A stretch of DNA of 64,000 nucleotides from a virus, in the IMG/VR virus record IMGVR_UViG_3300015366_000202, positions 1 to 64,000 of that record. One strand, given 5' to 3'. This document shows positions 1 to 64,000 of the stretch, in pieces. Under the pieces are notes generated by a model. That model had not been told where the DNA came from. It worked only from the letters and a program-made list of their open reading frames with translations, and made no database searches. Every line of letters starts with the position of its first letter. Position 1 is the first letter of the stretch. The position numbers were made by a program, and so were the translations under genes.

Positions 1-386
1 CCTTGAGTTCCTAGTGTACCTTGAGTACCAACAGTCCCTTGAGTCCCTATAGTTCCCTGCGTACCAACAGTACCTTGTGATCCTATAGTTCCCTGAGTAC
101 CTAGTGTGCCTTGAGTTCCGATGGTTCCTTGTGCACCAGTTGATCCTTGAGCTGTTCCGGCTAATCCCTGTGTACCTAGTGTGCCTTGAGTTCCTAGTGT
201 GCCCTGTGATCCGATGGTTCCCTGTGATCCGATGGTTCCCTGAGTTCCTAACGTACCTTGAGTTCCTAGTGTACCTTGAGTACCAACAGTCCCTTGAGTC
301 CCTATAGTTCCCTGCGTACCAACAGTACCTTGTGATCCTATAGTTCCCTGAGTACCTAGTGTGCCTTGAGTTCCGATGGTTCCTTG
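1..386. repeat. Exact 131-bp direct duplication inside the collagen-like gene
   Basis: Bases 1-131 recur without a mismatch at 256-386, an offset of 255 bp or exactly 85 codons, so the frame is kept. The first difference is at 132 versus 387. The left copy may extend beyond the window. Such identity among codon-degenerate Gly-X-Y repeats points to recent recombinational duplication. Confidence 0.95.
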
Positions 387-1061
387 AGCACCAATAGTTC
401 CCTGATTTCCTAATGTGCCTTGTGTTCCTAAAGTACCTTGAGTACCAACAGTTCCTTGAGTTCCTAGTGTACCTTGAGTACCAACAGTTCCTTGTGCTCC
501 CGATACGCCCTGTGCCCCGACAATTCCTTGTGTACCAATTGTACCCTGATTCCCCATAACACCTTGTGTGCCGAGTGTTCCTTGAGTTCCTAGTGTACCT
601 TGAGTCCCTATAGTTCCTTGTGTACCTAGTGATCCTTGCACACCAAAAATACCTTGAGTACCTAGTGTGCCTTGAGTACCAATAGAACCTTGTATTCCTC
701 GCACACCTTGTGGTCCGGTAACATTTCCAGAATCAACCCAATATTGACCACTCCATGTCCATAGATGACCCGTATCAATAGTTATCCAACTATCACCAAC
801 AACATTATTCGTTGCTGGAAGATTATTAGAATCTAGGACAGTGCCTTTTAGTGATATTCCAGTACCAGATGATCCCTGTACACCCTGATTACCATTTATA
901 CCATCATTTCCTCTGGTTCCTTGCACACCATAAAATCCCTGTGTGCCCATAATACCTTGTGTGCCTATACCACCTTGTGCACCACTTGTTCCTTGTGCAG
1001 AGCCAAACTTATTACCAACTGATACAGATACTGATGATTTTGGAGTTATATTTATCGGCAT
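1..1061 (-). CDS. Collagen-like tail fibre/adhesin protein, C-terminus off the left edge
   Basis: The reading frame starts at the ATG at 1061 and stays open to the window edge, so the gene is partial. After about 25 residues the protein becomes Gly-X-Y repeats, mostly GTQG-type triplets such as G-T-Q and G-T-L. They are interrupted once, around residues 65-115, by a short Trp/Tyr-rich globular insert (WITIDTGHLWTWSGQYW). Collagen-like repeats in phages form trimeric triple-helical shafts of tail fibres, and the position at the end of the fibre gene block fits that role. The repeats are nearly identical at DNA level, including an exact 131-bp duplication (separate entry). The upstream ORF ends at 1067, only 5 nt before this start, which implies co-transcription. 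Confidence 0.85.
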   Translation of the reverse strand, partial: MPINITPKSSVSVSVGNKFGSAQGTSGAQGGIGTQGIMGTQGFYGVQGTRGNDGINGNQGVQGSSGTGISLKGTVLDSNNLPATNNVVGDSWITIDTGHLWTWSGQYWVDSGNVTGPQGVRGIQGSIGTQGTLGTQGIFGVQGSLGTQGTIGTQGTLGTQGTLGTQGVMGNQGTIGTQGIVGAQGVSGAQGTVGTQGTLGTQGTVGTQGTLGTQGTLGNQGTIGAQGTIGTQGTLGTQGTIGSQGTVGTQGTIGTQGTVGTQGTLGTQGTLGTQGTIGSQGTIGSQGTLGTQGTLGTQGLAGTAQGSTGAQGTIGTQGTLGTQGTIGSQGTVGTQGTIGTQGTVGTQGTLGTQ

Positions 1062-1066
1062 TAATA

Positions 1067-1405
1067 TTAACCCCTAGTTACTTGCGGATTAACCGTGACA
1101 ATACCTTCAACTATTCGTGTAATAATATTATTCGGATCTGTTTGCTTAACATCAAACATATATCTACCAGCCTTAATCACGGCAGTATTATTTGCTGATA
1201 ATCCCACAGCAACTAACCCAAGAAATGGGTCTACTATTGTTATATCAAAAGCAGCAGTTTCATATAATGAATATGTAGATTTACGGATTGATCCTACAAA
1301 TGTATAATCTGTCACATCTGTTGGGCTTCCATCAGCATCCGTTACGGTGAAATCAAATGAGAAATCTGCTCCCTGATCTATATCTAATTCGATATATTGT
1401 GCCAT
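1067..1405 (-). CDS. Small beta-sandwich virion protein, BppU-N-like
   Basis: This 112-residue protein has the pattern DQGADFSFDFTVTDADGSP, then IRKSTYS, then a C-terminal beta-rich half. It resembles the N-terminal immunoglobulin-like domain of phage baseplate/receptor-binding attachment proteins (BppU-N type) and small structural proteins of marine T4-like phages. Its place between two fibre-type genes suggests it adapts or decorates a fibre. It ends 5 nt before the collagen-like gene. Family membership is inferred from the sequence pattern only. Confidence 0.5.
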   Translation of the reverse strand: MAQYIELDIDQGADFSFDFTVTDADGSPTDVTDYTFVGSIRKSTYSLYETAAFDITIVDPFLGLVAVGLSANNTAVIKAGRYMFDVKQTDPNNIITRIVEGIVTVNPQVTRG

Positions 1406-1418
1406 TAGATACTACCTA

Positions 1419-1751
1419 TCAGGTGTTTTCCCAAGGGAGAGAGCCATCCTTTACTATATTTTCCTTGTTCTTTTGACCGGAAATTTGTTTTTCTATGGTT
1501 TCTTTTGTTTTATTTAATGTATCACCAGCAATTGCATCCTGTAACCAACCAAGAACAGCACTTTCAGATAGACTTGAGAATGGAGTGAAGTTTGCTGGAT
1601 TGAATGCTACTGGTGTATTACCAGATACGTAACCAACACAATTACCATCAGTACCGACGCATGTCCAGCCAATTCTGGTGACAACATCATCTTGACCGGA
1701 TACGGTTCTTTTTATCAGATTGTTTATTTTCCAAGTGTATTGTGTTGCCAT
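1419..1751 (-). CDS. Conserved small phage structural-region protein
   Basis: This is a 110-residue protein beginning MATQYTWKINNL. I chose the ATG at 1751 rather than an in-frame TTG 12 nt upstream because GGGAG lies about 6 nt before it. A CATAAATA box (1781-1788 on this strand) about 30 nt upstream could be a late promoter variant. The Trp-rich N-terminus and the motif AVLGWLQDA are typical of small proteins next to fibre genes in marine myoviruses. No enzymatic motif is visible and the function is unknown. Confidence 0.6.
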   Translation of the reverse strand: MATQYTWKINNLIKRTVSGQDDVVTRIGWTCVGTDGNCVGYVSGNTPVAFNPANFTPFSSLSESAVLGWLQDAIAGDTLNKTKETIEKQISGQKNKENIVKDGSLPWENT

Positions 1752-1783
1752 GGTTGCTCCCAAATATGCTTAATAATGTCTAT

Positions 1784-2608
1784 TTATGTTTTGTGTGTTA
1801 GTTCTGAATAGAAATCAACGTCTTCTTCGTATGCTTTTAATATTGCTTTAATTGTTGATTCTGATATCTGATCATTTGGTCGAGATTCCCCAATATTTAC
1901 TTTTGGTATTTGTACTGGAGGAATACCCAATTTATCGTATATTTTATTTATTTCTACATTATAATTAGCATAATCCAGTGGTGTTACTCTAGGGTCAGAA
2001 TAATAGTAATTTTGTGGTATTCTTACTATATCCGTCATATTGAAAAGAACACCAAATGGCAAATCTATAACAGTACTTGCCAATTCATCCATTGTTATAC
2101 TATCACACATATCCTTATATTCTTGAGGAAAGCTAGTATACAGTTTACCAAAATGGTTTCTTATATCATTCACATCGATGATGTTTTTGAATTTATCCTT
2201 GAATATTAGATGCAATTGACATCTAGCGCGTATGTGTCTGCAAGCAGATAGGAATCTATCAACCGGATCTCGTATAAAGACATAGGTAGAATAATCATCA
2301 ATATTTTCTTCTAATTCAAAATTTATACAATCAATATTATCAAGCATATCTTGTAGATTTGCATGTACAAGGAATAAAGGTAATTTCATATCACCATAAT
2401 AATTATTCTTTGCATCTACAAATCTCAATTTGGAATTAAAATTGTTGTGATGTTTAAATGCTGGGATGATTACATCATCCGGATCATTTATAATATCATC
2501 AAACATTTGTTGCATGGATGAGCTGCCAGTCTTTGGATTACGTAGCATTATAATTTTGTATTTTTCTGATACAATAAAATTTCTTTTCTTTCTTGGTTGT
2601 GGTCTCAT
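1784..2608 (-). CDS. Sulfotransferase-family protein
   Basis: The 274-residue product carries the two PAPS-binding signatures of sulfotransferases: a 5'-phosphosulfate loop LRNPKTGSSSM near residues 22-32 and a 3'-phosphate motif VFIRDPVDRFLSACR in the middle of the chain. The family moves sulfate from PAPS to carbohydrate or other acceptors. Position among fibre genes suggests modification of a fibre or of host surface glycans, but the substrate cannot be seen. I chose ATG 2608 because AGGAT lies just upstream; an in-frame ATG at 2638 would overlap the previous gene. Downstream spacing in the fibre block is tight. Confidence 0.75.
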   Translation of the reverse strand: MRPQPRKKRNFIVSEKYKIIMLRNPKTGSSSMQQMFDDIINDPDDVIIPAFKHHNNFNSKLRFVDAKNNYYGDMKLPLFLVHANLQDMLDNIDCINFELEENIDDYSTYVFIRDPVDRFLSACRHIRARCQLHLIFKDKFKNIIDVNDIRNHFGKLYTSFPQEYKDMCDSITMDELASTVIDLPFGVLFNMTDIVRIPQNYYYSDPRVTPLDYANYNVEINKIYDKLGIPPVQIPKVNIGESRPNDQISESTIKAILKAYEEDVDFYSELTHKT

Positions 2609-2616
2609 TTTATATC

Positions 2617-5292
2617 CTATGCTATAGTAATCATACACGGTGTTGTTGTGCTGGTTACGGGTGATCCTAAAATTGATACTGAAATGGTTTGCCCATCACC
2701 AATTCGCACAGACCCATCCACATTTATAAATGCCGTAACTATTTTTGTTATTGGATCATATGAATAACTCATCTCAGAAAGTTTCAATAATGTACCATTG
2801 ACATTTACACCATATATAAATGATTGCGTTGGATCAGCATCATAATTTCCAAATTTAATGGTATATTGTGTTGTGGATAATTCAGAAAAATAATATGACG
2901 ATATTTCTAATATATTATGACCATTATATGATGGTGTTGATATTGAGCCGAAACTATTTTTCACAAAGCCACTATAAAAAGGATCAAGTGTATCAGATCC
3001 ACCAGTCAAATTGAATGTTGTATTATTTACTGATCTAGTATCTTCTGGGAAAAATGAAGCCATGGTAGTAAGGGATGACCCATACCAAGTATCCATATTT
3101 GGGTCATGTATGCTAAAAAGAGTAACTCCATTCGGGTATAATGACGAATCATATGCTGTTACGTGTGACCCTCTCGCATAATCCATTTCATATATATTTT
3201 CTCTATGTATCCATTTCATACTTCCATCTGGAAAAGTTATTCTGAACCAGTTCCACCAAGTACCAGTAACATCACCTTTGAATATTAAATACGCAGTACC
3301 ATAAAAAAAATTTGGTGGTGTTTCCGTTGTTGTTGTTGACCAATAATATAATATTTCATGTAAAACATAACCCAAAAATTCAGTTTGTAGTATAGTAGAA
3401 TCTTTATTCATACCAAATACAACAGCTGAAGAATCAAATGTTCCTACTTGAGGTTGTTCCGAATGGAAAATTTTAGGTTTACACAACCCAGTAATCCTAT
3501 ATAAATTACTACCTCCTCCCTCATAACTCAGATATGTCGTATGTGAATTTTTATTGGTTATATTAAAAGTAGAGAATGCGTCATTATATGTTGTGTTGTC
3601 GGTAGCAGTTTCCCAATCAAAATTTAATCTGCGGGATGTGCCACGAAATTCTGCTGCGGATAAATTGTATTTGCTTGTTGGTATATTTAAATTTTGTTGA
3701 TGGCTTGCTATATAACCACCACCTCTATAATAATTACCAAGAGATATTGTTTGTGTATTTGCTGTTTTTATGTTAAAAATTGTACTCCCATCAGAAGCTT
3801 TATTAATAACTAGTGCTATTCCAGCTAGTCGAAGATATATTGATTGGTAAACCTTTGAATTGTGGTTTGCTCCCCAAGCATTAGGGAATGTATAAGAATC
3901 ATCATATCTTATATCATATACATTACAATCCCATCCTGTGGTATATGGGAGGCTAGTAGCAAGATATCCTCTATATATATATATGCCGTTATATTGATAT
4001 TGTGCAGATAATGTTGTTAATATCTGATTTGGTGAGTTTGATATTACTATATATGACAATGCTCCCAGATCAACCAATCGTATTTTCATATCGGATTTAT
4101 ATGATGTTCTATATGCTGATGAATCTTGACCAGTCAATACACTTGATGTGTTATAAAAACTCGCCCCACCAACCCAAGCAACACCAGCAGTAGTACCACT
4201 CGGCATTGTGATACTACTACCCGTGATGATAAATGTGCTGTTGACTGATGGTGAACCAGTTCCCCATGATCTATTTGTTGAAGATGTTGCTATGCTATTC
4301 CAATTAATAGATCCTAATGTTTTTATAGTATATTGTTTTCCCGAAACGAGAATATCACCAGTAGTTACAGTAGATGGCTCGGTTCTTTGTGCAGTAAATA
4401 CACTTCCTGTAGAATACGTGATTCCTGTAGTATTGGCGATATAATTCCAATCCATATTACCAACAGATACTATCTTATATTTGTCACCAATAACGAATTG
4501 ATTAGGAGCACCACTAAAACTACTAAGAGATAAACGACAGAACCCAAAAAGATCATAATCGCTGTAAAACGTAAATCCTCTACTTTGTTCACCATTTTTA
4601 TTTAATATTAGATTAGTAAAATCAGTTCGTACTGTATATACATTACCAACAACATAAGTTCCGGTATCAGACGGATTGAACAATTGCGCCCATTCTGCTT
4701 GGGTTGCTGTTCCTAGAGAGACTATTTTATAATATCTACCCGCAGTTATAGGACCAGTAGGACCATTAGTTCCTGCTAAGTAACCACCATGTGAATGATT
4801 ATCATATAATCCGAGTGTTTTTGGTGATAGATCATATTGACCTAGCATTGTCGCTGGATTCATTTGTATCGTATCCGGCGGAGCTGTCGCATGAACTACT
4901 ATTTTATATTCACCAGCACTAGGAATAGTAATACCAGTGGTGAGTGATGTCCAATAGCTATTTGTTATTGTACTACTACCCCCTATATACGTGAGACCAT
5001 CACCAGTATATACCTGTATTGTATACACACATAATCCAGAGCTGTTTATTCCATATAAACCAGCACTATCAAACTGCACGTAATATGTTCTTATAAATTC
5101 TGCCGAGACTTGTTCATCATTATATGCTGGACTTGGATCATTGGTACCTATATCCATATTTCCCCATACAGCATTGTCCTTAAAAAAGTTACATGCCATT
5201 GTATCATTTATGGTAATGGAATATGGATTATTTGATCCAAATTCTTTCTTGATATCGGAGAATTTTATCGCACCGGATTTAGGTAAGGTCAT
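2617..5292 (-). CDS. Large tail-fibre/adhesin protein with tandem beta repeats
   Basis: This 891-residue protein opens with LPKSGAIKFSDIKKEFG, an N-terminal motif common to tail-fibre-type structural proteins of marine T4-like phages. Around residues 185-375 there are three diverged copies of a module of the form G-x-Y-x-I-x-(S/T)-x-G, then W-x2-I/L-F, then VG-x-V-F/Y-T, again typical of this class. The rest is Ser/Thr/Gly/Tyr-rich and beta-predicted, with no enzyme motif. Likely role: receptor-binding or accessory fibre. It follows the S74-type fibre gene by 8 nt. Confidence 0.75.
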   Translation of the reverse strand: MTLPKSGAIKFSDIKKEFGSNNPYSITINDTMACNFFKDNAVWGNMDIGTNDPSPAYNDEQVSAEFIRTYYVQFDSAGLYGINSSGLCVYTIQVYTGDGLTYIGGSSTITNSYWTSLTTGITIPSAGEYKIVVHATAPPDTIQMNPATMLGQYDLSPKTLGLYDNHSHGGYLAGTNGPTGPITAGRYYKIVSLGTATQAEWAQLFNPSDTGTYVVGNVYTVRTDFTNLILNKNGEQSRGFTFYSDYDLFGFCRLSLSSFSGAPNQFVIGDKYKIVSVGNMDWNYIANTTGITYSTGSVFTAQRTEPSTVTTGDILVSGKQYTIKTLGSINWNSIATSSTNRSWGTGSPSVNSTFIITGSSITMPSGTTAGVAWVGGASFYNTSSVLTGQDSSAYRTSYKSDMKIRLVDLGALSYIVISNSPNQILTTLSAQYQYNGIYIYRGYLATSLPYTTGWDCNVYDIRYDDSYTFPNAWGANHNSKVYQSIYLRLAGIALVINKASDGSTIFNIKTANTQTISLGNYYRGGGYIASHQQNLNIPTSKYNLSAAEFRGTSRRLNFDWETATDNTTYNDAFSTFNITNKNSHTTYLSYEGGGSNLYRITGLCKPKIFHSEQPQVGTFDSSAVVFGMNKDSTILQTEFLGYVLHEILYYWSTTTTETPPNFFYGTAYLIFKGDVTGTWWNWFRITFPDGSMKWIHRENIYEMDYARGSHVTAYDSSLYPNGVTLFSIHDPNMDTWYGSSLTTMASFFPEDTRSVNNTTFNLTGGSDTLDPFYSGFVKNSFGSISTPSYNGHNILEISSYYFSELSTTQYTIKFGNYDADPTQSFIYGVNVNGTLLKLSEMSYSYDPITKIVTAFINVDGSVRIGDGQTISVSILGSPVTSTTTPCMITIA

Positions 5293-5300
5293 TTATACAC

Positions 5301-6812
5301 TCACACTGATATTTTATCGACGATATTTTGTAATCTTACAATCTTATCATTCTGTTCTTTTATGGCTTCTATCAACAATGGTATGAGTTGATCATACTTA
5401 ACTGCTAATGTACCATCAGATCTCTCCGTGACAGCTTCTGGTAGAACTGTTTGCACTTGTTGCGCAATCACACCAGCTTCTTTTATTGAGGTATCTCTAT
5501 TAGACTTTTCATTCCAATTGAATGTCACTCCATCCAGAGTAAGAACTTTATCAAGTGCATCTGGTATTGTTGTTATATTATCCTTTAAAGTTGCATCTGA
5601 TGTGTAGTATGCAATAATATCACCAGCACATTTCAAGCTTATACTAGTTGTTGCTGGCTCAAGATAATATGTAGAATCCGTGTATGCTTCTAGTCTATTA
5701 GCATGAACTGCACCAGATTGTAGCTGTATACCAGCCAAAGTATTAATGAATATTGCTGGATGACCTGTTACTTGATTATCAAATGTTAATGTACCATATT
5801 GATCAAGTGTCATTCTTATACCATCTGATTGCACTCCAGAGCCACTAACTGTAGGATATGATGTGTCGAATGCTATGCTACCAGGTGTTCCTGCGCCAGT
5901 ACCAGGCCCACCAACAATAAATGTAGTCTGTCCTGGTTGATCTACTCCAGTTGGTGTTGGTTGTACAATACCGCGAGTTTGAAATAATACACCTATACTA
6001 TTTGCTGTTGTTAATATGGTTTTATATCCCTGATCTATATTAGCACTTGCTTGCCACACACCAGCCGTGTTATTGAACATTATAGCTGCATTGTTACCCG
6101 AAGAACCTCTTTTAGTTTTTATATATAGATTACCATCAGTCGTTTGTGTTGTTCTAAATGCAATGGTATCTGTACCATATGACAATCCACCAGCCAATGT
6201 CTGTGTGCCATAAATCACGATATTATTGAATGCGGCATTACCATTTACAATATTATATGTCGGATTGGATGATATGTTGATTGTGTTACTCCATAGGCTA
6301 GGAATATTAGCAAATACAACATTAGCAGCAGTGGATACAACTAAATTGGATGTTGATGTGTTGGACGATATTACAAGGTTTCCTGTTGCAATATTGGATG
6401 TCACTGCAAGATTTCCGGTTGCAATATTGGATGTCACTGCAAGATTTCCGGTTGCAGCATTCATAGATATAGTCAAATTACCTGTGGAAATATTCCTAGT
6501 TACTGCAAGATTTCCACTTACTGTATTCATAGATACAGTTAAGTTAGCAGTTGAAATGTTCTTATTTACTGTAAGATTTGATGTTGTAAGAGTGTCATTT
6601 ACAGTAGCATTATTTGCAACATATAATCCAGCACCACTACCATATATAAGGATGCTGTTATTAACTAAGAAGTTTCCGCTATCCTTAAAATAATCAGTGT
6701 TCCTTAAATTATTTCTATCATTAACCAACACATTCGTAACAACTCTCCATTGATCAAATGTGTTGGCTAAATTAACAACCCCTATATTCGCATTTGCTGT
6801 AAAAATTGGCAT
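5301..6812 (-). CDS. Tail fibre with C-terminal S74 intramolecular chaperone
   Basis: This is a 503-residue fibre. The N-terminal half is a repetitive shaft of 11-residue units (NLAVTSNIATG and relatives) flanked by beta-rich sequence. The last ~100 residues match the Peptidase_S74 / endosialidase-type intramolecular chaperone: DATLKDNITTIPDALDKVL, then GVTFNWN, AGVIAQQVQTVLPEAV, VKYDQLIPLLIEAIKE and a terminal coiled coil. In known fibres this domain trimerises the shaft and then cleaves itself off. It ends 8 nt before the next fibre gene, in the same operon. Confidence 0.88.
   Translation of the reverse strand: MPIFTANANIGVVNLANTFDQWRVVTNVLVNDRNNLRNTDYFKDSGNFLVNNSILIYGSGAGLYVANNATVNDTLTTSNLTVNKNISTANLTVSMNTVSGNLAVTRNISTGNLTISMNAATGNLAVTSNIATGNLAVTSNIATGNLVISSNTSTSNLVVSTAANVVFANIPSLWSNTINISSNPTYNIVNGNAAFNNIVIYGTQTLAGGLSYGTDTIAFRTTQTTDGNLYIKTKRGSSGNNAAIMFNNTAGVWQASANIDQGYKTILTTANSIGVLFQTRGIVQPTPTGVDQPGQTTFIVGGPGTGAGTPGSIAFDTSYPTVSGSGVQSDGIRMTLDQYGTLTFDNQVTGHPAIFINTLAGIQLQSGAVHANRLEAYTDSTYYLEPATTSISLKCAGDIIAYYTSDATLKDNITTIPDALDKVLTLDGVTFNWNEKSNRDTSIKEAGVIAQQVQTVLPEAVTERSDGTLAVKYDQLIPLLIEAIKEQNDKIVRLQNIVDKISV
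6385..6450. repeat. Two exact tandem 33-bp units in the S74 fibre shaft
   Basis: Bases 6385-6417 and 6418-6450 are identical and encode two copies of an 11-residue shaft unit. Neighbouring units are diverged copies, so the shaft grew by tandem duplication, most recently here. Confidence 0.9.
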
Positions 6813-6815
6813 TTA

Positions 6816-7043
6816 TTATCCTCTGGAACTCAGTATTTCCAGTATTTTATCTATACTGGACTTCAAATTGGCTACGTCATCGTTCAATTTATTTATAGCA
6901 AAATCAACTTCTTTATTTCTGGTCAGTTTATTTTTATATTCCTGATCCCGAAGCACAGCAGATTTATCCACACTAATGATTGCCATCGTGTTGGTATCTC
7001 TGGCTAATCTACCCTTTTCATTATCTATATCAACTAATGCCAT
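6816..7043 (-). CDS. Short coiled-coil virion-region protein
   Basis: The 75-residue protein starts MALVDIDNEKGRLARDTNTMAI and ends in a heptad-rich helix (about residues 40-72, NKLNDDVANLKSSIDKILEIL). Proteins with this start and a C-terminal coiled coil sit next to fibre genes in marine T4-like phages. The function is unknown; it could be a trimerisation or connector factor. It is separated by 2-3 nt from both neighbours, so translational coupling is likely. Confidence 0.65.
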   Translation of the reverse strand: MALVDIDNEKGRLARDTNTMAIISVDKSAVLRDQEYKNKLTRNKEVDFAINKLNDDVANLKSSIDKILEILSSRG

Positions 7044-7045
7044 AA

Positions 7046-10000
7046 TTAACCTGATGGTGTTGCTATTGCTGTTAGATTTGATACTGATGGTGCAACTGTT
7101 GGGTTAGCAGCAGTCATTACTATTTTTATAGCATAACTCTTGAATTTACCACCTAATGGATAATCCACACCATTTTCTCTATACAGTACTTGATTCTGTG
7201 TTAGTGATGGTTTGAATTGTAACTCAATGGTTTGATTTTGATCTTTCGAGTAATTATTTGATACAATACTCATCAGCTGCCATTTCTTGGCATCAAATGT
7301 ATCAGAATCATATGCGGATTTTACTTTATAATACACATTGATGTCTGTCCCTTGTGGTCTAATACAATCTAGGTATACAACTAGATCACCCGCATCAAAA
7401 CCATCAGCAAGATCAACACGCTTCGTTACGTATCTAACTAAACAGTTGCCACCAGAAGAGCCAGTTTCTCCACTAATGATAGCAGTTGCATTGGCATATG
7501 CTCCATTATAAGCATTATTTGCTTCTGATATGCTTATCGTTGGAGTTTTCAAATAACCAGATCCGGAATCGGTTACAATATTCCCAAATTGATCAGTCAT
7601 GATAATAGCAGCAACGTTTTGGGCAACATTTGCCTTCGCTCCAGTTCCACCACCACCACTGAATGTTATTGTTGGACACACATTGAAATACCCAGCACCA
7701 GCTTTATCAATCACAATCAGACTTTGTGTTATAGCAGATGTTCCTATAAGAGTGTTGGTGATATATCCATTGGCTGTATTATTTGCTGTATTATATGGTG
7801 CTGGTGGAGCGGAAAATATTATATTTGTCGTGTTTCCGTATCCACTACCACCAGCATCAATTACTATATTGTTGGCAGATATTGATCCACCAAACATAGC
7901 ATAGGCTTTAGCAGTCACACCACTAGATGTGTCTGGGGATGACACAGCTACATTTATATTCGCGGTGTTTCTGTGTAAACCACCAGACATAATTAATATC
8001 ACATTATTGGATAATGATGCATTGTTTATAACATTTTCATATGTTATGATATTCAATCTTTCCTTATTGATTATTGGTGATACATCAGAATCAGTTGTAG
8101 ATAACTCAATAGCAACATTCATGGATTCTTTACTACCAGCAACAACCACTTTTTGTCGTGATGATGTGGTAGATACTGAGGATATTGCCAAATCACTACC
8201 AAAATTATACATTGTATTTACTGGAATATATGTATAAGGTAATACGTTTCCAAACGTATCGGTTGTTGACATTTTGTATTTTGTGGTTGTTGGTTTTGGA
8301 TCATATTCTGTTGATGATATAACAACAGAGTCCATTGCAATATTAGAATATGCAGGTTTTGCATATGTTGTAATTGCGCCAGATGTTACAAATGAGCATT
8401 TGTTGATCCTGAACATAAGATCTTGGGTTAATATTGGCGACCATAATGAAGCATTTTGTGATTTATATAACAATCCGACATATGGCTGATCAGATATTCT
8501 TCTTGCTGGATTCGAGCCTAGTACAGAACCCCCAACTTCAGCAACATATACACTATATTCCGGTGAATCTGATGATATGGTTATTGCATATGTTGTATTG
8601 TTCTCCAGATACACTGGATCATTGAATTTAAATTTCGTTGCGGTTGACGAATTGTTTGCACTAGGAATAGTTGATAAATTAACACTACTCCAAGGTACAT
8701 TCTTTTCGGCAATTATGTTATTGGTAGGTACTTCGTTTTCTACTTCTACTATTCGTACAGTTACTGATAATTTTGAATCGATATCGGAATATGATGTTGG
8801 TTTTGTAGCAAACCATAAATCAACAGATGAAACATATATTCCATATGAAGTTTTTACTTCACCATTTACTAGTGTATTAGATGATGGGACAAAGAATGTT
8901 TGAGCAACAGGATCAAAACCTGTTGCTGTCCATGAATATCTTCTGGATGGTACTGTTGGATTTACGGCACTAACTGTGTTTACTGGTTGACCATAACTAA
9001 GATATCTATACCAATTACCTGCTCCGGTTGGATCTGTTTGATATGGAATAGCACTGCTGAATGGTGGTGCAACCGTCGTAGTTATTATCGTAGGGACTAA
9101 TGGTGTAGCATATCCACCAGTAGTCACTGTATATTTGGCAGAGCATCTCATTAGATAATTATTATCATCCGCAGTAGCCGTATCGGTTATTACGAATAAA
9201 CCTTCCCCAGCTGGGAATTTAGCATCGTTATATTCTGGTATGTTAAATACACCCGCAGCAACACCATAATCATCCACAACTTGCGGACCAATACTATACC
9301 TAGAATTGGATGATAACGCAGGGAAATTAGTTGATACTGTTATCTGATTACCATTAGATACAGCAGAAATTGTTCTTGATGCGCCATATCCAGTACCAGA
9401 TACAATCTTGATTTCTTTTCCTATAATAGTGGAGGATACATTTCCTTGTGCATATAATGTATTGCCAGATGTACTGGATTTGACATCCAATACACCACCT
9501 GATCTATGTTCGTATGCAATAACCGTATCCACGAAACTGGAATCTTTGGTTTTTATTATGTTACTTCCGGCAGGAAATGGTGTTTTTTGTGGTATTATGA
9601 TATTCGTATTAGATGAATTTGTAGTATCCCATGTGGAACCAGTTATCATGGTTGACACATTGGATAATATAGTACTGTTAATTTTTCTTATGGTACTATC
9701 CACACCATCCTTACCACTTCGGAATGTACCCAGTTCAGGCACAATAGCAAGTATTCCGGTAGCATAATTCCAATACGCAACTCTTCCTTCAAATACAGTG
9801 GATGTTTGTATGGTTTCTAATCCAGGTGGGAATCTAGCATTGAATACTGTTGTTCCGGATCCTGTTCCACCGCTTGCAGTGGTTATTACTGCTGCAAACG
9901 CACCATTCCCGCCAGTATTAGTTGCACTATATGATACGGTATGCACACCAGCCGTGGTTATAGTGAAAGCCACACCACTTCCGGAAGCATATCCATTATA

Positions 10001-10573
10001 TGTCCAATTTTTATATGGAGATGATATAAGAGCACCATCAACATATACACTTGCATAATCATCCGCAGCACAATATAGATAATATGTTCCTGCTGTATCA
10101 AAAGATACCTTATATGATCGTGTTTCTGAAGTTGCAACATCAACAGCAAAATTATTTACCCAACTACTATATCTATAATAGGATTTTGGTCCTGGTGCTG
10201 TTTGTCCATATGAATTCGTTCTAGTTAAAACTTGTTGATATACTAGATCACCAACAGCATAATAATTTGCTGCTAAAGTATTGGCTGCGTATGGGGTAAC
10301 ATTTATCGTTATGTAATTCTGGTCTAGGTATATGTAATTATTTGATGTTGCCATTACCGTAGCAAAAGCATTGGTTGTCGTGTTCAATATACCATCACCA
10401 ACCATCAAGGTTGATACGTTGGCGGTATTAGCAACCTCAACACGATTACCTTGTTGACAATAACTATTTACTGATATACCGTTGAAAAAACAATTAGCTG
10501 TTCTATCTGGATTTAATGAGTTTCCAGTATAGATTATCTGATTTTGTCTAGCATATCTTGTTATTAAATCCAT
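7046..10573 (-). CDS. Giant baseplate/fibre structural protein with PA14-like insert
   Basis: The product has 1175 residues. The N-terminal region (MDLITRYARQNQIIYTGN) and the mid-chain DPVAQTFFV segment followed by SSVDLWFATKPTS are hallmarks of a large tail/baseplate protein shared by marine T4-like phages. A segment near residues 145-230 (SGTYYLYCAADDYASVYVDG-like) resembles PA14/GLEYA carbohydrate-binding domains. The C-terminal third contains Gly-rich GGSGYGNT and GAGYFNV repeats, also found in the neighbouring gp7/gp8-like proteins. Probable role: outer baseplate ring or fibre attachment (T4 gp9/gp10 position) with possible glycan binding. Confidence 0.7.
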   Translation of the reverse strand: MDLITRYARQNQIIYTGNSLNPDRTANCFFNGISVNSYCQQGNRVEVANTANVSTLMVGDGILNTTTNAFATVMATSNNYIYLDQNYITINVTPYAANTLAANYYAVGDLVYQQVLTRTNSYGQTAPGPKSYYRYSSWVNNFAVDVATSETRSYKVSFDTAGTYYLYCAADDYASVYVDGALISSPYKNWTYNGYASGSGVAFTITTAGVHTVSYSATNTGGNGAFAAVITTASGGTGSGTTVFNARFPPGLETIQTSTVFEGRVAYWNYATGILAIVPELGTFRSGKDGVDSTIRKINSTILSNVSTMITGSTWDTTNSSNTNIIIPQKTPFPAGSNIIKTKDSSFVDTVIAYEHRSGGVLDVKSSTSGNTLYAQGNVSSTIIGKEIKIVSGTGYGASRTISAVSNGNQITVSTNFPALSSNSRYSIGPQVVDDYGVAAGVFNIPEYNDAKFPAGEGLFVITDTATADDNNYLMRCSAKYTVTTGGYATPLVPTIITTTVAPPFSSAIPYQTDPTGAGNWYRYLSYGQPVNTVSAVNPTVPSRRYSWTATGFDPVAQTFFVPSSNTLVNGEVKTSYGIYVSSVDLWFATKPTSYSDIDSKLSVTVRIVEVENEVPTNNIIAEKNVPWSSVNLSTIPSANNSSTATKFKFNDPVYLENNTTYAITISSDSPEYSVYVAEVGGSVLGSNPARRISDQPYVGLLYKSQNASLWSPILTQDLMFRINKCSFVTSGAITTYAKPAYSNIAMDSVVISSTEYDPKPTTTKYKMSTTDTFGNVLPYTYIPVNTMYNFGSDLAISSVSTTSSRQKVVVAGSKESMNVAIELSTTDSDVSPIINKERLNIITYENVINNASLSNNVILIMSGGLHRNTANINVAVSSPDTSSGVTAKAYAMFGGSISANNIVIDAGGSGYGNTTNIIFSAPPAPYNTANNTANGYITNTLIGTSAITQSLIVIDKAGAGYFNVCPTITFSGGGGTGAKANVAQNVAAIIMTDQFGNIVTDSGSGYLKTPTISISEANNAYNGAYANATAIISGETGSSGGNCLVRYVTKRVDLADGFDAGDLVVYLDCIRPQGTDINVYYKVKSAYDSDTFDAKKWQLMSIVSNNYSKDQNQTIELQFKPSLTQNQVLYRENGVDYPLGGKFKSYAIKIVMTAANPTVAPSVSNLTAIATPSG

Positions 10574-10591
10574 GTGTATTGACCTAATTTA

Positions 10592-13500
10592 TTAAATGTT
10601 ATTTTTTGTGGGAATCCCACCAGTAGATGTGGTTGGCGCAGCACCATATACGGATGTTACCGGATTAGCATAATAATTTTGACTACTTACGATAACACCA
10701 CTAGGTGTAGTAGGTAATATTGGTCGTGTCTCCAGCACATCTGGTGGTATATTTAGTGAGAACCAGAAATCAGAATCAGGATTCAATTTAAGATTACCAT
10801 CAAATTTACCAAATAAGAAAGGATTCACCGTAACCTGTGTGGTTGCTGATGGCTGTTCTATTGCAGTTGTTTCTGTATAATTCAATACAATGCTCTTATC
10901 ACCAACATATATAAGAGAACTATCATATGCACCAACTTGAAGTTGTGTACTGTTAAGATTTGCATATGCACCAAGTTTATTGTTTTCAATGGAGCATTTA
11001 AAATCGGGTGATAATGTATCTGCTGTGGAGAAATCAATGAAGCTATCCACAAGAATTCCATATTTTTCTTTTTGTGTTGCGTTATCTTTGTATAGTAGAA
11101 CCTTATCCTTTGCTGTTTTTTCGGACAAACTCAAAGCAGTGTAATACTCAATATTCTGTACTCTTTGTTCAAGATTACCTATATCTTGCATCGTATATCG
11201 TTTATGTTTAGTTAACGTTACATTAACATCGGACGGGAAATATGTATATGCAGGTATACTTAATCTAAATAATTCCATGGAATTTGTATTATCCATTGGC
11301 GGAACCGGATTCTTTGCTGGTACACCAGATAACAATTTCATCTCTTTACTTTTTGTGAGAACAATTTTGTCTATTCTTGGTACATAGTATGCATACGTTA
11401 ATCTAAAGACATCACTTGGTGATGGGGTTTTTGATCCATAATACGTATTGGCAATATCTAATTTGACCCTAGTTGCTCTGAAATCAATACAATCACGTAA
11501 ATTATATTCTGTACCATCTGATGTTATGAATGTGGGGATCGAATTGTTTACATAATCTGATACATTCAGATATGAATCCACAGTGAAATACCCATTAGGA
11601 CTACTGCTATGATCATAATATTGAGCCAATACAACAATACGTCCAGCCGGAACAGTTGCATTGGATTTTAGAACTATGCTGGCATGATCATATGTGGTTA
11701 ATGTTTGTCCGGAATTTAGATAAAATCTATCTGTTATATCAATTGCATTGCTTGGATTAGGATCAACCGAATTATCCCCAGAGGAATATATCTTCTTTAT
11801 TCGGAACACATCAGGAAGGTATAGCGAAGTTTTTCCTTGCGGGTTTTTGTTGATGACAGTAGGATCAGTGAACCAAATAAACCCATTCGTGGTATTTACC
11901 TTAACCGATGTTTGTCCGGTAACTGAAGTTGTACCTGTACCAGACAAATCACCGCTGGATAGTGTAGTTGTTGTATCATCACCGATTTTTGTTTTCGTTC
12001 GTAGATTTGGATTAGTACTTACAAGACTTCTATCCCAATTCGATCTAACTTTAACAATGACATCAACTTTTGCTGTTGCACTGGCTGTTGTTCTATTTAA
12101 ATTTAATGTTATTGATTGGTTTGTTGTTCTGGACACATATCCGACACCACCCCCACCACTACCCGATAAATTTAATATTTCGCCGTTAGCTGTTACTGAG
12201 TTATTTGCCGACACCACGCATATGATGTTGTCATTGGCAGAAACACCAACATTTGATCCATCAGTACCGAAATTAAATGTTTCATCACCAGATAATGTTA
12301 TTGTTGCTTGTCCGGTAGTACTTAAAGTCAATCCCTTTATAAATTTCTCATAAACAAAATCTGCTTTTGTTATGGAATTGTTTGCAATATGATCTTCTGG
12401 TAATTTGTATATGAATGAATTGATACTAGGATCATACATTATTGTAGAATTTGCTGCATCCTTACTAGTACTGGATATATCCATACTAACATTAAATACG
12501 GTCTTATTAGTCGATACTTCCACCATTGAATCTGTATCAGTAATACCATACAAGAATGCTATATTACATGATGCTGTTGGAGTGACAGTGAATGTTCCTT
12601 GAATCGTCAGTGTTTTAGTGCCATCAGTGCCGCTATAACTCAATACCTTTTTAACATCGCCAGCTGCTGCACCATCAAGCACTTTTATGGTTGTATTGGC
12701 ATACGCATTAACCAAATTGCTATAATAAGCAGGAAGAGTTATCGTACTTATGGTTGGAACTGGTGATGCTACTGTTGCGACATTGGATACCATATTAACA
12801 TTTGACAAATACATCGCATATTCTTTTGAATTTTTTCGGATCACATTCAGAACGGTTGCTGATCCCATATATGTGGTATTATAACCAAGAAGGGATGTTG
12901 TATTAATATTACAAGATGGTACGCAATGCAAATCTATGGTTGGTAACTTGGTGATATCAAACATACCATTACTGGTATTTGATGTCGCAGCGGAATTTGT
13001 AGAAATAACATTAGATACATACAAATAATTGCCATAATTCATTGATAGGTCATAATCTGATGATGTATTTTGTGATCTTGCTTTAGGTATATTCAATACA
13101 GTTGAACCAACTGTTTCAAACTCATAACCGTTGATATAAGCCTTGCCCGGAGAAATACTAGCGACGAAATAATCATCCGATGTTGTATTAGCAGCAACAG
13201 AGATGGAGAAATCTTTTACAATATAATCACCAGATTCATCATATGTTCGTCTTGCCAATGTCTTTTCCAATTCTGAGTATATTGGATAATCAACTTGCTT
13301 GGTGACAACACCATTTTCTACACGAAGCAACTCGAAAAACTTTTGATCTTCTATTGAAGTGAGGGATCGCTTTGCTAGATTTAGGCTAAATTTGTACCTT
13401 GCCGCACCAGGTGCTTGATAGTTAAATGAATCTTGTGCAGGATCCAGTAAGTTGGCATCATCATTTTCATCCACAATAACATCATCTATTTCCAATCCAA

Positions 13501-14083
13501 CTCTAAATGATGGTGTATTGCTATATGAATCCAGTACGATTGTTTGCCCAGCAACCTGCACGAAATATCCATCAACATAGAAAATACCATCATTAATTGA
13601 TACTGTTGATCCAATGCCAGTACTAGTACTATCAAGTATTAGTTGTGCTGTTGGATTACCTGTAATTGTTTCAATTACATCCCCACCAGTGAATGGTCCA
13701 CCACTCATATATGTAACCATGAGTGTTGGGTACTGCTGTGTGTCATCAACAGCAATTACTTTTGAGCGTACACCATTAGAATTGAATATAACTTTATCGA
13801 TAAATTCACTAGAATCAACGTCAACGTTATTATATACTGGGTCTAATTTCAGATATTGTGCTTTTGTGTTTAGAGATAAATGACCACCAGTTACAGGAGA
13901 ACCATCAGTGAATACATGATCACCAAAGTTCTTTATTTGATTCTGTAGAATTGATTGTATCTGGGTGAGTTCTCTAGCCTGAACAGCATATTCTGGGCGA
14001 AAGAGAATTTTCATGTAATTCTCGTCTTTTGCTCCATTTGTGCTTTCGAAATCATCCCAAAACGGTTCTGCGTTAAAATCCAT
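10592..14083 (-). CDS. DUF4815-type baseplate/tail structural protein
   Basis: This 1163-residue protein has the N-terminal signature NYMKILFRPEYAVQARELTQ followed by IQSILQNQIKNFGDHVFTDG and SPVTGG, which is characteristic of the DUF4815 family of phage tail structural proteins. Most of the chain is beta-rich. A later helix-forming stretch (RYTMQDIGNLEQRVQNIEYY) is also conserved in the family. By gene order, after gp8, it occupies the position of the T4 gp9/gp10 outer baseplate proteins. It is cotranscribed with its neighbours at 11-18 nt spacing. Confidence 0.8.
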   Translation of the reverse strand: MDFNAEPFWDDFESTNGAKDENYMKILFRPEYAVQARELTQIQSILQNQIKNFGDHVFTDGSPVTGGHLSLNTKAQYLKLDPVYNNVDVDSSEFIDKVIFNSNGVRSKVIAVDDTQQYPTLMVTYMSGGPFTGGDVIETITGNPTAQLILDSTSTGIGSTVSINDGIFYVDGYFVQVAGQTIVLDSYSNTPSFRVGLEIDDVIVDENDDANLLDPAQDSFNYQAPGAARYKFSLNLAKRSLTSIEDQKFFELLRVENGVVTKQVDYPIYSELEKTLARRTYDESGDYIVKDFSISVAANTTSDDYFVASISPGKAYINGYEFETVGSTVLNIPKARSQNTSSDYDLSMNYGNYLYVSNVISTNSAATSNTSNGMFDITKLPTIDLHCVPSCNINTTSLLGYNTTYMGSATVLNVIRKNSKEYAMYLSNVNMVSNVATVASPVPTISTITLPAYYSNLVNAYANTTIKVLDGAAAGDVKKVLSYSGTDGTKTLTIQGTFTVTPTASCNIAFLYGITDTDSMVEVSTNKTVFNVSMDISSTSKDAANSTIMYDPSINSFIYKLPEDHIANNSITKADFVYEKFIKGLTLSTTGQATITLSGDETFNFGTDGSNVGVSANDNIICVVSANNSVTANGEILNLSGSGGGGVGYVSRTTNQSITLNLNRTTASATAKVDVIVKVRSNWDRSLVSTNPNLRTKTKIGDDTTTTLSSGDLSGTGTTSVTGQTSVKVNTTNGFIWFTDPTVINKNPQGKTSLYLPDVFRIKKIYSSGDNSVDPNPSNAIDITDRFYLNSGQTLTTYDHASIVLKSNATVPAGRIVVLAQYYDHSSSPNGYFTVDSYLNVSDYVNNSIPTFITSDGTEYNLRDCIDFRATRVKLDIANTYYGSKTPSPSDVFRLTYAYYVPRIDKIVLTKSKEMKLLSGVPAKNPVPPMDNTNSMELFRLSIPAYTYFPSDVNVTLTKHKRYTMQDIGNLEQRVQNIEYYTALSLSEKTAKDKVLLYKDNATQKEKYGILVDSFIDFSTADTLSPDFKCSIENNKLGAYANLNSTQLQVGAYDSSLIYVGDKSIVLNYTETTAIEQPSATTQVTVNPFLFGKFDGNLKLNPDSDFWFSLNIPPDVLETRPILPTTPSGVIVSSQNYYANPVTSVYGAAPTTSTGGIPTKNNI

Positions 14084-14094
14084 GTGGTTTTACC

Positions 14095-15495
14095 TTAAAA
14101 ACTTAATACAAATTTAAACTGTGTTGTTTCGTCCAAAGACCTATTGAATTTTGTACTATTCTCTATATATAGAAGATTGCCACTATACTTTTTCAATGGT
14201 GAAACTTCTTCGATCATAATACTATCCCCATTACCATTACTATCTGCTATATTTAGTGGTAGTAAACTGACCCCACTAGAATTAACTAATTTTCCTGTTA
14301 TATTAGACAAATAGAGTAGACTTCCGCTTGTCTTGTTTAATACGTGATCAACTATCCCAGAAAATGTAATTGTATTATCTGCTTGGTTTTTGTGAAATAC
14401 CGTTGAACCATGACTAAATGGAGCACTACCACTTGTTGTATATTTATTAGTTGCTCTGTATTTAGTGTCTATAGCCAAGGCATTATTTGCCATGAGTCTT
14501 GGGGAATTTATTATTCCAATTTGTCTGGTATAGTGATATTCCCCAGCACTTATTGGGAAATATCCACCTTCATCACCTTCTATATCAACAGATACCATTA
14601 GGTTTGATGCGCCCAATTCTTTCACCACATCCGAACCATGCCCGCCAGCAGGACCTATAACTGCTAGGAGTGACCCATTAGCAGTCCCAGCTATCTTCAA
14701 TGGATCATTTAATGTTAATGTGGCATTTCTATACCCATAACCAGCATCTATAATATTATAATCAACAATGTTCGCACCATTAGCAGCTGTTGTTGATACC
14801 TTTAACGTAATTATCGCATCTTCACCATCACCAGATACTGTTACGATTGATAGGCTATTGGCATTACTGTTTGCATTATATCCAGCACCCGCAACTGGTA
14901 TTTTAATAATATCCAATCTACCATCAACTGCGCTATTTGTAACGATACTTTCTGATACAACTGGCATGAAATCTGATGTGAAAAACTTTTGTTTTAACCC
15001 CGATGGAATGGTGTACATATATTTCCACTTATATCCATCAGATGTGATTATATACGCGCTTTCCGGTAGTTGACCATCAATACGTATTTCCGGCATAACT
15101 GTTGATGGTGCAGAATTATTGTTGTATAAACACTTGAATATCTGATCCTTCGTATTTCTTGCATAGAAGTTATAGTAATATTTTGTGCTGGAATCTGATA
15201 CTTTCTTTAATAATTCTGTGCTACCAGAATACTCCGTATATACTGTGCCAGTTGTCCAATCAACTCTAGGGATAACTAGATTTATGTCTGCTGGAGTTAT
15301 CTGCTTCATTCCAATCATATTATCCCAATAATCAAAGAATGTACTAGATGCATCTGTTGGTGTCGGTGGTGAACTCTCATCAGTCCAAGATGCACATTTA
15401 CCAAAAGTAATGTATGTGTGTCCAACAGTGGAGATATATCTTTCGAAATTTAATGCATTGAATACTCCGAAATAATTTGTAAATAGTGAACTCAT
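14095..15495 (-). CDS. 8: Baseplate wedge protein, gp8-like
   Basis: The protein has 466 residues; T4 gp8 has 334, and the marine versions are longer. Recognisable segments are SWTDESSPPTPTDASSTFFD, IPRVDWTTGTVYTEY, FKCLYNNNSAPSTV and DGYKWKYMYTI, all diagnostic of gp8-type wedge proteins of cyanophage-like myoviruses. In T4, gp8 dimers join the wedge with gp7 and gp10. Here the gene directly follows the gp7-like gene (11 nt), matching T4 order. Confidence 0.85.
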   Translation of the reverse strand: MSSLFTNYFGVFNALNFERYISTVGHTYITFGKCASWTDESSPPTPTDASSTFFDYWDNMIGMKQITPADINLVIPRVDWTTGTVYTEYSGSTELLKKVSDSSTKYYYNFYARNTKDQIFKCLYNNNSAPSTVMPEIRIDGQLPESAYIITSDGYKWKYMYTIPSGLKQKFFTSDFMPVVSESIVTNSAVDGRLDIIKIPVAGAGYNANSNANSLSIVTVSGDGEDAIITLKVSTTAANGANIVDYNIIDAGYGYRNATLTLNDPLKIAGTANGSLLAVIGPAGGHGSDVVKELGASNLMVSVDIEGDEGGYFPISAGEYHYTRQIGIINSPRLMANNALAIDTKYRATNKYTTSGSAPFSHGSTVFHKNQADNTITFSGIVDHVLNKTSGSLLYLSNITGKLVNSSGVSLLPLNIADSNGNGDSIMIEEVSPLKKYSGNLLYIENSTKFNRSLDETTQFKFVLSF

Positions 15496-15506
15496 GTTTC
15501 CCTCAA

Positions 15507-18500
15507 TTAATCTGGAATATAATTAGTTTTGATAATTTCATAATTCTCTGCATTTATCTTCGATGATACATTATATGATACGTTATTCTTTGTATATACA
15601 ATACCTGAACTTGTATTTAGGGTAATTGTATTACCCGTCACACCAATAACAGATTTGGTTACCAATCCATTACCATATATGGCAATATTACTGGTTGCCG
15701 TTGGAGCCACACCTAACGCTGGTGATAAGTATGCTATTTTTGTTACTCCATTATATTCAACAATAGTGCTAGTATTTGGCTGCACTGTCGAATTCAACAC
15801 TTGAAGTGTCATTCCAGTATAGTAATCACTGGTATTTGCCATATAATTACTGGTATTTATATTGACTGTGCTGGTTGTATTACCACTTCCCGTTGTTAGG
15901 TTTGCTGTAATATAACTTGATCCCACATTGAAAGTCATTCTATCAGAATTGTCATATTGTATATTCAATAAATTTCTAGTATATGAGAAACTACCACTAC
16001 TTGTGCCAACCCCACTTTGCCAACTGGTGAATTTCACCTTGTAATATTTATCATTAATTGTATCATGCATTACCAGATCATAATTTGGTGTATTTACGGA
16101 TGTGTCACCAGTTGCAGCAGTTATTGTTGTGTAATATGTTCTTGTTTTTACATCCGTTAGTGTTGTCCAGCCACTTGCATTCCATAGAACACCAGTCACA
16201 GGCAATGAGCTACTACCAACTACATTCGTTAATGGATTATATACTGAGCCAGCCTCACCACATCTTGTGATATAGACATTATTATCCACATAATCCGCAG
16301 CTTGAGCATATATTGTTGTCGATGATACTGGTTGACCAACATCACGACTCAATTGCCAATAAGAACCCGAACTAACATACTCAACAACATACACATTAGC
16401 ACCAATCAGATTTGTCGTGTCGTGTATATACATACCAGCAACTATTCCACCAAGAGTTGGTGTTGGTGTGCCTATGTATAATTGATTATTGGCTGTGCCA
16501 CCAATAGATCCACCAAACCCAGTTCCTGCTCTGGTAAATGAATGAGTAGGTCCTAGCCCCACACTGGTTACTGTGGATATTGGTGTGGTGGTGTTTAATA
16601 CCGGATAATCATTGGATGACATCACAACCGATGCATTCATGGCATTCACGTATAATTTACCATCACCAAAGACTGCGCATGGACTTTCTATTGTTAGATG
16701 GTTGTTATCGACAACACTTGTTATCACTTTATTGAAAATTATACCAGAATGCTCTATTCTGATGATATCATTTGCCGCAGCCACTGATGTTAGCGTATCA
16801 CCACTGTATGTAACAACAGAAGTTGATCCATATGCAATATTGCAATTGGATATGCTAGTGTTGGAATTAACAACTTCAATATGAACATTGATTGTTGAGT
16901 GTTCATTCACCTTTTTATTGATCTGTCGTGTGTACACCGGAAGTAATTTTGTTCCAGCCGGATGCACAATATCTAATATAGACTTCGAATATTCTGAATA
17001 TTGAATGTCTGACTGTATTCCATATGAAAAGTTGTGGTATTTATTTGATCCTTGTAATTTTTTATCTGAACTCACCTGACCATCTGTGTTCATGTAGTAT
17101 CCATTATATTTAATGATACCATTGGAGAATGATACATTAGCTTTAGCTTTACCGTCACCATACTTACGGAATAATGCAGGACTACCATTTATGATAACTG
17201 GCACTATTGTTGTGTTTATTGTTTCTGTTGATGATTTATATACAACCAAATTAGATGATTGTGTTGGTGTACCTGAATAATTAAATACTCTAACTATGCT
17301 ATTGGCTGTATCATAACTATCCACAGTAGAGTAGAATGATGCCGTATTTACGTTAGATCCCTGATAGATTATATCCCCATCAATTATGTGGTCATTTTCA
17401 CTGAGTGGGGATATTTTAATATCCATTATTTTGAGTGATACTATTGGTGTGGTTCCATAACCAACTCCCCTATCATCAACAATTATATCGCGTATTTGCC
17501 CAACTCTACCACTAACAGATGATAATGATTCACCATCACCAAGTAGAATTGGAGTTAAGATTGCACCAGATCCACCAGATGAATTTATTGTTATAGTAGG
17601 AGGATTTCTATATCCCTCTCCGGTGAAGTTCGTAGAGCTTGTTTCATAGTCATGTAGTGTAACTGCTGATATAGTGCCACTACCAGTAACTGATATAGTA
17701 GCAGACGCACCATAACCATCACCAACAAAGGTTAATGTATCAGATGCACTGTAACCAACACCACCAGCAGATATTTTAATCTTGGCAATTTTACCCAATC
17801 CTTTTATATTACACCTAGAATCCAAGGTGGATCCAAAATCACTTATATTTGAATCAAGAATATTGGATTCAAATTTTCTATTTAAATAGGCTTTATTGGT
17901 TGCTCCATCATATCTTATGATAGATCTGGCTTGGTTACCTACATGCAATAACCAGTTTGTGTAGTAATCATCAACTGAAGATACACCAACATGTGATAGC
18001 ACAACCGTGGCAGCAACATTATCATAATTTAATAGGCTTGTGGTTATGATTGTGCCGGATGCATCCGTATCATATAGGGAGATGGCATCAAATGATGGAG
18101 TGTCTTTATAGAATGATCCAGAGCTTTCTACCATAATTGTTTTTATTGGTGATATACTCAAATCATTATATTGTAGATTTAATATATCAGATACCGTATT
18201 GGATATGTTTCTTGGAGGAGATGCCATTGTCGTAAATGGTGTTCCACTCAATAGTGTATCTCTGTGATTATATATTGATCCAGTGTAAACTCTAATAGGT
18301 ATTGCATTTCCGGTATCTACAGAATCAACTTCCAACAGAGTACCACTACCCGTATCAGTGCTAATATCTATCAGTGTTGAATATGTGCTGAAACCAAAAC
18401 CCCCATCAAGAACATTAATGGCATCTATTGATCCGGTTGACACGTTACCAACATGAGCAACAGCCTTTCGTGTTGTGGGAAGTGTCTTATCTAATCCACC

Positions 18501-19241
18501 GCTAATAACAACTGGATCACCCGTATTATATTGTGTCCCCCTATAGCTTGGATTTGGTGTTATATTAGAAATAGCACCTATGATTTTCGCAGAAAACGTC
18601 TGCGAAATCCCATCGTCATCCAAATAGTTGATTACTAGATCTTCTCCGTTCTGGAAGAATCTATTAATGTTTGATATGAATAATTCCAGAATTTCGGTAT
18701 TGCTTGATGTATCTATCCGTAGATACGCAGATTCCACCACACAACTCGCCTTTGATAGGGAACCATAGGCTTTTCTCTTTTCCAGTAATTTTATATTGAT
18801 GTTGGTATTTGTTATACTTAATCTTATGGATTGTGGCTGCACCCATTTACCATCAGATGCTTTTAATATTTGTAATTTAGGAAAGAATATATCTAAATCT
18901 TTGTTGTATAACACCCTGAATAGGAATTTGAATGATTCTGGTGTACCCTTCTTAGCATAGAAGTCTCTTGATGCTTTAATTATTCTTTCTGTTGATAATG
19001 CTGTTTCTTCTGGGAAAGATGGTAGTATTTTGCTCTTAAAATATTTTAAGAGTGATTCGCGTGTTGCATCAATATCATAATTATCTTGAAATTTCTTTAA
19101 TTCGTATATGGGATTGCTTGGTTGTTCAAGAAACTCATAATACTTTTGAAGAAATTCAACAAAAATAGGATGTTCTTCCCTGATAAATCTAGGAAGCTGA
19201 TCATTGATTAGTATTGATACTTTGTTTGTGCTAATTGTCAT
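15507..19241 (-). CDS. 7: Baseplate wedge protein, gp7-like
   Basis: At 1244 residues this is one of the longest proteins in the window; T4 gp7 has 1032. The N-terminus (FIREEHPIFVEFLQKYYEFLEQ, then ILPSFPEETALSTERI, RDFYAKKGTPESFKFLFRVL) is the conserved head of the gp7-like wedge protein in marine T4-type phages. The middle and C-terminal parts hold repeated Gly-rich GGFGFSTYS/GVGYSASD/GRGVGYGTT-type motifs. Position between gp6 and gp8 supports the assignment. Expected role: wedge scaffold linking gp6, gp8, gp10 and gp53. Confidence 0.8.
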   Translation of the reverse strand: MTISTNKVSILINDQLPRFIREEHPIFVEFLQKYYEFLEQPSNPIYELKKFQDNYDIDATRESLLKYFKSKILPSFPEETALSTERIIKASRDFYAKKGTPESFKFLFRVLYNKDLDIFFPKLQILKASDGKWVQPQSIRLSITNTNINIKLLEKRKAYGSLSKASCVVESAYLRIDTSSNTEILELFISNINRFFQNGEDLVINYLDDDGISQTFSAKIIGAISNITPNPSYRGTQYNTGDPVVISGGLDKTLPTTRKAVAHVGNVSTGSIDAINVLDGGFGFSTYSTLIDISTDTGSGTLLEVDSVDTGNAIPIRVYTGSIYNHRDTLLSGTPFTTMASPPRNISNTVSDILNLQYNDLSISPIKTIMVESSGSFYKDTPSFDAISLYDTDASGTIITTSLLNYDNVAATVVLSHVGVSSVDDYYTNWLLHVGNQARSIIRYDGATNKAYLNRKFESNILDSNISDFGSTLDSRCNIKGLGKIAKIKISAGGVGYSASDTLTFVGDGYGASATISVTGSGTISAVTLHDYETSSTNFTGEGYRNPPTITINSSGGSGAILTPILLGDGESLSSVSGRVGQIRDIIVDDRGVGYGTTPIVSLKIMDIKISPLSENDHIIDGDIIYQGSNVNTASFYSTVDSYDTANSIVRVFNYSGTPTQSSNLVVYKSSTETINTTIVPVIINGSPALFRKYGDGKAKANVSFSNGIIKYNGYYMNTDGQVSSDKKLQGSNKYHNFSYGIQSDIQYSEYSKSILDIVHPAGTKLLPVYTRQINKKVNEHSTINVHIEVVNSNTSISNCNIAYGSTSVVTYSGDTLTSVAAANDIIRIEHSGIIFNKVITSVVDNNHLTIESPCAVFGDGKLYVNAMNASVVMSSNDYPVLNTTTPISTVTSVGLGPTHSFTRAGTGFGGSIGGTANNQLYIGTPTPTLGGIVAGMYIHDTTNLIGANVYVVEYVSSGSYWQLSRDVGQPVSSTTIYAQAADYVDNNVYITRCGEAGSVYNPLTNVVGSSSLPVTGVLWNASGWTTLTDVKTRTYYTTITAATGDTSVNTPNYDLVMHDTINDKYYKVKFTSWQSGVGTSSGSFSYTRNLLNIQYDNSDRMTFNVGSSYITANLTTGSGNTTSTVNINTSNYMANTSDYYTGMTLQVLNSTVQPNTSTIVEYNGVTKIAYLSPALGVAPTATSNIAIYGNGLVTKSVIGVTGNTITLNTSSGIVYTKNNVSYNVSSKINAENYEIIKTNYIPD

Positions 19242-19244
19242 CTA

Positions 19245-21308
19245 TTATTTTATCGGTATAGGAGTGATTTTAACTGATGCCAAATTTTCGGTGTCTATGG
19301 TTATTATCGAATTCTTTTTGGAATTGAATAATACATTCTGTGGCTCCGCGAAAAAGCTGATTACTTTGGTATCATTACCAATATCCAATGGGGTGAATGA
19401 ATTTAGTGTTATTTTTCCGGTAGTATAATTAATAACACCAGCATCATTCGAATATATCTTTTTGATCTTATTATCATCATAGTAATATGTTCTCAGATTT
19501 CCTATTGTGTTTTCTATGTTCGCTGATAAGATAACATTACTTAACGCATTGCCTTCCAAGTCATACGCAATTAATTCTACTGTAGTATATCCTGTACCAC
19601 TCTTGACAACACTAACAGATGTTACTTTCCCGTTAGTCACTAATGCTTCTACTTCCGCACCAACACCATCACCAATAACTCTGATGGTTGGGGTATAATC
19701 AAATCCTGAACCACCATAGATTATATTTACAGAACTTATTCCCGTGAATGATAGTGGAACTTCTTCAAAATAGAATTGGCGCACTGTGCCACTTCCATCT
19801 TTCTGTGAATAGCCGGGTGAGGAATTGATCTTAATCTTTCCGGTTGATCTCTTTATTTCTGTATGGAAATCTATGACATAGTTTCTGGATTTACCTAAAA
19901 CAGGACTTAGCTTCTTCTCCATCAGAACATCTATCTGGTTGCTTTCTATTGATGATTCGATGTTATCAATAGCTCGCATAAGCCTAGACAATTTGAAATA
20001 TGAATTGAATGTGTTTAGGTTGGCAGCAGAATATGAATACACAACTGATCTGACCAGACTTTCTATTTGCCCAGCCGTTAAACTTGTACTGGTTGGATTG
20101 TATGTTACCTTTATATCCAAGTTCATGTAGGTATAATCCGGATCAACGAACTCTGGAGTGACTGTTACAATACTCAAAGGAGACACGATATTATCAAGGA
20201 TGTATTGTTTTTCTGTTGTTGTTATTTCATAGCCCAGCGCAGGTTTTGCTGATATGTATACTTTTCCATATACTGGTGGTACATTTTCTTCCCCACCCCA
20301 AACATTTACTGCTTGTAGGGATGGATATTTTTTCTGTAACAGAACGATGTAATCATTCTTGGTTACTGCTCTATTGTTTGAAATGTATGATTTTGGTGCC
20401 GCAAATTTGATATTATCAATTGATTCAATGTATGCTCCACCAGCAGCTGCTTGTGTCGTTGTTACTGTTCCTTGAACTGACCCATCAATACTATCCAGCA
20501 AGGTGAAGTTGGTCGCTTTATTTGCAGCAACACCACTACTAACCAAGTAGCTGATCACCACAAGATTACCATCGGATAGAGCATTTCCCAGAATACCATT
20601 ACCGAAATATATTTTGTATTTTCCGTTTCTGGTTTCATCTATGAAGAATACAAGTGAAGTAGAATCAACTAATGTTGGATCTGTTGATAAAACATATTTT
20701 GTCTGTGTTGTATTTGTGGATGATGACTGTACAATTACTTCTATGGTTGATACATCAACTCCAGCATCAGGAATTTCAAATTCTGCTTGTGGGTTTGTCT
20801 GCATGTTGTATTGGTACACGAAATTTACAGGATTACCCTCAGTAATATTAATACCCGTGAATTCGAATGTGTTTCCGGTTTTCAATACAGTGACTTCTTC
20901 CAGATTGGAAAATATGTAATTAACACCATCCAATGGCTCAGATGAGAATTTAGTGAATCTCGGTAGAGTCAATATTGTTGCTGATGATGTATCTGTGAAG
21001 GATATATTTACTTTAGCAATGGCACTAGTCACAGAATGTGGTGTATAGCCAAGCATCTTAGCGTGAGATACCACGGAATCTCGTATTGATGCAGTATCCA
21101 AGAATGATTCATTTGCAATCATGTTAGCATAAAACGCCATATAGTGGGTATTGTATGCCAACAAATCAATAAGGTTGGATAATCCAGATCCTTCAAAATC
21201 ATAATCAGAGAACGTATCCTGTGAACGTAGGAAGTTCTTGAGATTTGTCTTTATGTTCTCAAAATCAGGATCAGTTACGATTAATTTGTTTTCTAGGTCA
21301 TTTGTCAT
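19245..21308 (-). CDS. 6: Baseplate wedge protein gp6 (gpJ family)
   Basis: The 687-residue protein is close to T4 gp6 (660). The N-terminus matches the family closely: FLRSQDTFSDYDFEGSGLS, LIDLLAYNTHYMAFYANMIA and NESFLDTASIRDSVVSHAKM. gp6 forms the dimeric ring that ties six wedges together around the tail hub; P2 gpJ is the analogue. Its start overlaps the stop of the gp25-like gene, indicating coupling, as in T4 where 25 and 6 products assemble together. Confidence 0.93.
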   Translation of the reverse strand: MTNDLENKLIVTDPDFENIKTNLKNFLRSQDTFSDYDFEGSGLSNLIDLLAYNTHYMAFYANMIANESFLDTASIRDSVVSHAKMLGYTPHSVTSAIAKVNISFTDTSSATILTLPRFTKFSSEPLDGVNYIFSNLEEVTVLKTGNTFEFTGINITEGNPVNFVYQYNMQTNPQAEFEIPDAGVDVSTIEVIVQSSSTNTTQTKYVLSTDPTLVDSTSLVFFIDETRNGKYKIYFGNGILGNALSDGNLVVISYLVSSGVAANKATNFTLLDSIDGSVQGTVTTTQAAAGGAYIESIDNIKFAAPKSYISNNRAVTKNDYIVLLQKKYPSLQAVNVWGGEENVPPVYGKVYISAKPALGYEITTTEKQYILDNIVSPLSIVTVTPEFVDPDYTYMNLDIKVTYNPTSTSLTAGQIESLVRSVVYSYSAANLNTFNSYFKLSRLMRAIDNIESSIESNQIDVLMEKKLSPVLGKSRNYVIDFHTEIKRSTGKIKINSSPGYSQKDGSGTVRQFYFEEVPLSFTGISSVNIIYGGSGFDYTPTIRVIGDGVGAEVEALVTNGKVTSVSVVKSGTGYTTVELIAYDLEGNALSNVILSANIENTIGNLRTYYYDDNKIKKIYSNDAGVINYTTGKITLNSFTPLDIGNDTKVISFFAEPQNVLFNSKKNSIITIDTENLASVKITPIPIK

Positions 21309-21694
21309 TATCGTAGCCTATTGAGGAATAGATTAACTGTTATTGGTTTTATGGAATTGTTGGTATAAAATACCAGAGTAACATCATATTTATCACTATC
21401 CGGATCAGCATTTACCTGTAGATCATTTATTCTGACTCTAGGTTCGTAATTGGAAATCATGGTTTTGATTTCGTTTCTCATGATTGATGCCGTGATAGTA
21501 TCAATTGGTTCGAATAACAGAGCAGATATATTACTTCCCATTTTTGGGTTGAATGGTCTTTCATAATAATTGGTCATTATCAGATTGCGCAATGAGGCAA
21601 TGATGGCATTGTCATTTATTTTTTTACTGACATCTTTCGTGACTGGATGCTTTGTGAAATCCAGATCCAAATCAGAAAATATTCTTGTTACCAT
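21308..21694 (-). CDS. 25: Baseplate wedge protein gp25 (GPW/gp25 family)
   Basis: The 128-residue protein matches T4 gp25 (132) in size and pattern: DLDLDFTKHPVTKDVSKKIN, SLRNLIMTNYYERPFNPKMG, and the family's terminal EPRVRINDLQV segment. gp25 bridges wedge and tail sheath and helps initiate sheath polymerisation. It is upstream of, and overlaps, gp6. Confidence 0.93.
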   Translation of the reverse strand: MVTRIFSDLDLDFTKHPVTKDVSKKINDNAIIASLRNLIMTNYYERPFNPKMGSNISALLFEPIDTITASIMRNEIKTMISNYEPRVRINDLQVNADPDSDKYDVTLVFYTNNSIKPITVNLFLNRLR

Positions 21695-21724
21695 TTTAGT
21701 CCTGCTGCCAAATATGTGTTATAT

Positions 21725-23725
21725 TTATGCTAGATTTATATAATATGGTTTATATGGGGTATGATTCATAAATGTCATATTCTTGGTGGAATTCTGTCTA
21801 TTTCCTTCCTTATTAAAGGATATATGTATCCACGGCATTCCAGTACCAGTAGTTTTGTACTCCAGCAATAATTGATCATGTGGAACATTGTCACGTATCC
21901 AAAGTACAATGTTATAGTATTCGGATTTACTGAAACTAGGGAATTGCATATCAGCAGCCTGTCCAATTTCATGCTGTGACCTACCAGCAGCTGCACCTGT
22001 AGGATATCTGAACGCATTGGTTACTATCATCGATGGGTATTTTGCCTTAATTGGATCAAGGCAATTCATCGCAAGAAGTTTTAAGTTACATGCAATCTGA
22101 CCCTTAGTTAATCCTCTTTGATCCTTCAATGGATCACCCATGACAGCTTGACCGGATAATGCACCAAGAGTAAATGATTTGGATAATTGTAGGCTATTTG
22201 GGAAATCTGTATTTTTCTCTATTCCACCACAATCTTTAGTTTCAGTTATATTCGTTGGTGGTGGAGTTGTGTCTGATTCGCCTTCCGTTGGGTTCTTACC
22301 TTCATCAATTTGTTGCTGGGTGTACACTCCAGCATCTATTTGTTTTTGTACATATTCAGCTGTTTCCGCCGGATCATCACCAGAATCAACAAAAAATGCT
22401 GCTCTATCTGCTGGTGTCTGTTCAATGAATGGTGCGGCTGTTGTGGGTGATCCTGTTTCTGGGGCATCACCCAAACCGGACTTTTTAGCGGATTCAGCGG
22501 AGCTTGGTGATGCTGCATCAGTGCCATTTATAGGTAGAGCATGGCTATCCCCATTGGAATCCGAACCAGTGGCTATTAGATTGGTGGTGGAGCCAACATC
22601 CAACATACCAGTACTTAGCTTATTTGCGGAGTTGGTGGCTGACCCAGCAAGATTGATTGCACCAGAGCCACTTAAATTGACGCTGGAGCCACTTTTGGCG
22701 TTGAACGACCCCCCACTGCTCATTTTGGTAGCACCGCCAGAAACGGCGTTTAATTCGTCTGATAGTTCGACGTTCATATTGGTGGCTTTTATGTTAAAAT
22801 CCCCACCTATGGTGAGATTGGTGTCTCCGGCAATGCCAGCATTCAGGTTTCCGTTTCCTTCCAGATTGATATCACCCACAACTTTTATATTGGCATGGGA
22901 ATTTATGGTTATGTTAACTTTACCTGCCACATATAGGTGATCATCACATAATATGATCTGGTAATTATTCTTTACGATTTTTTCTACTTTAGTGCCGGAT
23001 GGATATATCTCTTCGAATGTTCCAGTTCTGTGTGCAATATGGATTCTTTCTGCTTTTGGTGTGTCGTCGAATTCCATTATATGACCAGATTCGGTTTCCA
23101 GTGCTTTATTGTATGGATACTTTGTGGCGTATGCCGGAAATGGTTCTTTCCAAGAAGTGCCAAATGCACCCTCAACTGACGTTAGATTTTCACGTCTATC
23201 TTGTATCAATGTCTTTTTGATATTTTCATTTCGTGTGAGATTGCTATTTGTTGGATGCCCAAGTTGATCATCCGGCGGAAATCGCAATGGCTCAAATGAT
23301 TCTTTTTCTGTCACCTTTACACCGGAGCCATCAGAACTGAAATTCAAGGAATCTGGCTTTTTTGGTGCGGTTGATATTTCTTCTGTTGTGCGCAGATCAG
23401 CAAATCCGGTTGATGTTGATTGTTTTTCATGAGGTATGCCGGGTATTATTCCAACCATAACAGGTGATTGGGCGAACTTACCATCAATGAAAAATCCGAA
23501 TACATGCTCACCTTCTTTTGGTGTTGAGAATGTTTGATTGTTTAATGCGTGAACTGGATGCGCCCAAGGCAAATCGTCTGATGGGATATCACTCAATACT
23601 TCTGTGTGTGCACCAAATATTCTAACTTGGCATCTACCAAGACCAAGTGGATCCTGTCTATTCTCAACAACACCAAACCACCAATAGAAACCATCTAATC
23701 CAATAAACTCTTTTCTAAATTTCAT
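21725..23725 (-). CDS. 5: Baseplate hub spike gp5 with C-terminal M15-type peptidase domain
   Basis: The 666-residue protein starts with the gp5 OB-fold (FYWWFGVVENRQDPLGLGRC and QVRIFG). It continues into a beta-helical needle-like middle with repeated short Gly/Ser/Asn strands (about residues 255-385) and a low-complexity linker. T4 gp5 carries a glycoside hydrolase (lysozyme) in the middle. Here the last ~165 residues instead look like a D-Ala-D-Ala carboxypeptidase/endopeptidase (Peptidase M15): SQHEIGQAAD with H585 and D592, E622, and WIHISF with H634 give the zinc-ligand and catalytic set. The spike would therefore cut peptide cross-links during penetration. Its start overlaps the gp27-like stop by 4 nt. 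Confidence 0.88.
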   Translation of the reverse strand: MKFRKEFIGLDGFYWWFGVVENRQDPLGLGRCQVRIFGAHTEVLSDIPSDDLPWAHPVHALNNQTFSTPKEGEHVFGFFIDGKFAQSPVMVGIIPGIPHEKQSTSTGFADLRTTEEISTAPKKPDSLNFSSDGSGVKVTEKESFEPLRFPPDDQLGHPTNSNLTRNENIKKTLIQDRRENLTSVEGAFGTSWKEPFPAYATKYPYNKALETESGHIMEFDDTPKAERIHIAHRTGTFEEIYPSGTKVEKIVKNNYQIILCDDHLYVAGKVNITINSHANIKVVGDINLEGNGNLNAGIAGDTNLTIGGDFNIKATNMNVELSDELNAVSGGATKMSSGGSFNAKSGSSVNLSGSGAINLAGSATNSANKLSTGMLDVGSTTNLIATGSDSNGDSHALPINGTDAASPSSAESAKKSGLGDAPETGSPTTAAPFIEQTPADRAAFFVDSGDDPAETAEYVQKQIDAGVYTQQQIDEGKNPTEGESDTTPPPTNITETKDCGGIEKNTDFPNSLQLSKSFTLGALSGQAVMGDPLKDQRGLTKGQIACNLKLLAMNCLDPIKAKYPSMIVTNAFRYPTGAAAGRSQHEIGQAADMQFPSFSKSEYYNIVLWIRDNVPHDQLLLEYKTTGTGMPWIHISFNKEGNRQNSTKNMTFMNHTPYKPYYINLA

Positions 23726-24996
23726 GATTTTTTCGCCTTATCATATAGAACACCATTTGACATTTCTGGTATTGCTTCTACCATAGAATCCTTACATATC
23801 TCCAGATAATTTATGTACTTATTATTGAATATCCTGTGCCTAAGAGACGTAACAATATATTTACCAGACTTACTATTATCCGGTTTTATTTTTTGTGATG
23901 AATCTGTTGGTTGTATGGATGGATAATCCACATTCAGAATAGCACCAACTCTGAGTTGTGAGTCACCAGATAATTGAATATTCATACGAAATGAATTTAA
24001 CAAGGATAGTTGTGTGGCTCTTTGTAGCAACCATTTATCAACCAAGTTCCCCTGAAATGACGGGAAATATCTGGTATACGCAGAACCATCAACAAGACTA
24101 TTACCTAATCTATTCGTGGCATTGTTTGTGATTGGAAAATCATTTAATGCTGGAACCTTGTTCTTGATTGGATTGAATGATAGGAACTCATGCTTCTGTC
24201 TCAATAGGTCAAGTTTTATCATGTTTGATGAATACCCACCAGTTGATAATGTACCCAACACATCAAAGGTTTGAGGGATTTCCATCCTATCTGGAATATA
24301 TCTGTTTTGCTCCGGCTTATTATCGTCATCTATTATGTTTTTTGGATTTATTGTTATATCCTTGTATACTTGTGATGTAAACATGCTATCAAGGGATATA
24401 AAGTTAAATCCATCTCTATTTTCAAAAAACAGATATGATGAACTGAGTTTTTTATTAAGAGAGAATGAGGATATCCAATTTATGGCTTCGAATGGCTTCA
24501 TGTTGGGAACAATTATATTTTGTATACCCTTAGTTTCTTCTATGAATGATATTTTTTCTGCTGGAACTTTTAATTTGTTCTTTAGGATATCCTGCACGAT
24601 ATTATCGTTGGTCATATTTGAATACGATTTGGATATTCTTATTTGTTGATTTATTACAAATTCATCTGAGCAAAAATGCATGGTATACTCATATGAATTG
24701 AGATTACGCATGTTCAGATTTGATATCTTATATACTCTAAAATACTTATCAAATGGTTTTAATGTTGGTGTTTCGAATGCTATATGTAAATATTCATTAC
24801 CACATAGACTCATCACATCAACTATATTGTGTGCATCTCTGACTAGAATATCACCTGTAATAACAGAAGAAAATATATCCTCATATACATTCATATCCTG
24901 TATCATGAATTTTATATCTATCGCTGCACCACTGGAGTTAACTAGTGTTGCAGTAGTAAATGTAAATTGTGTGGATTCTGTTACACCATCTGCCAT
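23722..24996 (-). CDS. 27: Baseplate hub protein, gp27-like
   Basis: The protein has 424 residues (T4 gp27: 391). The N-terminal half contains IKFMIQDMNVYEDIFSSVIT and GDILVRDAHNIVD, then LNSYEYTMHFCSDE, the pattern of the gp27/VgrG-like tube-adaptor of marine T4-type phages. gp27 trimers hold the gp5 spike, and the gene overlaps gp5 in an ATGA junction, which supports the pairing. No start alternative looks better. Confidence 0.82.
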   Translation of the reverse strand: MADGVTESTQFTFTTATLVNSSGAAIDIKFMIQDMNVYEDIFSSVITGDILVRDAHNIVDVMSLCGNEYLHIAFETPTLKPFDKYFRVYKISNLNMRNLNSYEYTMHFCSDEFVINQQIRISKSYSNMTNDNIVQDILKNKLKVPAEKISFIEETKGIQNIIVPNMKPFEAINWISSFSLNKKLSSSYLFFENRDGFNFISLDSMFTSQVYKDITINPKNIIDDDNKPEQNRYIPDRMEIPQTFDVLGTLSTGGYSSNMIKLDLLRQKHEFLSFNPIKNKVPALNDFPITNNATNRLGNSLVDGSAYTRYFPSFQGNLVDKWLLQRATQLSLLNSFRMNIQLSGDSQLRVGAILNVDYPSIQPTDSSQKIKPDNSKSGKYIVTSLRHRIFNNKYINYLEICKDSMVEAIPEMSNGVLYDKAKKS

Positions 24997-25002
24997 ACTA
25001 TA

Positions 25003-25890
25003 TTACCCACCAAGTAGAGATTTAAATTGAGATTCTATGACAGACACATGTTCTTTCTTTGGAATCTTTATTTTTCTTTTCTCTTCATTAAGAGCATCTT
25101 CATATTGGTAATATGATATTGGTGCTGTTGTTTTTTCTATGATGAGTTCTGATCCATCACTAATTGGAGTGGACGATGTTGATGATACGTATTCTACATC
25201 ATTATCCACAATTGACTTCGTTGCAAAATTATATGTTTTGTTAGTGACTTTATAGCTGGAGTTTGTCACTGTTTTATCGTGTGTATTATATTTTCTTTCT
25301 GTTGTTTCATAGTATATGTGGGTATTTGATGCCCAGTTAAAGCCATCATTGTTGATGGTTATACTAGCCACATTGTGCGTTACTCCAGAGGATGATCCTG
25401 TTACTGGTTGGCTCGCATCCAATGAATCTGTTAGGAAATTGACGTGTAATATTTTGTTTATGTTGTCATATGATATGACATGCCCATACGCAATTGATTT
25501 ATCTATGGAGCTTCCCTGATATAGAGTCTCAGATGCAATATAATCACCTGAATACGTATCACTGGTATCAAGTTGTATATTAACTGATGAGTATTTTTTG
25601 TTAATGTATTCTTGGAAAGAATTATAACTCAATACCCAATCAAATTGTGGATCTGTAATATCATTAGCCAACAGTATTATCCAATGTTTGAATGGGTCAT
25701 CATACAGTTTACTGGCAATATCTTCTGGTTTCTCCCCATCTCGCACAGTGTACTCAAAGTATAATGCTGAATTGTTCAGTGTATTTTTTATGAAATTTAC
25801 TTTAGATAAGATGTTGGGTACTTGCACAAAATTCTGTGCATTTAAACTTGTCGAATATAATAGCTGTGGGAAGTATTTAAAATATGACAT
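25003..25890 (-). CDS. 53: Baseplate wedge protein gp53
   Basis: The 295-residue protein begins MSYFKYFPQLLYSTS and contains FEYTVRDGEKPEDIASKLYD, then DPFKHWIILLANDITDPQFD and FQEYINKKYSS, an unmistakable gp53 N-terminal domain (LysM-like). T4 gp53 has 196 residues; the extra C-terminal third is typical of marine relatives. gp53 clamps neighbouring wedges together. It lies 2 nt after the gp48-like gene and 6 nt before gp27. Confidence 0.92.
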   Translation of the reverse strand: MSYFKYFPQLLYSTSLNAQNFVQVPNILSKVNFIKNTLNNSALYFEYTVRDGEKPEDIASKLYDDPFKHWIILLANDITDPQFDWVLSYNSFQEYINKKYSSVNIQLDTSDTYSGDYIASETLYQGSSIDKSIAYGHVISYDNINKILHVNFLTDSLDASQPVTGSSSGVTHNVASITINNDGFNWASNTHIYYETTERKYNTHDKTVTNSSYKVTNKTYNFATKSIVDNDVEYVSSTSSTPISDGSELIIEKTTAPISYYQYEDALNEEKRKIKIPKKEHVSVIESQFKSLLGG

Positions 25891-25892
25891 GC

Positions 25893-27011
25893 TTAGTATC
25901 CGATATCTATATCTTGTTTTGTTAGCACCACTGTTTCAACAAACAATAGCGTCATTTTTATTTCAATTGGTGTACCATCCCAGAATGTCGAATAGTGTCC
26001 GGAGCTGGCATAATCGACATTTATTTCTGATAACACGCATTGTCCTATTCTAGGTAACTTTTCGTTTGGGTATCCACCCATAAGAAAGTTTAATCTGAAT
26101 TCTGATGGGGGAACAAAATATCTGCTACCAACGGCAGCAGAATATTCTGGTGCGGCATGATACCTGAGAGTTCTGATTATGGAGTCAATCGAATCCGCTT
26201 CTTTCTTGCTTCTCGGTGAGAACTTGAATTCGTATCTGAATTCTCTATTTTTAGTTTTACTGTATAGAATTTCAAGTTGAGGATTCAATGCATATCCATT
26301 CGAGAATATAGATACATCCTTTATCTTATCTCCCATTATTCCAGTTGCAGAAGCTGCTGCTCCAGATAATTCGCCAGTGCCAGTTTTACTCTGATCCAAT
26401 AACCCAGCACTACCAAGTGCATCAGTTACAGAAACAGGATCAAAATCGTGTCTATAATCATATACAACCATATCCGGCATGAATAGATGGATATAGGCAA
26501 CAGGATCTTTTACTGTCTTACGTGATACATCAACTGTAGCAGCAGCATGACCAGTAACAACTTGACCGCCCTTAACTACACCATTGGTCACGGATTTAAC
26601 CGTTGAACTACCAACAGCATCCACACCAATCTGCCCAGCTTTAACATCATATCCGGTTGTTACATCAATCTTATTATTTTTATCAAATCCGGCTTCTTGT
26701 TTCCATTGATCACTATTATATTTGATGTTGCCTTTATTTAATGTTGATTGTATCTGCTTATACACAACTATTTCTAATATGTGCTTATTTACAGAATCAA
26801 CAGAACCAAGATCTTCTGGATATTTCAACATTGATGCATGTGGATCTGTGTTATTGAGATCAGATGCCGGAGAATTTTTTTCTGATGGTTTAAGTGTTCC
26901 TTTCGAAATAGCCCATGCTGTATTCGGAGGAGCACCCGCACCACCACGAGGACCAACCTTACCACCACTAGTGAATGCTGGTTTACCATTTATATTCGAT
27001 GGTAGCCCCAT
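25893..27011 (-). CDS. 48: Tail-tube cap of the baseplate, gp48-like
   Basis: The 372-residue protein has a Gly/Pro-rich start and then LKYPEDLGS and HILEIVVYKQI. Its C-terminal tube-like domain contains RYEFKFSPRSKKEADSIDSI, VPPSEFRLNFLMGG, YASSGHYSTFWDGTPIEIKM and LLFVETVVLTKQDI. This is the layout of gp48/gp54-type proteins that cap the hub and start the tail tube. A separate gp54 candidate exists at 28058, so I assign gp48 here. It is the first gene of the leftward late block. The short divergent spacer (27012-27069) must hold its promoter, but I see no consensus box there. Confidence 0.75.
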   Translation of the reverse strand: MGLPSNINGKPAFTSGGKVGPRGGAGAPPNTAWAISKGTLKPSEKNSPASDLNNTDPHASMLKYPEDLGSVDSVNKHILEIVVYKQIQSTLNKGNIKYNSDQWKQEAGFDKNNKIDVTTGYDVKAGQIGVDAVGSSTVKSVTNGVVKGGQVVTGHAAATVDVSRKTVKDPVAYIHLFMPDMVVYDYRHDFDPVSVTDALGSAGLLDQSKTGTGELSGAAASATGIMGDKIKDVSIFSNGYALNPQLEILYSKTKNREFRYEFKFSPRSKKEADSIDSIIRTLRYHAAPEYSAAVGSRYFVPPSEFRLNFLMGGYPNEKLPRIGQCVLSEINVDYASSGHYSTFWDGTPIEIKMTLLFVETVVLTKQDIDIGY

Positions 27012-27069
27012 TAGAAAATACCTATATATGTGTTGATATACATCTTTTTTACCTACTAAATAACGTTAT

Positions 27070-27513
27070 ATGGCATATTCAGGAAAATTTACACCCAAAA
27101 ATCCTAGTAAATATTTAGGCGACCCCACGAACATAATTTTTAGAAGTTTGTGGGAAAGGAAGACTATGGAGCATTTAGACACGAATCCTGGTGTTATTAA
27201 ATGGGCTAGTGAAGAATTGTTCATTCCTTATTTATCACCAATAGATAATAGATGGCACAAATATTATCCGGATTTTTATGTGGAAACCAAGAACGTAAAT
27301 GGATTGATTGATAACACAATAATAGAAATCAAACCAGCCAAGGAAAGCAGCCCACCAGAGAAAAAATCCAAAATAAGTAAGAGATACATAAGAGAAGTTG
27401 TTACTTGGGGAATCAATGAAGCCAAATGGAATGCGGCTATCGAATATTGTAATAAGCGGGGATGGAATTTTAAGGTGTTAACCGAAAGAGAGCTTTATGG
27501 CATCACTGTTTGA
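27070..27513 (+). CDS. 4: Head completion protein gp4 with PD-(D/E)XK nuclease-like fold
   Basis: The 147-residue protein matches T4 gp4 (also called gp50/65; 150 residues): MAYSGKFTPKNPSKYLGDPT, NIIFRSLWERKTM, then IPYLSPIDNRWHKYYPDFYV. gp4 completes the filled head before tail joining. The conserved residues also form a restriction-nuclease-like core: E29 in SLWER, P67-D68 in YPDF, and E86-I-K88 in IIEIKPA. That is a complete PD-(D/E)XK set, so a DNA-end trimming activity is possible. It is the first gene of the rightward operon and overlaps the next gene by 17 nt. Confidence 0.9.
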   Translation: MAYSGKFTPKNPSKYLGDPTNIIFRSLWERKTMEHLDTNPGVIKWASEELFIPYLSPIDNRWHKYYPDFYVETKNVNGLIDNTIIEIKPAKESSPPEKKSKISKRYIREVVTWGINEAKWNAAIEYCNKRGWNFKVLTERELYGITV

Positions 27514-28042
27514 TAAATTTAGTAAGAATATGACTGCTGCTGGGATAAAGCCAAGAACGGATCAGGCAAGAGCTTGGCTTGGCTCACAGATAGCAAAGAC
27601 AAGAATCCCATCAAACAGGTCAAATATATTAAATGATGCCAAGCGCATTGCATCAAGGGCATATATTGGGAAAATGTATTTCTTCCATTATGACGCTAAA
27701 CACAAAGATACTTTACCAGTATGGGATAAATATCCATTGGTGATACCAATGGAGCATTATGATAATGGTTTTTTGGGTTTAAATCTTCACTACCTAGACC
27801 CATATAGCAGACTGGTATTGTTGGATAAATTACACGACTTCATAAATAATGATAAATATGATGACACGACAACATTTAATTTGTCGTATAATTTATTGGC
27901 TGGATCTAGGCGTTATAAACTTATAGAAAATTGTGTAAAGAGATATTTGTTCGAACATATAGTATCCCCTATGATATACATAGAACCAGATAATTGGGAA
28001 ACTGCACTATTCCTTCCTGTGCAAAGATTTGTTTATTTGTAG
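27497..28042 (+). CDS. Conserved T4-type virion-morphogenesis protein of unknown role
   Basis: This 181-residue protein contains a conserved block GKMYFFHYDAKHKDTLPVWD, PLVIPMEHYDNGFLGLNLHY and LPVQRFVYL. I recognise it as a protein widely shared by marine T4-like phages and found near gp4 and gp54. Relatives are sometimes labelled structural or DNA end protector, but I cannot confirm either from sequence. It begins inside gp4 (17-nt overlap), so it is translated with it. Confidence 0.6.
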   Translation: MASLFDKFSKNMTAAGIKPRTDQARAWLGSQIAKTRIPSNRSNILNDAKRIASRAYIGKMYFFHYDAKHKDTLPVWDKYPLVIPMEHYDNGFLGLNLHYLDPYSRLVLLDKLHDFINNDKYDDTTTFNLSYNLLAGSRRYKLIENCVKRYLFEHIVSPMIYIEPDNWETALFLPVQRFVYL

Positions 28043-28057
28043 GAGCAATGACAATTA

Positions 28058-28966
28058 ATGGCAATTAGACCCCCACCACTTCCACCTCCTCCGCCACATG
28101 GTAATACGAGTGGATATCTTAGACCACCACTAGCAAGAACTGATGTAACTTCTTCAAGAAGTAAGCCATTCTTCGATGTTAAGGGTGAAATTAAAACAGC
28201 AGTAAAAACCAGTGCTGCGGTTGGACAGCTTAAAGCATTAGGGAAAGAAATTAAGAATATCCATTCTTTTAGTGATGCATATAATGCCGCTAATGATATA
28301 GGTAAATATTTGGGTGGTATCGGATTCAAAAAGCGTGTTCAGCCAAATGGTGCAGATGACGCATTAGGGTTTATGAGAGTAACACCTGATACCAATCTAC
28401 TAGAAAGAGCAGACACAAACATCAGTCCATCTAGCGTTGATACATTCATAGCACAAGTAAAATCTGATGGATTAGCAAAAAGCAATAGGTTTAATGTTAT
28501 ATTTTCTTCACCAAAATTTATAGGTGATAATAACGTCGAACATCGCTTTTCCACAGACACTCTACAAAGGATGACATTTTATTGTGAAATGGCTGAATTT
28601 CCTGGTAGGTCATTGAATACTGTAGATTCAAGAATATATGGTGCCACGTATAAAACACCAACACTATCAACGTATCAGGAAGTGAATTTCACATTATTAT
28701 GTGATAGATCATTAGAACAAAAGAAGTTCTTTGATGTCTGGATGGAATATATAAATCCAACCAAAACATTTGATTTTAGTTTTAGAGATGATTACACATC
28801 AAACATAACTATAAATCAATATACAGAACATGGAGATCTTACATACGCATGTACACTCATGGAAGCATTTCCCACAACAACGACACCAATGACTATCACA
28901 TGGAGCGACGACCAATTCCAGAAGATACAGGTTACCATGTGCTATAGATATTGGGTTGCAGAATAA
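28058..28966 (+). CDS. 54: Baseplate tail-tube initiator, gp54-like
   Basis: The protein has 302 residues (T4 gp54: 320). A proline-rich N-terminus (PPPLPPPPP) precedes a C-terminal tail-tube-fold domain: SNRFNVIFSSP, RMTFYCEMAEFPGRSLNTVD, VNFTLLCDRSLEQKKFFDVW, FDFSFRDDYTSNITINQYTE and ending YRYWVAE. That pattern is shared by tube proteins and gp54, which seeds tube polymerisation on the hub. The operon context with gp4, gp26 and gp51-like genes supports gp54 over the tube protein gp19. Confidence 0.8.
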   Translation: MAIRPPPLPPPPPHGNTSGYLRPPLARTDVTSSRSKPFFDVKGEIKTAVKTSAAVGQLKALGKEIKNIHSFSDAYNAANDIGKYLGGIGFKKRVQPNGADDALGFMRVTPDTNLLERADTNISPSSVDTFIAQVKSDGLAKSNRFNVIFSSPKFIGDNNVEHRFSTDTLQRMTFYCEMAEFPGRSLNTVDSRIYGATYKTPTLSTYQEVNFTLLCDRSLEQKKFFDVWMEYINPTKTFDFSFRDDYTSNITINQYTEHGDLTYACTLMEAFPTTTTPMTITWSDDQFQKIQVTMCYRYWVAE

Positions 28967-28998
28967 ATATAAACATAATTGAATTACAGAGAGACATT

Positions 28999-29730
28999 AT
29001 GAATTTACCAAAAATTGATTTGCCGACATATACAATGAAATTGGCATCATCGAAGAAAGATATACAGTTCAGACCATTCTTAGTGAAAGAAGAAAAAGTA
29101 TTGCTTCTTGCCCTTGAGAGTGGTGATTTTAACGAAATACTGGCAGCAACAAAACAGATGATACGAAACTGTGTATTATCTGATATAAATGTTGAGCAAC
29201 TACCACTATTTGAAATAGAACATATATTTCTAAACATACGCGCTAGGTCAATGGGGGAAACAATATCATTAGGATATACTTGCCAAACTAATGTGTCGGA
29301 TAATGACGATGTTGTTATATGTGGTAACCAGATGCCAGTAAACGTAAATTTGCTTGAGGCTAAACTGAATGTGGTAGATGATAATATGACCATAATGCTA
29401 GATTCTACCACAGGGATAAAACTAAAATACCCAACCATTAATATATCAAGTATATTGAATGATTCTATATCAGAAGCAGATTCAGCCATAGCCATAATAG
29501 AGCAGTGTACTGATTATCTGTTTGATTCGGATCAAGTATATAAGCCAGAGGATATGCAGGAAGGGGAATTTGTTGGGTTTGTTGAAGGTCTTACACAGTA
29601 TCAATTTAATCTGATACAGAACTTTTTCAATAATCTCCCTAAAGTAGAATATGATACAGAAGTTGTTTGCTCCAGATGTAATACACAACACAAGATACAT
29701 CTGGAGGGAATTATGGATTTTTTCGAATAA
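28999..29730 (+). CDS. 26: Baseplate hub assembly protein, gp26-like
   Basis: The 243-residue protein begins MNLPKIDLPTYTMKLASSKK, followed by IQFRPFLVKEEKVLLLALES, the family head of T4 gp26-type hub proteins. I chose ATG 28999; a TTG-initiated extension 48 nt upstream would overlap gp54. Near the C-terminus VVCSRCNTQHKIH and earlier YTCQTN/VICGNQ supply four cysteines in two pairs, a possible zinc site. The gene stops at 29728-29730, but just before the stop sits a -1 slippery heptamer leading into the gp51-like frame (separate entry). Confidence 0.8.
   Translation: MNLPKIDLPTYTMKLASSKKDIQFRPFLVKEEKVLLLALESGDFNEILAATKQMIRNCVLSDINVEQLPLFEIEHIFLNIRARSMGETISLGYTCQTNVSDNDDVVICGNQMPVNVNLLEAKLNVVDDNMTIMLDSTTGIKLKYPTINISSILNDSISEADSAIAIIEQCTDYLFDSDQVYKPEDMQEGEFVGFVEGLTQYQFNLIQNFFNNLPKVEYDTEVVCSRCNTQHKIHLEGIMDFFE
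29718..29724 (+). promoter_or_regulatory. Candidate -1 programmed frameshift site (T TTT TTC)
   Basis: The heptamer TTTTTTC is in the X XXY YYZ register of the gp26 frame (codons TTT TTC at 29719-29724), six bases before the gp26 stop codon. In the -1 frame there is no stop until 29937, so slippage would append the whole gp51-like sequence to gp26. Lambda-type tail chaperones use the same arrangement. A downstream stimulator was not resolved by eye. Confidence 0.65.
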
Positions 29731-29747
29731 GCTTTCGTAATGAAAAT

Positions 29748-29939
29748 TTGAGAAGTTATTTTAAAACTAACTTCGAGTTGATGCAACACCACCATTATAG
29801 TCTCACAGAGCTTGAGGCTATGATCCCGTGGGAAAGGGATGTGTATATCGCTATGGTATCTAAGTATGTGCAAGAGGAGAATGATCGAATCAAGCATGAA
29901 AAAGAACAAATAGAAGCAAATAAACGAAGAAGAAGGTAG
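29748..29939 (+). CDS. 51: gp51-like hub assembly ORF, probably made as a gp26 fusion
   Basis: This ORF contains LMQHHHYSLTELEAMIPWER followed by DVYIAMVSKYVQEENDRIKH and a basic tail. This is the small helical protein that follows gp26 in T4-type phages, where gp51 is a hub-assembly factor. No convincing ribosome site precedes it: the first in-frame starts are TTG 29748 and ATG 29781. The frame is open upstream to the slippery heptamer at 29718-29724. It is therefore best read as the -1 frame extension of gp26, possibly with some independent initiation. The next gene starts 1 nt after its stop. Confidence 0.7.
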   Translation: MRSYFKTNFELMQHHHYSLTELEAMIPWERDVYIAMVSKYVQEENDRIKHEKEQIEANKRRRR

Positions 29940-29940
29940 A

Positions 29941-31689
29941 ATGGATAAGAAACGCGAAGACACAGTAAAGCAACTTGAGGCTCTTTTATCGGATCTCAAA
30001 AAGAAAGAAAAAAAGAAAAAAAGTAATACTTTATTTTCCCATATCAAACGTACTGGGAATGTTCGTGCTGGGTTCAAGGATTATGTTGGTAGTAAGAATG
30101 AAGAATCCATAAAAGAACACGGAAGAACTAGTACAGTAGAAACTGTAGCTGGGTTGTTCTTCAATAAAGATATATCTTCTGTATTGGGGAAAGTATTTGA
30201 TAAAGATGTTGCATCTCCACCAACAGAAGCCAATATACCACAACAAGAAGAGTCGCAGGAAAAACAATCACCAAAAACAGATGCATCAGTATCTAAGAGT
30301 TACATGGATCATAATTTTGGCAAGATATACAAATCTGTTATGGGATTAGAAAAATTCCTAAAGACAATAAAAGATGACTTTAAAACATCATCACAAAAGA
30401 TAGAAAAAAGCGTAAGTAATCTATCGAAAGATGTTGATAATAAAATAATCAACAAAACAAAGAAACTACTGAATGATATTAGTCTAAAATTAGAAAAGGA
30501 TCTCGGTAAGCTGGACGATTCCTTCTCCAGTTCATTGTCTAATGTCAATCATGATATGGAATCTATTCTAGATAAACTCAACAAATTGATAAAAATAACA
30601 GAATCCAACACAAAGAAGGGTGGGGGTAGCGATCATGATTCAAGTAAAGATGAATTATATGATCCATTGGCGGATGAAGATGATGAAAAAGAAGATCAAA
30701 TGTATCATTCTGTGAAGAAAGCATTAGAAGATATAATGAGAGATAATCCAGACTTATTAGGTAACAAATCTTCCGATGGTGGAATATTGGGTGGAGTTGG
30801 AAATTTAATTGGTTCTAGGGCTATTACGGCTGGTGCTGGTGAATTATTGGGTAGTGCTGGTGCTGCCATTGGTGGTGCTGGTGGATTAATGAGTGGGGCA
30901 TTAGTTGCTGGTGCTGGTGCTATTGGATATGGCACAGGAAAACTAATAAACAAGTTAGGACCAAACGGGAATCTTGGTGGATGGATTGGGGATAAAATTT
31001 ATGATATGACCCATTCCGATAACTCTAATACAACAGAATCACCAAAAACAGTTATCAATAACACAACGAAGAACACGACTGCGCAACAAAAAACACAACC
31101 TCTTGTGATTAAACCAACACAGGAAAAAGAAGAAGATGCGCCAGACAAAAAAACACCAACATCCACAGCAATAAAACAAAAAGAAATTGCCCCAACAGAA
31201 AAACCCACATCAGTGAGTAATGATAAGGCAGATACGAATACTACATCATTAACACCACAACCACAACAATCACAAGTTACTGATACTATTTTCATAGCAA
31301 ATGAGCCAGTGATAGATGGTGTACCATTAAGTCCTAAACAGATGAAGATGGCGGACATGTCCATGAGAATGGGAAATAAACTAGATCCAATTGTTAAGAA
31401 ATCGTATGATCTAGCTATACAAAGGAATCAAACGGCTACATTAGCACCAAATCAACAAATAAACAATCAATCATATGTTGTGGATAAGAATACGAACAAT
31501 ATAGATAAATCATCAAATCAACAATCTGATAATGCAACCAATCAAACAATCAACCAAATAACCAATAATACCGTATTGCCTACACCACAAAGCGGTAATA
31601 AAATTGTTGTTGCTAATAATGAGAACACACTGAATAAATTAATATTCCATGACAGTGATCTTCCATACGTAGCATTTAATATGGGTTAA
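29941..31689 (+). CDS. Candidate tail tape-measure/hub protein (gp29 position)
   Basis: The product has 582 residues (T4 gp29: 590). It begins with a lysine-rich coiled coil (KDLKKKEKKKKS-like), then long helical segments (about residues 120-225). A Gly/Ala-rich hydrophobic stretch at about 275-335 (GGVGNLIG..GAGELLGSAGAAIGGAGG) follows, then a Thr/Gln/Asn-rich low-complexity tail. Length, coiled coils and a hydrophobic Gly-rich patch are tape-measure-like, and it follows gp26/gp51 as gp29 does in T4 order. No gp29 signature was recognised, so this is inference. A lysine-codon run near the start contains A AAA AAG, which could slip. Confidence 0.5.
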   Translation: MDKKREDTVKQLEALLSDLKKKEKKKKSNTLFSHIKRTGNVRAGFKDYVGSKNEESIKEHGRTSTVETVAGLFFNKDISSVLGKVFDKDVASPPTEANIPQQEESQEKQSPKTDASVSKSYMDHNFGKIYKSVMGLEKFLKTIKDDFKTSSQKIEKSVSNLSKDVDNKIINKTKKLLNDISLKLEKDLGKLDDSFSSSLSNVNHDMESILDKLNKLIKITESNTKKGGGSDHDSSKDELYDPLADEDDEKEDQMYHSVKKALEDIMRDNPDLLGNKSSDGGILGGVGNLIGSRAITAGAGELLGSAGAAIGGAGGLMSGALVAGAGAIGYGTGKLINKLGPNGNLGGWIGDKIYDMTHSDNSNTTESPKTVINNTTKNTTAQQKTQPLVIKPTQEKEEDAPDKKTPTSTAIKQKEIAPTEKPTSVSNDKADTNTTSLTPQPQQSQVTDTIFIANEPVIDGVPLSPKQMKMADMSMRMGNKLDPIVKKSYDLAIQRNQTATLAPNQQINNQSYVVDKNTNNIDKSSNQQSDNATNQTINQITNNTVLPTPQSGNKIVVANNENTLNKLIFHDSDLPYVAFNMG

Positions 31690-31693
31690 AAAA

Positions 31694-31713
31694 TGGGGGC
31701 TTTTCAGCCCCCA
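31694..31713 (-). terminator. Intrinsic terminator of the gp32 transcript
   Basis: GGGGGC and GCCCCC arms with a 6-nt loop form a strong hairpin. Read on the minus strand it is followed by ATTTTTTAA, so it terminates leftward transcription after gp32. It also sits 5 nt beyond the last rightward gene and may hinder read-through there. Confidence 0.88.
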
Positions 31714-31720
31714 AATTGGA

Positions 31721-32659
31721 TCATTCGTTGTTATTAGCTAACCTCTTGAAAAAATCCAAATCTCCATCTTCATCTTCCATATCAAGTCCTTCTGCTGATG
31801 ATATTGGCATCTGTGGAGCAGGAGATGTCTTCTGTGGTGCAGCAGATGACTGATGATCTTCTCTATCAGCAATCTTACCCGCAACAGCACCAGCGACTCC
31901 ACCAGCACCCAAGACAATATTTAACCTGTCCTTTAGTTGGTCATATGTCTTGAACTTATCTGGTGCCACGTAATCCTTTAGTGAATGCCCCATTCTCCAG
32001 ATACGTTCAATCTCAGCATCCGAACTTGCAATCGGTGATGGGTTATCAAACTCAGATTTGTCGTAGTTTGTATATGCCTCACCATCACCAACAGCGATCT
32101 TACAAATTCGCAATTTGAAATTTGCGCCCTTAAAGAGATCGAATACTTCCACTAATGTCTCACCCAATTCAGGCTTGGGATTTAGTTTGGCATTGATCTT
32201 TTCATAAATCTTTGCGCCATACTTAAACAGAAATACCTTACCCTCATTCTCTGGATGCTTTGGATCAGTTACCACCAGAATATTGGATACGTATGTCAAT
32301 TTACGCTTTTGGGAGCTTGCCTTCTTTTTATTTTCTGGAATACCGGAATTCCACAAGGATGTGTTATATTCCGATACCGGATCCGGTTTGCCCAGAGACG
32401 TTAGGGATTTTTCTATGTACCAACCACCCGGTCCTTTGAATCCGTGCTGGTAGTACTTCACATATGCTGTACCATCCTCACCATCCTGTGGGGGAGCGTC
32501 AAGAAATCGAATAACGGCATATCCATTACCATCTTTATCAACATCGGCTCGCCATTCGCGGTCATCCTTATATGATGCCTTTCCTTTAGATTGTTCCTGT
32601 AGCTTTGCTAATGCTTCGCCAGTGCTGGAACGTGCTTTCAATCTGTTAAAATCAATCAT
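31721..32659 (-). CDS. 32: Single-stranded DNA-binding protein gp32 lacking zinc cysteines
   Basis: The 312-residue protein (T4: 301) shows the LAST-type start (FNRLKARSSTGEALAKL), the OB-fold core and an acidic C-terminal tail (GLDMEDEDGDLDFFKRL) that recruits replication partners in T4. The zinc module is altered: in T4 a His and three Cys bind zinc. Here the equivalent stretch (H72 to E97, with WYIEKSLTSLGKPDPVSEY) keeps the His but has no Cys, and the whole protein has a single Cys elsewhere. The start is preceded by AGAGGAA. It lies next to gp59 and gp33, as in T4. Confidence 0.92.
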   Translation of the reverse strand: MIDFNRLKARSSTGEALAKLQEQSKGKASYKDDREWRADVDKDGNGYAVIRFLDAPPQDGEDGTAYVKYYQHGFKGPGGWYIEKSLTSLGKPDPVSEYNTSLWNSGIPENKKKASSQKRKLTYVSNILVVTDPKHPENEGKVFLFKYGAKIYEKINAKLNPKPELGETLVEVFDLFKGANFKLRICKIAVGDGEAYTNYDKSEFDNPSPIASSDAEIERIWRMGHSLKDYVAPDKFKTYDQLKDRLNIVLGAGGVAGAVAGKIADREDHQSSAAPQKTSPAPQMPISSAEGLDMEDEDGDLDFFKRLANNNE

Positions 32660-32716
32660 GTTTAATTCCTCTTAATTAGTTTAAATTAGTTCGACTTGTC
32701 CACTTACACATAATAA

Positions 32717-33307
32717 CTAGGTATATAAATTTTTCGTTATTGATCTATATACACTAGCATCAAATTTCAAGAAACAACCATACTTGGAAATTTTCCTTGA
32801 AATCTTGGGATAAATTATATCATCCGATATGTATTTATCCCAAATCTTTAGATAACCAACGACACTATCCAATATGACCATAGTTTCAAGGGAAACATCT
32901 TTCTGTAAAAATGCAGAAAGTAATTTTGGATATTGTGCCTGTTTAGTCTTAAAAAGTTCATTAAAATCATCAGATGATTTGGTAATTCCGATAATATCAT
33001 TTTTATATACATTCTCCATAGAATCCATTCGTCTCTTCCAATCATCAAATGTTTTCTTTGCATCCAATTTCAATAAATCATTCACCCATATATCATCAGA
33101 GTGTGCAAAATTCACCGCAATATAATTCACCATATCATCATATTCATATAATCTAGCAAGACGATGAAACAGGTATTTATCTTTTCTTTTCTGGAAAGAA
33201 TCTACCGAACTTCTGGTCTTACCACCATACAAAAAGAAATTGTATGAGTCAGATTTGAAATGTAATTTTAATGAATTAAATAGGCAGAACAAATCATATG
33301 CATTCAT
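32717..33307 (-). CDS. 59: Helicase-loading protein gp59
   Basis: The 196-residue protein (T4: 217) has the gp59 signature QKRKDKYLFHRLARLY (T4: QKRRDKYFFQKLSEKY), preceded by the AYDLFCLFNSLKLHF helix and followed by helical segments including ETMVILDSVVGYL. gp59 loads the replicative helicase on gp32-coated forks. I use ATG 33307 because it overlaps the preceding stop as ATGA; longer TTG/GTG starts exist. The order gp32-gp59-x-gp33 mirrors T4. Confidence 0.85.
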   Translation of the reverse strand: MNAYDLFCLFNSLKLHFKSDSYNFFLYGGKTRSSVDSFQKRKDKYLFHRLARLYEYDDMVNYIAVNFAHSDDIWVNDLLKLDAKKTFDDWKRRMDSMENVYKNDIIGITKSSDDFNELFKTKQAQYPKLLSAFLQKDVSLETMVILDSVVGYLKIWDKYISDDIIYPKISRKISKYGCFLKFDASVYRSITKNLYT

Positions 33308-33486
33308 AGAATATATGTTAGTATTACTGGTAACATTAACCACCAAGGGGATGCGTTAGTCAGCAATATAATACCACCAGCAACCATCCATATGGATAAT
33401 ATTATTTCGAAAGTGATACTTGGAAATGTTCTACCAAAAATCATCAACATAAACAATATTAATCTATTAAACAGTGCAGTTATCAT
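33304..33486 (-). CDS. Small membrane protein between gp33 and gp59
   Basis: These 60 residues are almost all hydrophobic: two probable transmembrane helices (about 1-17 and 27-57) joined by a short RTFPS loop. It is coupled by ATGA overlaps both to the gp33-like gene upstream and to gp59 downstream. No family was recognised. Confidence 0.7.
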   Translation of the reverse strand: MITALFNRLILFMLMIFGRTFPSITFEIILSIWMVAGGIILLTNASPWWLMLPVILTYIL

Positions 33487-33722
33487 AGCGGCAACCTACT
33501 TATCTTGGGAATGATTCTCATACTAGATGCTTCATTGGCTAATAGACTCTTTAGATTTTCATCTATCATCTTAGCTGCCAATTCAACTTCCATTTCATTC
33601 TCTTCACAATATGTAGTAATGGAATCAATGTAATCACATTTTAACCTAATTGCTCTTTCGATTATCATCATCGAGAATTTTTCTTTCTCTTGCTTGGATA
33701 TTACTGCCATTAATAACCCCAT
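33483..33722 (-). CDS. 33: Late-transcription co-activator, gp33-like
   Basis: The 79-residue protein has helices IERAIRLKCDYIDSITTYCE and VELAAKMIDENLKSLLANEA, then the tail IIPKISRLPL. This resembles the gp33 co-activators of marine T4-like phages; in T4 gp33 links RNA polymerase, gp55 and the sliding clamp at TATAAATA late promoters. Exact TATAAATA boxes occur elsewhere in this window, which fits. Starts at 33722 (TAATG overlap with the upstream stop) or 33710 (after a GGGG) are both possible. It is adjacent to gp59/gp32 as in T4. Confidence 0.72.
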   Translation of the reverse strand: MGLLMAVISKQEKEKFSMMIIERAIRLKCDYIDSITTYCEENEMEVELAAKMIDENLKSLLANEASSMRIIPKISRLPL

Positions 33723-34342
33723 TATGTATTGGTCTTATAGAACAAATGACCACCGATTTGTTTCACGAACACGCTAGATGTTGCCCAAGTTGGGGTGACG
33801 TAGCTTGCATGATAATTCATCACTGTTGGTGGTATTATACTGTATTTCTTCTTGGAAAGCAAAATGTTCTCCGCAATCCGTTTAGAATCTCTCCAAGCGG
33901 ATGTTGTTGATGATATTGCTTTCGATTTCACACAAACCCAACTAAACTGGCATGTTCCTTTTATTTTCTGCTTGACTACTCCACACACAGTGCTTGCATA
34001 ATCTCCACTACGAACCCTATTCATTGTCACTTGAGCAACTGCAATTTTTCCTTCAATTGGTTCTGCCCCAGCTTCATAATAGATATTCTGTGCCAGACAA
34101 TCTACCTCTTTCATCATCACTTGCTGTTTATCGAATGAGAGTTGGTAAAACGACATACGAGTCTTCATCTCTTCCATTTCATCTACCAACTCTTGATACT
34201 TCTGCTCTTTTTGATTGATCTGGGATGTCAATTGTGCGGGTATATACAATGCCAATAAAAGGAATGTAAATAGCCCAAAAAATCTAATCCAAAGATTTCT
34301 AGTTCGATCAAAATACGCATCTATTTTATCGACATAAGTCAT
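33722..34342 (-). CDS. Membrane-anchored SleB/CwlJ-type cell-wall hydrolase
   Basis: The 206-residue protein has one transmembrane helix (about residues 19-37, WIRFFGLFTFLLLALYIP), a coiled coil (about 40-75), and a Hydrolase_2 domain with the hallmark LAQNIYYEAGAEPIEGKIAV, AQVTMNRV, then CQFSW and a C-terminal GGHLFY. SleB-like enzymes act on peptidoglycan. The uncleaved-looking N-terminal helix suggests a signal-anchor endolysin or a membrane-tethered lytic factor. No separate holin was identified nearby. Confidence 0.82.
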   Translation of the reverse strand: MTYVDKIDAYFDRTRNLWIRFFGLFTFLLLALYIPAQLTSQINQKEQKYQELVDEMEEMKTRMSFYQLSFDKQQVMMKEVDCLAQNIYYEAGAEPIEGKIAVAQVTMNRVRSGDYASTVCGVVKQKIKGTCQFSWVCVKSKAISSTTSAWRDSKRIAENILLSKKKYSIIPPTVMNYHASYVTPTWATSSVFVKQIGGHLFYKTNT

Positions 34343-34352
34343 TTAATTGCTC

Positions 34353-35747
34353 CTATTCGTTAGACCTATTGCGAATCTCGTCAAACGTGTATTCTTTAAC
34401 CAGCTTACCATTTTCAAATATTGTTTCCAGTACTGGTTTCCATTCAACCCCACGATCCGCCCAATTAGTGGGCTTTTCGATAGATGATTGATATTCACCA
34501 CCACATTCCCATAGCTCAATTCGTCCTTTCTTGCTGCGCTTTCCTGAATCTGTAATTGGATCTTTCTGTACATCTTCCCAAACATCATCAATACAAGCGG
34601 ATGAACATTTCATAGCAAATTTTGCGGTATCTCGGACAACACCTTGAAGTAGAGCACCACCCATACCAAATGCGATGTTATCTGCACTCCATCCATTTAC
34701 TTCAAACGTGTGTAGAATTGATTCAATGGTATTTTCGTTGACACCATCGCCTTGAATCAGTCTTACATGATTCAGTACTTTGTATCCCTTAGAGTTTTTA
34801 ATGTAACCAAATTTACTACCCAGAATCTCAATTAGCTTGATATTGACTTCTACAGGGTCACCTGAATCAGGACGGATAACAACAACCGCACCGCTGTCGA
34901 TAACTTCCTGTCTTAGTTCTTCACCCCACAGTTTTTCTGCGGCATTAAACACATCATAACTATCAGATACGCATGCTAGGATAGCACCCGGTTTTGCATA
35001 ATTTTTCAACATGTTTCTATATGCATCAACTTCACGGTCTCTGCCCCATGAAGTCACAGTGCTGTGCTCCATTGCTGGAATAGAGAAACCAGCAACACCG
35101 GCATCGTAATATTCTCTTGCATACAAGAGTCCAGTAATATTATCAGTACCCATGAAATTTACAAGGTGAGCAGCACCACCAATACCAACACTTTCCATAC
35201 TTGACCCACCACGAGCACCAAAATCATGCAATTTGAAATTGATACCAGCAGGATCACCTGTTAGATTTAGGTATGGTAGAATAATGTCTTTAATTGACCT
35301 ACTTAGTGTAGCGACCGTGGTTGGATACCATACCGCACGTAATAATGCAGTCTCTGCTTGAGTGGTTAACCAAAAGCAATTTGTGTCTGTGGCTTCAATC
35401 GTAACGAGAACGTTACTGGTTGGCAGAATAGTGCCTTCTGGTACAGCCCGAATACGTAATGGCAAATAACCATTGTGTTTATCTAAAATATATTCCCATC
35501 CTGCACGATAGAATGGCACACCATGTGCTGTGAGAATCTCGTCTGCAATGGTAATATCTTCTTTGGTGATTGGCTTGGTTAGATAATCCTTAATGAATAT
35601 CTGTAGCCCAAAGAATAGAGTCTTTTCCCACGCACCACCACGGGATTCGATATAAGAATATACACCAGTGGTATTTGGTGGATATTGGTTATACATCGAA
35701 GTTTTGTACGAATCTAAATTAAGTATGATATTATTTTCTAGTTTCAT
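34353..35747 (-). CDS. nadV: Nicotinamide phosphoribosyltransferase NadV
   Basis: The 464-residue protein matches the full-length NAMPT/NadV family, which converts nicotinamide and PRPP to NMN. Key segments are NLDSYKTSMYNQYPP, HDFGARGGSSMES (176-180 core), the catalytic-His motif AMEHSTVTSWG (H228), RPDSGDP (292-298), LIQGDGVNE and FGMGGALLQ. With the NadM-Nudix enzyme at 37265 it forms the two-step NAD+ salvage route known from vibriophage KVP40 (NadV-NatV) and from phage NAD+-reconstitution systems. It has its own sigma70 promoter and a hairpin at the 5' end of its leader; GGAG lies before the ATG. Confidence 0.96.
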   Translation of the reverse strand: MKLENNIILNLDSYKTSMYNQYPPNTTGVYSYIESRGGAWEKTLFFGLQIFIKDYLTKPITKEDITIADEILTAHGVPFYRAGWEYILDKHNGYLPLRIRAVPEGTILPTSNVLVTIEATDTNCFWLTTQAETALLRAVWYPTTVATLSRSIKDIILPYLNLTGDPAGINFKLHDFGARGGSSMESVGIGGAAHLVNFMGTDNITGLLYAREYYDAGVAGFSIPAMEHSTVTSWGRDREVDAYRNMLKNYAKPGAILACVSDSYDVFNAAEKLWGEELRQEVIDSGAVVVIRPDSGDPVEVNIKLIEILGSKFGYIKNSKGYKVLNHVRLIQGDGVNENTIESILHTFEVNGWSADNIAFGMGGALLQGVVRDTAKFAMKCSSACIDDVWEDVQKDPITDSGKRSKKGRIELWECGGEYQSSIEKPTNWADRGVEWKPVLETIFENGKLVKEYTFDEIRNRSNE

Positions 35748-35775
35748 TTTTTAAATCTCCTTTAAAATTAAATTG

Positions 35776-35794
35776 CCCCAAGTCTATCTTGAGG
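35776..35794 (-). promoter_or_regulatory. 5'-leader hairpin of nadV
   Basis: On the transcript strand CCTCAAG-ATAGA-CTTGGGG forms a 7-bp stem (one G-U pair) with loop AUAGA. It begins about 4-5 nt after the predicted start of transcription. The nadM leader has the same loop and middle stem with compensating outer pairs (38319-38337). It may protect the 5' end or regulate translation. Confidence 0.6.
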
Positions 35795-35804
35795 ACTTCT
35801 CAAC

Positions 35805-35833
35805 ATTATAACAAAAAGTTCAACCAAATTCAA
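35805..35833 (-). promoter_or_regulatory. Sigma70-type promoter of nadV
   Basis: TTGAAT, a 17-nt spacer and a perfect TATAAT on the minus strand. It overlaps the last codons of the macrodomain gene, so nadV can be expressed independently of the upstream cluster. Confidence 0.75.
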
Positions 35834-36329
35834 CCAATGAAGTTTGGCAAGCATTATTAGAAACTATACTTGCAAACTCTTCGATCATATTAATAATGCG
35901 GGTTTTATCACCACAAGCCAATCCCATACCAATATACGGAAACCCAAAACGCATTCCGACATGCATACCATAGATAAAAGACAATTTCTGTAGAATTAGT
36001 TGGAATGAATTATATTCAAATACATCCCTTCTTGCACCAGAAACATTAATATTATATTGTGTGTATGCATTGATCACAGTAAAAGAAGATGCTGGGGATG
36101 AATCTGTTGCTGGTATAATTATCTCAGCATGAGTATAATTTCCCAATTTGTTATAGTCACCCCATTCTGATTGCTGATCCACAATCCATGCTGGCTCACA
36201 ACGTCCTCTAATTTGCTTGGCAATACCACTACCCATAGTATTGAAACAATTACACCCATGGACAATCACATCAAACTGCCTATCAAACGCCATAGTGATC
36301 AAATCACCTTTTATACGTTGTAACATCAT
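35820..36329 (-). CDS. Macrodomain (ADP-ribose-binding) protein
   Basis: The 169-residue single-domain protein shows the macro signature: GDLI near residue 8, VIVHGCNCFNTMGSGIAKQI (about 21-40) and the C-terminal FPYIGMGLACGDK loop (PxIGxGxxGGD type). Such domains bind ADP-ribose and often remove ADP-ribose or ADP-ribose 1''-phosphate. The active form DarG reverses DarT DNA ADP-ribosylation. Lying between NadV and the NadM-Nudix enzyme, it may recycle ADP-ribose or undo host ADP-ribosylation defences. It shares an ATGA junction with the upstream oxygenase-like gene. Confidence 0.85.
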   Translation of the reverse strand: MMLQRIKGDLITMAFDRQFDVIVHGCNCFNTMGSGIAKQIRGRCEPAWIVDQQSEWGDYNKLGNYTHAEIIIPATDSSPASSFTVINAYTQYNINVSGARRDVFEYNSFQLILQKLSFIYGMHVGMRFGFPYIGMGLACGDKTRIINMIEEFASIVSNNACQTSLVEFG

Positions 36330-36982
36330 TCACTCCTTGAGGTATCATTACGTGTTACCTTACGTGCATACATTTCCCAATCATAATTGAATAGGTAATT
36401 GTGTGAATTATTCTCCAGATTATATCTATTATTAGAAAAAGATAGTTTGACAAATGACCTGAGTATTGGTTCATCCACAACTGGATTGGCATGTACAATA
36501 GTGTTGTCTAATCTATACAATCCATAAGGTACGCAAGTCATTACTGTATCTGGATTAATTTGCTGCTCAAATTGGGCAAGAGAAACTTCGTGATCATCCG
36601 AGATATCATAGAAATCCTGAAATGCATATTTCGTAGGACATACATCAGACCAGATATAGTTTATATCATCCGTACCAAATCCATCACAATGCCATCCAGC
36701 TCTATTTTGTGTATTGCCAGCAACCACCCATGATTTCTTTGCTGTTATGTATACGTATACTGGCAATATTTGATATGTAAGTACATAATCATCCAATGCC
36801 ATTTTGACCAATGATCTAAGTGATTGCAGATTGGGTGGCAATCTGATTTCATCCTTGGCTTCCGGATACATCATAATGGGCAGATTCTGGTACAACATGA
36901 ATTCAGAAATGCGACCCCCAACAATACCTAATCTAGTTGGAAGGGTAAATGAATATCTATCATCTGGTGTTTGGGTATTCAT
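36326..36982 (-). CDS. Probable 2OG-Fe(II) oxygenase in the NAD cluster
   Basis: The 218-residue protein has an HxD...H...R arrangement typical of 2-oxoglutarate/Fe(II) dioxygenases: W-H98-C-D100-G, then V-H164-A-N-P, then L-R175-S-F-V-K-L-S, on a beta-rich jelly-roll-like background. The substrate is unknown. It is coupled by ATGA overlaps to the small gene upstream and to the macrodomain gene downstream, so the three are translated together inside the NAD+ salvage block. Family assignment rests on metal-ligand spacing only; a cupin with other chemistry is the main alternative. Confidence 0.55.
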   Translation of the reverse strand: MNTQTPDDRYSFTLPTRLGIVGGRISEFMLYQNLPIMMYPEAKDEIRLPPNLQSLRSLVKMALDDYVLTYQILPVYVYITAKKSWVVAGNTQNRAGWHCDGFGTDDINYIWSDVCPTKYAFQDFYDISDDHEVSLAQFEQQINPDTVMTCVPYGLYRLDNTIVHANPVVDEPILRSFVKLSFSNNRYNLENNSHNYLFNYDWEMYARKVTRNDTSRSE

Positions 36983-37263
36983 AGAGTCATATCCACTACT
37001 TCAAAAACATACAAGCATAATTCTTGCATGATAAAGAGTTTACATGTACCCAGAAATTTCAATTTACTAGGTTCAGTAACGATTGGCATGCCAGTCTTAT
37101 AACATTCAAAATATCTTTTGGTTGGTTCTTTTTCTGTATCAACCATAGCCCACATAAAGAACATACCATCAACATCTTCTACACGAATGATATTCGCACC
37201 ATCTGGCAAGTTCAATGTAAATTTTTCTTGCACAGGAATCTGATATTTAAAAATTGTATACAT
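36979..37263 (-). CDS. Small DUF7352-like phage protein
   Basis: This 94-residue protein starts MYTIFKYQIPVQEKFTLNLP and continues with a variable GMFFMWAMVD and a terminal LYVFEVVD. The pattern matches small beta-rich phage proteins (DUF7352 type: short N-terminal strand, then WALVD, then VFHVFE). I chose ATG 37263 just after the NadM-Nudix stop rather than an upstream start within it. The function is unknown; it is coupled to the oxygenase-like gene by ATGA. Confidence 0.65.
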   Translation of the reverse strand: MYTIFKYQIPVQEKFTLNLPDGANIIRVEDVDGMFFMWAMVDTEKEPTKRYFECYKTGMPIVTEPSKLKFLGTCKLFIMQELCLYVFEVVDMTL

Positions 37264-37264
37264 A

Positions 37265-38293
37265 TTAACCCCCAATAGCCCATGAAATGATATCGTAATG
37301 ATCTTCAAAACATTCCCAGCGTTTTACTTCTGACAATGGAACCCACTTTGCTTTTTCAGCATCGTCCATGCCCTTTACTCTAGGAAGTTTACCATCAGGC
37401 AATACAATCTTGAATGCATGTGTTACAGTTCTGCCTCTTGATGAACGTCCAATTGCGTCAAATACTTTGCTATCTACGATTGATCCAGCTAGTACAGGCT
37501 CTGGTACTTTGATGCCAGTTTCTTCACGCAGTTCTCGTAACATTGCTGCTTCAATGGATTTATCCGTGTCGGCATTGACAAACCCACCGGGTAGTGCCCA
37601 CAAACCTTTACCGGGTAGTGCTTTTCGCTTGACCATCAGTACATGACCAGACTGAATCACTATTGCATCAGTGGTGACAAAGATTGGTGGATGTGGAAGA
37701 GGTGCGTATGGTATGTTATATTTTTCAACATGTTGTCTTTCAGCAATGATCTGGTTAAATGCATCACGCTCATTGACATGAAATCGTTGCAGGAAAGATA
37801 GTGTTGATAATGGTACAACACCACGAATGAAATTGAAATTTAGATTTTCTCTAAAGAACATTTCGCGGACTGCGGTCGCATCCAATGGTTCAAACAATGG
37901 TGTTTCAATGTGAACCCATTGAGGGAACATGTCTAGGTAATCTGAAGTCCGATCTTTCTTATGCCCAATAATCCCAATGTTGTTATCGATATGGTTGTCG
38001 ATGCAACCATCGACAATTTCTTGTATCTGAGTTATCCATTTTGGATTATTATAGATGTAATCCACCGAATGATTGATCTCATAATTCACATCATATTGAT
38101 TAACAATAGATGAAATCATCTCAGTTCTTTCTTTGAAATTGAATGGATTTTTGTATGTTCTTGGTTGATCACAAGAACCGATAATGATAATTAGATTATC
38201 TGTTAGTGCTGCTGCACGACGAATTGTTTCTTCATGCCCATTATGGCATGGTTGAAAACGTCCAATAAGGACTATATGACTATACACTTTCAT
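37265..38293 (-). CDS. nadM: Bifunctional NMN adenylyltransferase / Nudix hydrolase
   Basis: The 342-residue protein has two enzymes in one chain. Residues 1-170 are a NadM-type NMN adenylyltransferase with GRFQPCHNGH (11-20, the HxGH site) and a C-terminal DATAVREMF (ISxTxxR-type). Residues 205-342 are a Nudix domain with GGFVN..SIEAAMLRELREETGI (Nudix box about 236-259), typical of ADP-ribose pyrophosphatases. The combination equals KVP40 NatV and cyanobacterial NadM-Nudix proteins. It completes NAD+ synthesis from the NMN made by NadV and may also recycle ADP-ribose. AGGAG precedes the start. Confidence 0.95.
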   Translation of the reverse strand: MKVYSHIVLIGRFQPCHNGHEETIRRAAALTDNLIIIIGSCDQPRTYKNPFNFKERTEMISSIVNQYDVNYEINHSVDYIYNNPKWITQIQEIVDGCIDNHIDNNIGIIGHKKDRTSDYLDMFPQWVHIETPLFEPLDATAVREMFFRENLNFNFIRGVVPLSTLSFLQRFHVNERDAFNQIIAERQHVEKYNIPYAPLPHPPIFVTTDAIVIQSGHVLMVKRKALPGKGLWALPGGFVNADTDKSIEAAMLRELREETGIKVPEPVLAGSIVDSKVFDAIGRSSRGRTVTHAFKIVLPDGKLPRVKGMDDAEKAKWVPLSEVKRWECFEDHYDIISWAIGG

Positions 38294-38318
38294 TCTAACT
38301 CCTAGAATTTAAATTATC

Positions 38319-38337
38319 AACCAAGTCTATCTTGGTT
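38319..38337 (-). promoter_or_regulatory. 5'-leader hairpin of nadM
   Basis: On the transcript strand AACCAAG-ATAGA-CTTGGTT is a perfect 7-bp stem with the same AUAGA loop as the nadV leader hairpin. The outer base pairs differ but stay paired. It lies 26 nt before the nadM start codon. Confidence 0.6.
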
Positions 38338-38359
38338 ATTCTTATTTAGTACAAATTAA

Positions 38360-38686
38360 TCAAGATCCAACATGTAACACCAAAGTTTCACCCCGTGGGG
38401 AGAAACCTTCAATAAACACATGAAAACCATCACCACTATCACGAATACATGCATTCGCTGCCATATACAATGCAGCATATGTACTCCCCACAATCGCTCT
38501 GGTAATTGGCTTTCCACCCAAATGATTTTCGTGAGTTATTGTCTTTGCTGCTGCATATGGATGTGGTTTGTTGAGATTATCAATCTCAAAAATAGACCAA
38601 ATAGCATCCAAATCAAGATCAGAACGAACACTTTCATAGTGTTCAAACTTCTCATGAAATGTATCATACTCAGGCAAAGTCTTCAT
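38360..38686 (-). CDS. Hypothetical early protein
   Basis: The 108-residue acidic protein begins MKTLPEYDTFHEKFEHYESV and contains an Ala-rich helix GSTYAALYMAANACIRDSGD and a beta C-terminus. No family was recognised. It is driven by a consensus sigma70 promoter (38716-38744) and read toward the NAD cluster, so it may be an early leader gene of that region. Confidence 0.7.
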   Translation of the reverse strand: MKTLPEYDTFHEKFEHYESVRSDLDLDAIWSIFEIDNLNKPHPYAAAKTITHENHLGGKPITRAIVGSTYAALYMAANACIRDSGDGFHVFIEGFSPRGETLVLHVGS

Positions 38687-38715
38687 TTCAAAATCCCATT
38701 TGTTGGTATGGGGTA

Positions 38716-38744
38716 ATTATATAGGTAATTTGGTTATATGTCAA
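38716..38744 (-). promoter_or_regulatory. Consensus sigma70 promoter
   Basis: TTGACA, a 17-nt spacer and TATAAT on the minus strand, just upstream of the 38360-38686 gene. The -35 box directly abuts the T-tract of the tmRNA terminator, so the promoter restarts transcription immediately after it. Confidence 0.9.
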
Positions 38745-38775
38745 GATAAAACACCAGACTATTTCTAGTCTGGTG
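38745..38775 (-). terminator. Intrinsic terminator of the tmRNA transcript
   Basis: CACCAGACT and AGTCTGGTG form a 9-bp stem with a 6-nt loop (38752-38775). On the minus strand it is followed by TTTTATC. Confidence 0.88.
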
Positions 38776-39060
38776 GGTATTTTTGGTAACAAGGTATTTC
38801 CTACCCCGTGGAGATCACGCTGCTAGGCGGTCTGCTCCAAAAAATGCGTCATTTGCATTTATATTTTTTGCTTCTTCGGCTAGGAAACTCCCAACCCTAA
38901 CGGCTTTCACATTGCCGAATTGTCTGGTCTAATACTACGTCGCCTGTCGAACCTATTTCCAGCCCATCAAATATAGTCTGACTTCACAGACAGTAGAGAC
39001 TATATTTGGTGGACTGGGCGAGGAACTGCCCCTCGCGTCCAGTCAACTGTTCTTATTCCT
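38776..39060 (-). ncRNA. ssrA: tmRNA (ssrA), apparently circularly permuted two-piece form
   Basis: On the minus strand the mature 5' end (38965) reads GGGCTGG and is followed by the tmRNA hallmark GGTTCGACAGG. Then come pseudoknot-like inverted repeats (TTCGGC/GCCGAA) and a tag reading frame ending LAA-stop (38815-38871: AKNINANDAFFGADRLAA; translation may resume at the second GCA, giving ANDAFFGADRLAA). A terminator follows about 40 nt later, with no 3' tRNA-like half after the tag. Instead CCAGTCC-A-CCA, able to pair with GGGCTGG (7 bp, one G-U), lies upstream at 39007-39017, after a stem-loop. A 41-nt spacer joins the two ends. This is the acceptor-spacer-coding order of permuted tmRNAs. 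The T-loop is non-standard. Outer limits are approximate. Confidence 0.8.
38966..39006 (-). other. Intervening segment of the permuted tmRNA
   Basis: The spacer between the mature 3' CCA end and the mature 5' end contains most of an 11-bp perfect inverted repeat (38969-38979 with 38997-39007). This would hold the two tmRNA ends side by side before processing. The right arm takes in the terminal A of CCA. Confidence 0.65.
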
Positions 39061-39176
39061 TCATACAATCATAAATATAACTAATAAGGAGTGTCCTGCT
39101 GTTCACAGGTCGGGAATTCCAGTCCTCTAAGTCGTGTTAAACTTATACTTACCACCCTAAACACCACTTCTATTTA

Positions 39177-39566
39177 TCATAAAACAATGGGATCACTATC
39201 TTTTCTATTTTTATGTGCCTTGTATTTAGCAATCAATTCCCTATGCGCAGTATCACTGCATGCTATTTTAATTTCCCTAATATATTTATCCTCCAAACAT
39301 GTATTATTACCATATGTAACCACTGTACAATCGCAATTATCTTCTTTTCTTCTGACTCTAATAATAGAGGATACACCTTGAACAGTATCGAAATCCACCA
39401 AGAACGGAGAATCGATAATGCTTGTTTTGTTCAACATGTTCTCTAGTGTTTTCATATCTTCCTTCAAATACTCAATTTGCTTTTTGAGCATTTTGATTTC
39501 GACATCTTTTTCGGTATTGCGCTTGAGGTCAATTAAATAATCAATAAATTTCATTTTTATCACCAT
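39177..39566 (-). CDS. Hypothetical coiled-coil protein
   Basis: The 129-residue protein has an N-terminal helix rich in Lys/Glu heptads (about residues 5-45, DLKRNTEKDVEIKMLKKQIE). A beta segment follows (FDTVQGVSSIIRVRR), with CDC and a basic end. A start at 39554 is also possible. No family was recognised. It is followed by the tmRNA region, and a T-rich terminator lies just upstream of it. Confidence 0.6.
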   Translation of the reverse strand: MVIKMKFIDYLIDLKRNTEKDVEIKMLKKQIEYLKEDMKTLENMLNKTSIIDSPFLVDFDTVQGVSSIIRVRRKEDNCDCTVVTYGNNTCLEDKYIREIKIACSDTAHRELIAKYKAHKNRKDSDPIVL

Positions 39567-39571
39567 TTAAA

Positions 39572-39598
39572 GAAACCCTCTCATGGTGAGAGGGTTTC
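39572..39598 (-). terminator. Intrinsic terminator after the SPFH lipoprotein gene
   Basis: A perfect 12-bp inverted repeat (GAAACCCTCTCA / TGAGAGGGTTTC) with a 3-nt loop, followed on the minus strand by TTTAAA. It ends the transcript that contains the SPFH gene. Confidence 0.9.
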
Positions 39599-39610
39599 GA
39601 TTACGTCAGG

Positions 39611-40441
39611 TTACTTATTTGTAATCCCACTCAAGTTAATGAATGGTGTGTTACCACCAGACACTGTTGGGAGTTTTCCATCCCAACGTTCAATCGCAGT
39701 CAGTTCAACCAGACGTGGATTCTCACGAAGAGCCTCACCACGGATTCGGATTGATTCAGCTTCACCCTTGGCTTGAGCAATTGTCTTCGCAGCTTCGGCT
39801 TCTGCCTGTGCTACTTCATTCTGACGTTGCTGTGCCATCTGTGTTGCCTTAATCTTAGCATTGATTGAGTCTGTTACTGTTTCTGGTAGACGGAAATCAC
39901 CTGCCCAGTATAGACGCTCAAGTTTAATACCAACAGGGTCAACCTGCTCACGAACACGCTTTTCAACATCCGCAATCAACTCAGCCTTACCAGAACCATA
40001 TACGCTTTCAATTGGCTTGGTGCTTGCAGCAGTAACCAATGCATCACGAACCATGTTTCTCAGATAAGTATCTGTAATTTCATCAATACCCTTGCGGTAC
40101 TTCTGATACAACATACTTACCTTTGCTGGATCAACTGAATAGCTAATACCCACGTCGCTGTTAACACTCAATCCTTCCACTGTCTGAAACGAAATTGATT
40201 CATCAGCAGCATTACCCTCATGTGTATTTTTAGTCCACGTATAATTCTGTGTGAATGTTGGGAACAGATAAAGCTCCTCATTCACACCAATCCAGTATCG
40301 TCCTGGTGTCAATTCTTGCGTATCAACACCCTTCGCACCACCCAACAGATACACCTTGACACCTACGTTACCTGCGGGGACTTTTGAACACCCCACAAGA
40401 CCAATCATCATAATCAACAGAATACTAAAGATCTTATTCAC
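39611..40441 (-). CDS. SPFH/band-7 (prohibitin-like) lipoprotein
   Basis: The 276-residue protein has a lipoprotein signal (NKIFSILLIMMIGLVGC, lipobox L-V-G-C). An SPFH domain follows (VKVYLLGG..PGRYWIGVNEE, then DVGISYSVDPAKVSMLYQKY and MVRDALVTAAS), then the typical Ala/Glu-rich coiled coil (QRQNEVAQAEAEAAKTIAQA). I chose GTG 40441 because GGGAG lies 6-7 nt upstream; an in-frame ATG at 40459 would add residues before the signal. SPFH proteins form membrane rings. In a phage this could seal or modify the inner or outer membrane. It overlaps the upstream membrane-protein gene by 8 nt. Confidence 0.85.
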   Translation of the reverse strand: MNKIFSILLIMMIGLVGCSKVPAGNVGVKVYLLGGAKGVDTQELTPGRYWIGVNEELYLFPTFTQNYTWTKNTHEGNAADESISFQTVEGLSVNSDVGISYSVDPAKVSMLYQKYRKGIDEITDTYLRNMVRDALVTAASTKPIESVYGSGKAELIADVEKRVREQVDPVGIKLERLYWAGDFRLPETVTDSINAKIKATQMAQQRQNEVAQAEAEAAKTIAQAKGEAESIRIRGEALRENPRLVELTAIERWDGKLPTVSGGNTPFINLSGITNK

Positions 40442-40637
40442 TGAATTTCTCCCATACAAATTTAAAAGTTGACATCACCAATACCACTCCCACCACAACT
40501 CCAGCAAGAACCAGCTCAGTAGCCCTTTCTGAAATCAAAGTAGGTCCAACGAAGCCCAAGTATAACACCCAAACTAACACATAAGCAAGACTCTTATAGT
40601 CCCACTTAAATTCTTTTTTACTCGCCTTTATCTTCAT
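40434..40637 (-). CDS. Small two-helix membrane protein
   Basis: The 67-residue protein has a basic N-terminus (KIKASKKEFKW) and two hydrophobic helices (about 17-35 and 42-58). It overlaps the SPFH gene by 8 nt and the preceding small gene by an ATGA junction, so the three form a membrane operon. Confidence 0.75.
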   Translation of the reverse strand: MKIKASKKEFKWDYKSLAYVLVWVLYLGFVGPTLISERATELVLAGVVVGVVLVMSTFKFVWEKFSE

Positions 40638-40780
40638 TTCTTATCCTCACAAGTGACCACATGTAAAAGAAAACACACTAGTGCCGCAACGTTCAACCAA
40701 TTTACCCAAGACAATACATGATAAAAGTATGCATCGGCTAATATGAATATATTCATTATACTCAAAATCATAATTATCAT
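40634..40780 (-). CDS. 48-residue membrane protein with ATGA junctions at both ends
   Basis: This short frame runs from ATG 40780, which overlaps the upstream stop as ATGA, to a stop overlapping the next ATG as ATGA. The sequence starts MIIMILSIMNIFILADAYFY and has a second hydrophobic stretch (VAALVCFLLHVV). The perfect couplings on both sides are the main evidence that it is real. Confidence 0.7.
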   Translation of the reverse strand: MIIMILSIMNIFILADAYFYHVLSWVNWLNVAALVCFLLHVVTCEDKK

Positions 40781-41058
40781 AGCAACCCATCTCCCCTATA
40801 AACCGATTGGTCTTCTTCCAAGAATTCTACTGGACGAATGCAATAATGGGTTCGTTCATCATCCCTAGCAGAATCATGTTCACTCCAATCCAGTAGAGGT
40901 CGTGTATACAGCATCCCACGGACTATTTTTAGTAGCCCCACCTCTATTAGTTGATGTTGCTTTACTAGCAATTCTCGATCAAAGCTCACACACTGTAAAT
41001 GCTCCCATTCGTGGTAGTCATATTTGTATCGAAACAGTCCCAGCAATTCTCTTTTCAT
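40777..41058 (-). CDS. Hypothetical 93-residue protein
   Basis: The protein contains YHEWEHLQCVSFDRELLVKQ and a C-terminal RPVEFLEEDQSVYRG. It has no signal peptide and no recognised family. It is first in a run of four overlapping genes ending with the SPFH lipoprotein. Confidence 0.65.
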   Translation of the reverse strand: MKRELLGLFRYKYDYHEWEHLQCVSFDRELLVKQHQLIEVGLLKIVRGMLYTRPLLDWSEHDSARDDERTHYCIRPVEFLEEDQSVYRGDGLL

Positions 41059-41097
41059 GATTAGTAATCATCCTCACCAAATGATATTTCTCGTGAA

Positions 41098-41532
41098 TTA
41101 CGCTGCAATCAAAGTATCAACTTGCTCATACTTGTATGGTTTATTCCAACGCCCGATGTTGATTTCAATATAATGAGAGCAATGGAAATAATCTGTTTGT
41201 GAATCACTATCATCAAAAAAGTCTGCTCCGCGCATGGCTTGCTTCACTTCATTCAGAAAGTCCAATGATACACCACTAAACTGATAGTGCTGCCAATAGG
41301 TATTGACGCTAATATGATCCTTGGCTGGATGGAATGGTTCATTTTGATTTTGTGCTTTCTCACTAGCGATCTGATTGAACATACCGATAAAATCGATACA
41401 ACCAGATTGCACTGTGAGAACCAGTGTTGAATTATTACGCACAGAAATAGAACCTTTTACCCCATAACGCTTGCAAATCTTTTTGATTGCAGGGGCAAGT
41501 TCAGCTTTCTTTTCTTGTGATACGTATGCCAT
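41098..41532 (-). CDS. Conserved phage/plasmid-type hypothetical protein
   Basis: The 144-residue protein begins MAYVSQEKKAELAPAIKKIC, followed by KRYGVKGSISVRNNSTLVLT and later YWQHYQFSG and FLNEVKQAM. I recognise this as a soluble protein common to phages and plasmids with no assigned function. ATG 41532 has GGAG upstream. A consensus promoter (41568-41596) precedes it. Confidence 0.75.
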   Translation of the reverse strand: MAYVSQEKKAELAPAIKKICKRYGVKGSISVRNNSTLVLTVQSGCIDFIGMFNQIASEKAQNQNEPFHPAKDHISVNTYWQHYQFSGVSLDFLNEVKQAMRGADFFDDSDSQTDYFHCSHYIEINIGRWNKPYKYEQVDTLIAA

Positions 41533-41567
41533 TTTTGTGCTCCACAAAAGTGCCTTCGATGGGGTGT

Positions 41568-41596
41568 ACTATACCACCAAATTAATGCCCTGTCAA
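41568..41596 (-). promoter_or_regulatory. Sigma70 promoter (TTGACA-17-TATAGT)
   Basis: A near-consensus promoter on the minus strand, about 36 nt before the 41098-41532 gene. Confidence 0.85.
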
Positions 41597-41619
41597 CAGA
41601 TTTTTGTGTTTCCTAGATC

Positions 41620-41859
41620 TTATTGTGTCCAACTTTCCCTTTCCAAGCGTCGAAGTACCTTATTATACTGATCATGCAGTAAAAATCCAACACAAGCAAG
41701 AACGAACCCAATACTGAACATAATTGTATACTTTACTATAAGCCATAGACTTATAATAACACCGGATACGATTGCTGCCCATATCCCAGTGCATAACACA
41801 ACATCCATTGCGACAGTTTTTGCCGTTTCGATAAGTGCCTTTTTCTGTAAAGGTGACAT
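41620..41859 (-). CDS. Small membrane protein
   Basis: The 79-residue protein has hydrophobic helices at about 18-42 and 44-60 and a charged C-terminus (NKVLRRLERESW). No family was recognised. It has a promoter 91 nt upstream and a leader that could form a hairpin. Confidence 0.7.
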   Translation of the reverse strand: MSPLQKKALIETAKTVAMDVVLCTGIWAAIVSGVIISLWLIVKYTIMFSIGFVLACVGFLLHDQYNKVLRRLERESWTQ

Positions 41860-41912
41860 AATATTTTACCTACCCTCTGTTCTTGAATATTGATAGCAAA
41901 TCACATTATGAT

Positions 41913-41934
41913 TGACTATGCGTTCGTCTAGTCA
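41913..41934 (-). promoter_or_regulatory. Leader hairpin of the 41620-41859 gene
   Basis: TGACTA and TAGTCA pair over a 10-nt loop in the 85-nt leader, about 10 nt after the predicted transcription start. Confidence 0.4.
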
Positions 41935-41949
41935 TCTTGGATATGTTGT

Positions 41950-41977
41950 ATTATACATGAAATCGAATAAAATGCAA
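41950..41977 (-). promoter_or_regulatory. Sigma70 promoter (TTGCAT-16-TATAAT)
   Basis: Minus-strand promoter with a perfect -10 and a 16-nt spacer, directing the 41620-41859 membrane-protein gene. Confidence 0.78.
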
Positions 41978-42005
41978 GGAAAATAAATTCAATAAAAACA
42001 ATAAC

Positions 42006-42200
42006 TTACGCTGTGACATCAAACATTTGGGTATCCAATTTATTCAACATCATCAATAATTCTGAAATATCAACTTCGTTTAGTATATAACCACGAACTA
42101 GACCAGCATTAATTTTGTCTCTTATGTTGTTTATGATTGGTCTAAATTCACCGATATAGCCATCATATGGGAAGTTGTAGAATTTATTTTGATTTATCAT
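42006..42200 (-). CDS. Hypothetical 64-residue protein
   Basis: The protein runs MINQNKFYNFPYDGYIGEFR, then a Leu-rich helical C-terminus (ELLMMLNKLDTQM). I chose ATG 42200 because AGAGGT lies just before it. It overlaps the end of the preceding gene by 17 nt. Function unknown. Confidence 0.6.
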   Translation of the reverse strand: MINQNKFYNFPYDGYIGEFRPIINNIRDKINAGLVRGYILNEVDISELLMMLNKLDTQMFDVTA

Positions 42201-42636
42201 ATTGACCTCTACAGCAAATAACTTGTGTTCCGTATTTCTGCTCACCAGTTAATGCACATTCAATTCTATCATACAAATACTTATAGTGATTATTATCAAC
42301 ACCTATATATTTTTTTATTACATCCAATGCTTGTTTCTGGAAATCTATATTAAAGTCACAATGTTGAGTCAGTAACCAATATCTATCCCAATCATCATCG
42401 GTAAAAATATCAAAATCAAATTCCATACCCATGAATGTATTCAATCTTTCCTTATCACCAAATATATCATCTATGTGTCTGTGTTTGATATCTGCATATA
42501 TTAGTGCTCCCTGATCATAATCCCCATCAGCTTCCAAGCGGATAAAGTGTGCATAGTCATTACGCTCTGCTTGATCTTGTGACACCAAATCATTCAATAT
42601 GATTGATTCATGATTGTCTGGATTGATTTTTCTCAT
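42184..42636 (-). CDS. Acidic hypothetical protein
   Basis: The 150-residue, strongly acidic protein contains EFDFDIFTDDDWDRYWLL and DYDQGALIYADIKHRHIDDI. The high Asp content suggests a DNA mimic or an acidic binding partner, but no family is recognised. The start at 42636 lies inside the preceding gene (29-nt overlap). Confidence 0.55.
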   Translation of the reverse strand: MRKINPDNHESIILNDLVSQDQAERNDYAHFIRLEADGDYDQGALIYADIKHRHIDDIFGDKERLNTFMGMEFDFDIFTDDDWDRYWLLTQHCDFNIDFQKQALDVIKKYIGVDNNHYKYLYDRIECALTGEQKYGTQVICCRGQYDKSK

Positions 42637-42871
42637 TTTTGGCTTTTTCTGCTGCCACTTGATCCAGTGTGGAATCAACAATCATATTCACGACGATGGA
42701 TAATCTACCAAGTTGTAGCATTTGTTTTGGTGTTATTTCACCAAACATCGGATTGGGTGATTTCCACCAAATATCAACCTTTTCTCTGTCCTTATCGAAA
42801 AATCGCATCAGTAAAATATCCAGAACGGATAGTAGAAGTTCTTCTGTTGTTAATTTTTCTTCATTATTCAT
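42608..42871 (-). CDS. Lone MbcA/ParS/Xre-type antitoxin-domain protein
   Basis: The 87-residue protein contains FFDKDREKVDIWWKSPNPMF then GEITPKQMLQLGR and IVVNMI. This follows the C-terminal domain of MbcA/ParS/Xre antitoxins (FGD..A..WL.TPNP.LGG.TPLEL...G...V). Those antitoxins neutralise RES-domain toxins that destroy NAD+ or ADP-ribosylate targets. No RES toxin gene is visible nearby and no DNA-binding domain is present. It could bind host toxins, which would fit the phage's NAD+ salvage genes, or have been repurposed. Confidence 0.55.
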   Translation of the reverse strand: MNNEEKLTTEELLLSVLDILLMRFFDKDREKVDIWWKSPNPMFGEITPKQMLQLGRLSIVVNMIVDSTLDQVAAEKAKNEKNQSRQS

Positions 42872-42882
42872 GATATTATTTC

Positions 42883-43215
42883 CTAAAGGGGGAGTGTCAC
42901 CTTAGACGAAGTTGTCTTTTTTGGCTTTGTGGTTTTCTTCTTTGCTGTCTTTTTCTTGACAACAGGTGTATCTGCCACATAGTCAGGTGTATCTACCGAC
43001 TTGATAGATTCTGTTTTTGCTCCATGAGCATAAAATGCCTTTGTATCATCTTGGATGTAATATGGTTTCACTTCTTCATCCATAATGGATACATTAATAT
43101 TTTCCTTTGCCTTGTTTTCTGCTATATCATTTGCATTGCCAATGAATTTGGCAACTTTATACATGATGTAGAATAATCCAAGTATCGCAACTAAAATTAA
43201 TATGCTATTAAACAT
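42883..43215 (-). CDS. Membrane-anchored protein with Lys-rich tail
   Basis: The 110-residue protein has a hydrophobic N-terminus (MFNSILILVAILGLFYIMYK), an acidic middle, and a strongly basic C-terminus (KKKTAKKKTTKPKKTTSS). The tail could bind nucleic acid or polyanions at the membrane. No family was recognised. It overlaps the upstream nuclease gene by 19 nt. Confidence 0.65.
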   Translation of the reverse strand: MFNSILILVAILGLFYIMYKVAKFIGNANDIAENKAKENINVSIMDEEVKPYYIQDDTKAFYAHGAKTESIKSVDTPDYVADTPVVKKKTAKKKTTKPKKTTSSKVTLPL

Positions 43216-43880
43216 TTTTGATTCCCCTGTGTTTTCTCGTTGTAAATATCTATATATCTCTTTAATTCATCAATATGGTTACTGGCTTTTTCCGTAATGA
43301 CCTGACAATCAATGGTTTCATCTACGGCAATCATGATAACTATATCATCAATATATATGCCTGTCAATTCATGGAACATTTGTGAATATGCAGCACATTG
43401 CATGAAATAATTACCAACCCAATCATTCCTTTTGATCTTTTTTGAGGTTTTGAAGTCAATTATGGACAACACCCCATTATATTCCGCAATGCAGTCAACT
43501 GTGCCAGCCAAGCATAAATTATCAGAGAACATCCTAGTTTCTAGGCAATGGATATTATCTATTTTTTTTAGTTGTGGTTTTAGTTGGACAAATGATGGTT
43601 TCACATCAGCTGCAATTGGATAAGAAGACATATCATTATTATTCAGATAATGTTCTATGGTGGAATGCACCTTTGTGCCTCTTGATGTTGCATATCTGGA
43701 TATTCTATCTGCCTCTTCCTCACCAACACGTTTTCTCCATGCAGTAATACTTTTCTTACTATATTCGGATAGGACAGTTGTCACTGATGGATATCGTTTT
43801 CCATTAGCCACATAATATCTTCCGGTGCTGGTGTTTTCCTGAATTATTTCAGGAAAACTATATTTTTTATGGGTAAACAT
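43197..43880 (-). CDS. RecB/Cas4-like PD-(D/E)XK exonuclease
   Basis: The 227-residue protein has motifs in order: RGTKVHSTIEHYL (H of motif I), AGTVDCIAEYNG with the metal-binding D, IIDFKTSKK (D-x-K), and CAAYSQMFHE (QxxxY-like helix). This is the RecB-nuclease layout shared with Cas4 and phage exonucleases. It probably processes DNA ends in recombination or host-DNA breakdown. I chose ATG 43880, directly after the methyltransferase stop, over a longer ORF starting inside it. Confidence 0.8.
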   Translation of the reverse strand: MFTHKKYSFPEIIQENTSTGRYYVANGKRYPSVTTVLSEYSKKSITAWRKRVGEEEADRISRYATSRGTKVHSTIEHYLNNNDMSSYPIAADVKPSFVQLKPQLKKIDNIHCLETRMFSDNLCLAGTVDCIAEYNGVLSIIDFKTSKKIKRNDWVGNYFMQCAAYSQMFHELTGIYIDDIVIMIAVDETIDCQVITEKASNHIDELKRYIDIYNEKTQGNQKCLIAY

Positions 43881-43881
43881 A

Positions 43882-44559
43882 TTATTTTCTGGAAGTAAGC
43901 ATTGGTGATGTTCTGATCGGTTGTCGAACTGATTGCAGTCTCTTCTCAAAAACAACCACACTATCATAGCATGCAATATAATCTGTTATTGCGGTGAATA
44001 TTGTTGGATTATAATTTTCTCTGATGTGAATAGCATTAATTTCATCCAACTTATCTTTAGTGAATTCCATGAAGCTACCACCTTTCTTCAATCCGCCCTC
44101 ATGTGATTCCCAGTAACATGCATGAGTATCTTCTACCATATAGACACCATTGTGGTGTATTTTATCATATAGCAACTCAAATGTTTTCACCATATGCCTA
44201 TTGATATGGCTACCATCATCCAACACAATATCAATACGTGGATACTTTTCTAAAATAGCATCAATCACAGTAGCATCATCTTGACTACCAATAAACACAT
44301 CGATATTATTATCGGGATCATTGAATGCCTCACATGCAGGGTTTATATCCAATCCAACAATCTGACATCCCTCGCCAAAATAATCTCTCCACATCGACAA
44401 TGATCCGCCACCCATCACACCAATTTCTAGGATGACTGGTGCTTTTCCCCTGAATCGAGAAAAATGTCGTTCGTATATATCGAAGTAATGTAGCCACTTC
44501 TCCATATATAATGTGGAATTGTTAAGACAGTATTTGTGTAAATATCCAGAATTACTCAT
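43882..44559 (-). CDS. Class I SAM-dependent methyltransferase
   Basis: The 225-residue protein has the SAM-binding loop ILEIGVMGGGSLSMWRDYFG (about 43-62), GLDINPAC, then DIVLDDGSHINRHMV and VEDTHACYW. This is the macrocin O-methyltransferase/cephalosporin-hydroxylase-like branch, which acts on sugars or secondary metabolites. A role in glycan or fibre modification is possible. It lies 20 nt from PhoH and 1 nt from the nuclease gene. Confidence 0.8.
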   Translation of the reverse strand: MSNSGYLHKYCLNNSTLYMEKWLHYFDIYERHFSRFRGKAPVILEIGVMGGGSLSMWRDYFGEGCQIVGLDINPACEAFNDPDNNIDVFIGSQDDATVIDAILEKYPRIDIVLDDGSHINRHMVKTFELLYDKIHHNGVYMVEDTHACYWESHEGGLKKGGSFMEFTKDKLDEINAIHIRENYNPTIFTAITDYIACYDSVVVFEKRLQSVRQPIRTSPMLTSRK

Positions 44560-44579
44560 ATCATTCTCTCCATCAAAAA

Positions 44580-45335
44580 TTAATTATCTATATGATCTCT
44601 CTCATATTTGTCTACGGCAACTAGGAAATCTTTAACCAAGCTGCTACGAACAATATCATCCACAGTAAATTCCACACTAGAGAATGATTGCATTGTTTTT
44701 GCAATATCATGGAACTTACGCAATCCGGATTTATCACTCTGTTTTCTATATAGGTCACTTTGTCTGTAATCACCACAAAATATGATCTTTGATCTATATC
44801 CAACACGAGTCATTATAGTGGACATTTCTTCCCATGTTAAATTTTGACATTCATCTACTATGATAACAGAATCATCAAAACTCATACCACGAATAAAACT
44901 TGTCGAAATGAATTCAATTTTACCTGCTTCTTTTAAGCACTCATATGCATTGTGTCTATTGAAGAGTGTGTGGTATATCTGCACATATGGCTGTTCATAT
45001 AAGCTCATTTTTTCTTCTAGTGAACCTGGTGTAAAACCAATGTCTCTGCCCTGTACTGCGGATCTTACTATAACGACCCTTTTGAATGATGTCGTTTTAT
45101 CATATACTTCTTTTATAGCTTTATAACATGCAATAAATGATTTCCCTGTCCCAGCACTTCCGGTTAACATGACAAAATAATCCCCACGATCATAATTATC
45201 AAAGAAGGTACGTTGATTTGCGGTTAATGGTTCAAATGTTCTTAGTTCGCTTGGCTTTATTCTTGGTGGGGGTGGGGTTTTGGTTAAATCTACATCAGAT
45301 TCTACATGATCAATGTGCTTTCTTTTATTGGACAT
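44580..45335 (-). CDS. phoH: PhoH-family ATPase
   Basis: The 251-residue protein has Walker A GSAGTGKS (59-66), VIVRSAVQGRDIGF, and Walker B VIIVDECQNLT, followed by KIIFCGDYRQSDL. This is the compact phage-type PhoH, common in marine T4-like phages. The cellular role is still debated (RNA or phosphate-stress linked). Its start overlaps the previous stop by 1 nt. Confidence 0.93.
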   Translation of the reverse strand: MSNKRKHIDHVESDVDLTKTPPPPRIKPSELRTFEPLTANQRTFFDNYDRGDYFVMLTGSAGTGKSFIACYKAIKEVYDKTTSFKRVVIVRSAVQGRDIGFTPGSLEEKMSLYEQPYVQIYHTLFNRHNAYECLKEAGKIEFISTSFIRGMSFDDSVIIVDECQNLTWEEMSTIMTRVGYRSKIIFCGDYRQSDLYRKQSDKSGLRKFHDIAKTMQSFSSVEFTVDDIVRSSLVKDFLVAVDKYERDHIDN

Positions 45336-45661
45336 TAACGCTCCTTTTTCTTAGCCTTTTTCATGTGTTTATTGAATATTTCCTTCGTCTTGATTTCCTT
45401 CGTACTCTTCTTGCCATGTGTTTGTGCTAGAGCACTTGCCGGATGGTGCTCTGATATCTTTTGTAGAACTTCTTTGAAGGTATTATCTGTCCTATCTGTT
45501 ACTGATCTAAACCCCTGACCAGAATAGTTGAATTGTGGAGGATGCTCCATATAGGATTCCAGATGCACATTTTCTTTTAGATATTCTTCTCTGGCAGATA
45601 TGGACATGAATTCTTCTGTTATCTCGCCAGTTTCTTTATTACGAAAATTATAGGTCGGCAT
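45335..45661 (-). CDS. Conserved marine T4-like phage protein with MPTYNFRN start
   Basis: The 108-residue protein begins MPTYNFRNKETGEITEEFMS and continues ISAREEYL. A basic helical tail ends the chain (EIFNKHMKKAKKKER). The N-terminus resembles FmdB-like proteins but lacks the zinc-ribbon cysteines. Related proteins are common next to phoH in marine myoviruses. Function unknown. Confidence 0.7.
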   Translation of the reverse strand: MPTYNFRNKETGEITEEFMSISAREEYLKENVHLESYMEHPPQFNYSGQGFRSVTDRTDNTFKEVLQKISEHHPASALAQTHGKKSTKEIKTKEIFNKHMKKAKKKER

Positions 45662-45830
45662 GCATTGCCTCGACAGATGTAACCACTAATTCTTTATGTA
45701 GCGATCCAAATTTACGTCTGTAGACAGTTTTGCCTTTATCTGGACTTTCGTAAATGTATTGTGGTTCTTTATTTTGCACATGATGTGCACCATCAAAATC
45801 ATTAGGCCAATTCATTGTATTTTCACTCAT
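45648..45830 (-). CDS. Hypothetical 60-residue protein
   Basis: The protein begins MSENTMNWPNDFDGAHHVQN. ATG 45815 is an alternative start. It follows the 39-residue gene by 4 nt and overlaps the next gene by 14 nt. No family was recognised. Confidence 0.6.
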   Translation of the reverse strand: MSENTMNWPNDFDGAHHVQNKEPQYIYESPDKGKTVYRRKFGSLHKELVVTSVEAMHADL

Positions 45831-45834
45831 ATAA

Positions 45835-45954
45835 TTATAACTTTTTGTTTGGTTGTTTTTTCTTTGGTTTGAAAATAGCGTCCCAATTACTTTCGAATTT
45901 ATCTCTTGGAACACTTATTGGTCGTGGTTTACTGCCCTTTCCGCCTGAACTCAT
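45835..45954 (-). CDS. 39-residue basic phage protein
   Basis: The frame from ATG 45954 overlaps the upstream stop as ATGA. It encodes MSSGGKGSKPRPISVPRDKF, then ESNWDAIF and a Lys-rich end. The pattern (Gly/Ser/Pro-rich start, F-x-x-N-W-D-x-I-F, basic tail) matches a tiny conserved protein of T4-like phages. Confidence 0.7.
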   Translation of the reverse strand: MSSGGKGSKPRPISVPRDKFESNWDAIFKPKKKQPNKKL

Positions 45955-46232
45955 GTTATACCTACTTTTGCCTTTATTTGTGATAAAAATGAAACCTTTT
46001 GATCAATCGTATTTGATGTCAATGCGTTAGCATATACTCTTGATGTATTTATGAGATTATTTGCACATACATTAAAAATATCTCTGACTTCATCATCATT
46101 TAGGGAAATGCTTAATTTTGTGGGTGATTCTGTGTCGGTGAATGACACAGAACCTTCATATTGTCCCTTTCTATCCCCATATCGGATTTTATCTATTCTG
46201 ATCTCTTCTATGATAATTGGCATATAACCCAC
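45951..46232 (-). CDS. Hypothetical 93-residue protein
   Basis: The protein begins MGYMPIIIEEIRIDKIRYGD, is beta-rich and contains FTDTESPTKLSISLNDDEVR. It has its own consensus promoter (46255-46283). ATG 46223 is an alternative start. Function unknown. Confidence 0.65.
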   Translation of the reverse strand: MGYMPIIIEEIRIDKIRYGDRKGQYEGSVSFTDTESPTKLSISLNDDEVRDIFNVCANNLINTSRVYANALTSNTIDQKVSFLSQIKAKVGIT

Positions 46233-46254
46233 CCAGTAATATATTAATGGACAT

Positions 46255-46283
46255 ATTATAACATAGCATAATCACATAGGCAA
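46255..46283 (-). promoter_or_regulatory. Sigma70 promoter (TTGCCT-17-TATAAT)
   Basis: Minus-strand promoter with a perfect -10, about 20 nt upstream of the 45951-46232 gene. It marks the start of the leftward early transcript through phoH. Confidence 0.82.
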
Positions 46284-46284
46284 A

Positions 46285-47910
46285 TTATGGTATGGGATAT
46301 GCGTTATTTGCTCCCGGAAGAGCAGGAACACCACCCGGAACATTCACAAGAACAATATTAACATTATTGAAAATTTGAGCAGTGTTAGCACCTAATTGCA
46401 CAACATTTGTTCCTGTCACTAGATCTGATATTGGGATTGTTACTGCGAATGTACGCCATGAATATTGTATTTGATCCGGATAAGGCCAAGCTACTGAATG
46501 TGCGTGACCATTCACGATTACATTTATCGTAGTTGGTACTGGATTCAATTCCCCGTTGAATGAGAACAATACGCGAGCAGCCGCAGCTTGTCTGTTAGCT
46601 GGCATACCCAACACATTCCATGTTGATGTTTGATTAGCAGCGGAGAATTTGCCCAGATTTATGGAATTATTAACCCCAGCAATATTATTATCTAATGCAT
46701 CATAACTAAAATCACGATATGTGAACTGACCATCAAACGCAACATTATCCCAAGCAAAAGTGTGGTTTCTCTGTGAAGGACGATCTGTTGGGCCTTTGTC
46801 TGCATTATAGTGTACGTCTTCTAACCATATCAATCCTTTCGTTAGAGTTAGATTTAAATTAGTAATGACCGCAATATGTTTTAATGATGCAAGAGTAGCA
46901 GGTACTCCGGCATCTGTTGCATATACATCTATCTGATTCTGTGAAATTTTCAATTCCACATGATTCATTTGACCAGTAACAGTTGGTTCAGTAACACAAT
47001 CCAATTGCGTTACCTTTATATTTGTATTAGGAGTAATACCAGGGAATGTGTCATCTAATACATAATTGCGAGAAACCACAACAGAATCAACAGTCCATCT
47101 CAATTTATCACTGTTAGTTAAATTTGGACAAAGACCAAATTGTCCAATAGGAGCACCCGCCGCAAAACGAACACCAAATCCATTAGCGGGTAATGATTGC
47201 CATGAGTCGAAATGATTAAATGGGATGGGTACTGGAAGATCCGACATCCAAAATTCTGGCCAGGCTGCATGTGGTCCGCCCGTATCATTCGACACATCAA
47301 AACTTACTGTTCCAGTACGTCCAGCAAAATCAAATGGTTGTTTAGGATACATAGCAAGTGTTGTTACGCTACCAGCCTCAAATGCTCCAGTAAGGTTGTC
47401 ATTGGTTGCTTCTCTAAGTTGACCATTACAAATAATAACATCATTTGGTGGGTTTACTGGTGTCATTACACCATTACAATTTTCTATTATTGCTTGTGCC
47501 CATGTATTCCAATTACTTTGACCAAAATTAACTTCACCACCAGCCCTCGAAACACCCCAAACATTAGCATCTAAATCACCAGATCGACTTACTGTTTTAT
47601 GTGGCGCATCAAATGTATCACAGAAAATAGCTGGAGTATCATTTAATAACATGCCACATGGATTATCTGTGGATGCCACTGAACTGGAAGAACTACTTGA
47701 ACTACTTGATACACTATTAGAACTTGAAGAGCTAGAGCTAGATAAACTAGAACTTGAACTAGAACTAGATACAACACTACTGGATGAACTAGAGCTGGAT
47801 GATAATAGTTGATCACAAGTTGGACAACTGATGTTAAGTGATTGGTTACAACTATTAAGTCCAGCTGTAGCTGCTAATAGCGTTAATAATAATACAAATA
47901 CATTGTTCAT
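46285..47910 (-). CDS. Polyserine-linker lipoprotein with a lectin/hydrolase-like beta domain
   Basis: The 541-residue protein has a lipoprotein-type signal (VFVLLLTLLAATAGLNSC), then about 45 residues almost entirely serine (residues 35-80). A ~450-residue beta-rich domain follows, containing AIFCDTFDAP, FDFAGRTGTVSFDVSNDTGG and FWMSDLPVPIPF. The layout is typical of secreted carbohydrate-active proteins of marine and soil gammaproteobacteria, in which polyserine links catalytic or binding modules. The fold resembles a concanavalin-like (GH16/LamG) sandwich, but no catalytic EXDXXE is visible. It is a paralogue of the next gene. ATG 47910 follows GGGG. Confidence 0.75.
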   Translation of the reverse strand: MNNVFVLLLTLLAATAGLNSCNQSLNISCPTCDQLLSSSSSSSSSVVSSSSSSSSLSSSSSSSSNSVSSSSSSSSSSVASTDNPCGMLLNDTPAIFCDTFDAPHKTVSRSGDLDANVWGVSRAGGEVNFGQSNWNTWAQAIIENCNGVMTPVNPPNDVIICNGQLREATNDNLTGAFEAGSVTTLAMYPKQPFDFAGRTGTVSFDVSNDTGGPHAAWPEFWMSDLPVPIPFNHFDSWQSLPANGFGVRFAAGAPIGQFGLCPNLTNSDKLRWTVDSVVVSRNYVLDDTFPGITPNTNIKVTQLDCVTEPTVTGQMNHVELKISQNQIDVYATDAGVPATLASLKHIAVITNLNLTLTKGLIWLEDVHYNADKGPTDRPSQRNHTFAWDNVAFDGQFTYRDFSYDALDNNIAGVNNSINLGKFSAANQTSTWNVLGMPANRQAAAARVLFSFNGELNPVPTTINVIVNGHAHSVAWPYPDQIQYSWRTFAVTIPISDLVTGTNVVQLGANTAQIFNNVNIVLVNVPGGVPALPGANNAYPIP

Positions 47911-47920
47911 AATCACCCCA

Positions 47921-49837
47921 TTAGTGTGTTAAAATAAGATCAATGTTTGCAACAGTTGGGAAGTATCCACCAAATGGCACATTGACAGTTGCGATTTCTA
48001 ATACATTATCCCCATCAACAAGATCATACACCGGCACATCAACAACATGTCCAAAGACACCTTGCATTCCACCATTAGCCTGTCCAAGCTTAGAACCCAT
48101 GAATACTATACCATTGTTATACATCGCCACTTCCTGCATAGACAATGTATATACATGCCATGCTTTACCATTTACTCTGTATTTGAATCCCCAATCAAGT
48201 GTTGCTGGAGTCCAGCTACCCCAATAATGTAGATTCAATGTTAACTTGGCACTGGATGCTGTAGATGAACCAGTGACATTGTGTATTGTGAGTGGGATGA
48301 TTGGTTTAGTTGAATCATCTATGAAATAACCCACATCCACACCATTCTCTACACCTGTAACGCCGGCATCTGTTCTCGAATCTGGCTTGTAAGAATCATA
48401 TACTTCAAATTCTTTAGTGTTAGTAATTGCAGGTCCATCAAATCCTACGTTATCCCAGCTGGCTACCCAAGCAGCTTGCATGTCTGGTGGGCTTATGACT
48501 TGTGTATTCCAATATTTTAATGTTGCATGGTTTCTGCCAATCAGCTGAACATACCCTCTAGTGAAACCAAGATTAACATTTGCACTTGCAACTAAGCTGA
48601 GAGCACCAAAGTGTACTCCATCATCAGAGTAAGGTGTTGCCCACAATTCTAATTTAGTTTGTGATAGACGCAATTCAAAGTGGTTTAGGTGATATCGTGA
48701 AGCTGTGAAGCAAGGGGCATCACCCCATCCAAAGTCATGATCATAATCAACATAGTTTCTAAACTCATGGATCATAGTCACCCACGTATTGCTTGGATTG
48801 TCTAAGCAAGATCCAGCCATTTCGACACTGATGCCGTTCTTAGGTATCAAACCAGTTTCAAAATTACCAGCACCTGGTATATTAGCAAAAGATGGGGATT
48901 GTATTGGATCTTCTGTTACTGCTATCGCAACCCATCCCATAAGTCCCACAGTTGTGGGATCAACATCGAAAGCAATCGTACCTGTGCGCCCAGCAAAATC
49001 AAATGGTTGACGGATGCGATATGAGTTTGAACCATAATTTTGTGCACCCGTTGCAGTCTTTAGGAATCTGCTTTGGATAGCACTGTTGCTATCACATATT
49101 CTAGTATCATATGGTGGTAGATTGGTGGCTGGGATATCAAAACGACAATCCAACATAGATGCAGCACCAACAATAATGTCTGGGTGACTGAGATCAGGAG
49201 CCATACGAGCTAAACTCCAGCGTGTGGAATCCAATTCATAAGAACGTCCTGATAATGAAGTTGCTGGTGCATCAAAGGTATCACAGAATGCTGGAGAAGA
49301 AAGTCCACATTGCGAACCAGATGATGCGCTACTAGAAGAGCTAGAGCTACTAGATGATCCTGATCCAGAAGAATTTACACTACAGTTAATTACCACATCA
49401 GTAACATCAGCACCACTAATAGTGCCTGAGTTGTTTAAAGCAAGACAAGTCTCACCACTTGGTTGAATTGCAACATTCACTGCATATGTAGAACCATCTG
49501 CTACTAGTGTATTGAATTTAAATGATGTTGCAGTATTAGCTATCACTAAACTAGATGTATTCATTCTGAGTACTAATCCAGATACATTCAATCCAGTGAT
49601 TGAACCCGAAATAGAATAGAAACTAGGTTGGTTTACTGATGAACTAGAAGAACTTGATACACTGGAAACGCTAGACGAGCTACTGGAAACGCTTGAGGAA
49701 CTACTAGACAGTGATGTAGTAGTGAGACATATCATTGTTCCGGAGGATGAACTGTTACCTGAACAGTTTAATGAGATTACACCATCACACCCAGAAAGGA
49801 CAAGCAATAATAGTACAAATGAGAATATTTTTGTCAT
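47921..49837 (-). CDS. Polyserine-linker lipoprotein, longer paralogue
   Basis: The 638-residue protein has lipobox L-S-G-C (residues 14-17). A first polyserine run leads to a ~90-residue Ig-like module of bacterial surface proteins (YSISGSITGLNVSGLVLRMN to ISGADVTDVVINC), then a second polyserine run. The same beta domain as in the neighbouring gene follows (PAFCDTFDAP, QPFDFAGRTGTIAFDVDPTT, AWVASWDNVGFDG). It probably sits in the host outer membrane or is released at lysis to bind or alter glycans. The two paralogues are 10 nt apart and cotranscribed; their bacterial character suggests transfer from a host. Confidence 0.75.
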   Translation of the reverse strand: MTKIFSFVLLLLVLSGCDGVISLNCSGNSSSSGTMICLTTTSLSSSSSSVSSSSSSVSSVSSSSSSSVNQPSFYSISGSITGLNVSGLVLRMNTSSLVIANTATSFKFNTLVADGSTYAVNVAIQPSGETCLALNNSGTISGADVTDVVINCSVNSSGSGSSSSSSSSSSASSGSQCGLSSPAFCDTFDAPATSLSGRSYELDSTRWSLARMAPDLSHPDIIVGAASMLDCRFDIPATNLPPYDTRICDSNSAIQSRFLKTATGAQNYGSNSYRIRQPFDFAGRTGTIAFDVDPTTVGLMGWVAIAVTEDPIQSPSFANIPGAGNFETGLIPKNGISVEMAGSCLDNPSNTWVTMIHEFRNYVDYDHDFGWGDAPCFTASRYHLNHFELRLSQTKLELWATPYSDDGVHFGALSLVASANVNLGFTRGYVQLIGRNHATLKYWNTQVISPPDMQAAWVASWDNVGFDGPAITNTKEFEVYDSYKPDSRTDAGVTGVENGVDVGYFIDDSTKPIIPLTIHNVTGSSTASSAKLTLNLHYWGSWTPATLDWGFKYRVNGKAWHVYTLSMQEVAMYNNGIVFMGSKLGQANGGMQGVFGHVVDVPVYDLVDGDNVLEIATVNVPFGGYFPTVANIDLILTH

Positions 49838-49890
49838 ATCAATCCACCCAATACAATTGTTTTATTGTATTTAGTAAAATCAGAATGACC

Positions 49891-49922
49891 AAATCCGCCC
49901 TGCATTCCTGCAAGACGGATTT
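49891..49922 (-). terminator. Hairpin with GGAA tetraloop after the HNH gene
   Basis: On the minus strand a 14-bp stem (four G-U pairs) closes a GGAA loop. On the plus strand those pairs become A-C mismatches, so the structure belongs to the leftward transcript. Only a weak T-run follows, so it may be a terminator, a processing site or a leader element of the lipoprotein genes. Confidence 0.6.
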
Positions 49923-49933
49923 TTATTATTCCC

Positions 49934-50500
49934 TCAGTTGTTCCAGACTCTGGAAGTTTTTGGGATACTAGCCATTAGGAATTCCATCTGATCCGCAAGT
50001 ACTTTCCTATTTTGCAGAAGAATCCGTTCATGTACTGTTGGTGCATATGGAACATAAAGAAGCTCCATTCCAGCATCTTTTAGTAGTCTGTCACCTTTGT
50101 AATGATTACATCTTTTACATGCAGTCACACAGTTTACCCACATATTGGATCCACCCTTAGATTTTGGATGAACGTGATCAATTGTTAGGTTACTTGAAGT
50201 AAATACTTCCCCACAGTATGCACACATATGTCTATCTCTGGCATATAGTGTCCATCTATCTGCGTACTTTGTTTCTCTGCTGTAGAATTTGTCGCCAAGG
50301 ATTGGTCCGGACACACCTATGATGGCTGACACATTCAGAATGGATTGTTCACCATTCTTATTATGACCACCATGGAATGTTCGTACTGTTTGACCAACTT
50401 CCCATAGAACCTTTTCTCTTGCGTAGTAGCAGCAAGCGTCTTCTGTGGAAGCCCAATCTTTTGGAGTACCATTTTTATCAACAACTAATACCTGTACCAT
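49934..50500 (-). CDS. HNH endonuclease
   Basis: The 188-residue protein contains the HNH core CAYCGE, LTIDHVHPKSKGG, then CVTACKRCNHYKGDR, with two zinc-binding CxxC pairs. The N-terminus (VQVLVVDKNGTPKDWAS) resembles free-standing phage HNH proteins of the RRXRR/McrA-like class. It sits behind an exact late box (TATAAATA), so it is late-expressed. It may be a mobile nuclease or act in packaging or genome processing. Confidence 0.85.
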   Translation of the reverse strand: MVQVLVVDKNGTPKDWASTEDACCYYAREKVLWEVGQTVRTFHGGHNKNGEQSILNVSAIIGVSGPILGDKFYSRETKYADRWTLYARDRHMCAYCGEVFTSSNLTIDHVHPKSKGGSNMWVNCVTACKRCNHYKGDRLLKDAGMELLYVPYAPTVHERILLQNRKVLADQMEFLMASIPKTSRVWNN

Positions 50501-50522
50501 ATTATATCTCTAAAATAACAAT

Positions 50523-50530
50523 TATTTATA
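50523..50530 (-). promoter_or_regulatory. T4-type late promoter box TATAAATA
   Basis: An exact late consensus on the minus strand, 23 nt upstream of the HNH gene start. Confidence 0.75.
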
Positions 50531-50536
50531 ACCGAA

Positions 50537-51070
50537 TCATTCATCTCCACCAGACAATAAGAACTTATTGCTGATTGTTTTGAAGCTGAAATCTTCGTTC
50601 ACATTTTTCCAAACCAATCCTTCTCTGACTTTGGCGTTAATTGATGCACCATCAGCAAATGCTAATAGATCACCAACAGTGTTACCAATTTCAGCTGGAG
50701 TGTAGTGCCCAATCACAGGAACATGTTCAATGCAATCAGTCAAACCAAGATTCTTCATAACATTAAAGAGTTGCATTCTATCTGCTGGGGATAAATACGA
50801 TTGTTTATCGATATCGAAAATATCAAAAACAAACAATTTAACATCATCAAATCCTTCCTTGTTTCCTTGAATACCTGGTCCCATAAGTTCACATTGGATG
50901 GCGATATTCCCATAAGAATCACCGTGGTTTTTTAATAGGTCAAGTAATCCGGATAGACGTGCTGCTCGAACAAACGAATTACCAGCATTTTCGTCCGAAA
51001 TTACAAGATCCATATTCCTAGAACATACCCCAACATCACCATCATTGTAGTAGATGGTGCAAGAACTTCT
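50537..51070 (-). pseudogene. Truncated RNA ligase (motifs IV-V retained, KxDG lost)
   Basis: The reading frame encodes the C-terminal half of an RNA ligase of the DRB0094/Rnl family: SSCTIYYNDGDVGVCSRNMD, NIAIQCELMGPGIQGN, VREGLVWK (motif IV) and SFKTISNKFLL (motif V). The family's adenylation site KxDG should lie just before SSCT, but there the sequence changes to that of the neighbouring gene. The ORF continues upstream to 51142 only by running out of frame through that gene. A deletion that joined the two genes near 51065-51070 explains it. No adenylated lysine remains, so the protein is probably inactive. Confidence 0.7.
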
Positions 51071-51956
51071 TATATTTTTCTTTTCTGGATTCAACATATG
51101 CATGCTCAACTTCTTTACCAAATCCATGGTCACGAGCCACAATATGTTTCTCCCCAGTTAATGGATGCGTCCATATTCCCATATTTTTTATCTGTCCATA
51201 ATCAGCTGGCGATGTTCCCATGTTATTATGGAAATCTGTAAATTTTCGAACCAATGGATGGTTCGATAGATGATTATGTTTAGCCTCAACCTCTTCTGTA
51301 TTTTCCCAATATCTACCATTATTCATATGGTGTGTTCTATTCAACGTATCAACAAAATCTCTATGTGATATTCCTTGTGGATATTCTGGTGTCTTTGTCA
51401 ATGATTTAAATTGTGATGGTGATACATTAGATACATGACCAACATGACTCCATGTATGTGTGTGCCAATCATGATCCACTAATGGTGGAAATATACCATC
51501 ATGATTGGTTTCATAGTTACCATTATCCTTATGCTCTAATACCCTATAACCAGCATTTACAAACGAATCCGCATTCTCTGATGCATTTTGCATCTCACCC
51601 AAGCTTCTATCGCCATATTCTTGCTTCTTATGGAATTTATCCAATGCGCTTCTAATAGCAACTTTCATTCCGGTTGCCATTGTTGTTGGTGTACCATCCA
51701 CAGTCACGGGCACACGTTCTCCAATTTTCAGATATGCACGGGAGCTGCCTTTTGGCATGTTCCCTTCAATACCCGTCTCTTCGCCACGATTTGTTAGTTC
51801 ACGTATTTTCTTAGCAAGTTTCGTCTGCATTGGCGTAGTTGAGCGTATCCCAGCTGCGCGTGATGCATATGATGTATCATGTATCACATCCTGTAATTCA
51901 GGATGTAAGTTCTCTGTAATTAGGTTGATTATAAAATCTTTGAAATTTGTGATCAT
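51042..51956 (-). CDS. Probable late virion/internal protein, C-terminus altered by deletion
   Basis: The 304-residue protein begins MITNFKDFIINLITENLHPE, which resembles the amphipathic targeting and cleavage segment of T4 internal head proteins. The middle is His/Asn-rich (DHDWHTHTWSHVGHVSNVSP, RDFVDTLNRTHHMNNGR), and GIWTHPLTGEKHIVARDHGF lies near the end. Its last few residues are encoded by DNA that reads as RNA ligase in another frame, so the natural C-terminus was probably lost. A late box lies upstream. No enzyme motif was recognised. Confidence 0.55.
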   Translation of the reverse strand: MITNFKDFIINLITENLHPELQDVIHDTSYASRAAGIRSTTPMQTKLAKKIRELTNRGEETGIEGNMPKGSSRAYLKIGERVPVTVDGTPTTMATGMKVAIRSALDKFHKKQEYGDRSLGEMQNASENADSFVNAGYRVLEHKDNGNYETNHDGIFPPLVDHDWHTHTWSHVGHVSNVSPSQFKSLTKTPEYPQGISHRDFVDTLNRTHHMNNGRYWENTEEVEAKHNHLSNHPLVRKFTDFHNNMGTSPADYGQIKNMGIWTHPLTGEKHIVARDHGFGKEVEHAYVESRKEKYKKFLHHLLQ

Positions 51957-51976
51957 GAGACCGTCCTATGTGGGTG

Positions 51977-52010
51977 ATATGGCGTATATGTGTTAGTATA
52001 TACACCATAT
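51977..52010 (-). promoter_or_regulatory. Leader hairpin of the 51042-51956 gene
   Basis: ATATGG-x-GTATAT pairs with ATATAC-x-CCATAT. The internal pair is U-G on the minus-strand RNA but a mismatch on the plus strand. It overlaps the late box by 3 nt, so only part of it may be transcribed. Confidence 0.4.
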
Positions 52011-52015
52011 TTATA
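52008..52015 (-). promoter_or_regulatory. T4-type late promoter box TATAAATA
   Basis: An exact late consensus on the minus strand, about 52 nt before the start of the 51042-51956 gene. Confidence 0.75.
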
Positions 52016-52291
52016 TCACATAGACCAATATGTCTCTGATGATGGGGAGCAACAGTTTGGGGTATCATATCGTTCTTGATATTCTTCCCCACTCAACAGA
52101 TTGGTCTTGGTGACATACATTTCATGGATTTCATAGCGATATCCACCACTACCAAACAGCTCCCGCCAGATATCTTTGATATCTCTCTCAACAGATTCCT
52201 TATCCTTCCGGTCATACTCATATTCCCCAAACAGACGCTCACCTTTCTTTGTACGCTTGTCTGTCTTGAAGATTTTAACTACGAACAACAT
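52016..52291 (-). CDS. Conserved small phage protein
   Basis: The 91-residue protein begins MLFVVKIFKTDKRTKKGERL and contains GYRYEIHEMYVTKTNLLSGE. The N-terminal strand followed by a KTDKRTK motif occurs in small proteins of many large phages. Function unknown. It lies 10 nt after the SprT-like gene, in the same early transcript. Confidence 0.65.
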   Translation of the reverse strand: MLFVVKIFKTDKRTKKGERLFGEYEYDRKDKESVERDIKDIWRELFGSGGYRYEIHEMYVTKTNLLSGEEYQERYDTPNCCSPSSETYWSM

Positions 52292-52301
52292 TTTACACCT
52301 C

Positions 52302-52832
52302 TTATGCAGTTACGGTATAAGGACATGACTTGTTGAGAACAGAACCAAAACTCGTTCTATACACTACACCCTTCTGGATTCTATTGTGGCGTGTCGTACT
52401 AACCACAATTATTCTACCACAAGAAAGTGTATATGTAAACTGTTTTCCATTAGCATATACAAATTTCAGTTTATGGCATCGTTCACCGGATCCACCCAAG
52501 TTTTTGCAAACACGACTCCATCCGGTATTGTGGTTCTTTCCCAGATATGGGCAAATGAAACACACAATATGTGCAAGTTCGTGTGGGACAGTATCACCGA
52601 TGATATCATTCCAAGATTCATCAGAAGCCATCATATCCACATTAATGCGAATATAATACCCATTGTAATCTCGCCCTGCACGTCCAGCACAACGTCCTTT
52701 TAAATCGAATCGAATGGCAATATGTGGAAGAGTGATACCATAGATAGATTTGACTTTGAGTGTCAGATTCCGGATTTTTTCCTGTACGGATTCACATCTA
52801 CGGACGAAAGTACTATTTCTATAATGAGACAT
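52302..52832 (-). CDS. SprT-like zinc metalloprotease
   Basis: The 176-residue protein has the SprT-type HELAH site (H84, E85, H88) with a third ligand candidate H101 in KNHNTGWSRV, and C-terminal cysteines. SprT/Spartan proteins cleave DNA-crosslinked proteins; phage copies are common but unstudied. It is expressed from the first copy of the duplicated early promoter (52872-52899). Confidence 0.82.
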   Translation of the reverse strand: MSHYRNSTFVRRCESVQEKIRNLTLKVKSIYGITLPHIAIRFDLKGRCAGRAGRDYNGYYIRINVDMMASDESWNDIIGDTVPHELAHIVCFICPYLGKNHNTGWSRVCKNLGGSGERCHKLKFVYANGKQFTYTLSCGRIIVVSTTRHNRIQKGVVYRTSFGSVLNKSCPYTVTA

Positions 52833-52869
52833 GGTTATGTTCCAGTTGTAAAAATGCTCTATCTGCTGA

Positions 52870-52909
52870 GTATTATACGGGAATATTACACAAAGTCAAC
52901 AACTATTTT
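52870..52909 (-). repeat. 40-bp exact repeat carrying an early promoter, copy 1
   Basis: This block is identical to 53211-53250. On the minus strand it contains TTGACT, a 16-nt spacer and TATAAT (52872-52899). It drives the SprT-like gene. Confidence 0.92.
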
Positions 52910-52927
52910 ATCAATAAAAACAATGAT

Positions 52928-53182
52928 TTACGGCTTGAATGTCTCGTAACTACGAATAGGGCTGCGCTTGTCTGTATATCGGTCAATAAATTCTGGCACA
53001 ATTCCACGGGATTTTATGGTGGAGATTAATATGGACATATCACGATCCTCTTCCAGATATACAGTACCACCTCGTTGGTAACTATAACTGGAAATACGTT
53101 CTAATATTCCAAGATCAATCAACACTTTACGCTTCACCGCAGCCCAACCATGAGCAGGATCATTATAAAAACGAATTTTCAT
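52928..53182 (-). CDS. Hypothetical 84-residue protein
   Basis: The protein begins MKIRFYNDPAHGWAAVKRKV and contains LGILERISSYSYQRGGTVYL and EEDRDMSILI. This resembles small proteins found in phages and plasmids that deal with field-type data such as PAHGW...VYLEED, without assigned function. It is driven by the second copy of the repeated promoter. Confidence 0.65.
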   Translation of the reverse strand: MKIRFYNDPAHGWAAVKRKVLIDLGILERISSYSYQRGGTVYLEEDRDMSILISTIKSRGIVPEFIDRYTDKRSPIRSYETFKP

Positions 53183-53210
53183 GTCAGATGCCTTTTTGTT
53201 TGGAATGTGT

Positions 53211-53250
53211 GTATTATACGGGAATATTACACAAAGTCAACAACTATTTT
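53211..53250 (-). repeat. 40-bp exact repeat carrying an early promoter, copy 2
   Basis: Identical to 52870-52909. The promoter boxes are at 53213-53240 (TTGACT-16-TATAAT on the minus strand). It drives the 52928-53182 gene. Confidence 0.92.
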
Positions 53251-53266
53251 CAGATTTTATAACAAA

Positions 53267-53290
53267 AAATCCGGCATTATAGCCGGATTT
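53267..53290 (-). terminator. Intrinsic terminator after the late 53303-54986 unit
   Basis: AAATCCGGC and GCCGGATTT form a 9-bp stem with a 6-nt loop, followed on the minus strand by TTTTTTGTT. It separates the late unit from the early promoter copy at 53213. Confidence 0.92.
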
Positions 53291-53302
53291 AGTGTATTTT
53301 GG

Positions 53303-54181
53303 TTATACCACGAATTTGTAGAGTTTCAGTTTCTGCTTTTCTTCGTCACTTGCATTAGCAATTGCTTGCTCCTGCTGTGCTGGATGATTGGCATGTAATA
53401 TCCCATTAGCATCCAAATTTTTTGGATTGTGTAATAATGTTGAATGCTTTAATTCATCATTAGGTGTCGATGATACAGCACTGGATACGATAGCTAATCC
53501 AACATGCTTTCCTTCTGGTGTTTTGGTATTACCACCGCCAATTTCATCATCAGCTGCTCTATTATCATGTGCTGGTGTGATGGCTTGATAATCTTGATAA
53601 TGATATCTTATTTTTCTGCCATCTGGACGATGTATGGTTATATGACCAAATCCAGATTCATCATGATGTTCATCTGCTGTGGCATCAGTGGCATCAACCG
53701 CAACACCTTGATCCCAATTTCTAAATTTCTTCACTCTACCCATAAAATCTTCATGGGTTTTGTATGTTTTATCTTTGGTCTTTTTGGATTTCTTATTTGG
53801 TCTACGCAAACCAACAACAACGTATTGATTCATCCCAATGGATTCCCCAGTTTCTGGGTTTATGTTTTTGGTATTTTCTGTTGTTTTGATTTTTGTATGG
53901 GTGTGTCTCGTTACATTATTGAATATGGCTGATGCATTGTTATCTGGATCAGTATGCATGAAAGGACCCGGATTACTCCACACAATACTCTTGCCTCTTT
54001 TAGGATCAGTATAATCTGTAGTTTTCTTCGTATATCCATATTGAATATATGGTCTTCTTCCTGCTTCAACTTCCTTGAAATTTAAATAATTATGTAATGC
54101 ACCATATTTGTCATTGTGATCATTGGTGTAGTTATCACCACGAAGCAATAAGTTGCGTCCGTCATCTGTAGTATTAGTCAT
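53303..54181 (-). CDS. Late protein downstream of the internal-protein candidate
   Basis: The 292-residue protein contains GALHNYLNFKEVEAGRRPYI, FMHTDPDNNASAIFNNVTRH, VVVGLRRPNKKSKK, and an Asp/His-rich VAVDATDATADEHHDESGFG. It has no signal, membrane segment or recognised family. Its ATG overlaps the previous stop by 8 nt, so the two may act as subunits or be halves of one ancestral protein. It is transcribed from the late box at 55014 and ends at a strong terminator. Confidence 0.6.
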   Translation of the reverse strand: MTNTTDDGRNLLLRGDNYTNDHNDKYGALHNYLNFKEVEAGRRPYIQYGYTKKTTDYTDPKRGKSIVWSNPGPFMHTDPDNNASAIFNNVTRHTHTKIKTTENTKNINPETGESIGMNQYVVVGLRRPNKKSKKTKDKTYKTHEDFMGRVKKFRNWDQGVAVDATDATADEHHDESGFGHITIHRPDGRKIRYHYQDYQAITPAHDNRAADDEIGGGNTKTPEGKHVGLAIVSSAVSSTPNDELKHSTLLHNPKNLDANGILHANHPAQQEQAIANASDEEKQKLKLYKFVV

Positions 54182-54986
54182 TTGAAGAATTCTCCGCAGA
54201 ATTAGCTTGTTTATTCAATAGTCTTATATTGTGCATTAGTGTGATAACGTGATCACTTAGACTGTCTTTATTATGATGCTCTGCTTGTGAGTAATGATCT
54301 CTGGCTGCACGGATAATAGATTGCTTTCCTTGTGCCATTTGAGCCAAACATGTACCACCAATACCACGCTTTGTTCCAGTACCACCACATGATGCAGTTG
54401 CTGCTGGGCATGTCACAACATATTTCACACCACCAGATGTTATATGTGGATATCCTTCTGGGCTACCGGATAATCCATATGTTAAATTTTTTCTTCCCGC
54501 ACTTGGAACATCATTTGCTGTTTCATTTTTAGAATTACCAGCAGTATGTGTGCTCTGTAGTCCAGCAGCAGTTCTTCTTTGTTTTGCTAGAGACAAACGT
54601 GCTTTTTGGTCTTTTGGTGATAAGGAATCGAATTCCATTGCAACATTTACCGCATGAGCTGAAATTTCTTTATTTGATAATGGTTTATCACTGACACCAT
54701 ACACATCTTCTAAACGTTTCTGTTTTGCATTACGTATTTTTGTGTATTTTGGATCCCATCTATCAGCACCATATTCAGTGGATGCTACGTGATCTGCACC
54801 ATGCGCCTCTCTGATCAGAGATTCATCTGGTTCTGCCAATGTTACTAGATGCTTTTCTTTGTTGATTTTTTGATCTCTGGCATCTTGTGCGTCCATATTC
54901 ATAAATCCTTGTACACCAGCATCATAATCTACTCCTTTAGAATGTGTAAACACATCCTCTTTCAGGAACTCAATAAATGTTAGCAT
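54174..54986 (-). CDS. Candidate internal head protein with a T4-type capsid-targeting sequence
   Basis: The 270-residue protein begins MLTFIEFLKE, a close match in pattern to the 10-residue capsid-targeting sequence of T4 internal proteins (M-x-T-aromatic-x-E-F-aliphatic-x-E), which the prohead protease cuts after the final Glu. The rest is charged and helical, with a Cys-rich patch TCPAATASCGGTGTKRGIGG, TCLAQMAQG near residue 200. An exact TATAAATA box lies 28 nt upstream. It may be packaged in the head and injected. A prohead protease gene is not in this window. Confidence 0.55.
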   Translation of the reverse strand: MLTFIEFLKEDVFTHSKGVDYDAGVQGFMNMDAQDARDQKINKEKHLVTLAEPDESLIREAHGADHVASTEYGADRWDPKYTKIRNAKQKRLEDVYGVSDKPLSNKEISAHAVNVAMEFDSLSPKDQKARLSLAKQRRTAAGLQSTHTAGNSKNETANDVPSAGRKNLTYGLSGSPEGYPHITSGGVKYVVTCPAATASCGGTGTKRGIGGTCLAQMAQGKQSIIRAARDHYSQAEHHNKDSLSDHVITLMHNIRLLNKQANSAENSSND

Positions 54987-55013
54987 GTAGATATCCTCAA
55001 ATTATGTTTACTA

Positions 55014-55021
55014 TATTTATA
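55014..55021 (-). promoter_or_regulatory. T4-type late promoter box TATAAATA
   Basis: An exact late consensus on the minus strand, 28 nt before the internal-protein candidate. Confidence 0.78.
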
Positions 55022-55025
55022 TTTA

Positions 55026-55406
55026 TTAGATGATGATATCCATTCCCAAAACGGCATCTCTTTTGATGAATTTGAAGAGGGTTTGCTGTGGCGAAAAATA
55101 CTCACTAACTACAGAAATAACATCAGATGCATGGAATTTCTTACATGAGAACACATCCAGATACATGTCTCCGGTATCATTACAGAAATGAGCACAAATA
55201 TTACTGGTTTCAATCAGCTGAACAAGGGTGTATCCTGCCTTGTTTCCTGTGCCGAAATTGACAATTTGTGGATCACCATATGCCACCATATCAATTCTTT
55301 TCACTAATTCCCTAACAAAGGCATCAATATTATCCTTATCCATTATCTTTTCTTTATCACATGCTGCGCAATTCAGCATCAATGAAAATCCCCAATATCC
55401 ACTCAT
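55026..55406 (-). CDS. S-adenosylmethionine decarboxylase-like protein (SpeD)
   Basis: The 126-residue protein has the SpeD layout: WGFSLMLNCAAC at the start, then AGYTLVQLIETSNICAHF with the candidate self-cleaving serine S68 and H73, then YLDVFSCKKF with C88. SpeD decarboxylates SAM for polyamine synthesis after forming a pyruvoyl group. The usual ESH/HTWPE sequence is altered to ETSN/HFCN, so activity is uncertain. I chose ATG 55406 with GGAGAG upstream. Confidence 0.7.
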   Translation of the reverse strand: MSGYWGFSLMLNCAACDKEKIMDKDNIDAFVRELVKRIDMVAYGDPQIVNFGTGNKAGYTLVQLIETSNICAHFCNDTGDMYLDVFSCKKFHASDVISVVSEYFSPQQTLFKFIKRDAVLGMDIII

Positions 55407-55429
55407 ATTACTCTCCAATTTATTTTTTG

Positions 55430-55771
55430 TTATTTAATGTTTCTTTTATCATATGGCGATAATTCTTTGATTACGGATTTAGCCCTATCAATATCACCCT
55501 GTATGGCTAATTGACAATGATCCTTTTCCATCCAAGAAAGGAATGTTGACATGGCTTTACCCCATCGCTTTCCTTTTGTTTCAGCAACTCCGGCTCTTGC
55601 CGAAATAGTTATTCCCACTGTGCCGCCAGTAATGACGTTCCAAAAAACATCAAATGCCAATGCGATATAGCGACTAAATGTATAATTGCCCGAGAAAATA
55701 CCAGCAATTACCATTAATATAGTGAAAACAGTAAACCCAAGCGTAACGTATGCGATTGTTAAAATATCCAT
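55430..55771 (-). CDS. Membrane protein
   Basis: The 113-residue protein has two hydrophobic helices (about 3-27 and 33-57), a Gly/Thr-rich turn (NVITGGTVGITISARAG), and a soluble C-terminal tail. GGGGGA precedes the start. No family was recognised. Confidence 0.65.
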   Translation of the reverse strand: MDILTIAYVTLGFTVFTILMVIAGIFSGNYTFSRYIALAFDVFWNVITGGTVGITISARAGVAETKGKRWGKAMSTFLSWMEKDHCQLAIQGDIDRAKSVIKELSPYDKRNIK

Positions 55772-55800
55772 GAATATCCCCCGTTAAGTACTAGGGATAT

Positions 55801-55905
55801 TTATTCTTTTTTATCTTTTCTCTCAAAATAATTACATTTATCTGACCAATACATATATATCCCATAACAACAAAATATAAAAAATGCTTCTGCTTCAACG
55901 ATCAT
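55801..55905 (-). CDS. Possible 34-residue protein
   Basis: The frame begins at ATG 55905, overlapping the end of the preceding short gene, and encodes MIVEAEAFFIFCCYGIYMYW plus a charged tail. One membrane segment is likely. Support is limited to gene packing. Confidence 0.35.
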   Translation of the reverse strand: MIVEAEAFFIFCCYGIYMYWSDKCNYFERKDKKE

Positions 55906-56038
55906 CATTGATAACGTAAACATCTTTTTCGGATTTGTGGTGTGTTAGGCAATATACAGCTGGTAGTATTAAAAATAATATAAGAATACAAAATCTTTTG
56001 ATGATAAACATCATAGCCTGTTTTTGATATTTGTTCAT
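55895..56038 (-). CDS. 47-residue membrane protein, paralogue of its neighbour
   Basis: The sequence begins MNKYQKQAMMFIIKRFCILI. The adjacent 88-residue gene begins MNNYQKQAMIILAKKLGIIL, so the two are tandem paralogues. Its ATG overlaps that gene's stop as ATGA. It has a single membrane helix and a charged C-terminus. Confidence 0.65.
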   Translation of the reverse strand: MNKYQKQAMMFIIKRFCILILFLILPAVYCLTHHKSEKDVYVINDDR

Positions 56039-56301
56039 GATTTCTCTGCTCTCAATTTTTCATCTCTACTCTCTAGTTCTTTTGATATCCTTACCCAATC
56101 ACTGTATAGCATAGGAACAAATGTTAACCATGTATATACCATAGCTCCAACTATCCATACGACAAAAAGAGGAATAGCCCAAAAACTTAGATATATCAAA
56201 ACAATTGTTGCAATAAACACATTCAATATGGATACACCAAGTAGAATAATACCTAACTTTTTAGCTAAGATTATCATAGCTTGTTTTTGATAATTGTTCA
56301 T
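56035..56301 (-). CDS. Small membrane protein
   Basis: The 88-residue protein has hydrophobic helices at about 10-39 and 41-64, with a Lys/Glu-rich end. Its first 12 residues are repeated in the next gene. It is coupled by ATGA on both sides. Confidence 0.7.
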   Translation of the reverse strand: MNNYQKQAMIILAKKLGIILLGVSILNVFIATIVLIYLSFWAIPLFVVWIVGAMVYTWLTFVPMLYSDWVRISKELESRDEKLRAEKS

Positions 56302-56561
56302 TCTTCCTCTTCTTTAAGAATCAATTTCATTTCATGAATACGCATTGTATTTCTGAAATCACGAATCATTAGTTTAAATGTTAAATACAACGCAAAAGCA
56401 AACACCGCCGAGACAGACCAAAGTATAATTCTTTCTGATATATGTCTTCCAATAAAATAAATGGCTTTGGTGAACAAATAAATTGCTGGTGAAAGAATCA
56501 TAGTAGGTATGATAATTTCACCATACAATGTATACCAAAATGATTTTGATCTGTTATTCAT
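56298..56561 (-). CDS. Small membrane protein
   Basis: The 87-residue protein starts MNNRSKSFWYTLYGEIIIPT. It has helices at about 12-38 and 44-64 and an acidic C-terminus (EMKLILKEEEE). It is part of a run of overlapping membrane-protein genes. Confidence 0.7.
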   Translation of the reverse strand: MNNRSKSFWYTLYGEIIIPTMILSPAIYLFTKAIYFIGRHISERIILWSVSAVFAFALYLTFKLMIRDFRNTMRIHEMKLILKEEEE

Positions 56562-57000
56562 ATGTTAACCCCAAATACTGCATCATCCTTCGCTTTACCA
56601 TTGTATTTGGTATTCGGTGTTTTCTGTTTGTTGGTTCAAACCCAAGTATAGTACCCACTTCAACTACAGCACCAGACCTGCAAACTCCAGCATGACAATG
56701 TACAATCACATCATGCTTATCATCTATTGCAGATGTGAGAATCTTACACAGATATTCAGCCTGTGTTGGTGTGATTAAATCCTCATATCCACACTTATAC
56801 AAAACAGATGATTCCCAAGTATCATTGGTGACATCTGATTCATCAGCATCCAAAAATTTGAGCTGATACACTTCCTTGAATTTTTTCTTTGGAAAAGGAT
56901 GACCAACACCCGGATCTGAAATTTGGATCAGGATGGCATTAGATGAATCAGAATGATTCCCTTTAATAATATCATCTCTTGATACATTTTCAATGAACAT
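56554..57000 (-). CDS. Protein tyrosine/dual-specificity phosphatase-like protein
   Basis: The 148-residue protein has the P-loop VIVHCHAGVCRSGA (C102, R108), the HCx5R signature of cysteine phosphatases, and an upstream Asp-rich loop (FLDADESDVTND) that could supply the general acid. The family dephosphorylates Tyr/Ser/Thr or phosphoinositides. It resembles the cytosolic PTP-like proteins of large phages. It lies upstream of the small membrane-protein run. Confidence 0.8.
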   Translation of the reverse strand: MFIENVSRDDIIKGNHSDSSNAILIQISDPGVGHPFPKKKFKEVYQLKFLDADESDVTNDTWESSVLYKCGYEDLITPTQAEYLCKILTSAIDDKHDVIVHCHAGVCRSGAVVEVGTILGFEPTNRKHRIPNTMVKRRMMQYLGLTYE

Positions 57001-57037
57001 TTAATTTTATTTCCTAGATAATTCAATTTCAAAAATA

Positions 57038-57262
57038 TTATTCGATACCATATTCTTTTTTCATATCCCCAAGTTTACTTAGATATAACATTCGAATCCA
57101 AGCACCAAGAAATACAAGACCAAGAATTGAACTGGATACAAGCTGAACTGTTATGTCGCGAGAACAAACCATAATAGCAAAATTAGAAAACATGAATATG
57201 AAACAGAATGCTTCCCATATGGTTTTCTTGAGTGCCTTTTTCTTAATGGCTACGACATCCAT
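57038..57262 (-). CDS. Small membrane protein, possibly DUF2061-like
   Basis: The 74-residue protein has a Lys-rich start (AIKKKALKKTIWEAF) followed by two helices (about 16-34 and 38-60). The KxxxKxxxW start recalls DUF2061 membrane proteins. It overlaps the upstream stop by 1 nt (TAATG). Confidence 0.55.
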   Translation of the reverse strand: MDVVAIKKKALKKTIWEAFCFIFMFSNFAIMVCSRDITVQLVSSSILGLVFLGAWIRMLYLSKLGDMKKEYGIE

Positions 57263-57738
57263 TATTCAATACCCAATGCTTCTTTTGCTACTCTCTCAAG
57301 AAAAGCAATATACGTTTCACCGGAAGACCTATCTTCTAAATATGCATTATATAATGCGCTGTGTGGATTACCAACTTCACTAAAGTAGTTATTTGGATCA
57401 GCGTTTAGATCAAAGTAGATGGCTTCCTTTCCTCGGTAATATCCTGCTTCACGGGCTGATAATACCGGATTGCCTTTGTTGTCGTAATAGTTTGATGATT
57501 CAAATTGCTTATTATAATCATCAAATTGTGTATAATCAAAATACACACAAATACAATCGCATTCAATCGTAATGTTTGTGATGTTTGCTCTCATTCCCTT
57601 TTCAGCATAACACTCCATGTAGCGTATCTCGTTGGTGAACTCAACCGTAATCGGCATCTGACGGGTGCGAAAATCCATCAAGTCGAATCCAGATTCCAAT
57701 TCGCGGAATGTATTTGGAAACATCACATCAATCCTCAT
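57262..57738 (-). CDS. Hypothetical early protein
   Basis: The 158-residue acidic protein has MRIDVMFPNTFRELESGFDL, a beta region with IECDCICVYFDYTQFDDYNK, and a helical tail. No family was recognised. Driven by a TTGACT-16-TATAAT promoter (57755-57782). Confidence 0.65.
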   Translation of the reverse strand: MRIDVMFPNTFRELESGFDLMDFRTRQMPITVEFTNEIRYMECYAEKGMRANITNITIECDCICVYFDYTQFDDYNKQFESSNYYDNKGNPVLSAREAGYYRGKEAIYFDLNADPNNYFSEVGNPHSALYNAYLEDRSSGETYIAFLERVAKEALGIE

Positions 57739-57754
57739 AATTCAGTATATGGCG

Positions 57755-57782
57755 ATTATACAGGAAACAATATAGAAGTCAA
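57755..57782 (-). promoter_or_regulatory. Sigma70 promoter (TTGACT-16-TATAAT)
   Basis: Near-consensus minus-strand promoter 17 nt upstream of the 57262-57738 gene. Confidence 0.85.
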
Positions 57783-57791
57783 TAGATAAAT

Positions 57792-58043
57792 TCAGGAATT
57801 GGTACCAATACGATCAATTCTATCATGCAGATCATTTATCTGTGCCTGTAAAGTATCAAATGAATACTTTATGTCAGAAACCTCTGCATCATGTGCGTAT
57901 TTCAGGTTACATAAAATCTCGGCGGTGCTGAGACGATCCGGATCAAATGGTAGATCACCAACCTTTTCATTTATTTTGGCTTCTACCCATTCCAGCATGA
58001 TGTCGAAGGATGTCTGTACTGGTGGATTTGTATTTTTGCTCAT
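57792..58043 (-). CDS. Hypothetical 83-residue protein
   Basis: The protein begins MSKNTNPPVQTSFDIMLEWV and ends in a coiled-coil-like helix (FDTLQAQINDLHDRIDRIG). It is followed directly by the promoter at 57755. Function unknown. Confidence 0.6.
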   Translation of the reverse strand: MSKNTNPPVQTSFDIMLEWVEAKINEKVGDLPFDPDRLSTAEILCNLKYAHDAEVSDIKYSFDTLQAQINDLHDRIDRIGTNS

Positions 58044-58049
58044 GATATA

Positions 58050-58277
58050 TTATTCCGATATAACATCATCTTCGATAACACTCAACATCATTTTCTTCAT
58101 ATCTTCAAAGCTTTTTTGAAGGTCAATGAGGAATTTCCGTTTTGATCTAAATGATTCATTACCCTTCATATTCGAAAGCGTCCCGTTTAGGGGTTTAAGA
58201 TCTTTCAGTGCATCATCACAAGCCTTAATTACAGACTTGCAATATGCATTCATTGAGGTTCTTTGTTCTGGTGTCAT
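58050..58277 (-). CDS. Hypothetical 75-residue helical protein
   Basis: The protein begins MTPEQRTSMNAYCKSVIKAC and is basic and helical throughout. It lies 6 nt before the next gene and next to the first tRNA. Function unknown. Confidence 0.6.
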   Translation of the reverse strand: MTPEQRTSMNAYCKSVIKACDDALKDLKPLNGTLSNMKGNESFRSKRKFLIDLQKSFEDMKKMMLSVIEDDVISE

Positions 58278-58297
58278 ATGTGCTCATTATGTAATGA

Positions 58298-58385
58298 TGG
58301 CGGGTAGTGAAGGATTCGAACCCTCGTGGCTGTTACACCCATCTGATTTCAAATCAGCGACAATTGGCCTCTCTGTCAACTACCC
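58298..58385 (-). tRNA. tRNA-Ser (anticodon UGA)
   Basis: A full type II cloverleaf: 7-bp acceptor GGGTAGT/ACTACCC, anticodon loop TTTGAAA, long variable arm, T-arm GAGGG-TTCGAAT-CCTTC and an encoded CCA end. Confidence 0.92.
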
Positions 58386-58432
58386 ATAATCTTAGTGTAT
58401 ATTATTTATGATCAAATGTACAGCATTATTTT

Positions 58433-58522
58433 CGGAAGATGTAGGATTTGAACCCACAAACCATTTTTCAATGATCAAACAACTTTCGAAGTTGCGCGGC
58501 TCACCAATACCGTAGATCTTCC
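58433..58522 (-). tRNA. tRNA-Ser (anticodon CGA)
   Basis: A type II cloverleaf with acceptor GGAAGAT/ATCTTCC, anticodon loop TTCGAAA, long variable arm and discriminator G. No CCA is encoded. Confidence 0.88.
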
Positions 58523-58527
58523 ATATA

Positions 58528-58974
58528 TTATTGCATAAATTCCGGAACTTGTCTATTTTTCCAGTGAGCAATATGCCCCTTATGTAATTTATAGTATTTT
58601 CGGTATGATTCAATAACATTATTAGTTTTACAATCATCTGGCATTGCTTGTGCAAATGTAGTCAATTCCCCATCAGGAATGTTGTCTGGTGGTGATGTCA
58701 GTTGTTCGATTATAGCCTGACACTTATGCACTTTACCATATCTATGCGTATATTCCTTACACAATGCAATCCCCAACTCAACCAACCAAGAATAATTTGA
58801 TTTTGTTGATCTCGCCCATATAGTGCATGGGTGATTCCGATGTGTAGGTTTATACGGACCGCCACAAATCGTACTCAACATTTGTGCTGTCTCCAATGGC
58901 ATCTTAACCACATGCTTATCCATGTGCATCTGTGCTGATATTACAGGATCTTTATCTAATACAAATATGTTCAT
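58528..58974 (-). CDS. Conserved phage protein (MNIFVLD family)
   Basis: The 148-residue protein has MNIFVLDKDPVISAQMHMDK, HVVKMPLETAQML, YKPTHRNHPCTIWA, LCKEYTHRYGKVH and FAQAMPDDCK. This Cys/His-rich pattern is a well-conserved family of large phages, often annotated as hypothetical and sometimes compared with pyrimidine-dimer glycosylases. I cannot confirm an activity. It lies between tRNA genes. Confidence 0.75.
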   Translation of the reverse strand: MNIFVLDKDPVISAQMHMDKHVVKMPLETAQMLSTICGGPYKPTHRNHPCTIWARSTKSNYSWLVELGIALCKEYTHRYGKVHKCQAIIEQLTSPPDNIPDGELTTFAQAMPDDCKTNNVIESYRKYYKLHKGHIAHWKNRQVPEFMQ

Positions 58975-58988
58975 AATTTAGTGTGTAA

Positions 58989-59063
58989 TGGTGCGGATAG
59001 TGAGAATCGAACTCACATCTAAACGTTGGCAACGTCCAATAATAGCCTTTATACCATATCCGC
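58989..59063 (-). tRNA. tRNA-Gly (anticodon GCC)
   Basis: Cloverleaf with acceptor GCGGATA/TATCCGC, anticodon loop TTGCCAA, T-arm GTGAG-TTCGATT-CTCAC and an encoded CCA. Confidence 0.92.
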
Positions 59064-59076
59064 ATAATAATGTAAA

Positions 59077-59165
59077 TGGCAGAGGATAGTGGAATCGAAC
59101 CACAGCCAGTTTCCCAACTATCTTGATTTCCAATCAAGCGCAGATGCCAAACTGCAATATCCTCT
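59077..59165 (-). tRNA. tRNA-Ser (anticodon GGA)
   Basis: Type II cloverleaf with acceptor AGAGGAT/ATCCTCT, anticodon loop TTGGAAA, long variable arm and an encoded CCA. Confidence 0.9.
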
Positions 59166-59167
59166 AC

Positions 59168-59242
59168 TGGTGCCCAAATAAGGAATCGAACCTTAATCTC
59201 ATTCTTACCAAGAATGTATACTTACCATTGTAATATATGGGC
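59168..59242 (-). tRNA. tRNA-Thr (anticodon GGU)
   Basis: Cloverleaf with acceptor GCCCATA, anticodon loop TTGGTAA, T-arm AAGG-TTCGATT-CCTT and an encoded CCA. Confidence 0.88.
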
Positions 59243-59247
59243 AATGA

Positions 59248-59670
59248 TTACCTAATACCGATTAAAACAGCGTGATCATAAATGAGTTCACAGTCTGGCA
59301 TGTCAACAACATATACACATGGTATCATTTTGGTCGAATCATTTCTTCTACCTTCAAGATTAAAATAATTACCTTCCCACATAACATTTCTATAACAATG
59401 TATTGTTGCTGTGTCATTATGACTGAAGTTGATCGTGCATCCCCTAATCAGTCTATTACCAATATAAGATGGTATTTCTATGGAGTTGTGGATATGATAT
59501 ATCTTACCATCAACTAATTGATTATAGGTGATATCATTCAACAAATCATTTTCATTTAGTTCTCTGGTATATTGATTCGTTTTGGGTAAAATCCGTAAAT
59601 TTTTAGCTGCCACAGGAAATGCAACCACCGAAGCAATACCCAATCCAAGCAAAAAATGTCGTCTATTCAT
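59248..59670 (-). CDS. Small exported protein with a twin-arginine-type signal
   Basis: The 140-residue protein begins MNRRHFLLGLGIASVVAFPV, a compact Tat-type signal (R-R-x-F-L-x-G) followed by an Ala-x-Ala-like cleavage region. The mature part has YNQLVDGKIYHIHNSIEIPS, IRGCTINFSHNDTATIHCYR and ends CELIYDHAVLIG. It resembles one or two rungs of a right-handed beta-helix, as in pectate-lyase-like or phage tail proteins. It lies between tRNA genes. Tat signals are uncommon in phages. Confidence 0.65.
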   Translation of the reverse strand: MNRRHFLLGLGIASVVAFPVAAKNLRILPKTNQYTRELNENDLLNDITYNQLVDGKIYHIHNSIEIPSYIGNRLIRGCTINFSHNDTATIHCYRNVMWEGNYFNLEGRRNDSTKMIPCVYVVDMPDCELIYDHAVLIGIR

Positions 59671-59687
59671 AACAAATTCCTCGTATT

Positions 59688-59760
59688 TGGTAGCGGGCTA
59701 GGGTAACGATCCCTATTCGACTTAGGCTTATGAGACCTAGCGGTGCCATCACAACCCGCA
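59688..59760 (-). tRNA. tRNA with anticodon CAU (Met or Ile2)
   Basis: Anticodon loop CTCATAA on a 5-bp stem, acceptor GCGGGTT with AGCCCGC (one G-U), and an ACCA end. The T-loop (ATCGTTA) departs from consensus and the discriminator position is ambiguous. Met versus lysidine-Ile cannot be told apart by eye. Confidence 0.72.
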
Positions 59761-59764
59761 AAAC

Positions 59765-59839
59765 TGGTGCGCAAAGAAGGACTTGAACCTTCATCCTCGG
59801 TTTCGTAAACCGAAATTCTCTCCATTGAACTATTCGCGC
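59765..59839 (-). tRNA. tRNA-Arg (anticodon ACG)
   Basis: Cloverleaf with acceptor GCGCGAA, anticodon stem TCGGT/ACCGA with loop TTACGAA, T-arm GAAGG-TTCAAGT-CCTTC and an encoded CCA. Confidence 0.9.
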
Positions 59840-59844
59840 AAAAT

Positions 59845-59919
59845 TGGTTGTGGCGGTCAGACTCGAACTGACACATAATCCCCTATGATGGGATCTTTCT
59901 ACCATTGAACTACACCACA
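59845..59919 (-). tRNA. tRNA with anticodon CAU (Met or Ile2), second copy
   Basis: Acceptor TGTGGTG/CGCCACA, anticodon stem ATCCC/GGGAT with loop ATCATAG, T-arm GTCAG-TTCGAGT-CTGAC and an encoded CCA. It is a different sequence from the other CAU tRNA. Confidence 0.8.
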
Positions 59920-59926
59920 ATATTAT

Positions 59927-60124
59927 TTATTTAAACAATACATATCCGGCATCAGATGGGAAGGAACTTCCCCAATCCATAATTTTCTTAATATCGTCCG
60001 CTTCACTTGCACCATCTACTTGCCCAACATAGTACTTGTGACTAAAATCATCACAAATTACCTTAACAATGCCGACATTACCATGTCCCGCACAAAACCA
60101 CTTTACACCAACAAATGATTGCAT
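59927..60124 (-). CDS. Hypothetical 65-residue protein
   Basis: The protein begins MQSFVGVKWFCAGHGNVGIV and ends in SSFPSDAGYVLFK. No family was recognised. It is one of several tiny genes interspersed with tRNAs. Confidence 0.6.
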   Translation of the reverse strand: MQSFVGVKWFCAGHGNVGIVKVICDDFSHKYYVGQVDGASEADDIKKIMDWGSSFPSDAGYVLFK

Positions 60125-60136
60125 ATATACCTCTTG

Positions 60137-60209
60137 TGGGTTTACTGAGATTCGAACTCAGATCATACTGGGTAAGAGCCAGATATAATAGCCATTATAC
60201 GATAAACCC
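60137..60209 (-). tRNA. tRNA-Lys (anticodon CUU)
   Basis: Acceptor GGGTTTA/TAAACCC, anticodon stem TCTGG/CCAGT with loop CTCTTAC, T-arm CTGAG-TTCGAAT-CTCAG. No CCA is encoded. Confidence 0.87.
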
Positions 60210-60224
60210 AAATTAATTGCAAAC

Positions 60225-60443
60225 TTAAACTCCAAAATGGTCAATAATTCTCGCAACTGCTTCATATGCCACACCATTTTCGTCTTTCCTAATTTGTGCA
60301 ATGCATTCATTCACAATCAATGCGGTGAACTTTTGTAAATCTTCTTCTTTATAGAACTTGACAGAGGTTGACATACCTTCCCACCATCCAGGGAAGAATT
60401 CTCCACCAGCCTGTTCAGCCAATACTTTAATTCTTTCATTCAT
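60225..60443 (-). CDS. Conserved small phage protein (MNERIKVLAEQAGG type)
   Basis: The 72-residue protein runs MNERIKVLAEQAGGEFFPGW then VKFYKEEDLQKFTALIVNEC. I recognise this as a short phage protein family with a helix ending in an LI-x-ECI motif. Function unknown. Confidence 0.7.
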   Translation of the reverse strand: MNERIKVLAEQAGGEFFPGWWEGMSTSVKFYKEEDLQKFTALIVNECIAQIRKDENGVAYEAVARIIDHFGV

Positions 60444-60452
60444 ACATCACCA

Positions 60453-60611
60453 TCAACTTCTAAAATCAACTCGAAACCAAACGCCAGTCGCATCACACCT
60501 TTCTTCAGCATCAGCAAACTGATCTGCTTCGGGGACATTATCAAACTCCGCCACATCCTTTTCCCAAGTTTCATAACCATCGTTAAAGCATCTGACCACA
60601 ACCCACGTCAT
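60453..60611 (-). CDS. 52-residue protein
   Basis: The frame from ATG 60611 has a strong AGGAGAT ribosome site and encodes MTWVVVRCFNDGYETWEKDV followed by an acidic helix and VWFRVDFRS. The ribosome site and tight spacing (13 nt from the upstream gene, 9 nt from the next) support it. Confidence 0.7.
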   Translation of the reverse strand: MTWVVVRCFNDGYETWEKDVAEFDNVPEADQFADAEERCDATGVWFRVDFRS

Positions 60612-60624
60612 TTCAATCTCCTGA

Positions 60625-60870
60625 TTAAACACAACCTTCTAATAACTGACTGACCCAGATCGATTTAGTATTATCGACCAACGTCCCGTCACTGGTTGCA
60701 ACTTTAACCTTAACAACACGATCTGGTTTACCAAATCTCTTAGAAACATCTTCTAGTGATAGAACTGTAGAGACGTAGAAGAAAGCATCCCCATACCAAC
60801 CTTTGCGTAAACTGCTAGTGAATATATCACCAACTTTCACGTTTAAATAATTTGGGTTATTTGCTGGCAT
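60625..60870 (-). CDS. Hypothetical 81-residue protein
   Basis: The protein has MPANNPNYLNVKVGDIFTSS and GKPDRVVKVKVATSDGTLVD, with a small beta-barrel look. It is driven by a promoter at 60900-60927. Function unknown. Confidence 0.65.
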   Translation of the reverse strand: MPANNPNYLNVKVGDIFTSSLRKGWYGDAFFYVSTVLSLEDVSKRFGKPDRVVKVKVATSDGTLVDNTKSIWVSQLLEGCV

Positions 60871-60899
60871 TTCTCTCTACCTCAATTCACTATAGAATC

Positions 60900-60927
60900 A
60901 TTATACACGAAAAAAGTAAAAAAGCAA
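60900..60927 (-). promoter_or_regulatory. Sigma70 promoter (TTGCTT-16-TATAAT)
   Basis: Minus-strand promoter 30 nt upstream of the 60625-60870 gene. It can also drive the tRNA genes further left. Confidence 0.78.
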
Positions 60928-60951
60928 TAGAAAAATTAGACAAATTTAAAA

Positions 60952-61027
60952 TGGCGACCCCGCAAGGATTCGAACCTCGATTTTACGGCTTTGGAGACCG
61001 ATGTAATAGCCATTATACCACGGAGTC
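60952..61027 (-). tRNA. tRNA-Trp (anticodon CCA)
   Basis: Acceptor GACTCCG/CGGGGTC (one G-U), anticodon stem TCGGT/GCCGT with loop CTCCAAA, T-arm CGAGG-TTCGAAT-CCTTG and an encoded CCA. Confidence 0.9.
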
Positions 61028-61113
61028 ATAGTGCTAGGACTCGAACCTAGTATCGTAATGCGATTTCACGTAGGGCAACGTAACCTTCCTACGCCTTACC
61101 ATACAGCTGGAGG
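61028..61113 (-). other. Degenerate type II tRNA-like element
   Basis: A perfect T-arm (CTAGG-TTCGAGT-CCTAG, 61034-61050), a variable-arm hairpin (ATCG/CGAT, 61052-61064) and a D-arm-like segment (61093-61107) lie in tRNA order. The anticodon-arm stem (CGTAGG/CCTACG) closes 13 nt instead of 7, and no 5' partner exists for the 3' acceptor strand. That strand runs straight into tRNA-Trp. It is either a decayed tRNA or a structured RNA of another kind. Confidence 0.45.
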
Positions 61114-61151
61114 CACATTTGATAGCAAAATCCTGCCACTGTATATATTTA

Positions 61152-61226
61152 TGGTGTGACATGCAGGATTCGAACCTACATCAAGAGTTTAGGAAACTCC
61201 TATTCTATCCATTGAACTAATGTCAC
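61152..61226 (-). tRNA. tRNA-Arg (anticodon CCU)
   Basis: Acceptor GTGACAT/ATGTCAC, anticodon stem GGAGT/ACTCT with loop TTCCTAA, T-arm GTAGG-TTCGAAT-CCTGC and an encoded CCA. Confidence 0.9.
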
Positions 61227-61229
61227 AAT

Positions 61230-61649
61230 TTATCGCCCACATTTGGTGGCTATTTCCACTAGATTGGGTGTTTCCAACACTGTTCTACTTGCTAAGAAAC
61301 GGGTATCTGAAGAGTCACCATCTATCCTAACCCAAATGTATTCTGATGGTTTGGGTTCGATGTATTTAACCACGCCACGGCTGATTCTCTCGAATCCATG
61401 AAAAATACCTACTCTACTACCGATATTAACAGTGTCAATCTCTAAAATGGTTTTTAATTTGGCTGTCAGGATATTTTTCTGTATTGGGGATGATGTAGCA
61501 TCATCAACACATACACCAATGATCATTTTTGTATATTCCTTTAGATCAAAGTTATCACACTGAGAACACGAATCAAAATCATCTTCTTGCCACCCAGCCT
61601 GTGCTGCTATTTTTTCCCATCTATTCATAATATTCATAACCTTACTCAT
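61230..61649 (-). CDS. Hypothetical 139-residue protein
   Basis: The protein starts MSKVMNIMNRWEKIAAQAGW, with a CSQC motif in the first third and a C-terminal IGSRVGIFHGFERISRGVVK, then VRIDGD, which resembles a small SH3-like barrel. ATG 61628 is an alternative start. Function unknown. Confidence 0.6.
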   Translation of the reverse strand: MSKVMNIMNRWEKIAAQAGWQEDDFDSCSQCDNFDLKEYTKMIIGVCVDDATSSPIQKNILTAKLKTILEIDTVNIGSRVGIFHGFERISRGVVKYIEPKPSEYIWVRIDGDSSDTRFLASRTVLETPNLVEIATKCGR

Positions 61650-61669
61650 AATCTACCTCTATATTAAAT

Positions 61670-61753
61670 TGGTGCGAGTGGTCGGACTCGAACCGACATG
61701 ATTTTCATCGACGGATTTTAAGTCCGTTGCGTCTACCATTTCACCACACTCGC
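61670..61753 (-). tRNA. tRNA-Leu (anticodon UAA)
   Basis: Type II cloverleaf with acceptor GCGAGTG, anticodon stem ACGGA/TCCGT with loop CTTAAAA, variable arm, T-arm GTCGG-TTCGAGT-CCGAC and an encoded CCA. Confidence 0.92.
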
Positions 61754-61754
61754 A

Positions 61755-61973
61755 TTATGCATTAATTTTCTTTACAAATTTATCATATAGGATTTTAAGT
61801 TTAATTTTAATTGTCTGATCCCTATCAACCAAGTACGTGATGGAATTACCTGTTTTTTCTATCACGTAATAATTTTTAACTATGTTACGAAATGTTTCAT
61901 CTTCCACAAAATACATGTATAACAAATCCCAGCCTTCCGGTGTGATATTTTCAGCTTGTAATTCTTGTATCAT
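61755..61973 (-). CDS. Hypothetical 72-residue protein
   Basis: The acidic/helical protein begins MIQELQAENITPEGWDLLYM and has a C-terminal KIKLKILYDKFVKKI. No family was recognised. Confidence 0.55.
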   Translation of the reverse strand: MIQELQAENITPEGWDLLYMYFVEDETFRNIVKNYYVIEKTGNSITYLVDRDQTIKIKLKILYDKFVKKINA

Positions 61974-61982
61974 AAATCCCCC

Positions 61983-62315
61983 TTAGAACATTGTTCTTAT
62001 TTCTATTCCATATTTGGATGGTCTGATATAAGTGTTTCCTAACCAGACACCAAGTGATGCTCCAACAGCATCAGCCAACAAATCGCCCTTTGAAAATATG
62101 TTGTTATGTTGTCTTGAATCAATAATTTCTTTGATAAGACCAGATGCCATAGCAACACCAAAAGCAGCATATTTGTTTTCTATCAGTGTCCCTGATGCAG
62201 CACCTAATAATAGGGATACACCAGCATGATAGTTTTTGTCAACACCATATGTATCCGTCTCTGCTGCAATGGCTGTTGATGATAAAAGTAACAATAAAAT
62301 ATATAATGTTTTCAT
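61983..62315 (-). CDS. Exported YfiM/DUF2279-like protein
   Basis: The 110-residue protein has a cleavable signal peptide (MKTLYILLLLLSSTAIAAET). The mature part contains DKNYHAGVSLLLGAASGTLI, and then GLIKEIIDSRQHNNIFSKGD and LLADAVGASLGVWLGNTY. This is the pattern of YfiM/DUF2279-type periplasmic proteins (charged pocket between two hydrophobic Gly-rich helices), also found in phages next to lysis or envelope genes. An envelope role is likely. Confidence 0.65.
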   Translation of the reverse strand: MKTLYILLLLLSSTAIAAETDTYGVDKNYHAGVSLLLGAASGTLIENKYAAFGVAMASGLIKEIIDSRQHNNIFSKGDLLADAVGASLGVWLGNTYIRPSKYGIEIRTMF

Positions 62316-62521
62316 ACAGTGATGTTATTGACGAATGAATCCAATACTTCCATTTTAAATCGGTTACATCCAAAACTATCTTTCTGATTGTCCATTTCAT
62401 ATCTATCCGAAGTAGAATATGCCTCTCTTTCATCAGTATGAATGGAGACAACATCTATTGTATCATCTATTATATCTCGACGTATTACAACATATAACAT
62501 TTTAACATTTATGTCCATCAA
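62312..62521 (-). CDS. Hypothetical 69-residue protein
   Basis: The protein contains MLYVVIRRDIIDDTIDVVSI followed by HTDEREAYSTSDRYE, a layout common in small phage proteins that begin MLYVV and track residues in a beta-alpha fold. It is coupled to the YfiM-like gene by an ATGA overlap. Internal ATGs are possible starts. Confidence 0.55.
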   Translation of the reverse strand: MMDINVKMLYVVIRRDIIDDTIDVVSIHTDEREAYSTSDRYEMDNQKDSFGCNRFKMEVLDSFVNNITV

Positions 62522-62542
62522 TAAACCCTCATGATATTAAAT

Positions 62543-62619
62543 TGGTCGGGTATGCAGGATTTGAACCTGCAACCTTCTGCTCCCAAAGCAGACGCACTAC
62601 CAAGTTGTGCTAATACCCG
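62543..62619 (-). tRNA. tRNA-Pro (anticodon UGG)
   Basis: Acceptor CGGGTAT/ATACCCG, anticodon stem TCTGC/GCAGA with loop TTTGGGA, T-arm GCAGG-TTCAAAT-CCTGC and an encoded CCA. Confidence 0.93.
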
Positions 62620-62629
62620 AATTTCAAAA

Positions 62630-62705
62630 TGGTGCAAGGTCCAAGATTTGAACTTGATTCTTACCGTCTTCAGCGGTACGCTATGACCACACCAGCTCAC
62701 CTTGC
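62630..62705 (-). tRNA. tRNA-Phe (anticodon GAA), overlapped by a homing endonuclease gene
   Basis: Acceptor GCAAGGT/ACCTTGC, anticodon stem TACCG/CGGTA with loop CTGAAGA, T-arm CAAG-TTCAAAT-CTTG and an encoded CCA. Its first 25 nt are also the end of the endonuclease ORF. Confidence 0.87.
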
Positions 62706-63340
62706 AATATTCTTTTGTATTCTGCTTTCTCAACAATTACTATTTTTTTATCCGGATGCTGTTCCATTACAGCCTCCATTTTTTGCTTATCATTTCCCCA
62801 CCAGTATCCTTTAATCTCAAGATAAACATTAAATCCAGAGAGATAGAAATCTGGAGAGTAAGATCTAATTTTACCATTTAATACATACTTTATCAAATCT
62901 GTATTGGTTTTTGGTTTGCTCCAGTCAATTCCCATTTCGTTTAACTTTAATGCTATATTGTATTCCCATGTACCTTGTACCTTAATACCATTAACATCAA
63001 ACCATTTACATTTTCCGCCACGATTTTTTATGGATTGTTCTTCGCTTAATTTCAAGCGAGCTGATTCCCCCATACGATTGATTCGATATGTGCCGTTTTT
63101 AACTTTAGTTTGTAGTGTATCTGAAACTGCTTTGGCGTGTCTTGCTACAGCATCACTAGTTTCTTTTGTTAATCCTTTATTCCACGCAGGAACCCCAACT
63201 GGGTGACCAACTTTACCTGGTCTATTTGCACGTTCTTCTTGCATTCGTAAACACTTTGATTGATGATCTTTATGTCTAGTTGATACAATAGATTTATTAC
63301 AATGAATACAATTTCTATAACTCTTAATATACATGGGCAT
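62681..63340 (-). CDS. Homing endonuclease with NUMOD3 motif and PD-(D/E)XK core
   Basis: The 219-residue protein has an N-terminal Cys/His cluster (CIHC, H23, H26, C30) and a NUMOD3-type DNA-binding motif GVPAWNKGLTKE (49-60). A C-terminal restriction-like nuclease follows: GTWEYNIALKLNEMGI, YSPDFYL (P163-D164) and VYLEIKGYW (E175-I-K177), as in homing and Vsr-like enzymes. GAGGAG precedes the start. The last codons and stop lie inside tRNA-Phe, so the gene has landed directly against or into the tRNA. Confidence 0.82.
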   Translation of the reverse strand: MPMYIKSYRNCIHCNKSIVSTRHKDHQSKCLRMQEERANRPGKVGHPVGVPAWNKGLTKETSDAVARHAKAVSDTLQTKVKNGTYRINRMGESARLKLSEEQSIKNRGGKCKWFDVNGIKVQGTWEYNIALKLNEMGIDWSKPKTNTDLIKYVLNGKIRSYSPDFYLSGFNVYLEIKGYWWGNDKQKMEAVMEQHPDKKIVIVEKAEYKRILQGELVWS

Positions 63341-63404
63341 ATCTCCTCTACACCAATGTATTTATTATTCAGTGCTAATCCATCTCAGCTAAGTTGGCAA
63401 ATAA

Positions 63405-63500
63405 ACGACTTTGGGGTGACTGGTGGGACTTGAACCCACAAAAATCCAAGGTCACAGCTTGGGATGTCTACCAATTCCATCACAGTCACCCCAAAGTCGT
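63405..63500 (-). other. tRNA-His inside an 18-bp perfect inverted repeat
   Basis: ACGACTTTGGGGTGACTG (63405-63422) and its exact complement (63483-63500) extend the 7-bp acceptor stem of tRNA-His by the G-1:C73 pair and ten more pairs. This gives one continuous stem in the precursor. Confidence 0.9.
63412..63490 (-). tRNA. tRNA-His (anticodon GUG)
   Basis: Acceptor GTGACTG/CAGTCAC with discriminator C and an encoded CCA. A G at -1 opposite C73 is the tRNA-His identity element. Anticodon stem CCAAG/CTTGG with loop CTGTGAC, T-arm GTGGG-TTCAAGT-CCCAC. Confidence 0.9.
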
Positions 63501-63511
63501 CTAATTATAAG

Positions 63512-63614
63512 ATAACACACCAGATGCTGATCAGGCATTTACAGGAATCGAACCTGCCACCCTGTGGTACAAGGCTGTATCCAACGACCCATTGCGCATG
63601 GGCTAGTGTGTTAT
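63512..63614 (-). other. Unusual tRNA-like structured element
   Basis: A T-arm-like hairpin (GCAGG-TTCGATT-CCTGT, 63541-63557) and an anticodon-arm-like stem lie inside a 12-bp closing stem (63512-63523 with 63603-63614, one G-U on the minus strand). Two extra hairpins, CCCAT/ATGGG (63588-63602) and ATGC/GCAT (63524-63538), separate the closing stem from the tRNA-like core. No standard acceptor-D-anticodon cloverleaf can be drawn. Confidence 0.5.
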
Positions 63615-63850
63615 ATTCGAATTTGTTTACCGCTACTCGTTACCACGAAATTGAATAGCTGAATCAACGTATTGATCTGCTGCACACATCGGATTCACAC
63701 ATAACGGCAGTGGTGTGGTTATGTGCTTTTGGGTATCTGTGCACACACGTAAACAAAATAGGTTAAATATCTAAATATACTAAATAAAGGTGTCTGTCAC
63801 GATATTAGCAGTATCCACAGACTCTAGTAACTTAATAGGAGTATACCAGC
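63615..63850. other. Non-coding spacer before the rightward ORF
   Basis: No gene is visible. The spacer holds an 8-bp hairpin CACATAAC/GTTATGTG (63698-63725) and, at its end, a TAGGAG ribosome site for the plus-strand ORF. No consensus promoter was found. Confidence 0.5.
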
Positions 63851-64000
63851 ATGTCTATTTATTCAACAATATATTGTTCCTGCATTATCTGTAAGGAAGT
63901 AAGACCATCCAAAGGCATTCGTTCTCACTACGCTGCTTCACATACCGAAGAAGGTAGGAAGCGAATAAAGGAAAATGGTATTCTATATGGTAAACTTGGC
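63851..64000 (+). CDS. Zinc-finger protein, probable homing-endonuclease N-terminus, cut by the right edge
   Basis: The frame from ATG 63851 runs to the window end. It begins MSIYSTIYCSCIICKEVRPS and continues GIRSHYAASHTEEGRKR, with Cys pairs and two His in a zinc-finger spacing. The N-terminal Cys/His module followed by a conserved H-T-x-E-G-R is typical of phage homing-type nucleases, but the catalytic part is beyond the edge. TAGGAG lies upstream. It is the only plus-strand gene in the right half. Confidence 0.6.
   Translation, partial: MSIYSTIYCSCIICKEVRPSKGIRSHYAASHTEEGRKRIKENGILYGKLG

Follow-up and report, generated by a model that had tools for sequence, protein, structure and literature searches.

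A phage-encoded permuted tmRNA gene with a six-pair T-stem at a recurrent locus of T4-type phages

Two-piece tmRNAs in cells and in T4-type phages

tmRNA rescues stalled ribosomes and marks the incomplete protein for degradation. Cellular permuted forms, represented by the Rfam families alpha_tmRNA (RF01849) and beta_tmRNA (RF01850), share their gene order, tRNA-like domain and resume site with the gene described here; they differ from it in the tag. The closest described phage systems are those of the T4-type Kyanoviridae Melnitz (Methylophilales), Mosig and HTVC008M (both Pelagibacter). The permuted tmRNA of Melnitz has been published, together with a count of 53 two-piece phage tmRNAs made using ARAGORN (PMC9004378). 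Those of Melnitz and Mosig are annotated (SsrA), while that of HTVC008M is detectable only; it lies at KC465899.1 145161-145370 and is absent from the record's annotation.

We analyzed a window of 64,000 nt, which is part of an incomplete phage record (a fragment) of 68,518 bp in IMG/VR (IMGVR_UViG_3300015366_000202). The record carries T4-type baseplate, PhoH, exonuclease, gp33-like, gp59-like and gp32-like genes. By baseplate protein (38-39% identity), the isolates nearest to it are Melnitz, HTVC008M and Mosig, all three of which have a permuted tmRNA. The first-pass annotation had regarded a two-piece tmRNA as unusual in a T4-type phage. This is refuted by these isolates and by many viral contigs with the gene at the same locus; rarity cannot be argued for an arrangement that has already been published and is common in this phage group.

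The window gene resembles those of the three isolates in its permuted order, spacer and locus, and that of Melnitz also in its AND-type tag. It differs from them in several respects. Their tmRNAs are alpha-type according to the Rfam model (for Melnitz also in the tree), whereas the window gene falls in a beta-type phage clade. The tags of the isolate set are ANDNYVPVDYALAA, GEDNFALAA and ANFNEYALAA, in contrast to ANDAFFGADRLAA in the window, and the 6-bp T-stem is a feature of the window gene. In Melnitz, the spacer is long and a glutamine riboswitch lies downstream; in the window, an Rfam search found no such riboswitch near the tmRNA gene. The Melnitz spacer (L169, 46.0-46.3 kb) is much longer than those of its relatives and, as judged by eye, seems to contain an ORF running into the coding piece.

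Identification and anatomy of the gene

The first-pass annotation had proposed a phage-encoded, permuted two-piece tmRNA on the minus strand, to be checked with covariance models and ARAGORN. The minus strand from 39070 to 38815 matches the Rfam model tmRNA_permuted (RF04321) with 97.6 bits (E 1e-17 in the 64-kb window; gathering cut-off 47 bits), in an alignment spanning model positions 1-213 from end to end. The alpha_tmRNA model likewise matches in permuted mode, scoring 66.2 bits against a cut-off of 50 bits. ARAGORN reported 14 tRNAs in the window and did not detect the tmRNA gene. This last result is the one point in favor of a chance resemblance or another structured RNA, to which we assign a negligible probability. 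Beyond the E-value, the linked motif CCACCA - 20-50 nt - GG....G.AA..RGWTCGACR has one match in the window compared with none in 100 shuffles, and, of 55 cellular permuted tmRNAs that share the 6-bp T-stem, ARAGORN likewise fails to report 31. Chance similarity is refuted by the covariation described below. Sequence and model comparisons thus confirm the identification as a permuted tmRNA gene, and the original proposal is borne out by the RF04321 score, covariation and the T4-type phage neighbors. We consider it about 90% probable that the phage owns a permuted ssrA gene with the predicted function. On the minus strand, an acceptor piece is followed by a 41-nt spacer, a coding piece with the tag, and a terminator, as follows:

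39041-39070, minus: 5' portion of the acceptor piece; it contains the P2 strand, which pairs with the coding piece (start of the RF04321 match; P2-like covariation)
39018-39036, minus: T-arm with a 6-bp stem, GCGAGG/CCTCGC, and a 7-nt loop, GGCAGTT (sequence; 6/6 pairs)
39007-39017, minus: 3' strand of the acceptor stem, CCAGTCC, discriminator A and encoded CCA (7/7 pairs with 38965-38959, including G3-U70)
38966-39006, minus: intervening 41-nt segment, predicted to be removed from the mature RNA (inverted repeat; strong hairpin extending the acceptor stem)
38959-38965, minus: 5' strand of the acceptor stem, GGGCTGG, with predicted RNase P cleavage at 38966/38965 (covariation)
38946-38953, minus: GGTTCGAC, signature of the tmRNA D-arm region (sequence; RF04321 alignment)
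38901-38917, minus: PK1 stem, CGGC/GCCG (pairing in relatives)
38815-38856, minus: tag reading frame, ANDAFFGADRLAA plus TGA (translation; tag class recurs in viral contigs)
38775-38807, minus: 3' element, GGGGTA...ACCTTGTTACC...TACCC (GGGG/CCTTGTT pairing kept in relatives)
38752-38775, minus: intrinsic terminator, a 10-bp stem then TTTTATCTTG (terminator scan)

The 3' region of the acceptor piece (39040-39007) reads GGAC-GCGAGG-GGCAGTT-CCTCGC-CCAGTCC-ACCA, and the coding piece starts at 38965 with GGGCTGGAAATAGGTTCGACAGG. The elements named in the first-pass annotation are all present, including the GGGCTGG 5' end pairing at 7/7 positions with the CCAGTCC-A-CCA acceptor, the 41-nt spacer at 39006-38966 with its 11-bp inverted repeat, and a terminator hairpin soon after the tag (38775-38752). 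The repeat is perfect (AAATATAGTCT/AGACTATATTT), and the acceptor-spacer-acceptor segment folds as one long hairpin of -30.9 kcal/mol. Immediately upstream of the tmRNA gene, no strong promoter of the sigma-70 type was detected. A perfect sigma-70 consensus promoter (TTGACA-17-TATAAT) is located directly past its terminator (38744-38716, minus), upstream of an uncharacterised 108-aa gene.

The structure is strongly conserved among phage relatives. In the acceptor stem, 7/7 pairs are formed in each of 50 phage tmRNAs, which contain 15 different stems; all 350 pairs are standard, compared with a mean of 270 and a maximum of 292 in shuffled controls, and position 3-70 is G-U in 50/50. The T-stem and acceptor stem are paired in all 44 aligned sequences, with compensatory changes. 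PK1 is paired in 36-44 of these 44 relatives, with several pair types, and the nearly invariant GGGG/CCTTGTT pairing of the 3' element is kept in 42-44. A P2-like helix shows pairs and covariation in 40-44 of 44, with 3 of its 7 predicted pairs non-standard in the window itself. Of 43 genes in the ANDAF tag group, 41 have a spacer with a terminal helix of 7 bp or more, against a mean of about 4 for shuffled spacers; the inverted repeat is therefore a trait of the group.

While the first-pass annotation identified the T-loop as its weak point, GGCAGTT is only one base off the GGCAGTA common in alphaproteobacterial-type tmRNA and is not aberrant. As judged from the sequence, the real oddity of the T-arm is the sixth base pair of its stem. 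A 5-bp T-stem with a 7-nt loop is usual in permuted tmRNA, though not universal, and the window gene departs from it. This is not a strict criterion, because a scan covering one genome per species found permuted tmRNAs with 6-bp T-stems in 55 cellular genomes, mostly of Sphingomonas, Sphingomicrobium, Zymomonas and Methylobacterium (loci L177-L231). A sixth pair is thus consistent with normal function in cells. Among the closely examined phage relatives, the T-stem has five pairs or fewer in all except L176; one further viral contig, L175, also has six. As in the window, the six pairs of the cellular tmRNAs close a GGCAGT(A/T) loop. However, these RNAs have tags (ANDNEALAIAA and ANDNVVMDARLAA) unlike that of the window and are placed elsewhere in the tree, so their extra pair and that of the window probably arose independently. 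Since genes with the sixth pair are often missed, surveys based on ARAGORN undercount permuted tmRNAs. A literature search returned no discussion of the variant, which does not show it to be unknown; as far as the tools used show, a 6-bp T-stem that frequently makes ARAGORN overlook such genes is new.

A shared locus and its alleles

The tmRNA gene lies between the exonuclease gene and the gp33/gp59/gp32 block, on the same strand, in eight T4-type phages: the window, G013, G014, G021, G024, Melnitz, Mosig and HTVC008M. In the window, it is separated from this block by an NAD-salvage-like cluster. The cluster directly follows the tmRNA unit (34353-38293, minus strand) and encodes a nicotinamide phosphoribosyltransferase, a phosphatase-family protein and a cytidyltransferase/NUDIX protein. 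Viral contigs show the same locus on a broader scale. Of 79 loci with ANDAF tags, 35 carry markers on both flanks, ordered and oriented as in T4-type phages; the stretch includes a marker on one side in 26 loci and on neither in 18. Only two loci contain a marker out of order. A motif pattern gave 119 viral stretches, some of which are chance matches or host-ssrA-like. The permuted tmRNA is hence a regular, syntenic component of a broad T4-type phage group and not an oddity.

In phylogenetic trees, the window gene groups with the viral sequence L252 (support 95/91), inside a mostly-phage beta-type clade (100/98) that includes two cellular Burkholderiales-type sequences. The other clade includes alphaproteobacterial cellular tmRNAs and Melnitz. 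The trees are based on about 270 columns, with weak deep support and long branches, making the exact placement of the window suggestive only. Likewise, the gene appears to be a mosaic, a suggestion based on its 3' element ACCTTGTTACC, which resembles the beta form, and on its T-loop GGCAGTT and PK1, which resemble the alpha form. The closest gene-bearing phages by baseplate protein, G013 and G014, have beta-type tmRNAs; either, therefore, the locus predates the RNA allele that it now carries, or alleles have been swapped at this site. A blastn search with the window tmRNA matched no named phage and, among 385 genomes of the class of Sphingomicrobium, gave only a 30-nt match, so that the host is not nameable by this route.

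These data bear on whether the gene is instead a decaying or captured host ssrA, carried as a passenger or integration-site remnant without function for the phage. In favor of this reading, ssrA genes often serve as integration sites, the record of the phage is not complete, and some viral-contig matches cluster with cellular alphaproteobacterial tmRNAs. Nevertheless, the window gene is full, its acceptor stem, T-stem and PK1 are intact, and compensatory changes occur across the phage set. It also occupies the same locus and strand in the eight phages and in dozens of contigs, and its nearest relatives are phage rather than cellular. We therefore rejected an integration-site remnant and regard a functionless host gene as very improbable. 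The window gene is a member of an extensive phage lineage, not remarked on until now, that has a tag of its own and keeps a fixed position in the genome. As far as the tools used show, both this member and the conservation of the locus across alpha- and beta-type alleles are new.

Tag class and predicted role

By homology, translation resumes at the GCA codon at 38856, giving the 13-residue tag ANDAFFGADRLAA and a TGA stop at 38815. Of the tag frame proposed in the first-pass annotation, the AND start, LAA end and stop all stand; the alternative 18-residue version does not, since the frame is open upstream but the resume site is this GCA. The tag thus has an Ala resume codon and a hydrophobic AA end. 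A tag-start pattern retrieved about 80 viral contigs with tags of 13-14 residues beginning ANDAF(F/Y) and mostly ending RLAA, though IMG/VR is redundant and these do not equate to 80 independent phages. The same pattern gave no matches in 398 sampled Pseudomonadota genomes. A looser version, run on 399 genomes from the order to which the beta-type cell G664 belongs (presumably Burkholderiales in view of its beta-type tmRNA), matched one; this match is a one-piece tmRNA with the tag ANDAFFAQAANA, without -RLAA. Permuted tmRNAs scored above cut-off in only 2 of 60 sampled genomes of that order. A literature search for the tag letters returned only unrelated words, and the ANDAF(F/Y) phage tag class is new as far as the tools used show.

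Spacer removal, charging by alanyl-tRNA synthetase and delivery by SmpB are expected because they are established for two-piece tmRNAs (Keiler, Shapiro and Williams 2000; Sharkady and Williams 2004; both cited in PMC9004378). The tmRNA would be transcribed together with its phage neighbors, ending at the terminator. The spacer hairpin would bring both acceptor-stem halves together, allowing host RNase P to cut at 38966/38965 and a 3' nuclease to trim after the CCA at 39007. With the spacer removed, the acceptor stem and P2 would hold the two remaining pieces together, and G3-U70 would let the host alanyl-tRNA synthetase charge the RNA. With SmpB, it would then enter stalled ribosomes, resume at GCA 38856 and add A-ANDAFFGADRLAA, the LAA end of which would send the product to ClpXP-type proteases. 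No smpB gene was found in the 68.5-kb record, a fragment, and host SmpB is therefore presumed to serve. The likely benefit to the phage would be that ribosomes keep cycling during mRNA degradation in infection.

An unlikely but more plausible alternative than a functionless host gene is that the phage tmRNA mainly competes with or replaces host tmRNA, as a decoy or re-tagging factor, rather than aiding rescue. In support, the window gene has an unusual T-arm and a tag unlike the cellular ones sampled. There is also a precedent in the tag-less tmRNA of mycobacteriophage DS6A, which inhibits the endogenous tmRNA (PMC11915505). Unlike the DS6A form, however, the window gene retains a complete tag frame ending in LAA, and its T-arm variant is also found in cellular tmRNAs. 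We favor a role in ribosome rescue and tagging. More tentatively, at somewhat less than even odds, Pseudomonadota T4-type phages may keep their own two-piece tmRNA lineage at the exonuclease/gp33-gp59-gp32 locus, with a tag class, ANDAF(F/Y)..(R)LAA, that is rare or absent in cells. If so, the phage would supply an RNA of its own for ribosome rescue and protein tagging, including in hosts with a one-piece tmRNA, and perhaps influence which proteins are degraded. The effect of this tag class on proteolysis during infection is directly testable.

Further phage genes came to light. Pseudomonas phage SM1 (L360, NC_041877, about 54.07-54.37 kb) has an unannotated permuted tmRNA scoring 118.6 bits, with the tag ANDTSFDVRLAA; its host, Pseudomonas aeruginosa, has a one-piece tmRNA of its own. 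Another unannotated permuted tmRNA is found in Stenotrophomonas phage BUCTxx99 (L361, OR529408, about 98.6-98.8 kb; 100.1 bits), with a spacer of only 4 nt (CTAC) that would leave very little room for processing. The tmRNA spacer of the G021 phage (L160, 1572-1607) also scores as abiF RNA (RF03085), with 41.5 bits against a cut-off of 37.
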